Origin: a virus
Length of the DNA: 39,381 bases
IMG/VR virus record: IMGVR_UViG_3300031658_000030
Coordinates: 1 to 39,381 of that record
Strand: one strand, 5' to 3'
In this document: positions 1 through 39,381 of the stretch, piece after piece
Layout: each line of letters opens with the position of its first letter
How positions within the stretch are numbered: the stretch's first letter is position 1
Notes under the pieces: model-generated
What the model was told of the DNA's origin: nothing
Seen by the model: only the letters and a program-made list of their open reading frames with translations
The model's database searches: none
Position numbers and translations under genes: made by a program

Positions 1-1
1 A

Positions 2-2104
2 GTTGTTAGTGGCCTTGTCGATAGTCGCGATGTAGCGAGTGATGGCGCTAAAGCAGTCACTGCTCATGGCTGGGGCGATCATGCTGGCCTGTATGCGACA
101 ACGTCATCTGTTAGCTCACAAATAACCACCGCGATTGGCACCAAACTCAATTCATCCGCTGTAAGTACCTACGGTCTAAATCTGATTAACGATACTAACG
201 CTGCGGCTGCAAGAACTACATTAGGGCTGGGCACAGCAGCGACCACTGCGGCTAGTGCTTACGCGACATCTGGACAAGTTTTGACTAACGTGCCGTCTGA
301 TGCTTTATTCACAGATACCGTTTTTTCTTTGCCCTTTGCAAACAACTCCGCTAACTGGAACACTGCTTACGGCTGGGACGATCATGCTACCGCTGGATAC
401 ACCTCTAACATAGGCGACATAACTGGTGTAACTGCGGGTACAGGTTTGACTGGAGGAGCTACTTCAGGCACTGCAACACTTAACGTCATTGGTGGTTCAG
501 GCATTACTGCTAGCGCAAATGATGTTGCTGTTGACTCTACTGTATTGAGAACTAATACGGGCGCTCAAACAATAAGTGGAGACCTTAAATTCGATAGTGG
601 CAAGTCTCTTTATATAGCTGATGTAAGTACTACTACTGGTAGAATCCCCGCCCCCGGAGGAGGGCTGCTCACTGTCAGTTCAAGTCCTGCTACCGGAGCG
701 TTTAAGATAAAGCTCCCCGTTGCAACTGCTAACAATAGTTCAATGATAAGTTTTGAAGTACATATTTTTGACTATGGCGATAAAGAGAGCGTTAATCTGC
801 GTATTTCAGGATACGCACACGGTAGCGGAGTCAACTGGAATCGCCAAACTGTTACTATATTGTCCGCAGTAACAGGTAAAGATTACACAGTCCGTTTTGG
901 TTCGGACGGCACTGGCAATTGCCTATGGATAGGAGAGCTTACTTCAACTTGGAGCCACCCAAAAGTAGGTATTTTTAACCTAATGGTTGGACACACTGCA
1001 AACCTTTCTGAGTTTGCAAGCGGCTGGAGTATTACACTGGCGACAGGTTTTGACACTGTAGAGGACACCATATCTGGCAACCTTCCTTATGGAAAGTTAT
1101 TACCAGATTCCGTAAACGGCACTAATATTGCTAACGATGCTATCAACTCTGAACATTATGTATCAAATAGTATTGACCCTTTACACCTAAATGTAACAGG
1201 CAACGGAACCAACACGCAGTTTTTACGATCTGATGGCGATGGCACTATGTCTTGGGTTACACCCCCTGACACTAACACTGTCTATACCTTTCCTCACACA
1301 ATTAGTTCTGCCGCTGGCAACAGTTCAGTGGTTCAAAGAACCTCGGCGGGGCATATAAAGGCGAATTATTTTAACACCACCCCCGACACTGTTGGTAGTG
1401 GCGTGACTCAGGTTTGTGTTGAGACAGGGAACGATGGGTTTATTCGCCACGGCACTGCCGCAGCTATAAGAACTTTTCTTGGCGTGGCCGCTAGCGCAAA
1501 TAATTATGTGCTTCCCTCTACTGTTATCACTAGCTCCGCCGCGCAATCTAACAACATAGTTATAAAAAATTCATCGCCAACTATAAATTTGAGGGATACC
1601 AACCATCGTGGTGCCCACCTGCACTGCAACGAAAACCGATTCTATATACTTAACGCTAGTGCGGTAAATTCAACATCTTATGCGCCGGTAGGCGGCCACT
1701 TTGCTTTCTATATCAGCACGACCAACAACGCCGCCAATTTTGGCGGCTCGCTCACAGCGGTAGGTAACATTACTGCGTACTCTGATGTGCGCATTAAAGA
1801 CAATATCGAAACGATTGATGGTGCTTTGGAAAAGGTCACTAAGATGCGCGGTGTTTACTACAACCGTAATGACCTTGATGAAAAGGAAAACGCAGTTCGC
1901 AGGACAGGAGTTGTTGCACAAGAGATAGAAAAAGTGCTTCCCGAAGTTGTGCGCGAGAACGAAGAAAAAAATGTCGATGAAAATGGCGCTACTCTGGATG
2001 GTGGCCGCAAGCGTCTTACTGTTGACTATGGAAATATAGTGGGCATTCTTATAGAGGCTATTAAAGAGCAGCAAGTACAGATAGACGAGCTAAAAGGAAA
2101 CTGA
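2..2104 (+). CDS. Tail fibre protein with C-terminal S74 chaperone domain (5' partial)
   Basis: The reading frame is open from the left edge, so the true start lies outside the window; an internal TTG at 281 is not the start. The visible part is rich in Thr, Ser, Ala and Gly and contains RTTLGLGTAA, a repeat motif common in phage tail fibres. The last ~110 residues form a Peptidase_S74 intramolecular chaperone domain. The catalytic Ser of the YSDVRIKDNIE motif is at 1781-1783 and the Lys at 1796-1798, followed by VVAQEIEKVLPEVV and a terminal coiled coil (IKEQQVQIDELK). In this family the domain drives trimerisation of the fibre and then cleaves itself off. The protein probably binds the host surface. 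One base separates it from the next gene. The S74 assignment is secure; receptor specificity cannot be judged. Confidence 0.88.
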   Translation, partial: VVSGLVDSRDVASDGAKAVTAHGWGDHAGLYATTSSVSSQITTAIGTKLNSSAVSTYGLNLINDTNAAAARTTLGLGTAATTAASAYATSGQVLTNVPSDALFTDTVFSLPFANNSANWNTAYGWDDHATAGYTSNIGDITGVTAGTGLTGGATSGTATLNVIGGSGITASANDVAVDSTVLRTNTGAQTISGDLKFDSGKSLYIADVSTTTGRIPAPGGGLLTVSSSPATGAFKIKLPVATANNSSMISFEVHIFDYGDKESVNLRISGYAHGSGVNWNRQTVTILSAVTGKDYTVRFGSDGTGNCLWIGELTSTWSHPKVGIFNLMVGHTANLSEFASGWSITLATGFDTVEDTISGNLPYGKLLPDSVNGTNIANDAINSEHYVSNSIDPLHLNVTGNGTNTQFLRSDGDGTMSWVTPPDTNTVYTFPHTISSAAGNSSVVQRTSAGHIKANYFNTTPDTVGSGVTQVCVETGNDGFIRHGTAAAIRTFLGVAASANNYVLPSTVITSSAAQSNNIVIKNSSPTINLRDTNHRGAHLHCNENRFYILNASAVNSTSYAPVGGHFAFYISTTNNAANFGGSLTAVGNITAYSDVRIKDNIETIDGALEKVTKMRGVYYNRNDLDEKENAVRRTGVVAQEIEKVLPEVVRENEEKNVDENGATLDGGRKRLTVDYGNIVGILIEAIKEQQVQIDELKGN

Positions 2105-2105
2105 T

Positions 2106-2735
2106 ATGGCCTTACCCGCAGCTAATCAGCCTATTTCTTTTTTGGATTTGCAAAATGAGTACGGCGGTTCTGGGCCTATAAGTCTCAGTGAGTATTTTAG
2201 GTCTCCCAATGCAAGCAATACGAAGGCTGTGAATTTTGGCTTTCAGGGAAACTGGGGGTACAACTCTGGCTTCAGCAACAGCGGCTATAGCGAAACCAAC
2301 AGGCACATGGTTATGGATTTTTCCACTAAATATGGCTCCGAGCTTTTGGCCCATCAAATAAGATGGGTGTTTAACGGCGCTGTCGTGTCTAATACTTTGC
2401 CCGCAGTAAAGTATTCAAGCTCTGACTTTTGGGCTAACAACGGAGGGCAATCCTATGTTCTGACAGTCGGGAGCGCGCCCCAGTCTCAGCTAGCGACCAA
2501 GAATTATGGCCGTTCGCCTTTTACTGGAATGACGGGGCCGCCACAGTACTATAGAACGGAGACCTATTCGGCTACCGGTTCCAAAGCGAGCCAAGCGGGG
2601 GGCATCCTGTTCTACTACTACTACTATAGTAAAACACAAACCAGATCGTTTGTTAATTACAACAGCACTGTTCCAATTAGCAGCACAAACAACGCTACAA
2701 TATCTATGTCCAACTTCGCTAGTCAGGGAAACTAA
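2106..2735 (+). CDS. Putative tail tip or fibre-associated protein
   Basis: This 209-aa protein starts one base after the S74 fibre stop, with AAAGGAAA as ribosome binding site. Its N-terminus (PISFLDLQNEYGG, then ISLSEYFRSP) matches a pattern familiar from small phage tail proteins, where a short hydrophobic start is followed by an (E/D)(F/Y)GG and LSEYY motif. The remainder is rich in Gly, Ser, Asn and Tyr with a run of Tyr near residue 177, consistent with an extracellular beta-rich structural protein. No enzyme motif is visible. Position beside the tail fibre suggests a virion tip or fibre accessory protein. Function is inferred from context and motif memory only. Confidence 0.6.
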   Translation: MALPAANQPISFLDLQNEYGGSGPISLSEYFRSPNASNTKAVNFGFQGNWGYNSGFSNSGYSETNRHMVMDFSTKYGSELLAHQIRWVFNGAVVSNTLPAVKYSSSDFWANNGGQSYVLTVGSAPQSQLATKNYGRSPFTGMTGPPQYYRTETYSATGSKASQAGGILFYYYYYSKTQTRSFVNYNSTVPISSTNNATISMSNFASQGN

Positions 2736-2977
2736 TGCGAGCTATTGGCTATACCATTCTTGCCGACCCACCATGGGGGAGAACCGTTTATATTAAAACG
2801 GGGGTATGGATTATGGCTATACACATGCCAGAAAATGGTGGCAACACTCCAACAGAGGAAGAAGTTAGGGCGGTTGCTGATGTTGTAGTGGAAAGCTATA
2901 GACCTCAGCATCCAGACGAGGCTATCAGAGTGCAGTACGAGACTCGCGATAACGTAATATCCGTGCAGGAGATTTAG
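2735..2977 (+). CDS. Hypothetical protein, 80 aa
   Basis: The ATG overlaps the TAA of the preceding gene (TAATG) and is preceded by AGGGAAA, which supports this start and translational coupling. A second ATG at 2813 (MAIHMPENGG) follows a GGGGG tract and could be the real start, giving about 54 aa. The body is acidic (TPTEEEVRAVADVVVE). I recognise no domain. It sits in the tail-fibre to lysis interval, so a small tail accessory role is possible but unproven. Confidence 0.55.
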   Translation: MRAIGYTILADPPWGRTVYIKTGVWIMAIHMPENGGNTPTEEEVRAVADVVVESYRPQHPDEAIRVQYETRDNVISVQEI

Positions 2978-2979
2978 AA

Positions 2980-3693
2980 ATGGCGCACTCTGGTCTGGTT
3001 TATAGCACCGACACAGGCGGCAATATAGATGAAAAACTGTTTGTTGCAAATTGTTTTGATGTTTCTGCTGGTGTGTATTTTGATCGAGACAACTGGGATT
3101 CGATGCCCAATGCTGAAAAGGGCGATGAGCGACATTCCGTCTATAATTTTCTAAGGGTAGCTTGGGCAGGTCAAAACATCGTCGGTGCGGTAACTGCTAC
3201 GCATACGTGGGAGCAAGATGATGATGTTACTGCTGAATGGTTTGTCGCGCATCAATCTGTAGTTACAGCAGCACTCGACGGACATGGCAGCTTTACTTAC
3301 ACAAATGTTGACATGGAAGCCAGAGTAGCCGTAGCGCGGGTTGTGCCTAGCACGACACGTACGCGCTGGATAGATTACCCGTACAAGTACGCGCCCGACA
3401 TAGACTACTTGAAGGTAGAGATGGACGCGGGCGCGTCGTTAATATGCACGATTGCTATCGCTGATAACTGGGAGTCATGGGTGTCTGAGGAGCGAGATGT
3501 AATCGCGGATATGACTGAGACAATTGAAAGCCCAGCCATCGGAAAGCCTGTATACATTACATTCAGCGCAGACTGCGAGGTTAATGGCAATGCTGTAGGG
3601 AGAGGGGACACTCTAAAGTTAACGTCTTCTTCGTTTAATATTACCACTGCTGCTAATACTAAATTGATAGCAAATTATAGTCTAGGAGAATAA
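2980..3693 (+). CDS. Hypothetical protein, 237 aa, tail-region
   Basis: The start follows CAGGAGATTTAGAA, a good ribosome binding site, two bases after the preceding TAG. The sequence is soluble, Asp- and Thr-rich, with a C-terminal stretch (ADCEVNGNAVGRGDTLKL) that reads like a small beta-sandwich. No signal peptide, membrane segment or known catalytic motif is visible. The gene lies between tail fibre genes and the lysis group, so it is most likely a minor virion or fibre-associated protein. I do not recognise the family. Confidence 0.6.
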   Translation: MAHSGLVYSTDTGGNIDEKLFVANCFDVSAGVYFDRDNWDSMPNAEKGDERHSVYNFLRVAWAGQNIVGAVTATHTWEQDDDVTAEWFVAHQSVVTAALDGHGSFTYTNVDMEARVAVARVVPSTTRTRWIDYPYKYAPDIDYLKVEMDAGASLICTIAIADNWESWVSEERDVIADMTETIESPAIGKPVYITFSADCEVNGNAVGRGDTLKLTSSSFNITTAANTKLIANYSLGE

Positions 3694-3695
3694 AA

Positions 3696-3977
3696 ATGAG
3701 TCAGTATAAAGAAAGATTGGACGCCGCCAAAATAGAATACGTTTCTACAGACGGCGTCGCGGAGGCGGGCACTCGGTTGTGGTGGTGCGTCAAACAAGTC
3801 GGGCATAGCTGGACAAACATGGACGTTGAGAATTTACGGTACTTGTTCCCAAAGCTAACAAAAGAAACTCCTTTTCCTTTCGGCAAGGATTGGGCTTACA
3901 TCATAGGGCATGTGTCTCAGTTTTTTATTGTGCCCACTATAGTCTTGCAGTTTCTAGCCCTAAGAAAAGCTAAGTAG
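3696..3977 (+). CDS. Small membrane-anchored hypothetical protein
   Basis: This 93-aa protein has a strong ribosome binding site (TAGGAGAATAAAA). Residues 1-65 are soluble and contain Trp-rich LWWCVKQVG; residues ~66-88 (IIGHVSQFFIVPTIVLQFLAL) form one plausible membrane helix, followed by a basic RKAK tail. It lies directly upstream of the amidase and holin genes, so it may belong to the lysis group as a holin-like or antiholin-like protein. That is inference from position and topology; no family was recognised. Confidence 0.55.
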   Translation: MSQYKERLDAAKIEYVSTDGVAEAGTRLWWCVKQVGHSWTNMDVENLRYLFPKLTKETPFPFGKDWAYIIGHVSQFFIVPTIVLQFLALRKAK

Positions 3978-3986
3978 CTTCGCCTT

Positions 3987-4415
3987 ATGCCCACTAATTA
4001 CCCAGTCGAGAAGATAGTGATTCACGGCTCAGCCAGCCCATTGCGAGGAGATTCTGCTGAGGATGTCCACCGCTGGCACCTACAAAACGGGTGGGACGGG
4101 GTGGGGTATCACTGGCTAATTGGCGAAGGTAAGTGCGAAGCAGGGCGGCCTGAGTATTGGATAGGGTCTCATGTGCGAAGGCACAACACGAACAGCATAG
4201 GCATTATGTTATTTGGTATGGGGCCAGACGAGTACACCGAAGCGCAAATGAGCATATTGGCTAACAAGTGCAGAGAGATTTTAGCTAGACATGAGACCAT
4301 TACTGACGTTTGCGGTCATAGTGATTTAGACCCTGTTAATAAGCCGTGTTGCCCCGGTTTTAATGTCAGATTGTGGGCTAAAGAAACTGGAATAATGCCA
4401 AGGAGCAACCGATGA
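3987..4415 (+). CDS. N-acetylmuramoyl-L-alanine amidase (endolysin)
   Basis: This 142-aa protein is an Amidase_2 / T7-lysozyme-type zinc amidase, which cuts the amide bond between N-acetylmuramic acid and L-alanine in peptidoglycan. Visible motifs are IVIHGSA with zinc ligand H13, GYHWLI with catalytic Y41, GHSDLDP with zinc ligand H111, and K119 followed by C121-C122 before PGF, one of which is the third ligand. The length is close to T7 lysozyme (151 aa). No signal peptide is present, so release would depend on the holin encoded next door. The ribosome binding site is weak (only AAGTAG upstream). The stop overlaps the holin start as ATGA, indicating translational coupling. Confidence 0.92.
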   Translation: MPTNYPVEKIVIHGSASPLRGDSAEDVHRWHLQNGWDGVGYHWLIGEGKCEAGRPEYWIGSHVRRHNTNSIGIMLFGMGPDEYTEAQMSILANKCREILARHETITDVCGHSDLDPVNKPCCPGFNVRLWAKETGIMPRSNR

Positions 4416-4810
4416 GCATTGCAGCGATTACCAGCATGTTAGTAGGGCCAGTGGCCGATTTGATAGGCAAATTTATACCCGACAAAGATCAGGCGGCTAA
4501 ATTAGCCCACGACATAGCAATCATGGCAGCCACTCAGGCCCACCAACAGGCAATGGGGCAAGTAGAGGTAAATAAGGTTGAAGCAGCGCATAGATCAGTG
4601 TGGGTTGCGGGGTGGAGACCCTTTATCGGCTGGACTTGTGGGCTAGGACTCTTTTACAATGTACTGGCGCATCCGATAGCTTCTATTTGGTACGAAATGC
4701 CTGTAGTAGACCCAGACTTGCTGTACCCTGTAATGCTGGGTATCCTTGGCATTGGTGGTATGAATGTCGCAGCTAGAACTTATGAGAAAGTTAAAGGCGT
4801 CGCCGTATAA
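4412..4810 (+). CDS. Holin, GTA-type 3TM family
   Basis: This 132-aa protein starts inside the amidase stop (ATGA). It has a helical N-terminal region with KFIPDKDQAAKLAHDI, then the characteristic AAHRSVWVAGWRPFIGW motif (residues 58-74). Two clear membrane segments lie at about 71-94 and 103-122, with a hydrophobic N-terminal helix as a possible third. This pattern matches the GTA_holin_3TM family (PF11351, from memory). Its expected role is to permeabilise the inner membrane at the programmed time so that the adjacent amidase can reach the cell wall. Confidence 0.85.
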   Translation: MSIAAITSMLVGPVADLIGKFIPDKDQAAKLAHDIAIMAATQAHQQAMGQVEVNKVEAAHRSVWVAGWRPFIGWTCGLGLFYNVLAHPIASIWYEMPVVDPDLLYPVMLGILGIGGMNVAARTYEKVKGVAV

Positions 4811-4825
4811 TAAGGAATTTTTGAA

Positions 4826-5164
4826 ATGAATAAGGAAAGACGAAGAAGTACGGATGTAGGTTGGCAGAAGTTTTTGACCGTTGAAATTCTCATGGGCATT
4901 TTTGCAATGGTTTTTGTGGCGGGAGGAATCTGGGTCACTCTAAGCTCTGATATTTCTTATGCTCAGTCGTCTACCGCCGAGAACACTGTTAAGCTACAGA
5001 ATCTTGCCCGTCAGGTTGCTTCCATAGACACTGACTTGCGTATAATTGCGGCAGACGCAGAGCATAACAAAGATACAGCCGATGAGATTAAAGCTGACCT
5101 TAAAGAGCAAAGAACCGACATAAAAGGAAAGAAAAATGAGCGAGCGCGTGAGTATATCCATTGA
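4826..5164 (+). CDS. Inner-membrane spanin-like protein
   Basis: This 112-aa protein has a basic N-terminus (NKERRRSTD), one membrane helix at about residues 16-39, and then a long periplasmic helical region (KLQNLARQVASIDTDLRII through IKADLKEQ) with heptad character. This N-in, C-out topology with a coiled coil, right after holin and amidase, fits an i-spanin that would help fuse inner and outer membranes. No lipobox-bearing o-spanin was found overlapping it; the short gene nested at its 3' end has none. It might instead be a phage membrane protein of another kind. TAAGGA precedes the start. Confidence 0.6.
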   Translation: MNKERRRSTDVGWQKFLTVEILMGIFAMVFVAGGIWVTLSSDISYAQSSTAENTVKLQNLARQVASIDTDLRIIAADAEHNKDTADEIKADLKEQRTDIKGKKNERAREYIH

Positions 5165-5297
5165 TGTTTTAAACAAAGTAATCACAGTTTTAGCGGGATT
5201 ACCCTACCAACAAGTTAGTGGGATTATCGAAGAAGTGCAGATAGACGTAAAGGCTGGCGTTATTGATGATAGTACCCACGAAGATTCTGGTGAATAG
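5136..5297 (+). CDS. Small conserved-type phage protein, 53 aa
   Basis: This short gene overlaps the 3' end of the spanin-like gene by 29 nt and has its own ribosome binding site (AAAGGAAAGAAAA before ATG). The product begins MSERVSISIDVLNKVITVLA and continues with GLPYQQVSGIIEEVQ. The Pro-Tyr-(Q/E)-x-V then I/L-I pattern resembles a widespread unnamed family of 50-80 aa phage proteins, from memory. There is no lipobox, so it is not a typical Rz1-like outer spanin. Function unknown. Confidence 0.65.
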   Translation: MSERVSISIDVLNKVITVLAGLPYQQVSGIIEEVQIDVKAGVIDDSTHEDSGE

Positions 5298-5299
5298 GT

Positions 5300-7015
5300 A
5301 TGGTAGCAATCCGCGCTAGCTCGTTTGGAGGCATACGCCCAAAGCTCAACGCTCGGTACTTAGGCGAAGATGGCGCGCAAATAGCCAACAACGTAGATAC
5401 TACTCGGCAGGGCGCTTTAACCCCTGTACATGATTTAGGGGATAACGTACTTGGTGGTAATGTCAGCCTTGCTGTCAGCGGCTTCGTACCTAAAACTCTT
5501 TTTCGGTATGGCATAGATTATCTAGTAGAAGACGACAAGAAGTGGGTATCTTCTACAAGGCACGTCAACTTTGCGCGCGGGCAGATTACAGGCGACGAAT
5601 TTGAAGTGCTGTATTTTACCGACAACAGTGACAGCGGTTTTAAGCCGCAGTTTACAGATAAAAACAAAGTTGGCGCGAAAAATCAGACTATTTTGGGCGG
5701 CACTGTTAGCGGCCTTACGCAATCTTTTCCTTTGGGCGTAAACGCCCCAACGATAGCTCCAAAAGTTGTAGGAGTTACAGAAGCCGGTGTCATTGAGGGC
5801 CTCACCATAGAGTACAGAACTTATGTCTTTACTCATGTCTACACAAGGTCAGGTAGAGAAATGGAGTCCGCACCTTCGCCAGCTTCACCCCCAACAAAGT
5901 ACTATTTAGAGTCGGGGCAACTCGATAAAGTTAATACACTAACTAGAGCCGTGCCCGAAGGGGGCGGGCACATGGCCGCCAGCGAACACAAAAAACGCAT
6001 TTATAGGGCAGTAGCTGGCACTTTTCTTTTTGTAGACGAAATACCCGGAAGCACGCAAGAATATACAGATAGGAAGGACGCTGCGGAGCTAGGTGAGCCG
6101 TTGCCTAGCCTTACGTGGTCTCCGCCAGACCCTGATATGAAAGGGCTTGTAAACATGGCTAACGGCATTATGGCTGGGTTTAAGGGTAGGGATATTTTCT
6201 TTTGTGAGCCGTATATACCTCATGCTTGGCCTATTAACTACACCGTCACTGTCGATAGCCCTGTTGTAGCAATAGTCAGCCTAGATACTACGTTAGTTGT
6301 GCTAACCAACGAGCGACCTTATTTTGTTCAGGGCAGTGACCCTTCTTTTATGACTGTAGTAGAAGCTGACATTGCGCAAGCCTGTATAGCTCCCCGTAGC
6401 GCGGCTAAGTTAGGAGGGGAGTGTTATTTCTCTAGTCCTGATGGCCTTGTTACTGTTAGCTCGCGGGGGTCTAAGATAATTACTGAAAACATATTCTCTT
6501 ACAGGCAGTGGAACGAGTACTTTGAAACAGACAGCATTATCGGTTACGTACATGACTTAAAGTACTATGGGTTTTTTAAGTCTAAGAACACAAACATTCG
6601 GCCGAACGGGGTATTTATCTACGATATACCTACTAGGCAGTTTACTATGTCTACGGTAAGCGCTAGTGCGGCTTTTGCCGACCTTCGTTTTGACAAACTT
6701 TATGTAATGGATGTTAGAAAAGTAAGGGCGTGGGGTGAAGGCGCTCCAATGTCGTACACATGGAAGTCTAAAATCTTTGGTATGCCTAGCGAGGTTAGCT
6801 TCTCTTGTATGCAAATAGAGGCTGAGTCGTACGATAGCATGACTTATAAATTGTACGCGGACGGTTCGTTGCTCCAAGAGGGCGCTGTAACAAGCAGGAA
6901 TATGATGCGTATAAAGTCTGTTTTGGCCCGCGACTGGGAAATACAGCTAGAAGGCAAAGGCGAAGTATTTAACATAGCGTTAGCTCAGGCAGGGCAGGAG
7001 TTAGCTAGAAAATGA
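5300..7015 (+). CDS. Virion structural protein, 571 aa
   Basis: The N-terminus (VAIRASSFGGIRPKLNARYL, then AQIANNVDTTRQGAL) follows the pattern of a phage structural family where a FGGI...P.L start is followed by A..A.NV.L..G.L. The rest is rich in beta strands with repeated blade-like segments (for example TLVVLTNERPYFVQGSD, then FSSPDGLVTVSSRG), suggesting a beta-propeller or tail-tube accessory protein. No enzyme motif is visible. It is followed by an ATGA-coupled J-like tail gene, consistent with a tail tip or baseplate component. The ribosome binding site is weak (AGGT close to ATG). Confidence 0.65.
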   Translation: MVAIRASSFGGIRPKLNARYLGEDGAQIANNVDTTRQGALTPVHDLGDNVLGGNVSLAVSGFVPKTLFRYGIDYLVEDDKKWVSSTRHVNFARGQITGDEFEVLYFTDNSDSGFKPQFTDKNKVGAKNQTILGGTVSGLTQSFPLGVNAPTIAPKVVGVTEAGVIEGLTIEYRTYVFTHVYTRSGREMESAPSPASPPTKYYLESGQLDKVNTLTRAVPEGGGHMAASEHKKRIYRAVAGTFLFVDEIPGSTQEYTDRKDAAELGEPLPSLTWSPPDPDMKGLVNMANGIMAGFKGRDIFFCEPYIPHAWPINYTVTVDSPVVAIVSLDTTLVVLTNERPYFVQGSDPSFMTVVEADIAQACIAPRSAAKLGGECYFSSPDGLVTVSSRGSKIITENIFSYRQWNEYFETDSIIGYVHDLKYYGFFKSKNTNIRPNGVFIYDIPTRQFTMSTVSASAAFADLRFDKLYVMDVRKVRAWGEGAPMSYTWKSKIFGMPSEVSFSCMQIEAESYDSMTYKLYADGSLLQEGAVTSRNMMRIKSVLARDWEIQLEGKGEVFNIALAQAGQELARK

Positions 7016-9279
7016 GCAAAAACTCAAAAAGCAATCTACCAACTATAACGTCTAATATAGATAAAGACCTGCGTATTTGGACAGACAGAGCGCGGGAGCT
7101 TTTAGAGGGAAAAGGCGGGTTTATTGTAACTAGAGATGCGCTGATAGGCAGTGGCCTTGCGAGCGGTGGCCCCGGGGGCAGTATAGCCCCGCCCGAAGGA
7201 GATAACGACACTGAACTTATCCCTATATTTACACCCCCCGCGCCAGCATTTTTGAGGGCCAACGGTGGGTGGGCGTATATAAATTTAGAGTGGGGTCAAC
7301 CTCCTTACTACGGCCACCTCCGATCTCAAGTGTATAGGGCAGAAGGGGCAGTAGCCCTAGATGCTCCTGTTGAAAGCGAGCTTACATACGTACATGGGCA
7401 AGGAGACCACGCGAGTGTATGGTCTGACAATGTAGGTACTGGCAAAACATTTACGTATTTCGTGAGGTTTGTAAACTTATTGGGCGTCAAAGGCCCATAT
7501 AGCGAGGGAGCTACCGCTACCACTGCGCTTGATGTAGAGCAAGCTCTGGACGCACTAAGTAACTCGATAACTACCAGCGAACTAGCTTCTGATCTTACCG
7601 CGCTTGTCGATGGGCTAGAAGATAACTACATTGTAAAAATACAGAAAGGCGGCGTTGCTTCTGGGTTTGGTCTTGTGTCTACTGAAGAAGCTACTACAGG
7701 TAAAGTAGAGAGTACTTTTGCCATACTCGCTAATAGATTTGCTCTCCTGCCCCCTGTGGAGTTTGACCAGTACAGTCAGCCTTCAAATTCGTTGGTCAAA
7801 AACGGAGATTTGTGGAGGCGCGCAGAACTTGATGAAGACGATTCGGTAGCTTCAGTTACCTACAAGTTGCGAGTTAAGAACAAGTGGGAGGATTTTGACC
7901 CTGTCCCCTTTGTCGTGCAGTCCACTCCTACTACTCTCCCTAATAGTATAGGCGATGATATAGAAATCCCTGCGGGTGTCTACATAAGGGACGCGTACAT
8001 TATGGACGCTTCTATTAAGAACGCGAAGATGGGCGTCGCTTCTATAGACAATGCAAATATAGCCAAAGCTGCTATTACCCGCGCTAAGATAGCCACATTA
8101 GACGCAGCTTCTATTACTTCAGGCGCAATAAAGTCATACAACTTTAATGCTATCAGTGGAGCTGGATTCTTTTTGCAGTTAGGGTCAGCTCAACTTGAAA
8201 TTGAAGAAGGCGTAGAGTACCCACAAGAAGAAGTCGCTTTTATATTGCGAAGCGCGGGGAACTCTAAACCCGCACTGCAACTAATAAGCGGAGTGGTTAC
8301 TATATCTGGTTTGGTAATACGTGATTTTTTGCAGTCTATAACTTATAACGACCCTGAAAAAGCGGGGTGGCAGTTCAATGTAGAGGACGGCACTTTTAGA
8401 ATTAAAAACGCTGCCCAAGAAACTATATTAGCATCTGGCGGAACTGAGGGGCTTGAAGACCCTAATTTTATTCTGACTATTATAAAAGATAAAATTGCCG
8501 AAATTGAAAAGGCTAACAAAGAGGCAAAAGATGACGCTAAAGCTGCCAGTGATGCGGCAGGAGGCGCTCAGGGCACAGCAAATACAGCCGATGACACAGC
8601 CTCTACAGCAAAAAGCCGAGTGGATATACTTAAAGAAGACCTAGATGCAACCTTTACGCGTTCGCCGGGTTCTCGAGCGGGGTATACTTTTACTAACGAT
8701 TTTAAGGACTTTTTTACCAATGATAACGACCTTAAAGACTTCGCTTTCTTAGAGAAAATAACCCCTGCGAATGTTTCTACTTATATAGCTAACGCCTCTA
8801 TTAAACAGGCTACCATAGCCGCGTTGGCGGTAGGCAGAGCGCAAATAAAAAACTTGGCAGTTTCTACTGCCAAAATAGCAGAAGCAGCAGTAAAGACACT
8901 TCAAATTGGTGAGGACTCTGTGGTTGTCGCGAAGGCTTTTCCCGGCAGGGGTGGTAAGGCTTCTTCCAGCGCTGTGGTTGCCGCGACTGGGGGCTTGAAC
9001 CCGCTGGGAGGTAGAATATTTGCTTCAGTGAGCCTTTCTGCTTCTGCTCGCGATAACGGGCTAACTGTCTCATTGTCGTTTTCTAGCGGCGGAGGCGCAA
9101 CCGCGCGCGTATCTGCAAATGATAATTCCAGCAGTGGTGAAGGCTCAATTGAAGCCCCTTGCTCAGTTTCTGCGGTATCTGGCTCGTCAGAAATCGGCGT
9201 TATAGCGTATGTTACGGTATCGGGAAACGGTGCAACATACAGTAATGTACTGCTAAGTATGTCGGCTTACAGGAGGTAG
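7012..9279 (+). CDS. J-like central tail / host-specificity protein
   Basis: This 755-aa protein is translationally coupled to the preceding gene (ATGA). After a Gly/Pro-rich segment (residues ~46-75) there is a fibronectin type III-like module (~75-170; WAYINLEWGQPPYYGHL through FTYFVRFVNLLG). Next comes a region resembling the C-terminal part of lambda J and DUF1983 proteins, with IPAGVYIRDAYIMDASI and NANIAKAAITRAKIATLDA. An Ala-rich coiled coil follows (about 495-535), and the C-terminus is a Ser/Gly-rich beta region. Its likely role is tail-tip attachment and receptor contact. The J assignment rests on motif pattern and gene position; the N-terminal half of true J proteins is missing. 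Confidence 0.7.
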   Translation: MSKNSKSNLPTITSNIDKDLRIWTDRARELLEGKGGFIVTRDALIGSGLASGGPGGSIAPPEGDNDTELIPIFTPPAPAFLRANGGWAYINLEWGQPPYYGHLRSQVYRAEGAVALDAPVESELTYVHGQGDHASVWSDNVGTGKTFTYFVRFVNLLGVKGPYSEGATATTALDVEQALDALSNSITTSELASDLTALVDGLEDNYIVKIQKGGVASGFGLVSTEEATTGKVESTFAILANRFALLPPVEFDQYSQPSNSLVKNGDLWRRAELDEDDSVASVTYKLRVKNKWEDFDPVPFVVQSTPTTLPNSIGDDIEIPAGVYIRDAYIMDASIKNAKMGVASIDNANIAKAAITRAKIATLDAASITSGAIKSYNFNAISGAGFFLQLGSAQLEIEEGVEYPQEEVAFILRSAGNSKPALQLISGVVTISGLVIRDFLQSITYNDPEKAGWQFNVEDGTFRIKNAAQETILASGGTEGLEDPNFILTIIKDKIAEIEKANKEAKDDAKAASDAAGGAQGTANTADDTASTAKSRVDILKEDLDATFTRSPGSRAGYTFTNDFKDFFTNDNDLKDFAFLEKITPANVSTYIANASIKQATIAALAVGRAQIKNLAVSTAKIAEAAVKTLQIGEDSVVVAKAFPGRGGKASSSAVVAATGGLNPLGGRIFASVSLSASARDNGLTVSLSFSSGGGATARVSANDNSSSGEGSIEAPCSVSAVSGSSEIGVIAYVTVSGNGATYSNVLLSMSAYRR

Positions 9280-9281
9280 GC

Positions 9282-9722
9282 ATGGACTACCAATTTGTTT
9301 TGTATGAAGTACGTACAGGTAGAATAATTAGTTGTGCGGATACTGTTTCGACAGAAAGCATCGTAGAGGGGTTTGAGCTTGTGGTGGCCGATTTAAACAA
9401 GGGCAACAAGGTGAGAACTCAAGGGGAAGCAGTAGACTACATTTGTTCGGGCAGCTACTCAGATTTAAGCCCCGACAGGTATTATGTGCAGGATAATATA
9501 AAGGTAATGCCTAAAAGCTCGTTCCCAAAGTTAGATACGTCGCGCAACGGTTTAATAAGGAATATACCTGAAGGGACAGTTGTAATGTGGCCCGACTTAC
9601 AAGAAACAGTCGAGGATACGGGTATTCTGGAGTTTGACTCCAATGTTAGCGGGGTGTTTGAGTTTTATTTTAGTCACCCGAAATATTTATCTAAAACTAT
9701 AGAAGTAGAATTTCATGTCTAA
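9282..9722 (+). CDS. Hypothetical tail-associated protein, 146 aa
   Basis: A strong ribosome binding site (ACAGGAGGTAGGC) precedes the ATG. The product has a Tyr-rich middle (SPDRYYVQDNIKVMPKSSFP) and a C-terminal part of the form GLIRNIPEGTVV then ILEFDSNVSGVFEFYFSHP. This resembles a short Ig-like or carbohydrate-binding-like beta domain seen in proteins encoded just after J-like genes. I do not recognise a named family. Its position suggests a fibre or tail-tip accessory. Its last codons contain the next gene's start. Confidence 0.6.
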   Translation: MDYQFVLYEVRTGRIISCADTVSTESIVEGFELVVADLNKGNKVRTQGEAVDYICSGSYSDLSPDRYYVQDNIKVMPKSSFPKLDTSRNGLIRNIPEGTVVMWPDLQETVEDTGILEFDSNVSGVFEFYFSHPKYLSKTIEVEFHV

Positions 9723-9912
9723 ACGATTTATTAGCCGTGACCCAACAGTATCGCGACGCAAAGAGTATATGAAGCTGGAAGGTGAAGGCGTGTCACAGAA
9801 GGCACTTTGGGCTGCGCTAGAGGCTTTACAGGCGCAAGGTATAGATATTGGGCCAAAAGCAAAGGAAGTACTAGATAAGAGGGTTGCTATTAAGCAAGGC
9901 GCGCCTAAATAG
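9715..9912 (+). CDS. Small hypothetical protein, 65 aa
   Basis: The ATG lies within the last codons of the preceding gene in another frame. The product is basic and helical (SRRKEYMKLEGEGVSQKALW, then AALEALQAQGIDIGPKAKEV). No domain is recognised. It is tightly packed between two virion-region genes and shares one base with the next start (TAGTG), so it is probably translated as part of the same message. Function unknown. Confidence 0.6.
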   Translation: MSKRFISRDPTVSRRKEYMKLEGEGVSQKALWAALEALQAQGIDIGPKAKEVLDKRVAIKQGAPK

Positions 9913-10370
9913 TGTCTACTGGTAAAGTAGTTAGCCCTGTGTATCAAAACAGGTTAGTTTTTGACCGTAAAGACCTTATAGGCGCATGGGTAGCGGTTAA
10001 AACTGGGCAAGATACAACGTGGGGAGACTACTACGCTATGGGTATTATGAGAGGAAGCACTGTTATTTCTGGGGTAGTGTTCAATAATATGAACGAATCC
10101 AACTGCACAGCGCACATTGCTGTTGAAAAACCTACCAAATTACTACTCGACCTTATCGCAGCGGCGTGTTATTACGCCTTTAACCAGTGTAGACTAAAGC
10201 GTATGACAGGCATGGTGCCTACTAGTGACGTAGATGTTATAGCTTTCGACAAACATATAGGCTTTGAAGAAGAATTCATAATGAAAGATGCTGCCGCCGA
10301 CGGCGATATGCAAGTTTTAGTACTAACCCCAGTGACCGCGAGTCGCTGGCTGGAGAGGGCACATGGGTAA
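9912..10370 (+). CDS. GNAT-fold, T7 gp13-like internal virion protein
   Basis: The gene begins with GTG, overlapping the preceding TAG. The 152-aa product has the layout of phage GNAT-like proteins: a central strand (STVISGVVFNNMNESNCTAH), a long helix (KLLLDLIAAACYYAFNQC), then RMTGMVPTSDVDVIAFDKHI and FEEEFIMKDA. This arrangement (hydrophobic helix, R(M/L)T strand, D..A..F....GF/I) resembles acetyltransferase folds and the T7 gp13 internal core protein family. A clear acetyl-CoA P-loop (Q/R-x-x-G-x-G/A) is not visible, so it may not be catalytic. It lies immediately before the internal-virion genes, as gp13 does relative to gp14-16 in T7-like phages. Confidence 0.65.
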   Translation: MSTGKVVSPVYQNRLVFDRKDLIGAWVAVKTGQDTTWGDYYAMGIMRGSTVISGVVFNNMNESNCTAHIAVEKPTKLLLDLIAAACYYAFNQCRLKRMTGMVPTSDVDVIAFDKHIGFEEEFIMKDAAADGDMQVLVLTPVTASRWLERAHG

Positions 10371-11394
10371 GAAATCAAGCGAAGCTCCTGACTACACAGC
10401 TATGGCTGACGCCGCACAGTTTGCAGCGGAAACTTCTAGGGACTTAGGCGGAAGGGCAATAGACTTTGCGGAGCGGCAGTATGCAGAAAACAAGCCTAGG
10501 TTTGACGCAATTGGAGATGGGCAAATTGCTGCGCAAACTCAGCAGTTAGAACAAGGTAAGGACTACTTTGACTACAACAAAGAAACTTTTAGGCCGTTAG
10601 AACAGGGCTTAGTTTCTGACGCTCAGAACTTTAGTAGCGCTTCTTATGGCGAAAAACTGGCAGGGGAAGCCTCTGCCGCAGCGGGTAACGCCTTTGCTAA
10701 TACGCAACAACAACTGGCGCGTTCTGACGCAGCGCGGGGACTTAACCCCAACTCACCAGCCGCTAGGGCCGCTAGACAACAGGCTTCACTAGGTTTAGCC
10801 GCTTCCAGAGCTAACGCTATGACAAACGCTACCAGTCAAGCTGAGCAACTTGGTTGGGCTAGACGCCTAGACGCAGGTGGCTTAGGTCGTGGTTTGGCGG
10901 GTGCATCTTCCGCAGCCTACCAAGGTTCTGTGGGGGCTGGCTCTGCGGGTGTTAACACTTACCAAGCTGCTGGGCAGAATTATCAGGCGGGTATTTCTTC
11001 TGGTGCGGGCATATACAATGCTGGTTCACAGACTCAAATGAGTGGCTTAAACAGCATTATGGGCACTCAGATGGACGTGTACTCATCTAACCAAGAGATG
11101 GAAGGTGCCAAGTTTGGCGCGGTTATGGGCTTAGCTGGTGGGGCAATGGGTGCATCTGACCGTAGACTTAAAGAAAATATAGAGTTCCACCACAAAGATA
11201 TGAACTTGAACCTTAACTTCTACACGTTTAACTATATATTAGCGCCAGATCGTACGTTTGTAGGTCTTATAGCTGACGAAGTTATTACTAGTTACCCACA
11301 TGCTGTAGAACTCGGCCAAGACGGATACTACTCTGTGAATTACGGCGCGCTTAACACGCGTATGCTTGAAATAACTAGCAAGGAGACCGCGTAA
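10363..11394 (+). CDS. Internal virion or tail protein with C-terminal S74-type domain
   Basis: This 343-aa protein overlaps the GNAT-like gene by 8 nt and has the ribosome binding site GGAGAGGGCAC. Residues 1-255 are Ala-, Gln- and Gly-rich and largely helical, resembling T7 gp14-like small core proteins. The C-terminal ~80 residues begin with SDRRLKENIEF and contain FTFNY-like and FVGLIADEV segments, matching the S74 pattern with S265 and K270 as the Ser-Lys dyad. This is the second S74 domain in the window, and it sits on a non-fibrous protein. The S74 domain may assist assembly or have lost cleavage activity. The gene ends in TAATG with the next start. Confidence 0.75.
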   Translation: MGKKSSEAPDYTAMADAAQFAAETSRDLGGRAIDFAERQYAENKPRFDAIGDGQIAAQTQQLEQGKDYFDYNKETFRPLEQGLVSDAQNFSSASYGEKLAGEASAAAGNAFANTQQQLARSDAARGLNPNSPAARAARQQASLGLAASRANAMTNATSQAEQLGWARRLDAGGLGRGLAGASSAAYQGSVGAGSAGVNTYQAAGQNYQAGISSGAGIYNAGSQTQMSGLNSIMGTQMDVYSSNQEMEGAKFGAVMGLAGGAMGASDRRLKENIEFHHKDMNLNLNFYTFNYILAPDRTFVGLIADEVITSYPHAVELGQDGYYSVNYGALNTRMLEITSKETA

Positions 11395-13016
11395 TGGGTT
11401 TTGCAGCAGGTATGTACGCGGGCCAAAAAGCCGCAGAAAGCGCGATTGATAACTTTAGATCAGCTAGAAAAAACCGTGACGAGCGGCAAGTTCAAGCTGA
11501 AATAGAGGGCTTGCAGACAAAAAACGCCGAAGAAATAGAATCTTCCACTGCCGCTGGCGGCGCTTATGACGCTGAGCAGTTAAGACTGGCTAGTATGTCT
11601 CCACAGCAGCTAAAGGCGCAACAAGTTGGCTTAGGTAGAACCCCTGCCGGCAGCGTCCCGCAAATGTCTCCTGTAGCGAATCCGCAGTTTAGACCAGACC
11701 CAAATCAGACAGTTGGTGCGGGGCTAATGATGCAGCCAAACTCACAGCAGTCTCGCTCTCCTGCTTCTGGGCAAGCTATGGGCATGGGCGCAAGACCAGA
11801 ACAAGTTGCCGCTATAACTCAATCGGAGATGTTACGTAAGCGCGAAGGGTTACTACGTAGTCGCGGGCAAACAGAGATGGCTGACGATGTAGCTATCCGT
11901 GCATCGAACCAAGAAGACATTGATTACAGACAGGGCAGAGATGTTAAAGAAGACGAGCGTAACGCGGTTCTGGACTCGCAAAGAGACCAGACGTTTAAAC
12001 AACAGCTTGAAATTAACGGATACCAGCTAGAAACTCAGAGGGAAGCGAGAGCTGTCAAAGATGCTGTAGATAGCCTGAGTAAATTTGGCTCAGTCGATGA
12101 AGCGATGGCGTCGTCTTTATACAACGACCTTCCGGCATCACAAAAGGCAGCGGTTGCTGGCACAATGACTGGCGTTGCTAATGCGGAAATGTTAGCGAGC
12201 CAAGCAGGGATTAAGAAGCAGTTTAGTAAAGCTACTGACATTGGCGGCGTAATAGGTATATACAACGACGATGAAGCGCTTACTGAAGGTACTACTATAG
12301 AAGGCGTAGAGTTGGAAGATGGCGGCTATCGGCTAGATACTTACCAAGATCAGGGCCTTCCGCCAGACGGCGATGAAGGCCCATCCCAGACTCGCGATAA
12401 CGGGCTAACAGGCTCCATGACATTTCCAGATGCCGAGACTGCTGACCTTTACTTGCGCCAAAAAGCGTTAGACCCAGTAACCGCTGCTATGTATTACCAA
12501 GAGCAGAAAGCTGCTATGAGAACGGTAGCGGCTGAAGCACTTGCGGATGCTAGTGACGACCAAGTTAAAGCGTTAGACTCACTCATAAAGATGCGCATTG
12601 AGTTCAACAGCGATACCGGTGCTTTCTTTGGCTTGCCTCAAGAAGAAAAAGAAGAAGAATGGGGTAAAATCGTATCAATGTATGCGGGAATCTTGACCCC
12701 CAAGCAAATGGAAGCGCAGATGGGCGGTCTTAAAGACGCGCGTGAGACTCCGGCTGGTGCTAACTGGTTTAAAAACCTCATCAGCTCTGATGAGGGCGAA
12801 ACTGCTGAGGGCGAAACTGCTGGGATTCCCGGTGAAAAAACTAGGGGAGAGCAGATTTCTAATATAGGAGGCGGGTTAGTGGACGCAGGAGTGGGCGCGC
12901 TTAAAACTACTCCACTAATGATGGGGGCAAGAGCAGCGCTATACGGCGGAGGTAAGGTGCTAGATGCAGCAGACTATCTTACAGATAAAGCCAGAGGGCT
13001 ATCGCCGGGAAAGTAA
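11394..13016 (+). CDS. Internal virion protein, 540 aa (zero-frame product of a frameshift gene)
   Basis: The start overlaps the previous stop (TAATG) and has AGGAGACCGCGTA upstream. The product is Gln-, Ala- and charge-rich and mostly helical, with long predicted coiled regions (residues ~15-50, 140-230). Near the C-terminus there is a duplicated EGETAEGETAG segment and then a Gly/Ala amphipathic part. It lies in the position of T7 gp15, a core protein ejected into the host. The final codons CCG GGA AAG TAA contain the slippery heptamer GGGAAAG in the correct phase, directly before the stop. The downstream -1 frame carries a transglycosylase domain, so an extended ~711-aa product is likely too. 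Confidence 0.8.
   Translation: MGFAAGMYAGQKAAESAIDNFRSARKNRDERQVQAEIEGLQTKNAEEIESSTAAGGAYDAEQLRLASMSPQQLKAQQVGLGRTPAGSVPQMSPVANPQFRPDPNQTVGAGLMMQPNSQQSRSPASGQAMGMGARPEQVAAITQSEMLRKREGLLRSRGQTEMADDVAIRASNQEDIDYRQGRDVKEDERNAVLDSQRDQTFKQQLEINGYQLETQREARAVKDAVDSLSKFGSVDEAMASSLYNDLPASQKAAVAGTMTGVANAEMLASQAGIKKQFSKATDIGGVIGIYNDDEALTEGTTIEGVELEDGGYRLDTYQDQGLPPDGDEGPSQTRDNGLTGSMTFPDAETADLYLRQKALDPVTAAMYYQEQKAAMRTVAAEALADASDDQVKALDSLIKMRIEFNSDTGAFFGLPQEEKEEEWGKIVSMYAGILTPKQMEAQMGGLKDARETPAGANWFKNLISSDEGETAEGETAGIPGEKTRGEQISNIGGGLVDAGVGALKTTPLMMGARAALYGGGKVLDAADYLTDKARGLSPGK
13007..13013 (+). other. Candidate -1 ribosomal frameshift site GGGAAAG
   Basis: The heptamer reads G GGA AAG in the zero frame (X XXY YYZ), followed immediately by the TAA at 13014-13016. 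GGGAAAG is the slippery sequence known from the lambda G/GT tail-assembly frameshift. Slippage by -1 would bypass the stop and read GTA ACG GGA GGG onward into an open frame that ends at 13528. An SD-like AGAGGG lies 8 nt upstream, and a 5-bp hairpin (GAGGG with CCCTC, 8-nt loop) lies a few bases downstream. Both are possible stimulators but weak ones. Confidence 0.7.
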
Positions 13017-13528
13017 CGGGAGGGTCTCCTAGCCCTCAAGCCTCACCGCCACAAGCCTCACCGCCACAAGCGGCTACGTCAAAAAAAGGGCTGACCAATA
13101 CCCCTACCTATAACCGTTTAGAAACGAAAGGTGGGTATACCCCTGCATCTACTGGCGACCCCTCGTTTGATAAGTTTGTTGACCAGATTATTCTCGCAGA
13201 AAGCGGCGGAGACCCCCGTGCGGAAAGCGATGCAGGTGCGAAAGGGCTTATGCAGGTCATGGACGCTACTGCCAGTGACCCCGGCTTTGGGGTAGAGCCT
13301 CTCAAAAACCTATATGACCCTGAAGAAAACGTACGTTTTGGGCAGCAGTATATAGGCGCTTTACTTAATCGGTATGGCGGCGACAAAGAAGCTGCGTTAG
13401 TAGCTTACAACGCTGGCTTTGGTTATGCAGACAAATGGTTAAGGTCAGGTAGAGATTACGCTTCGCTGCCGCAACGGCAAGAAACTGAACCTTATGTTAG
13501 AAAAATAATGAAAGGGTTTATCGGATAA
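13013..13528 (+). CDS. Lytic transglycosylase domain in -1 frame of the internal virion protein
   Basis: From the slip site this frame is open for 171 codons. A Pro/Ala/Gln linker with a duplicated SPPQA unit is followed by an SLT (soluble lytic transglycosylase) domain. Its features are DQIILAESGGDPRAES with the catalytic Glu encoded at 13199-13201, GAKGLMQVM, then ALVAYNAGFGYADKWL. No ATG, GTG or TTG exists in this frame between the previous stop (12986-12988) and the Glu. The ATG at 13250 would lack the catalytic residue. The domain is therefore probably made as a frameshift fusion, placing wall-degrading activity on an ejected protein as in T7 gp16. A CTG start at 13091 is a weaker alternative. 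Confidence 0.75.
   Translation, partial: VTGGSPSPQASPPQASPPQAATSKKGLTNTPTYNRLETKGGYTPASTGDPSFDKFVDQIILAESGGDPRAESDAGAKGLMQVMDATASDPGFGVEPLKNLYDPEENVRFGQQYIGALLNRYGGDKEAALVAYNAGFGYADKWLRSGRDYASLPQRQETEPYVRKIMKGFIG
13040..13069 (+). repeat. Tandem 15-bp repeat in the linker
   Basis: GCCTCACCGCCACAA occurs twice in tandem (13040-13054 and 13055-13069) just after the frameshift site. In the -1 frame it encodes a repeated Ala-Ser-Pro-Pro-Gln unit, forming a flexible linker between the helical virion protein and the transglycosylase domain. Confidence 0.8.
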
Positions 13529-16500
13529 TGCCTATATATAACCTAGAAGGGCTTAGGGAAAGCGCAGGGAATCCTGACGTAAGCGACGAAGTTCTTGTGA
13601 GTACGTACGCACAGGCCACAGGCCAAAACATGTCTGAGGTGGCAAGCTATCTTGGTATGGACACTGGCATAGATGGCGGTGCGTTTAGCACTGGTCTAGC
13701 TGCGGGTTCTGACCAAATACAAGGCTTAGGTTATGGCGCACTGGCTGCTGGCGCTGACGCGTTAGGGTTTGACGGCGCAAAAGACTATCTAAACGAGCAA
13801 GTAGAAACTCAGAACATACAGGCGCAACTGAGCAACAACCCAGACATAGCCCAGCGAGTAGAAGATATAGACGGCGTTGGCAGCGCGTTTAGTTTCGGTG
13901 TGAACCAAGTAGCTAAGCAAGTTCCTATAATGGGCAGCATTGTCGGTGCTGGCTTAGTTACTGGTGGACTAGGTGCAGGGGCTGCGGTAGGTGCGCTTGG
14001 CGCTGGTTACGGTATTGGTGTCGGCTCTCTATACAACGAGTCTGTAGAGGGGGGTAATCCTGACGCTGAAACCTCGTTCATAAAAGCCGTCCCCTATGCC
14101 GCCGCAGAAGCTCTGGTTCCTCTAGGCATTGGTAAAATGCTAAGAGGGGCGTTTAAGGGCAAATCAAGCACTGTCGCTGCTGGTGCCGATGAGCAAGTTG
14201 ACTTGATGAGTAGTTTGGTTAACGACCCTTCCAAGTTAAGACGCGTTGGTAAAGCAGCGGGCACGGGTACAGTTGCTGAAACTATTACTGAACTAGGTCA
14301 GACAGAACTAGAAATTTCTATGCGGGACGATCTTTCAGACGAGGAGAAAGGCTCTCGCAGGTTGAACGCGGCTGTTACTGGTGGACTTGTTGGAGGAACC
14401 TTTAGTGGAGGTGCTGCCGCACTAACACCTAAACGTAAACCTGCGGTAGACGAGACTCTCGACATAGACCCTGAAGCAACGAACGATAACGCTGAGCGAG
14501 AAGCTGCTGAAGCTGAAGCAGAGGGAGTCCCTACAACTACTGCAACGGAAAACGAAGCGGGTGAGCTTGACCTCGCTCCAAACACAGGACAAGACCAAGC
14601 CGCTGAAGATGTTGAAGCTGCTGAAGCCGCCGCCGTTGCTGAGGCGCAGGAACAACGTGAAGTAGAAAAAGAGAAAGTTAGGCGGGAACTGGAAGTGCAA
14701 GTAGGGGGGAGCCTAAACCGTCAACAACAAAAAGAGAAAACAGGGGAAATAGAAAACCTAAAGTATGACCTAGAACAAGCAAAGCAAGCTCCCCCAGTGC
14801 TGACAGGTAAAGGGACGAAGAAGCAGCAAAAAGCCGCAGGGGTATCCGCAAAGAAAAGCATAATAGAAGGAATAGAGGGGCAAATAGCTGCTCTTGAAGA
14901 ACAGCTTGCAGCTAACGATACTGCTAATACTGCGGGTATTGATCTAGCGCGCTTAAATAACGAAGACGTACTGCCGTCTGAATATAAAGCTGAGCAAGAG
15001 CGCCAGCAACAAGAGGCGGTTGAGGCCGCTAGAGTTGCGGCTGAGCAACAGAAGCAGCAGCAGCAGCAGCAAGAAAGCGAGCCAATAAGTGACCCCGTTA
15101 CAGGAGCTGACCCCGTTGTAGAAGGCGACCCCGTTACAGGAGCTGACCCCGTTGCAGGGACAGGCCCAATTGACGTAACTGGACAAGAACAAGAAGGCTC
15201 GCCAGAAGAACAAGGGCAGACAACTGACGAAGTAGTGTTTAATGAAACAGAAATAGCGTCAATAGTAGAAAAATCTGAAGCGCAAGCTGCTGCGGAAGTA
15301 AAGCGAAGCGGGAAGCTAAAATCTGAAGTTACAAGCGCTGAGGGTAAGGCAGAGGGGAGGGTTACTAAGTCGCAGAGCTTTTTAGCTGCGGTAGCTAGAC
15401 ACTTGAGAAGCCCGACTAAAGGTGGCTTTAACAGGATGTACAAAGCTAATCCTGAAGGCGAAGGCGGTGTCATAGTAGATGAAGAAGGAACCGCTGCTAA
15501 TAGCCAAGAGATAGATAACATACGCGCGGCATACCATAATATTCTAAAGCTAGGCTCTATTTTCCTAAACGATGGAAAGCAGCTTCCTAAGAAAGAAGAT
15601 GATGATTCAGCAGCAGCCTCAGCAGAAATACGCTCGGAACAAATGCCCGCATTAGTGCAAGCCGTAGAGGAGTTCATAGAACTTGTAGGTGGCGAAGCAA
15701 ACGCCAACGCTATTATGGCTGTTATAAAAGGCGCTAAGGAGTCAAGGGGCGGCAAAGACTCGACTTCTAATAGGTCGGTTTTTAGCTATGCTAATACTCT
15801 GTTTGGGAGAGGTAAAGCCGACTTAACTACCCGTGAGGGCTTTGCAACTAAAGCTGACACTATCGTGTCGTCTTTGTTCGCTGCGTACAAAGACGGGCGG
15901 CTAAACGAAAACTTCGACATAGCGCCGCAGGGGCGCGTAGTACGACCTAATGATAAACAGCAAAGCAAGCCTACTGGCGCGCAAACCCATAAAAGTCTAA
16001 AAGACGCCTATAAAGACGGGTATGTACCCAACGGCAATCGAAATCTAAAAAAAGCGAACTACAAAGGTTTGCTCGGCGTTATGAACAGGGCCGCTGATTC
16101 TGGCACCGCGACAGTAACTTCTAGGATGCTTAGGAAGCTGCTAGACCGTGTGATAAAAAGCCAAAGAGCGGCAGGGGTAGCAGAAACAAAAGTAGTGTTT
16201 GACACTAAAAAAGGTGCGAAGCCTAGCTATGACCCCAATACCGATACTATAACTTTTCCTGAGTTAGTAAGCGCAGAAGTAGCTTTGCACGAAATACTGC
16301 ACGCTATACTCCAAGGGTATGTCTATACAAACTTTGGCAAGAATAACGCAGCGGGGGCAGCCATAAAAGTTCTTGTTAAAAACGTAGAAAAAGTAATCAA
16401 TACTGATATTACCAAAGTTAATGGCTTAACCGACCAGCAAAGGCTGGAAGCTGTTGAAGTACAAAACATACTTAAAGACTTACGAGATAGCGGACAGGAC

Positions 16501-19500
16501 AACGACCAAGGCATGAAGAACGCAGTGCTTGAGCTTATATCTTATGGCAACACGCTGTACTCATTTAAGTTAATGCTCAACAACTTACCCGCGCCTAAAA
16601 CCAAAACAGCTAACAAATGGAGACTTGATGTTAAAGCTGTTTGGCAGGGGATAATAGGCGTCTTGCGTCAAGTTCTGCCGCAAGTAGAAGGAGTAGGCGA
16701 ATCTTCAGCTTCTCAGGTACTAGATGCCACGATAGCGCTATTACAAGAAGCTCACGACAATCCTACTCAGAGCGTCCCCTTGCCCGGAACAGTGCTTAAA
16801 GCTGATGTAACTAGCGAAAGCGTAGCTGCCAAGACTGATAGAGACATGCGGGGATTTGGCAAAGGCACTACGTACGGCATAACTAAGTTTCTGTTTGATT
16901 TTGTAAACGGTATGCTGCCTGAAGGCACTCCAGCTAAGTACCAAGCTAAGATAAAAGAAACGCTTGTGGACTTCACAAAGAAGAATCCCAACATAGAAAA
17001 GATGGTTCGCTACATGAACGGCCAGCTAGCTTTCGGAATGAAGCTAAAGCAGGTTTTTGAGACATTCAAAACAGATAAGCACACTATCGTACAGCTTGCA
17101 GAACTAGTTTCGTCTAAGCTGAAGGTGCTTATAGAGACAGACATGGACAGCGCGCAAGCCTACTTAGACTACTTGGACGGGAATAAGAACGCTCTGGACA
17201 ATGTAACAGGTGGCAAGCTCATGGCAGCTCGCGCTGACAACTTACTAGAGTCGCTTAGAGAGAAAACAAACGCGCTGCCTGAAAGTATGCAAAACTTTTT
17301 CTCAGGTAAATTTACTGAAAACTTAATATTTGTCGAGAGTGACGCTGACATTGGTTCTAGCAGTCCGGGTAAGCGCAAGCTAACCACCATAGTAGGCGAA
17401 GACCGTAAGAAAGATGAAGAAAACTTAACAGACGAATGGGTTTATAGCTCAGAAGTTCAAGACGCGGATGGTTCCGTGCCAGAGGGTACGCCTCTAAACA
17501 CAGGCGCTGAGTACTACCGCGTAGTAAAAATGGATGAAAACGGCAAGCCAATGCCCGACAAGCACCAAGGGTACGTTCGCCGTGACATTGCCGAGCAGTT
17601 TGGAGGAGAAACTGTACTAGACGCAGATGGTGAATCATTCGCAATTTATAAAAACGGCGGATTGTGGAAAGCTGATGATTCCAAAGGTGACGGCACGGTT
17701 ACGTTTACTACCAACAAGACCGTAGCTCAAGCACTGAAAGACGCCAAGACTTTACAAGAAAAGATATTAGCCGCCGACAGTATTGGGGTTGCCCTGCTTA
17801 ACACAGCGAACACAATAGGTACGTACTACGCGTCTGCTCGGTTCTTCAAGGGGTTGTGGGAAACAGGACGAGTGAACGGCGAAATAGACTTGGACGCTGA
17901 AGAAAGAGGCGAGGTGGCGATAGCGTGGTCGAGTCTCGAAGAACTTAATTCGTACTTACAAGCCTCAGCAGAGCGCGATGAAGTTCCATTCACACCAGTA
18001 CCCGCAGATAGAGTACAAAAGACCAAAGACCTAAAATCAGTTGCTACGTCTTCAAAGCTACGCATAACAAGCTCATACGTACAAATGCCTGACACTCAAG
18101 CTATGAAAGACCAAGGCATCCCTGTAGAAGTTTGGGGTGATATATCAGGCAAGATAGTCACTGGCCCTGTATACGCTGCTATGAAAGACATGGCATCTAG
18201 GGAACAGTTGTTCAGCAGTTCTTTTGGCAAACGCTATAGCTCGGTTCTTAGGCAGTTTAAATTATCCAAGACGACGCGTAACCCCGGCACTCACATGACC
18301 AATGCCATATCTAATCTATCGCTTATGATGGCGCACGGCATATCGTTTGGGACAGTTAGGTACGCAGCGGAAATCCTATACTTGGCAGCAAGGAATCCCG
18401 ATAAACTTACTGACGCTCAAATTGAGTTTCTAACCAAGTTTGAAGCGTATGGCTCTTTGCTGGGCAACTTCTCTGCCACTGAAGTAAGCCACAACGTAGC
18501 CGAGCGTATGGCTAAAGATATGACTGACCAAAACGAAGGCGACTTAGCGACTAAAACGCTGACTATGCTAGGTATTGAGGGCGGGCATATAGAAAACGTA
18601 CTTAGGAAAGCGGGCAGGAAAGCGGGCCGAGCAGACAAAATGTTTCTGGATATATACGCTGCGGAGGATAACGTATTCCGATTAGCTGCGTTCCTGCATA
18701 GCGCTGGTAAGTCACAAGAAATTAACTCTGGCGGCTCTACAGACATTACATCTGACATGAATCTCACAGACGCGCAGTGGGACGAAGCTGGTAAGTTTGG
18801 TCGTGAAGCGTTCCTTAACTACGACATTGACTCTGCTGCTCTAAACATGGCGCGACAAAGTGTTATGCCTTTTGCGTCGTGGACATACGCTGTTGTGCCT
18901 GTACTGACAAAAATAGCCCTAACTAAGCCGTGGATGCTTGCCAACGTGCTAGCGTCTTATGCAATGGTCGACGCGTTTGCTTCTATGCTTGCTGGTGAAG
19001 ACGACGAAGATCGCAAGAAGATGGGTGAGATGTACCAAGAAAGATTGTTTGGTTCGTTCGGCCCTCACACTATGATTCGCATACCCTTTCTAGGCAGTGA
19101 TAAAGACCCTGTGTACTGGAAGATGGGCGACTACATACCGCTAGTTAGTACAGGACGAGGGGTGCCGGGAGGTACGTTCGGGTACGACAACTGGCCCGGA
19201 GGTCTCGCACCTAGCGGCCCGTTCGTTATAGCCGCTAGTATGGCCCTAAGCGTTGATGCCTTTACGGGCAGAAAGACTAGCGACCCCACCGACACTGGTA
19301 TGGACACCACTATGCGCAATGTGGGTATGGTGTTTGACATGTTTATGCCTCCTGCCCTCAGTAATAGAAACTGGGAAAAAACTATGAAGTGGTTTGACGA
19401 CACTAAAGACTTCACAGGGGAGCCTATGGACGGTATGTTTGCTGCTAGGGCGTTTGGCTTTAAGTTCTACAACCCCACCACAGACAAAGAGCGTCAGATT

Positions 19501-19683
19501 AAGAGTAGCAGTGCCAAATTTATTAAGCGGGACTATGGTATGGCTATCTCTAGGGCTAAAAAAGCGGAGTATAGGAAAGGCACCCCAGACTACGCTGGCC
19601 TACGTGAAGAATTAGCCGACCTCAGAAAAAGACGGCGAGATGAACTGGACGAGCTTTTCGGCAGAGAAAGAGAAGACGACTAA
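13528..19683 (+). CDS. Giant internal virion (DNA-ejection) protein, 2051 aa, with HEILH zincin-like motif
   Basis: The start overlaps the transglycosylase stop (TAATG). The N-terminal part has Gly/Ala hydrophobic segments (about 132-170) suited to membrane insertion. Next is a long charged, Gln- and Glu-rich helical region (about 300-560) with a duplicated DPVTGADPV segment. A zincin-like motif HEILH lies at 921-925 (VALHEILHAILQGYV), followed by further helical domains. Near the C-terminus are MPFASWTYAVVPVLTKIAL and an amphipathic region typical of ejection or polyvalent proteins. Its size and position after gp13-, gp14- and gp15-like genes match a T7 gp16-type protein that enters the host with the DNA. 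A protease function is inference from the HExxH motif; no third zinc ligand was identified with confidence. It ends tail-to-tail with the minus-strand HNH gene. Confidence 0.8.
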   Translation: MPIYNLEGLRESAGNPDVSDEVLVSTYAQATGQNMSEVASYLGMDTGIDGGAFSTGLAAGSDQIQGLGYGALAAGADALGFDGAKDYLNEQVETQNIQAQLSNNPDIAQRVEDIDGVGSAFSFGVNQVAKQVPIMGSIVGAGLVTGGLGAGAAVGALGAGYGIGVGSLYNESVEGGNPDAETSFIKAVPYAAAEALVPLGIGKMLRGAFKGKSSTVAAGADEQVDLMSSLVNDPSKLRRVGKAAGTGTVAETITELGQTELEISMRDDLSDEEKGSRRLNAAVTGGLVGGTFSGGAAALTPKRKPAVDETLDIDPEATNDNAEREAAEAEAEGVPTTTATENEAGELDLAPNTGQDQAAEDVEAAEAAAVAEAQEQREVEKEKVRRELEVQVGGSLNRQQQKEKTGEIENLKYDLEQAKQAPPVLTGKGTKKQQKAAGVSAKKSIIEGIEGQIAALEEQLAANDTANTAGIDLARLNNEDVLPSEYKAEQERQQQEAVEAARVAAEQQKQQQQQQESEPISDPVTGADPVVEGDPVTGADPVAGTGPIDVTGQEQEGSPEEQGQTTDEVVFNETEIASIVEKSEAQAAAEVKRSGKLKSEVTSAEGKAEGRVTKSQSFLAAVARHLRSPTKGGFNRMYKANPEGEGGVIVDEEGTAANSQEIDNIRAAYHNILKLGSIFLNDGKQLPKKEDDDSAAASAEIRSEQMPALVQAVEEFIELVGGEANANAIMAVIKGAKESRGGKDSTSNRSVFSYANTLFGRGKADLTTREGFATKADTIVSSLFAAYKDGRLNENFDIAPQGRVVRPNDKQQSKPTGAQTHKSLKDAYKDGYVPNGNRNLKKANYKGLLGVMNRAADSGTATVTSRMLRKLLDRVIKSQRAAGVAETKVVFDTKKGAKPSYDPNTDTITFPELVSAEVALHEILHAILQGYVYTNFGKNNAAGAAIKVLVKNVEKVINTDITKVNGLTDQQRLEAVEVQNILKDLRDSGQDNDQGMKNAVLELISYGNTLYSFKLMLNNLPAPKTKTANKWRLDVKAVWQGIIGVLRQVLPQVEGVGESSASQVLDATIALLQEAHDNPTQSVPLPGTVLKADVTSESVAAKTDRDMRGFGKGTTYGITKFLFDFVNGMLPEGTPAKYQAKIKETLVDFTKKNPNIEKMVRYMNGQLAFGMKLKQVFETFKTDKHTIVQLAELVSSKLKVLIETDMDSAQAYLDYLDGNKNALDNVTGGKLMAARADNLLESLREKTNALPESMQNFFSGKFTENLIFVESDADIGSSSPGKRKLTTIVGEDRKKDEENLTDEWVYSSEVQDADGSVPEGTPLNTGAEYYRVVKMDENGKPMPDKHQGYVRRDIAEQFGGETVLDADGESFAIYKNGGLWKADDSKGDGTVTFTTNKTVAQALKDAKTLQEKILAADSIGVALLNTANTIGTYYASARFFKGLWETGRVNGEIDLDAEERGEVAIAWSSLEELNSYLQASAERDEVPFTPVPADRVQKTKDLKSVATSSKLRITSSYVQMPDTQAMKDQGIPVEVWGDISGKIVTGPVYAAMKDMASREQLFSSSFGKRYSSVLRQFKLSKTTRNPGTHMTNAISNLSLMMAHGISFGTVRYAAEILYLAARNPDKLTDAQIEFLTKFEAYGSLLGNFSATEVSHNVAERMAKDMTDQNEGDLATKTLTMLGIEGGHIENVLRKAGRKAGRADKMFLDIYAAEDNVFRLAAFLHSAGKSQEINSGGSTDITSDMNLTDAQWDEAGKFGREAFLNYDIDSAALNMARQSVMPFASWTYAVVPVLTKIALTKPWMLANVLASYAMVDAFASMLAGEDDEDRKKMGEMYQERLFGSFGPHTMIRIPFLGSDKDPVYWKMGDYIPLVSTGRGVPGGTFGYDNWPGGLAPSGPFVIAASMALSVDAFTGRKTSDPTDTGMDTTMRNVGMVFDMFMPPALSNRNWEKTMKWFDDTKDFTGEPMDGMFAARAFGFKFYNPTTDKERQIKSSSAKFIKRDYGMAISRAKKAEYRKGTPDYAGLREELADLRKRRRDELDELFGREREDD
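15091..15154 (+). repeat. 28-bp direct repeat within the giant virion gene
   Basis: An identical 28-bp sequence occurs at 15091-15118 and 15127-15154, separated by 8 bp (period 36, in frame). It encodes DPVTGADPV twice in a low-complexity acidic linker following a poly-Gln tract (CAGCAG repeats around 15055-15070). This looks like a recent in-frame duplication of a linker. Confidence 0.85.
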
Positions 19684-19958
19684 GCATTTCTAGTTTGCTT
19701 CATGCGAGCAGTTTTTGTCCGAGCAAAAGAGCGGTTAGTGCCTTTAGCGACTACTCTTAGGTTCGCTACGTCACGTTTAGCCCCACCCATAGCCATCGGA
19801 GTGCTGTGGTCTACATCCATGCCGTCGCCCTTACTTACTCTCCCAGCCTTAGCCATCATGGCGCGGGTACTGTTGCGGGCGGCGCGGTTCTTCTTTTGCT
19901 TAGGCTTACTGTGGTAGTTATCATATTCTTTGCGGTAGTTACGATTCTTCGACGGCAT
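19680..19958 (-). CDS. Small HNH-type nuclease
   Basis: The start at 19958 (MPSKNRNYRK) was chosen because GGGAGGG lies 7 nt upstream; the longer frame has no such site. The 92-aa product is strongly basic and has MDVDHSTPMAMGG, then NLRVV and NRSF. This is the D-H...P...GG...NL...N pattern of the HNH core (H51, N67, N75) found in small phage nucleases. It could nick or cut DNA during packaging or replication. A homing role is possible but no intron is seen. It overlaps the primase-helicase gene by 20 nt, and its stop overlaps the convergent giant virion gene by 4 nt, so it is the last gene of the minus-strand block. Confidence 0.72.
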   Translation of the reverse strand: MPSKNRNYRKEYDNYHSKPKQKKNRAARNSTRAMMAKAGRVSKGDGMDVDHSTPMAMGGAKRDVANLRVVAKGTNRSFARTKTARMKQTRNA

Positions 19959-22896
19959 TTGTTGGCCCTCCCAGTATAGCCTCAAGTATTTTGCTGTGCT
20001 TTATAGCCTCAGTGCCAGCCAGCCCATCTATGTATCTCTGGTGCGTAAGGTCTACCACTAAGCAGTAGGCTTGTCCGGGGTTTCTTCCGGGGCACCCTTT
20101 ATACATGGTCACACGTTCGCGCGGGTTAAGTAAAGCGCCCATTTCTGACAGCTCGTTCGTTACCCTAGACAAGCCGTCCTTCTGCCTACCTAGCCACGCC
20201 TTTAAGGCTTTTTGATTTATAGCTATGTAGCTGCCCTTACATATCTTGTCGCCATCCTGCACTACCTTTATACGAACATTGGCTATTTCAGTCTGTCGCC
20301 CTTGGACAAGATTCTCTTTAGACGCGCTGCTCACATCAGCAGTAAACACCAGAGTCTTATCATTCTGCTCAGACAAGAACTGCCCTATTATATCTAGCGC
20401 ATCGCTCCGCTGCGAGTCAGCTTCTTGGTGCGTATCTTGCAGGTGGGAGATTAAGTCTAGTACCGCCTGATCTTCGTCAAAGCTAATAAGCCCCAAGTGC
20501 TTGGCTACCTTGCACATCATCCAGCCAGAAATAATCATAGGCTCGGCGTACTTATCTACTTCTTTAAACACCCTGCCAAACTTCTGGTGAAACTTGTCGC
20601 GGTTCCCGTGCCACAGCTTAGCGTCACCGCCGCTTCTAATTACAGCGTCAACTAGTTCTGGGTAAGCCCAGCCATAGTTAGCTGAAATATCGTCAAAGAA
20701 CCTATCGGACGGGCTGATACCGTCCTCACCTTTCTGTACCAGCCGCCTATCGTCATGCACTATCTCTAAACAACGTGCCCGTAGCGCGCTGTCATTAGAC
20801 TGTACGATGTCGAATTGCTGCGTTAGGGATACGTTGGTAGTTACGAATGTCGGGCCTGTCCAGCGCACAGGGTCGCGTAGATCACGGGTCTGAGTCATAG
20901 AGTTCTTCTCTACGCCAGAGCTAAAATCATACGTCATATCCACAGCTTTCTGCGGCTCAATAGTTGTAAGCTCATCTATAGTACAAGGCAATTGGTTGAG
21001 TATTCCCCGTATCTTATACATGGCGTTTGCTGTATCTCGGTGCTGCATAAGGAGTTCTTTGGGGTGGCCGAACATACTGTTTATGGCGTACAACGCGAGA
21101 GTCTTACCTGTTGTCGTCTTGTGAGAGTATATAGACACCAGCCCAGTGCTGTTACCAGCCGCACGGCTTAGCACACTGCCCATAGACAGCAGCATAACCA
21201 TGCGGAGCATCTTGGCGTCGTCCCTGTTGAGGATTTTCATAGCCTCAACCCAGCCCTCCCGTGACCCCTTGCGACCAATGATACTGTCGAATCGTTTGGC
21301 ACCGCCGCTTAGCCTTCGGGGGATGCCACCAGACGGGCCACCTATAACTAGTTTACCACATAAGAAAGAATCGTCGTCTTGCCAACCAAAATACTGGTAA
21401 TCAACGCCTGATTGGTTAGCTGCTTGCACTTTTGATAAGTAATCCATCAAAAAGTCCTTTATGTTGTTCATCTGCGCTGGGCTTCGCCCATCAAATATCT
21501 GCCTGTGCAGCAGGAAACCCTGTATTTTTGTAAGAGTTAGCACATCCGCATCGTGATCTTCTTCCTGCCAACCGTCTTTGGGGTATTTAATTGCAAGAGT
21601 AAACTGTGACTTCCCATCAAAGTGGTTTTTAAACGTATTAGTAATGTGCATCTGGTAATTAGTTATCAGCTTCCAAGACTTGCTATCCAGCACAGTGCCG
21701 TCGTCAGCCTCGACTTGCTCGACAATTTCTTTGTATATCTTGTTGTCCCTTACTACATAACTTTCAGGTAACTCAATCTCTAATTCTTCGCCTTCTTCGT
21801 TCTCAACGGTAACAGAAGTCTGCGCGCTAAGCTGGGCGGGGCTTGTTATGTTGCCCTTGTAAGGACATTGTTCGCAGCCAGAAGGGCAGTGTTGCTCAAA
21901 AGACTTGCATGTGGGCGGCCCAGTACCTGAGTAACCCTCCATCTTCTCAATACTCGCTGCCATATCAAAGTCAGGGTGGTCGCCCGCCATAGCTATGATA
22001 GATGCTTCAGGGTCTACGGTAAAACTAGCGAACCCCATGGTGGCACGCCACAGCGGTTCTTCTATTTGTTGCCCCGCTGCGTCAGTAAACCCACCACTTG
22101 CTATGATAGAGCTTAGCTGGTGGCAACTTGCGGCGACCAATGATAGTTCCACGTCGTTGTTAGAACCAAGTATAGCGTCAGCTACAGATGACAGCTTGCC
22201 CGCTGCTTTTTTCTTAGGGGCTAGGTCTATCCACGGATTTAGAATACCTGTCAGGAATGCTACGTCAAAATTTTCATCGGAGTCGTACATTACCTTAACG
22301 TCTAGCCAAGGTGTCTGCTTCTTATGGTGTGTACCTACAGGGCGAAGCACCATAGAGGGGTCTTTGATCTTACTTGTGTCGAACGTAAGGTCATTCGCCA
22401 GCAGTGCCGCGCACAACGCATCGGACAGCATAGTCCACGTTTCAACACCAATTTCTTCTTCTAGGGGCCAGTAAGCATGTAGCCCTTTACCTGACGATAC
22501 TAATAGCGGCATAGGCATTTTGATCGCGCTGAGTGCCGCGCTTAGGGCTACCCACCCTTCTTTCTGTGTGTCGTGCTTTCCATCCCCTATGTCTAGGTCT
22601 AAACATAGCGTCCTAAATTTGGTAGCGTATTCCTGCTTTCGTTTCCACTTAGTCTTGCCGTCTTTCTCGAAACTATGCCCTGCAAATGAACCTATAGAAA
22701 AGTAAACTGTTGTGTTGGGTTCCGCATCCCACTTACTTATCGCTGCTACCGCCTTATCTATATCGCTGTAACTAAATGACCCTCTGTTCCAGAATATGCC
22801 TCTAGGTGTTTGCCCTGACGGGTCTGGCCTGTGGGTACTAATAACTAAGTGATCGGTCTTGGCATGTACTCGGTCTAAAAATTCTCTGGTGTCCAC
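19939..22896 (-). CDS. Primase-helicase (AEP-like primase fused to P-loop helicase)
   Basis: This 985-aa protein starts at GTG, with GAGG 6 nt upstream. The N-terminal ~200 residues resemble an archaeo-eukaryotic-type primase: TLCLDLDIGDG with D100 and D102, SSGKGLHAYW with H140, and DPSMVLRPVGTHHKK (179-193). A Cys cluster follows in the middle (HCPSGCEQCPYKG). The C-terminal half is a DUF927-like superfamily 3/AAA+ type helicase with Walker A SHKTTTGKT (K598), Walker B-like LPCTIDELTT and a sensor region TFVTTNVSL. It would synthesise primers and unwind DNA at the phage fork. It lies downstream of the SSB-like gene after two hairpins. Confidence 0.85.
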   Translation of the reverse strand: MDTREFLDRVHAKTDHLVISTHRPDPSGQTPRGIFWNRGSFSYSDIDKAVAAISKWDAEPNTTVYFSIGSFAGHSFEKDGKTKWKRKQEYATKFRTLCLDLDIGDGKHDTQKEGWVALSAALSAIKMPMPLLVSSGKGLHAYWPLEEEIGVETWTMLSDALCAALLANDLTFDTSKIKDPSMVLRPVGTHHKKQTPWLDVKVMYDSDENFDVAFLTGILNPWIDLAPKKKAAGKLSSVADAILGSNNDVELSLVAASCHQLSSIIASGGFTDAAGQQIEEPLWRATMGFASFTVDPEASIIAMAGDHPDFDMAASIEKMEGYSGTGPPTCKSFEQHCPSGCEQCPYKGNITSPAQLSAQTSVTVENEEGEELEIELPESYVVRDNKIYKEIVEQVEADDGTVLDSKSWKLITNYQMHITNTFKNHFDGKSQFTLAIKYPKDGWQEEDHDADVLTLTKIQGFLLHRQIFDGRSPAQMNNIKDFLMDYLSKVQAANQSGVDYQYFGWQDDDSFLCGKLVIGGPSGGIPRRLSGGAKRFDSIIGRKGSREGWVEAMKILNRDDAKMLRMVMLLSMGSVLSRAAGNSTGLVSIYSHKTTTGKTLALYAINSMFGHPKELLMQHRDTANAMYKIRGILNQLPCTIDELTTIEPQKAVDMTYDFSSGVEKNSMTQTRDLRDPVRWTGPTFVTTNVSLTQQFDIVQSNDSALRARCLEIVHDDRRLVQKGEDGISPSDRFFDDISANYGWAYPELVDAVIRSGGDAKLWHGNRDKFHQKFGRVFKEVDKYAEPMIISGWMMCKVAKHLGLISFDEDQAVLDLISHLQDTHQEADSQRSDALDIIGQFLSEQNDKTLVFTADVSSASKENLVQGRQTEIANVRIKVVQDGDKICKGSYIAINQKALKAWLGRQKDGLSRVTNELSEMGALLNPRERVTMYKGCPGRNPGQAYCLVVDLTHQRYIDGLAGTEAIKHSKILEAILGGPTNAVEES

Positions 22897-22917
22897 GTTT
22901 TACCTCGCTTTATTATG

Positions 22918-22937
22918 CCCCCCACACTTGTGGGGGG
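22918..22937 (-). other. GC-rich hairpin upstream of primase-helicase
   Basis: CCCCCCAC (22918-22925) and GTGGGGGG (22930-22937) form a perfect 8-bp stem with a 4-nt loop, in the 64-nt gap before the primase start. In minus-strand RNA it is followed by CAUAAUAAAGCGAGG, with no U-run, so it is not a classical terminator. It could stabilise the downstream message or act as a pause. Confidence 0.6.
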
Positions 22938-22947
22938 ATATTATACC

Positions 22948-22963
22948 TAGGGTAGACGCCCTA
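22948..22963. other. Inverted repeat overlapping the SSB-like stop codon
   Basis: TAGGG (22948-22952) and CCCTA (22959-22963) flank a 6-nt loop. The right arm contains the TAG stop of the SSB-like gene. A TATAAT hexamer on the minus strand sits between this repeat and the next hairpin (22940-22945), with a TTGACT 20 nt upstream of it, which is too far for a good sigma70 promoter. It may be a weak internal promoter or only a structured intergenic region. Confidence 0.4.
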
Positions 22964-23857
22964 TGAGTCAAACAACGCTGCTATGTTAGCCGCCAAGTCG
23001 TCAGAGGCTTTTACAGGTTCAACCTGCGGCTTCTTCTTCTTAGGTGGCTTGGCTGGAGCGGCGGCTAGTTCTTCCTCCTCCTCATAAGCGTCATCAACTG
23101 GCGCTTTCTCCTCAATTGCAGGTGCTGCCGAGGTAGGAGCAGCTAGAGTAGCACTAGGTTGCATCTGGCGGGTAGCAACTTTCACAGAATCGTGGTGAGA
23201 AATCTCATCCACCAATTCGATCACCCGCTCAGGCACATAACCTTTATGCTTAAACACTATCTTAGGATAGCTAGCTTCCTCATCAAAGCCTAACTCAGTA
23301 ACTACTTCTTCAGGAGACAGGCCATAAGTGCCCAACTCTTTGAAGTACTCGCGTAGTGACTTCATGCCCGACACAGGCACAGTCAGTCCATACACCTTAC
23401 TGGGGTCTGCGGCAGCCACAACAGCCATGTGCCGCTGGTCAGCACACATCTTAGACTTGGCACCAGAAGGCAATATTTTGGAACCTAGCGCGTTGTGTGG
23501 GCAAGCTGCGCACGCCTTAGCTACTGGTGACTCCACACTATCGTCAGGCTTTAGGCCATCACTTGATGCACAAGCTGGGGCTGCGTTCTCCCCCTGTACA
23601 TACTGCCCTGCGTAGAAAATCTTGGACACGCGGGGATTAGCGCCGACGATAACTACGTCTAGCACTGGGCCTATAACGGTCTCCACTCCCCCCTCAGTCA
23701 GACGATAACGGCTAGAGCGAGTGCTGATTCGCGGAAACCCACCACCATCACTCCCTACAATTGCATCTGCTACGGCAGACTTTTTACCCGACTCTTGACG
23801 AGTACGGATGCGGTCAGCGATATGTGCTGGTACGTTTTTAGTAAGTGCATTTGACAT
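22961..23857 (-). CDS. Putative single-stranded DNA-binding protein
   Basis: This 298-aa protein has a beta-rich core with four cysteines in a zinc-cluster arrangement (C96, C116, C119, C138: PACASSD, KACAACPHN, KMCADQRHM). A Pro/Ala-rich linker and a low-complexity acidic/basic region (YEEEEELAAAPAKPPKKKK) follow, and it ends in an acidic tail finishing DDLAANIAALFDS. A conserved core with an acidic C-terminus is typical of phage SSBs that recruit polymerase or helicase. It lies directly upstream of the primase-helicase and has GAGAGAG before the ATG. I assign SSB from architecture and context rather than a named family. Confidence 0.6.
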   Translation of the reverse strand: MSNALTKNVPAHIADRIRTRQESGKKSAVADAIVGSDGGGFPRISTRSSRYRLTEGGVETVIGPVLDVVIVGANPRVSKIFYAGQYVQGENAAPACASSDGLKPDDSVESPVAKACAACPHNALGSKILPSGAKSKMCADQRHMAVVAAADPSKVYGLTVPVSGMKSLREYFKELGTYGLSPEEVVTELGFDEEASYPKIVFKHKGYVPERVIELVDEISHHDSVKVATRQMQPSATLAAPTSAAPAIEEKAPVDDAYEEEEELAAAPAKPPKKKKPQVEPVKASDDLAANIAALFDS

Positions 23858-23860
23858 AAT

Positions 23861-24253
23861 CTAGCTCTCTCTTTGGTTGCGACGAAAATTAAAGACACGA
23901 ATGGTGCTGTAGTTTAGCCCCGGTGGTACTTCATTGTGGGACTCTAAGTAGCTGCGAACAGCCGTTTTAGACGCGCGCGACTCAACTAAGTCCCAAGCGT
24001 CATGCTCTTTACAGAAGGAAAAGAAGTCCTCACGGGAAGCAACAGTCGCAGACTGGTGCGTTGCCCAATAAGCTGTCCCGAACGGAGTCTTGATTGATTC
24101 AAGTCCATCCTCCTGTGCGCGGGCCGTAAACCAGTTTTCAAGAGCAACTAATTTCTCCTTTAGGCCAGCCTTGGCAGCTTTGTATTCTCGATCAAGAGAG
24201 TCTATTTCACCGCGTACTAGCGTGTAGCGTTCCGCTGCTTGTTCATAGTTCAT
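23861..24253 (-). CDS. Conserved phage replication-region protein, 130 aa
   Basis: The N-terminal half is a coiled coil (ERYTLVRGEIDSLDREYKAA through NWFTARAQEDG). It is followed by SIKTPFGTAYWATHQSATV and a compact C-terminal part (SKTAVRSYLESHNEVPPGLN, then YSTIRVFNFRR). From memory this layout is common among unnamed proteins encoded beside phage replication genes. A role as accessory to the neighbouring SSB-like protein or helicase is plausible. One copy of the 16-bp palindrome ends 11 nt before its ATG and abuts the AAGGA ribosome binding site. Confidence 0.65.
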   Translation of the reverse strand: MNYEQAAERYTLVRGEIDSLDREYKAAKAGLKEKLVALENWFTARAQEDGLESIKTPFGTAYWATHQSATVASREDFFSFCKEHDAWDLVESRASKTAVRSYLESHNEVPPGLNYSTIRVFNFRRNQRES

Positions 24254-24264
24254 AAGTAAGTCCT

Positions 24265-24280
24265 TAATCCCATGGGATTA
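24265..24280. repeat. Palindrome copy 1 (TAATCCCATGGGATTA)
   Basis: Perfect 16-bp palindrome between the SNF2-type helicase stop and the 130-aa gene. Reading on the minus strand it is followed directly by AGGACTTACTT and then ATG, so it touches the ribosome binding site. Confidence 0.95.
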
Positions 24281-24292
24281 GTAGTTAGTAAA

Positions 24293-25849
24293 TCAGTAAT
24301 CGTCGTCGGAATTTACGCCGTTGACTAGGTCAAGAAACGCAGCTAAGACATTCTGCTTTTGTCGTAATCGACGGTACAGCTCGGCCTCAAACTTCGTCGC
24401 CAGTATGTGCCATACAGTAGTCTTGCCTTCCGTGCTAATTCTACGTATGCGCGCATTTGCTTGCTCATATTGCTCTAATGAGTAAATCGGTGCGTACCAG
24501 ATAATGTCTTTCGCGGCAGTGAGCGTAAGTCCGTGCGCTGCTACCTTGGGGTGCGCCAACAATATAGTAGGCTTATCCGTGTGCTGAAAGTCATTAAATA
24601 TCTGGTCGCGTTCTTTGCCTTTAACGTCCCCGTTAACCAGAGCGAGGTCGTAGCCATCTTTAGTAAGTGAATCACGGAGCCAGTACTGTACCCCTTTCAA
24701 CGGCACAAATATAATAACTTTGCCGCCAATCTCGTCAATCAATTCAGTGAGTAGATTATACCTGAACTTAGCATCTAAGCAAATAGAATCAGTCTCCGAG
24801 TACACCACGCCGCAACAAATCTGTAGCAGCTTGGATAGCATAACTGCCGTGTTCGCTGCGGTTACTTGCCCACCTGCGAAAGTAGTTACAGCCTTAGTCT
24901 GCATTTCTTTAAATGCCAACTTTTGTTCAGCGGTTAACTCACATTTTCGATTAACAAAATTAGTATCAGGTAAATCCTTACACTCATCTAGTGAGTACCT
25001 AATGGAAGGCTGCAATACCTCCTTGCATGTCTCCAATGCTGTTGGTCTGGGCAGCCAACGAAACTGAGATACCTTTTGCATCACGGTCTCTTTAAATGCT
25101 GTATAGCTCTTGGATACATTCTTAGACTCGACTAGTCTAGCTAAAGCCCAAGCATCTGCTGGGGTCTGCGATATTGGAGTACCCGTTAGCAGCCACACCC
25201 AAGGCTTGTGTTTCTTAGCCCAGTTAAAAAATGTCTTAAACCTGCGCGACCTAGGCGACTTTAAGGCAGTAGCCTCATCATAAATAACTACGTCAAAGTC
25301 ATTTAGTTCTGCGCTAAGGTTAGTGAACCCGTCATGGTTAATGATTACATACTGCACCCCGGGGGTATCCAATAACCTCAGTCGTTTCTCTCTAGCACCT
25401 GTACATATAACAAACGTCCTATGCGGCATGTGCTGCTTAATCTCTCTACCCCATACTTCTTTAAGCGTAGACAGGGGCGCAATAATCAAAACCTTCTTAG
25501 CCTCTTTAGAAGTAAGTAGGAAGTCGGCAGCCCATAGCGCACTTATAGTCTTACCTGTCCCCGGAGCGTTTAAGCATAGCGCCCTCTTGTTTACAGAAAG
25601 GAACTCAGCAGTACCAAGCTGATGTTGCATCGGCTTAAATCTAGCAGGGAAATCATAGTAGTAGTGTATGGGGGCGGGTATGGATATGCCCATGTTCCTT
25701 AGAACCATAAACTCCTGCACGCCATGTGGCACTACTACTAAGTCTTTGCCGTCTTTAGTGATTCGCTTAGAGTGGGGTATCACTTCAGCGATCACGTCGT
25801 TAGCAGACGTATCAAGTACTACTTTCTTTTGTTCTTTAATTATGAGCAT
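24293..25849 (-). CDS. SNF2/DEAD-type superfamily 2 helicase
   Basis: This 518-aa protein has a full SF2 core: FKPMQHQLGTAEFL (Q-motif-like), Walker A NAPGTGKT (94-101), LIIAPLSTLKEVW (motif Ia), DEAT (191-194), LLTGTPIS (motif III, ~221-227), then GKVIIFVPLKGVQYWL and a C-terminal motif VI-like QANARIRRISTEGK. This is the pattern of phage SNF2-like DNA translocases near replication genes. It would remodel or unwind DNA during replication or recombination. Its start overlaps the VRR-NUC stop by 10 nt, suggesting a coupled nuclease-helicase pair. Confidence 0.9.
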   Translation of the reverse strand: MLIIKEQKKVVLDTSANDVIAEVIPHSKRITKDGKDLVVVPHGVQEFMVLRNMGISIPAPIHYYYDFPARFKPMQHQLGTAEFLSVNKRALCLNAPGTGKTISALWAADFLLTSKEAKKVLIIAPLSTLKEVWGREIKQHMPHRTFVICTGAREKRLRLLDTPGVQYVIINHDGFTNLSAELNDFDVVIYDEATALKSPRSRRFKTFFNWAKKHKPWVWLLTGTPISQTPADAWALARLVESKNVSKSYTAFKETVMQKVSQFRWLPRPTALETCKEVLQPSIRYSLDECKDLPDTNFVNRKCELTAEQKLAFKEMQTKAVTTFAGGQVTAANTAVMLSKLLQICCGVVYSETDSICLDAKFRYNLLTELIDEIGGKVIIFVPLKGVQYWLRDSLTKDGYDLALVNGDVKGKERDQIFNDFQHTDKPTILLAHPKVAAHGLTLTAAKDIIWYAPIYSLEQYEQANARIRRISTEGKTTVWHILATKFEAELYRRLRQKQNVLAAFLDLVNGVNSDDDY

Positions 25850-26142
25850 AACGCCGCAAAGGCTCTAACCTCTGCCTCCCAATGCGACAGCGTTGTGTCC
25901 CTAACAATCCAGCACGTTGCGCCCTTCTGAACAATACTAACAACTTCGCGAGTCTGGTTAGCCGTCAAGTCACGACTGCCGAACTTAGTCTCTATACCAA
26001 AAAAGTACCCGTTTACATGCCCAATAAAGTCAGGTATTCCCGAACGACCATAGCCGTTAGCTGGCGGCATAAAGTAGTAGCATTTAGGCAATGAGTCTAA
26101 TACTTTACGCACTGCTTTTTTAACATCTGCTTCATTGTTCAT
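25840..26142 (-). CDS. VRR-NUC domain nuclease
   Basis: The start at 26142 (MNNEADVKKA) has AAGGAG 7 nt upstream. The 100-aa product is a stand-alone VRR-NUC: GYGRSGIPDFIGHVNGYFFG with D38, then GIETKFG with E51 and K53, and LTANQ with Q63. These are the D, E-x-K and Q residues of this PD-(D/E)XK branch. Stand-alone phage VRR-NUCs are expected to be structure-specific nucleases. Translation overlaps the 59-aa gene upstream and the SF2 helicase downstream. Confidence 0.88.
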   Translation of the reverse strand: MNNEADVKKAVRKVLDSLPKCYYFMPPANGYGRSGIPDFIGHVNGYFFGIETKFGSRDLTANQTREVVSIVQKGATCWIVRDTTLSHWEAEVRAFAALCS

Positions 26143-26311
26143 CCATGTACTCCTTAAATTCTTCATCGTTAAAGTTTAAGGCGTTCTGTAATAGCTCTCG
26201 CAGCCTAAGAATAGTTGCATCGCGTTCCTCTATTATCGGGCGCAATTTTTCTGCTACCCCCTGCGCGGCGGCCTTAGCTATGTTTTCTTCTACTTTCCAC
26301 TTCTGTGTCAT
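26132..26311 (-). CDS. Small helical protein, 59 aa
   Basis: A short gene between two nucleases. The start shares ATGA with the Cas4-like gene's stop and has AAGGAAG 8 nt upstream; its stop lies inside the VRR-NUC start region. The product (MTQKWKVEENIAKAAAQGVA, then EERDATILRLRELLQ) is a charged single long helix, likely a coiled coil. Function unknown; it may pair with one of the neighbouring nucleases. Confidence 0.7.
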   Translation of the reverse strand: MTQKWKVEENIAKAAAQGVAEKLRPIIEERDATILRLRELLQNALNFNDEEFKEYMDEQ

Positions 26312-26994
26312 CTGTGTTTCTTCCTTGCATTAGGGCAAATATCTTGGGCAGGACACCACGGACATAAGCCACTAGGCTTAAAGTCAAATACTCCAAGGTC
26401 TATAGCGTCATGCACCGCGTCAAGCCTTGGCTTGAGTGCGTCCCACAATGGCGCTAGATACCTGCGCTGGTACTCTGAATTAGTCGTTTGGTTAAACCGT
26501 AGCCATATAAATGACGTTTTAACAGTTGTAACCTCTGGAAAGTGATACATCACTATTGCAGCAAAAAACTGTAATTGTGTTGGTGACTCTCTCACCTTTC
26601 CCGTCTTGTAATCTAAACAGTAAGCTGTGTCCCCGTCAACTACTAATACGTCTGCTATTGACCTAAAGTACACATCTTTATCAAACCACCCGACAGGTTC
26701 TAGTTTCTCGTTTATCGCCATCTGGTACTCGAAGTATTTAACCCCGGGCCTAGATGTTATTACATCGACTATGCTCCCCCACTTCTTAATAGAGAGAGTA
26801 TCTTCCTCAGTCATTACACCTTCATCTAGTTCCCCCTTTCCATGCTTCTCCAACACCTCATGCACGCGGTTGCCATAGTCCATTGCTTCACTACCGCGTA
26901 TGCTCACTGACTTGGATACGTTCACATAGTCGAATTGTGCTGGACAGTTTTCAAACGTACTTAGTCTGCTGTATGACAGCGCCATCTTGCTCAT
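26308..26994 (-). CDS. Cas4/RecB-like PD-(D/E)XK exonuclease with Fe-S cysteines
   Basis: This 228-aa protein has the motifs of the RecB/Cas4 family: SYSRLSTFENCP with C17, MDYGNRVHEVLE with H45, IADVLVV with D115, YCLDYKTGK with D128 and K130, and QLQFFAA. The C-terminus GLCPWCPAQDIC supplies C211, C214 and C220, which with C17 can hold a 4Fe-4S cluster. Such phage enzymes are single-strand exonucleases in recombination or replication. No CRISPR array is nearby, so a CRISPR role is not implied. GGGGAAG precedes the ATG. It follows the RHH gene and is coupled to the 59-aa gene. Confidence 0.87.
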   Translation of the reverse strand: MSKMALSYSRLSTFENCPAQFDYVNVSKSVSIRGSEAMDYGNRVHEVLEKHGKGELDEGVMTEEDTLSIKKWGSIVDVITSRPGVKYFEYQMAINEKLEPVGWFDKDVYFRSIADVLVVDGDTAYCLDYKTGKVRESPTQLQFFAAIVMYHFPEVTTVKTSFIWLRFNQTTNSEYQRRYLAPLWDALKPRLDAVHDAIDLGVFDFKPSGLCPWCPAQDICPNARKKHR

Positions 26995-27004
26995 GGTGCT
27001 TCCC

Positions 27005-27181
27005 CTATACCTTTGCGTCTTTAATCATGCACGCCACAGCTTGAGTCATGCTGACTTTAAAGCCTACTTTTTTAGATAGCTTTTCCCTGTATGTAACAAG
27101 CACGGCGTATGAGTCTTTTTGTACAGCTACAGACACGAACTTATCGGCTCGCACCTTAGTCATTTTCTTTTTTACATTCAT
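27005..27181 (-). CDS. Small ribbon-helix-helix-like DNA-binding protein, 58 aa
   Basis: GAAGGAAGT precedes the ATG. The product is basic at the N-terminus, then has a strand-like segment (DKFVSVAVQ), a helix (YAVLVTYREKLSKKVG) and a second helix starting FKVSMTQAVACMI. A strand, helix, turn (GF.VS.T.A) and helix is the RHH/Arc-MetJ plan. It may regulate transcription, and RHH proteins bind palindromes as dimers. It is therefore one candidate for recognising the repeated 16-bp palindrome, though this is only inference. Confidence 0.6.
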   Translation of the reverse strand: MNVKKKMTKVRADKFVSVAVQKDSYAVLVTYREKLSKKVGFKVSMTQAVACMIKDAKV

Positions 27182-27199
27182 TGTTACTTCCTTCTTTAG

Positions 27200-27316
27200 T
27201 TAGTTAACGCCACTCTTAAAGCCCGCGCTTATATCTTTTAAGTAGTGCCACTTTATAAGTATACTTTCGCAAGACTGCTTGTCTACTAAACTTATTCTGT
27301 AGTCTTGCTTACTCAT
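27200..27316 (-). pseudogene. Truncated Mom/GNAT-like protein fragment, 38 aa
   Basis: The ATG overlaps the DNA polymerase stop as ATGA. The 38 codons encode MSKQDYRISLVDKQSC and then ILIKWHYLKDISAGFKSG, closing with VN and TAA. The HYL.DIS.GFKSG pattern strongly recalls the N-terminus of phage Mom-like or GNAT proteins, which are usually well over 100 aa and continue with N(F/Y)GL. Here the frame stops just where the core would begin, and the RHH gene's ribosome binding site follows at once. It looks like the remnant of a deleted gene, or a retained short leader. The family match is from memory. Confidence 0.5.
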
Positions 27317-29154
27317 TTGGCAGCTCCATAAGACCTACCTACCTCTACTTCACCCACTACAGGAATCTTACCTTTGCACCACTCAGGGGTAGTGGACAAG
27401 CAATCTTCCATCCACGCTACGCAGTCATCGACTTCGGAGTCTGGAACAATACATACAGCTTCGTCATGCACGGACAACTTAACTGGATACCTCTGGTGTA
27501 TCCTAGCCGTCTGCCACATAACAATCTGCATAGAGGCGTGTTGGCACAGATTCTCCACTACTTTAGGCCCGTAAATCTTTTTGCCTATGACGCGCCCTTG
27601 GTCATAAATATACTCATCTTTTTCAGAGTCGAAACGCAAGTTGTGGTAAACAACTCCGGGTTCCCCGGGCCTACCAAACCCTTCGTACTGCGTCACATAC
27701 CAGCCGTTTACATCGACTCGCAAGTGGTCACACCGCGTAGCTATATCAGGCAGTATAGAACGCTCACAATGCCTCCACAGGGCAGTTACCCTGCTGTATA
27801 TGCCGCGATACAGCTCCACCGTTTCATACGCCTTCTCCAACTCTATAGGCTCTGCGCCCATAGCCTTTCCTTGTATGCGAACCATCTCTGCGAACCTAGG
27901 CGCACCTGCACCGTACTGTAGTCCCAGCATAGCCGTCTTGCCTAAGAACCGTTCTAGCTTGTCGGCCTTGGTTATCTCTCGCCCATACAAAGTACTGGCG
28001 AAATGGCAGTACATATCTACGCCAGCACGTAGCTTCTCCAGCGCGTCCTCTTGCCCAGCCAGAGCCATTACCGTACGTAGTTCTATATTAGATGAATCGC
28101 CAACAACTACCGTGTATCCCGGTGGTGCTTCTAGCGCATTACGCAGACCAGCGGATAAACCGCGCGCGGGTAAGTTCTGCCAATTAACTTTGTTGCCGCC
28201 AGAGTAGCGACCAGTCGTCTTTGCGCCCCACCACTGCAAGTACACAGGAAGCGGGCCTCTGTCGGTCATTTCTATAAACCGCTCAGCGCGAGTCTGGGCA
28301 ATAGTAGTTTTCGCTCCGACTCTCGCGCCTACCAATGCCTGAACCTCACTGTCTGGATGCTCTAGCAACTCCATAAATTCTTTGTCAGTCTTGGCAAACG
28401 CGAACGTAGTTTTACCTGTGCGCGGGCTTACTTTAGTTGGTGGTGTAACTGCCAAGTCCCGCAGTCTTTCAGCAAATTTAGCGTTGGACATTATTTCATC
28501 CCGCGACACCATTGCTAAGGTCATTAGTCCTTCCTTGCGGGCTATCTCCTTCTCCAGTAAGTCGGCCATCATAGGTTTATTACCTACGAACAAAGGCTCT
28601 GTAAACATGCGGATGGTCATATCTACAAGTACTTGACTAAGCAGCGGGCAGAAACCTATTACCTCGTTATATATTTTCTCGCACAAGTCTACGTCGTTAG
28701 TGCAGTATTCTTTGTACGCCTCGAAATCTGCGTCACTCATGTCTGCCCGATGCACCCCCTTCATGTTGTGTACCGCGTGCCCTTTCTCTTGGAAGCCGAA
28801 GTACTTAGATATATTAGACAGGGAGTGCGACCGCAAGAATGGCTTAACCATCCTAGTAAGTGCCAAAGTACATAGCCACATGCGGGGATTTATGCCGTAC
28901 CTCTGCGACATAATATAACCGTCAAACATCATGTTGTGCGCCACTACGGCGTACTTAGACCAGTCTAGTAAGTTAGTAAGTTGGTACTGTAAGGATTCCT
29001 CTGTCCCGTGCAAGGTTACAGTCTTGCCGTTCAACCGTATGCTTACCATGATGGCCTCAAACCTATCGTCTAGCACGTAGGCATCGGTCTGCATCTTGCT
29101 AAGTGAGTATTCTTGGTCGTAGTAAGTCTCAAAATCTATGAATATTACATCCAT
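27313..29154 (-). CDS. Family A DNA polymerase with 3'-5' exonuclease domain
   Basis: This 613-aa protein starts with IFIDFETYY (D7 and E9, exonuclease motif I) and has VVAHNMMFDGYIM (Exo II) and CTNDVDLCEKIY (Exo III). The polymerase half has motif A GDSSNIELR (D353), motif B GKTAMLGLQYG (K406, Y414) and motif C VHDEAV (H563, D564). It is the phage replicative polymerase. A palindrome copy ends 10 nt before the ATG, abutting the AAGGAA ribosome binding site. Its stop overlaps the Mom-like fragment start. Confidence 0.93.
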   Translation of the reverse strand: MDVIFIDFETYYDQEYSLSKMQTDAYVLDDRFEAIMVSIRLNGKTVTLHGTEESLQYQLTNLLDWSKYAVVAHNMMFDGYIMSQRYGINPRMWLCTLALTRMVKPFLRSHSLSNISKYFGFQEKGHAVHNMKGVHRADMSDADFEAYKEYCTNDVDLCEKIYNEVIGFCPLLSQVLVDMTIRMFTEPLFVGNKPMMADLLEKEIARKEGLMTLAMVSRDEIMSNAKFAERLRDLAVTPPTKVSPRTGKTTFAFAKTDKEFMELLEHPDSEVQALVGARVGAKTTIAQTRAERFIEMTDRGPLPVYLQWWGAKTTGRYSGGNKVNWQNLPARGLSAGLRNALEAPPGYTVVVGDSSNIELRTVMALAGQEDALEKLRAGVDMYCHFASTLYGREITKADKLERFLGKTAMLGLQYGAGAPRFAEMVRIQGKAMGAEPIELEKAYETVELYRGIYSRVTALWRHCERSILPDIATRCDHLRVDVNGWYVTQYEGFGRPGEPGVVYHNLRFDSEKDEYIYDQGRVIGKKIYGPKVVENLCQHASMQIVMWQTARIHQRYPVKLSVHDEAVCIVPDSEVDDCVAWMEDCLSTTPEWCKGKIPVVGEVEVGRSYGAAK

Positions 29155-29163
29155 AATAGTTCC

Positions 29164-29367
29164 TTAATCCCATGGGATTAGTTTGTGTATTCCTTGGAGG
29201 GGGACTGTGGCATCTAACAACTTTTCTCTACCTACTGTTGTTATCCAGTGATTGCACTCTTGACACCACCAGCCTTTCCTTGTGTTAGCTTCTGCGTTTA
29301 TAACTTCACCCATGTTGCTTCCGCACTTAGGGCATCTTATTATTGCTAAGCTATTCATTGTCAACAT
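29164..29367 (-). CDS. Small zinc-ribbon protein
   Basis: This 67-aa protein contains CPKCGS and WWCQECNHW, four cysteines of a zinc ribbon. The layout recalls the N-terminal ribbon of NrdR (CPKCGS...CxxC...TT). It lacks an ATP-cone, so it is a stand-alone ribbon and may be a nucleic-acid-binding or transcription accessory protein. The start could be 29367 or the ATG at 29358 (MNSLAIIRC); neither has a strong ribosome binding site and both overlap the upstream HTH gene. Its C-terminus is encoded by a palindrome copy. Confidence 0.7.
   Translation of the reverse strand: MLTMNSLAIIRCPKCGSNMGEVINAEANTRKGWWCQECNHWITTVGREKLLDATVPLQGIHKLIPWD
29165..29180. repeat. Palindrome copy 2
   Basis: Identical 16-bp palindrome. 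It is translated as the last residues of the zinc-ribbon gene (LIPWD then stop), with that gene's TAA formed by its final TA plus the next A. It lies 10 nt before the DNA polymerase ATG and overlaps the polymerase ribosome-binding region. Confidence 0.95.
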
Positions 29368-29584
29368 TCTTAGGTATTTTCCAGACGCTATCTAGTCGCC
29401 TAGATGCTAGTTTGGGCGGCGAAACCATATCCTTACCTGCTTTTATGCGACTCACCGTACATGCAGACACACCTGTTTTTATTCCTATGTCTTTATGTGA
29501 CCCTTCCATGTTAGTCACAGCTTCTTCAAGTTCTAAGCGAGTTTTATACACTCCAGTAGTCATCAGTCTTTCTTGCCCTTTCAT
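29351..29584 (-). CDS. Small helix-turn-helix DNA-binding protein
   Basis: The start at 29584 (MKGQERLMTT) is preceded by AAGGAAG with 6 nt spacing; the longer frame from 29629 would overlap the 58-aa gene. The 77-aa product has a clear HTH at residues ~30-50 (SHKDIGIKTGVSACTVSRIK). It is likely a transcriptional regulator and a candidate for binding the repeated palindromes. It lies directly upstream of the zinc-ribbon gene and DNA polymerase. Confidence 0.72.
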   Translation of the reverse strand: MKGQERLMTTGVYKTRLELEEAVTNMEGSHKDIGIKTGVSACTVSRIKAGKDMVSPPKLASRRLDSVWKIPKNVDNE

Positions 29585-29595
29585 TTCTTTCTTCC

Positions 29596-29772
29596 TTAAC
29601 TTTTGTCGAATTCTTTTAGCGAGGGCCATGCGTTGACTCTCACATTGAGAACACCCGAATACATCTTCCGAAACTTCTTCTCAGCAGACTCAGCGTTCCT
29701 TGCTTGAATGGGTTGGTAAATAATCTCGACCCATTCGCCCCAACATTCAAACCATTTCATTTTTTGCTCCAT
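29596..29772 (-). CDS. Small hypothetical protein, 58 aa
   Basis: The frame starts at an ATG preceded by TTGGAAC and encodes a Trp-rich product (MEQKMKWFECWGEWVEIIYQ, then EKKFRKMYSGVLNVRV). Its stop lies just inside the ribosome binding site of the HTH gene, which supports it as a genuine gene. Function unknown. It is the first gene after a terminator-like hairpin. Confidence 0.62.
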   Translation of the reverse strand: MEQKMKWFECWGEWVEIIYQPIQARNAESAEKKFRKMYSGVLNVRVNAWPSLKEFDKS

Positions 29773-29791
29773 GATAGTTCCAACGATTTAA

Positions 29792-29813
29792 ACTGCCCCA
29801 GTATCGGGGCAGT
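29792..29813 (-). terminator. Terminator-like hairpin after the 388-aa gene
   Basis: ACTGCCCC (29792-29799) and GGGGCAGT (29806-29813) form a perfect 8-bp stem with a 6-nt loop. On the minus strand it is followed by TTTAAAT, a short U-rich tail. It sits in the 61-nt gap between the 388-aa gene and the 58-aa gene. It is likely a weak or leaky intrinsic terminator dividing the minus-strand block. Confidence 0.5.
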
Positions 29814-29833
29814 ACAGAAACCCCAAAGGGTAG

Positions 29834-31000
29834 TTAGCTTTTGTCCATACAGTTATTCATAGCGTAAGCCATCCCTTCAGGGTCGAGTATGTTCTCTACG
29901 CCGTTGGAATAGAGTACGTACTCATACTGGTTAATGCGTATCCCCGTACTTTCAATTGGAGTATTAGGTTCTTCTAACGCTAGCTGAGACATAGGGACAA
30001 TAAATTCGGGAGGCATTCCCGACATAGGGGAACTGTGCATAGCACTACAAAGATCGTAGTTGGCACCATAACGGAGCGCGCGCGGGTCGTCATTATAATT
30101 GTTTTCATCCGTAACCGCGAAATAGAATGCGTAGTCTACTCCGCCGTCAGTGCGCATCTTCGCATACATTATGCAACACGATATTTTCTTATAAGCTGCC
30201 TCATCAGCGCGCCGACTAGTTATCTCGTCAAACAAACGGTTAAGTTCTCCGTCACCAAAGCAATGTCCGTCGTCATGTAGCCCTCGCAACAAGGAATAGA
30301 CTACTTTAGATATCTTGTTGTTGCCGCCATAGCTACTTACCTTGCGAGTGGCGGTACGCAAGTCGTAAGAATTATCCCTAGCTTTTTCCTCAAGCTCAGA
30401 TTTTGACGCGCGAGTGAACGCAACGTACGGCGCTATTTTCGCTGGGACTCTATACTTAAAGTACTTCCTAGCTAACGATACAAGTCTATCGTCGTTCTCT
30501 GTAAAGTGTCTGCCGTTACGAACATCAGAAGTTAAAGGGCAAAACAAAAGCCACCTGTCGTAATAGCCTTCCCAAGTTATGGCACCACATGGGTAATCAT
30601 CCCCGCTGTGAATAAAGCATACAGAGCCAACGCCATACTCTGACTCGGTGTACACGGCATTCGGTTTGAAGTAGGGCAGGGGGCGTAGGTACGGCATTAC
30701 TTCGAGTATTTTATCTATTACCGCGTGCAAAGTGAGGCTCACATTGAAACCATATTTCTTACGCGATTCTTCGTAAGCAGCTATGCGATCTGAGAACCCC
30801 TTACTTTCCAATGAGGCACTGACAGCTTCGTTATACTCCTGAATAACATTATCAAAATACTGCGCGGTCTGTGCAAAAGTGTCGGTGTTGGAGCGCCCGT
30901 ATCTACTGTTGCCGTTGTTACTCAAGCCGCTTATGTAGCAATTAATAGAAAATTTGGCGTCATCGCCACCAAGTAAAACCTGCTTAGTAATTCTTTTCAT
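29834..31000 (-). CDS. Hypothetical protein, 388 aa
   Basis: The start at 31000 (MKRITKQVLL) has GGAG 6 nt upstream; a TTG at 31012 is less likely. The product is soluble, with FGFNVSLTLHAVIDKIL-like helices, several Trp and Tyr clusters (ITWEGYYDRWLLFCPLTS), and a C-terminal region ending NNCMDKS. I see no enzyme motif and do not recognise a family. It is one of the larger genes preceded by a palindrome copy (41 nt upstream), so it may belong to the same regulated set as the MoxR and VWA genes. Confidence 0.7.
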   Translation of the reverse strand: MKRITKQVLLGGDDAKFSINCYISGLSNNGNSRYGRSNTDTFAQTAQYFDNVIQEYNEAVSASLESKGFSDRIAAYEESRKKYGFNVSLTLHAVIDKILEVMPYLRPLPYFKPNAVYTESEYGVGSVCFIHSGDDYPCGAITWEGYYDRWLLFCPLTSDVRNGRHFTENDDRLVSLARKYFKYRVPAKIAPYVAFTRASKSELEEKARDNSYDLRTATRKVSSYGGNNKISKVVYSLLRGLHDDGHCFGDGELNRLFDEITSRRADEAAYKKISCCIMYAKMRTDGGVDYAFYFAVTDENNYNDDPRALRYGANYDLCSAMHSSPMSGMPPEFIVPMSQLALEEPNTPIESTGIRINQYEYVLYSNGVENILDPEGMAYAMNNCMDKS

Positions 31001-31016
31001 GTGTTTCTCCAATAAA

Positions 31017-31032
31017 TAAGTAAGTAAGTAAG
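31017..31032. repeat. TAAG tetranucleotide repeat, four units
   Basis: Four tandem TAAG units lie between palindrome copy 3 and the 388-aa gene ribosome binding site. The same TAAG tandem occurs beside several other palindrome copies. Confidence 0.85.
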
Positions 31033-31041
31033 TAACATTTT

Positions 31042-31057
31042 TAATCCCATGGGATTA
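31042..31057. repeat. Palindrome copy 3
   Basis: Identical 16-bp palindrome. On the minus strand its first TAA is the stop codon of the 102-aa gene. It lies 41 nt before the ATG of the 388-aa gene. Confidence 0.95.
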
Positions 31058-31363
31058 AACAACCTTCCGTAATTCTACCACTGCTATAGTGACACCCTTG
31101 TGTACCACCTCATAGTTGTCACCATAGTGAGTGGCCCCTAAACGCCCCATGTCAGACAGCAGCACCATCAGTGAACGCCCAATCGTGCTAACGTAGACTA
31201 TACGTGCCGCGTTGTCCACGGATAACCAGTCGTCGTCTTTGTCGGTGCTAATACCTAGCTCCTCAAACCCACGTACCAGTTTGCTTTCTACTCTAACCAA
31301 GCGGCTAAGAGTTTCTTTCTCCAGCCTAGATAGCCGTTTGATAATACCATCTTCGTTGTTCAT
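31055..31363 (-). CDS. Hypothetical protein with N-terminal coiled coil, 102 aa
   Basis: TAGGAGTAGATGTT precedes the ATG. Residues 1-35 form a heptad-rich helix (IIKRLSRLEKETLSRLVRVE), followed by a compact domain (DNAARIVYVSTIGRSLMVLL). The N-terminal RLSRLE segment resembles RLSRVE in the next upstream gene, so the two may interact or derive from a duplication. Function unknown. The stop is part of palindrome copy 3. Confidence 0.68.
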   Translation of the reverse strand: MNNEDGIIKRLSRLEKETLSRLVRVESKLVRGFEELGISTDKDDDWLSVDNAARIVYVSTIGRSLMVLLSDMGRLGATHYGDNYEVVHKGVTIAVVELRKVV

Positions 31364-31374
31364 AACATCTACTC

Positions 31375-31590
31375 CTAGCTAAGTTCATTGATAGCATCAT
31401 CAATAAATTCTGGCGTTAGGGTTGCCCCCGCCGCCAATTGCTCCCGCAAAATAGATACAAATTCTTTAAGAACCAGTACCGTTTCATTACGGGAAGTTTC
31501 GCGTATCCGCTCGCGCAAGTTATCGCGTTGGTCTCTGATAGAGTCTTCTACTCTACTCAGCCGCGCGCCTATTTCATTTGGGTTACTCAT
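31375..31590 (-). CDS. Small coiled-coil protein, 71 aa
   Basis: GGGAGAACAACG precedes the ATG, which overlaps the stop of the upstream gene (ATGA). The product begins MSNPNEIGARLSRVEDSIRD and is highly charged and helical, ending TPEFIDDAINELS. Its start resembles that of the adjacent 102-aa protein. Function unknown. Confidence 0.65.
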   Translation of the reverse strand: MSNPNEIGARLSRVEDSIRDQRDNLRERIRETSRNETVLVLKEFVSILREQLAAGATLTPEFIDDAINELS

Positions 31591-31790
31591 CGTTGTTCTC
31601 CCTGTAGTGCTGCAAGAGCCATATCGTGAAGCTCCCGCTGCCCTAGCTCGTAAGCGCGTATCTTTATGTTGTCTACACCACGCCGTAGACGTTTGTTGTC
31701 TGCTTCCAGTTCTTCATACGCCTCTACGATAATTACCCCACAGTTTTCGCAACAGCCTCCGTAACCACAAACATGTTTGCAGTCACCCAT
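31587..31790 (-). CDS. Small Cys-rich coiled-coil protein, 67 aa
   Basis: AGGAGGGATAACGGCG precedes the ATG, and the upstream gene's stop lies within this overlap. The N-terminus has CKHVCGYGGCCENCG, with enough Cys and His for one zinc site, followed by a charged helix (VEAYEELEADNKRLRRGVDN). It may bind zinc and nucleic acid or a protein partner. Function unknown. Confidence 0.65.
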   Translation of the reverse strand: MGDCKHVCGYGGCCENCGVIIVEAYEELEADNKRLRRGVDNIKIRAYELGQRELHDMALAALQGEQR

Positions 31791-31968
31791 CGCCGTTATC
31801 CCTCCTGTACCTAGTAATCAAGTGATGGCGAAACCACTGTCTCGACTTGTAAGTGCTAAACGTACACGTATAAGTTAGGCACAACTCCACAGCGTAGTGT
31901 ATATCCGTATCAGAGTGCGCCATCACTTCGTCGAGCCACTTATACGCCGCGCTCATGTTGCCGACCAT
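31783..31968 (-). CDS. Small hypothetical protein, 61 aa
   Basis: The ATG at 31968 overlaps the VWA-gene stop (TGATG); a GTG one codon earlier and an ATG four codons later are alternatives. The product (MVGNMSAAYKWLDEVMAHSD) is helical with aromatic residues and a basic C-terminus (RQWFRHHLITRYRRDNG). It is translationally coupled to the VWA gene and so may work with it. No domain recognised. Confidence 0.6.
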   Translation of the reverse strand: MVGNMSAAYKWLDEVMAHSDTDIHYAVELCLTYTCTFSTYKSRQWFRHHLITRYRRDNGDG

Positions 31969-33350
31969 CACAGCTTAACATCCACAAGTACACCAAACGA
32001 CGGGGGGTTTGCCTTGCCGTAACATCCGCTTGTGTCAGCCCAGATAACAGGTATATCAGGCCGCGCTAAGTGAGAAGTGCGCGCACACATGTCTGTAAAG
32101 TAAATTATGCCAGCGTACTGCTCCTCGCTTGCTTCTAAGTAATCAAACACAGGGCCAAACTCAGTGCCACCACCCCCAACTACATTAAGCACTACATCGT
32201 CACCTTGCTCAAAGCGTTCCACTTTTGTAATGCGGGTATCACAGTACACTACTTCTATAAACTCAGGATTCAGGTCTGCCCCGATAGCCGTAATTTCTGC
32301 GGCTACTTGGTTAGCTTCTTCCTGTGACATAGAACCTGACACATCAAAGCCAATAAGCAACGCGCCTACTGCTTCGCTAAGTAGGGAAGGCATAAAGATA
32401 TTCTGCCACACATACCTACGATTAGGTCGTGAGAAAGAGAAGTCAGTACGCGCGCTGCTAGTCAGCATCTCCCTACAAACATCTTCCCAGTTTACAGACG
32501 GCTTACCTATGTCACCGAGTATGCGGTCTATTAACGACGAACCTTGCCCGCAGGTTTTAGCCATTTGGGCAGCAGTAATAATAGTCGCTTCGAGATCAGC
32601 TTTACTCGCTTCGTCATCCGCGTCCAGTAGGTCGCCACTGTTGTCCCAGCCGCCTTTGGGAATGCCATCATCCTCTGGCCCCTCATCGCCACCACTGCCG
32701 TCAGCACCGCCGCCAGAACCAGAACCAGAATTATCGCCACCGCCATCATCAGCACCGTCATCACCGTCATCACCGTCATCGTCACCACCTCCACTACCTC
32801 CATCACTTTTGTTGTCATCATCTTCTCCGTCACCGTCACCGTCACCGTCACCGTCACCAGCAGGTGGTTCGGGCTTTTTAGGTGGTTCGGGCAGCTCATC
32901 CTTCATGCGCTTATACACTGCTTCGGACGACATCTCCTCTGTCACCCAATTAACGTCTACGCCTCCCTTTGGCAACTCATAGCCGCGACTACGTATATAT
33001 AAGTTGATTATCGCGTCGTTTGCGTAGTTCCACAAACCGGGATGCCGTTGCCCTCTACGCCACATGTGCATCAGTATTACATGTAGGGACTCATGTAGCA
33101 CTAGCCCGAACAACTCAGGGTCACTACACTTGGCGGTGAAGTTGGGGTTGTACTTAACCCATGCGCCGTTGGTCGCTGCCGTAGGTATCCTAGGGTCAAC
33201 AACTACCTCACGCTTTATCTTAGACATTACAGCCGCAACAAACGGCTCCCGTATGCCCAGCTTATTATAAGCAGTCTCTACCCGCTTACGCTCGTACTCA
33301 ACGTCTACAATCGGGTCAGTGACCAATAATGTTTTCGCTAAACTTGTCAT
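31968..33350 (-). CDS. VWA-domain protein with HExxH metallopeptidase-like N-terminus (MoxR partner)
   Basis: This 460-aa protein resembles DUF2201/VWA-like proteins. The N-terminal domain has VLHESLHVILMH (H86, E87, H90) followed by WNYANDAIIN with D112 as a possible third ligand. Residues ~150-245 form an extremely acidic Gly/Asp/Ser linker including (GD) repeats. The C-terminal VWA domain has the MIDAS motif DVSGS (D336, S338, S340), then GGGGTEFGP and YFTDMC. VWA proteins of this kind act with MoxR AAA+ ATPases as chaperone or metal-insertion machines. The MoxR gene lies immediately upstream. GAGG precedes the ATG and palindrome copy 4 lies 50 nt before it. Confidence 0.87.
   Translation of the reverse strand: MTSLAKTLLVTDPIVDVEYERKRVETAYNKLGIREPFVAAVMSKIKREVVVDPRIPTAATNGAWVKYNPNFTAKCSDPELFGLVLHESLHVILMHMWRRGQRHPGLWNYANDAIINLYIRSRGYELPKGGVDVNWVTEEMSSEAVYKRMKDELPEPPKKPEPPAGDGDGDGDGDGEDDDNKSDGGSGGGDDDGDDGDDGADDGGGDNSGSGSGGGADGSGGDEGPEDDGIPKGGWDNSGDLLDADDEASKADLEATIITAAQMAKTCGQGSSLIDRILGDIGKPSVNWEDVCREMLTSSARTDFSFSRPNRRYVWQNIFMPSLLSEAVGALLIGFDVSGSMSQEEANQVAAEITAIGADLNPEFIEVVYCDTRITKVERFEQGDDVVLNVVGGGGTEFGPVFDYLEASEEQYAGIIYFTDMCARTSHLARPDIPVIWADTSGCYGKANPPSFGVLVDVKL
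32827..32856 (-). repeat. In-frame hexanucleotide repeat encoding Gly-Asp units
   Basis: CCGTCA is repeated five times on the plus strand. Read on the minus strand it encodes GDGDGDGDGD in the acidic linker of the VWA protein. A whole-unit change in copy number would keep the frame and alter only linker length. Confidence 0.85.
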
Positions 33351-33375
33351 ATCAATTACCTCAGTAAGTAAGTCT

Positions 33376-33395
33376 GCTGGCCTGTTACAGCCAGC
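33376..33395. other. Hairpin in the MoxR-VWA gap
   Basis: GCTGGC (33376-33381) and GCCAGC (33390-33395) form a 6-bp stem with an 8-nt loop between palindrome copy 4 and the VWA gene. No U-run follows on the minus strand (ACTTACTTACTG), so termination is unlikely. It could tune VWA expression relative to MoxR. Confidence 0.5.
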
Positions 33396-33400
33396 GTTTT

Positions 33401-33416
33401 TAATCCCATGGGATTA
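33401..33416. repeat. Palindrome copy 4
   Basis: Identical 16-bp palindrome between MoxR and VWA. Its first TAA on the minus strand is the MoxR stop codon. It lies 50 nt before the VWA ATG, with a TAAG tandem and a hairpin in between. Confidence 0.95.
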
Positions 33417-39248: not shown

Positions 39249-39381
39249 AGACAATTTGTTTAGACAGTTTGGGGTGATATTTGTCTAAAATACGGCGAGT
39301 TTTCCCATTATGTGGACATGTTTTTGATATATTTGGGTACGGAAATCTACAAAATGTATACATGTAATTTGGCGGAATGAT

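Follow-up and report, generated by a model that had tools for sequence, protein, structure and literature searches.

The DNA analysed here (the window, denoted W in comparisons) is the complete IMG/VR virus record IMGVR_UViG_3300031658_000030, 39,381 bases in length. An acyltransferase gene, a structural gene, ORF2 and a giant gene follow one another in this order, the last three, with the frameshift elements and the -1 frame extension, on the + strand. The acyltransferase gene (9912-10370, phrog_4470) lies among structural genes, and acyl/acetyltransferases are similarly placed in Rhizobium phage TM27A and in HTVC024P. The upstream neighbour of ORF2 (10363-11394) codes for a structural protein of the virion (343 aa, phrog_8003); like the tail-fibre gene 281-2104, it has a Peptidase_S74 chaperone domain at its C-terminus. 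ORF2 itself (11394-13016) encodes in the zero frame a helical protein of 540 aa, the short form, with the last ~75 residues disordered. Family and fold searches gave no match and no sequence or fold relation to a known ejection protein was found; the virion role of ORF2 therefore rests on gene order, and the protein was not filed as a member of the podophage internal virion/ejection proteins. Its place among the structural genes agrees with such a protein, and this position makes ORF2 a probable internal virion/ejection protein.

Overlapping frames at the end of ORF2

ORF2 ends CCG GGA AAG TAA, as originally predicted, with GGGAAAG at 13007-13013 in the phase G_GGA_AAG and the zero-frame stop (TAA, 13014-13016) directly after it. 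The sequence is thus an in-phase slippery heptamer of the X_XXY_YYZ type, situated at the overlap of two frames, since the open stretch of the -1 frame begins at 12989 and continues across the heptamer. The -1 extension (13013-13528, stop codon at 13526-13528) comprises 171 codons and would give a long form of 711 aa; it contains the predicted proline-rich linker, which is flexible and rich in Pro, Ala and Ser, followed by a complete SLT domain. The giant gene (13528-19683; 2051 aa, no recognised family) starts within the SLT stop codon, at its third base. Neither readthrough of the ORF2 stop, which adds ~25 codons, nor a +1 shift (16 nt) reaches the SLT domain, and both were rejected as routes to it.

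Elsewhere in the window, the ORF at 2106-2735 ends in a slippery-like GGGAAAC before its TAA. The next ORF (2735-2977) has its own overlapping ATG (TAATG), which makes coupling the simpler reading, and this site was set aside as ordinary.

The SLT domain and its probable expression

The complete domain in the -1 frame matches the PF01464 profile (1e-23). AlphaFold2 models it with confidence as an SLT fold (pLDDT mostly at or above 90) behind the disordered linker, and Foldseek matches it to Slt and MltE as well as to a T7 core protein. Alignment to E. coli Slt70 (1sly) confirms the place of the predicted catalytic Glu codon (13199-13201), which falls on the 'ES' motif and is invariant in 15 SLT relatives. 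Profile, fold and catalytic residue all agree with the SLT family, and the domain is probably a lytic transglycosylase that would cleave peptidoglycan.

The original prediction placed this Glu ahead of any ATG, GTG or TTG of the -1 frame, and the first such codon is indeed found at 13250; before it, the only near-cognate codons in W are ATC at 13001, CTG at 13091 and ATT at 13187 and 13190. Ordinary gene calling based on start codons would consequently yield the 540-aa protein, accompanied at most by a truncated ORF of 92 aa (13250-13528), and the enzyme would be overlooked. The -1 frame is constrained: between W and the relative L001, dN is 0.145 and dS 0.386, and between W and the more distant L003 dN is 0.31 with synonymous sites saturated. 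This constraint indicates that the SLT domain is maintained and therefore very probably expressed, and since W and L001 both lack a start codon for it, frameshifting is the only route to its expression that was found.

Conservation of the layout

Two relatives have the same arrangement, so that three distinct sequences are available, representing only two well-separated lineages. L001 (L001/L002) is 53% identical to W in ORF2 and 75% in the SLT domain, and L003 is 27% and 58% identical, respectively. In both, ORF2 ends in G_GGA_AAG followed directly by TAA or TAG and the SLT domain lies in the -1 frame; conservation of the heptamer and of the two-frame layout, suggested along with the prediction as a check, was thus observed. 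An additional contig (L026) has an L001-type junction. L003 has a much shorter linker, and the sequence flanking its heptamer is largely different. At 3977-3989 of L003, AAATTTG, TTTGGGA and GGGAAAG form three overlapping in-phase slippery-type heptamers ahead of the stop.

Among 788 distinct ORFs of at least 100 aa from 80 related loci, exactly three end in GGGAAAG, and these are the ORFs of W, L001 and L003; as the same three have the SLT domain in the -1 frame, the pairing of signal and domain is more than chance. In-phase G_GGA_AAG occurs seven times in the 222,222 codons of the distinct ORFs of these loci.

A decayed remnant in the -1 frame, or a frame break introduced by a sequencing or assembly error, would account for an SLT domain without an initiation codon, and the sequence is metagenome-derived; this explanation is nonetheless so improbable as to be nearly negligible, given that independent contigs break at the same heptamer, that the SLT domain is complete with invariant motifs, and that the -1 frame is under constraint. 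An error at 13007-13013, which had been named as a possible refutation, is excluded because independent contigs, one of them at 27% ORF2 identity, have the same two-frame layout.

The other refutation envisaged, relatives in which SLT is an independently initiated gene, was looked for and found in no close relative. A separate SLT gene, translated either from a non-standard start codon or by ribosomes reinitiating past the ORF2 stop, could draw on the near-cognate CTG and ATT codons of W and on a GTG at 4049 of L003 that precedes its catalytic Glu. It is very unlikely, however: W and L001 have no ATG, GTG or TTG ahead of the Glu, no start is common to W, L001 and L003, and such a gene would leave unexplained both the heptamer and a frame that is open across it in all three. 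A programmed -1 frameshift that fuses the SLT domain to ORF2, as first proposed, is supported by the heptamer, its phase, the layout, conservation, the co-occurrence of signal and domain and the constraint on the -1 frame.

Candidate stimulatory elements

In E. coli, a high propensity to shift has been documented for G_GGA_AAG (PMC5009743). In W, a hairpin (GAGGGT/GCCCTC, 6 bp, 13020-13037) begins 6 nt past the heptamer, and L003 has a 9-bp stem of unrelated sequence at the identical 6-nt spacing, so that in W and L003 a downstream structure lies within the 5-9 nt range, although the W stem alone is modest. Stems of at least these lengths occur at 3% (W) and 0.17% (L003) of positions. Against dinucleotide shuffles, 15% of which are equally stable, the W hairpin by itself is not significant; wider RNA structure over 87-181 nt had no excess stability.

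An upstream Shine-Dalgarno (SD)-like stimulator is common in bacterial -1 frameshifts and is not obligatory. Such an element is found 8-9 nt 5' of the heptamer in W (AGAGGG, 12992-12997), L001 and L003 (TAGGGG at the corresponding place); comparable pairing is present at 8-10% of random positions, and taken alone the element is a weak indication of a stimulator.

Apparent gain and loss of signal and enzyme

Further relatives were collected through the upstream gene (the 343-aa neighbour), which is better conserved than ORF2, giving 79 loci. In a 61-row table of the ORF after this gene, which includes W and, in a few rows, fragments or a different small ORF, more than 50 relatives have neither SLT nor a terminal GGGAAAG in ORF2, with ORF2 generally placed directly before the giant gene. 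A lytic Pfam domain was found in frame 0 of ORF2 in none of 43 members and in none of the partial giant proteins; PF01464 was absent from all of the eight SLT-less records searched whole (25-63 kb), and PF18013 was likewise absent from SLT-less records. A search for more cassettes by DNA pattern returned only contigs already known, no ORF2 relatives were found among cultured phages, and no relatives were confirmed in bacterial genomes, where they were sought through the upstream gene.

In the tree of the upstream protein the three SLT-positive loci fall within one well-supported subclade of five, which implies at least two gains or losses of SLT. Judged from this distribution, the domain is an optional add-on in part of one subclade and not a core of the ORF2 protein, and frameshift signal and enzyme appear to have been gained or lost together among related phages.

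The boundaries of the segment with signal and enzyme are visible in two comparisons. ORF2 of L003 shares 65% identity with that of L020 (L047 is this same contig), the nearest relative without SLT, and the two loci differ by one block, which extends from just before the SD-like sequence to the vicinity of the giant-gene start. For W against L001, nucleotide identity reaches 92-94% over codons 1-200, 37-46% over codons 201-531 and 92% over codons 532-551, the last segment beginning just upstream of the SD-like sequence; ORF2 is thus mosaic (window 11394-12990 against L001 3435-5180), with identity high again at the frameshift site. In both alignments signal and enzyme behave as one unit. Whether the SD-like element, GGGAAAG-stop, hairpin, linker and SLT constitute an exchangeable cassette, which could be joined to different C-termini of a virion protein and would add an enzyme at low stoichiometry with the main product unchanged, is an evenly balanced question. 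L003 and L020 offer a natural plus/minus pair with which to ask what purpose a low dose of enzyme serves in the entry apparatus.

Proposed mechanism and role

On the comparative sequence evidence, it is highly probable that a minority of the copies of a probable internal virion/ejection protein acquire an optional lytic transglycosylase through programmed -1 frameshifting. Most ribosomes would stop at the end of ORF2 and release the 540-aa short form, while a minority would slip back one base on G_GGA_AAG, helped by the hairpin, the adjacent stop codon and possibly the internal SD-like sequence, and would produce the 711-aa long form, in which ORF2 is followed by the flexible linker and the SLT lytic transglycosylase; two proteins would thus be made from one gene. 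If ORF2 is an internal virion/ejection protein, a fraction of its copies per particle would therefore carry a peptidoglycan-cutting domain for genome entry. We infer the slippage itself, its efficiency and the ratio of the products, as well as the virion location, the ejection role and the enzyme activity.

Alternatively, real frameshifting could yield a long form that serves lysis or assembly instead of genome entry from the virion, and the lack of a recognised family for ORF2 leaves room for such a role. This is unlikely, considering that ORF2 lies among structural genes and that a protein of Pelagibacter phage HTVC024P with an in-frame C-terminal SLT directly precedes annotated internal virion proteins. 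The window also encodes a separate endolysin-like amidase (3987-4415) and a holin (4412-4810), which makes a plain lysis role less likely.

Comparison with known systems

The best-known cases of frameshifting in tailed phages concern tail chaperones and capsid proteins. In the G/GT genes of phage lambda, a frameshift on G_GGA_AAG gives a minor, C-terminally extended product that acts as a tail assembly chaperone. Heptamer, phase and the minor extended product are the same as proposed for W, whereas in W the stop follows the heptamer directly and the product is a probable enzyme-bearing virion protein instead of a tail chaperone. In T7 10A/10B and in the major capsid protein of phage Privateer, a -1 shift lengthens a virion protein in a minor share of its copies, the predicted signal of Privateer being also GGGAAAG (PMC7881722); unlike in W, it is a capsid protein that receives a tail, and the tail is non-enzymatic.

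A related case is Alteromonas phage vB_AspP-H4/4, where a predicted -1 frameshift joins an internal virion protein to a putative lysin (gp39/gp40; PMC5658483). The signal, A_AAA_AAG then TAG, is predicted only, and the order is the reverse of that in W, with the lysin part N-terminal and always made. In H4/4 (L131 10825-10838) and in its relative R8W (L132 774-783) alike, the putative endolysin gene finishes with A_AAA_AAG TAG; R8W keeps the heptamer, and its second gene has an independent ATG. No Pfam match was obtained for H4/4 gp39.

Enzyme domains carried in frame provide a further comparison. Gp47 of HTVC024P resembles the long form of W in its C-terminal SLT and in its gene position, after an acetyltransferase and just before the internal virion proteins, but every copy carries the enzyme. 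The T7 internal virion protein gp16 likewise has an SLT fold in a virion core protein, but in this case the domain is N-terminal and in frame, with no frameshift. Rhizobium phage TM27A has a similar gene order, and the corresponding 962-aa protein contains an in-frame Phage_lysozyme2 domain; its giant protein (L124 3480-10403) contains PF18823, an inorganic pyrophosphatase-like domain that was not detected in the giant protein of the window.

In searches of open-licence PMC papers, no account was found of a virion protein that gains a C-terminal lytic enzyme by frameshifting. If the proposal is true, frameshifting sets the number of virion-protein copies that bear a wall-degrading enzyme. The principle is already known from lambda G/GT, T7 10A/10B and the Privateer capsid, and the C-terminal extension by a lytic enzyme would be a variant of it, one with strong comparative support.
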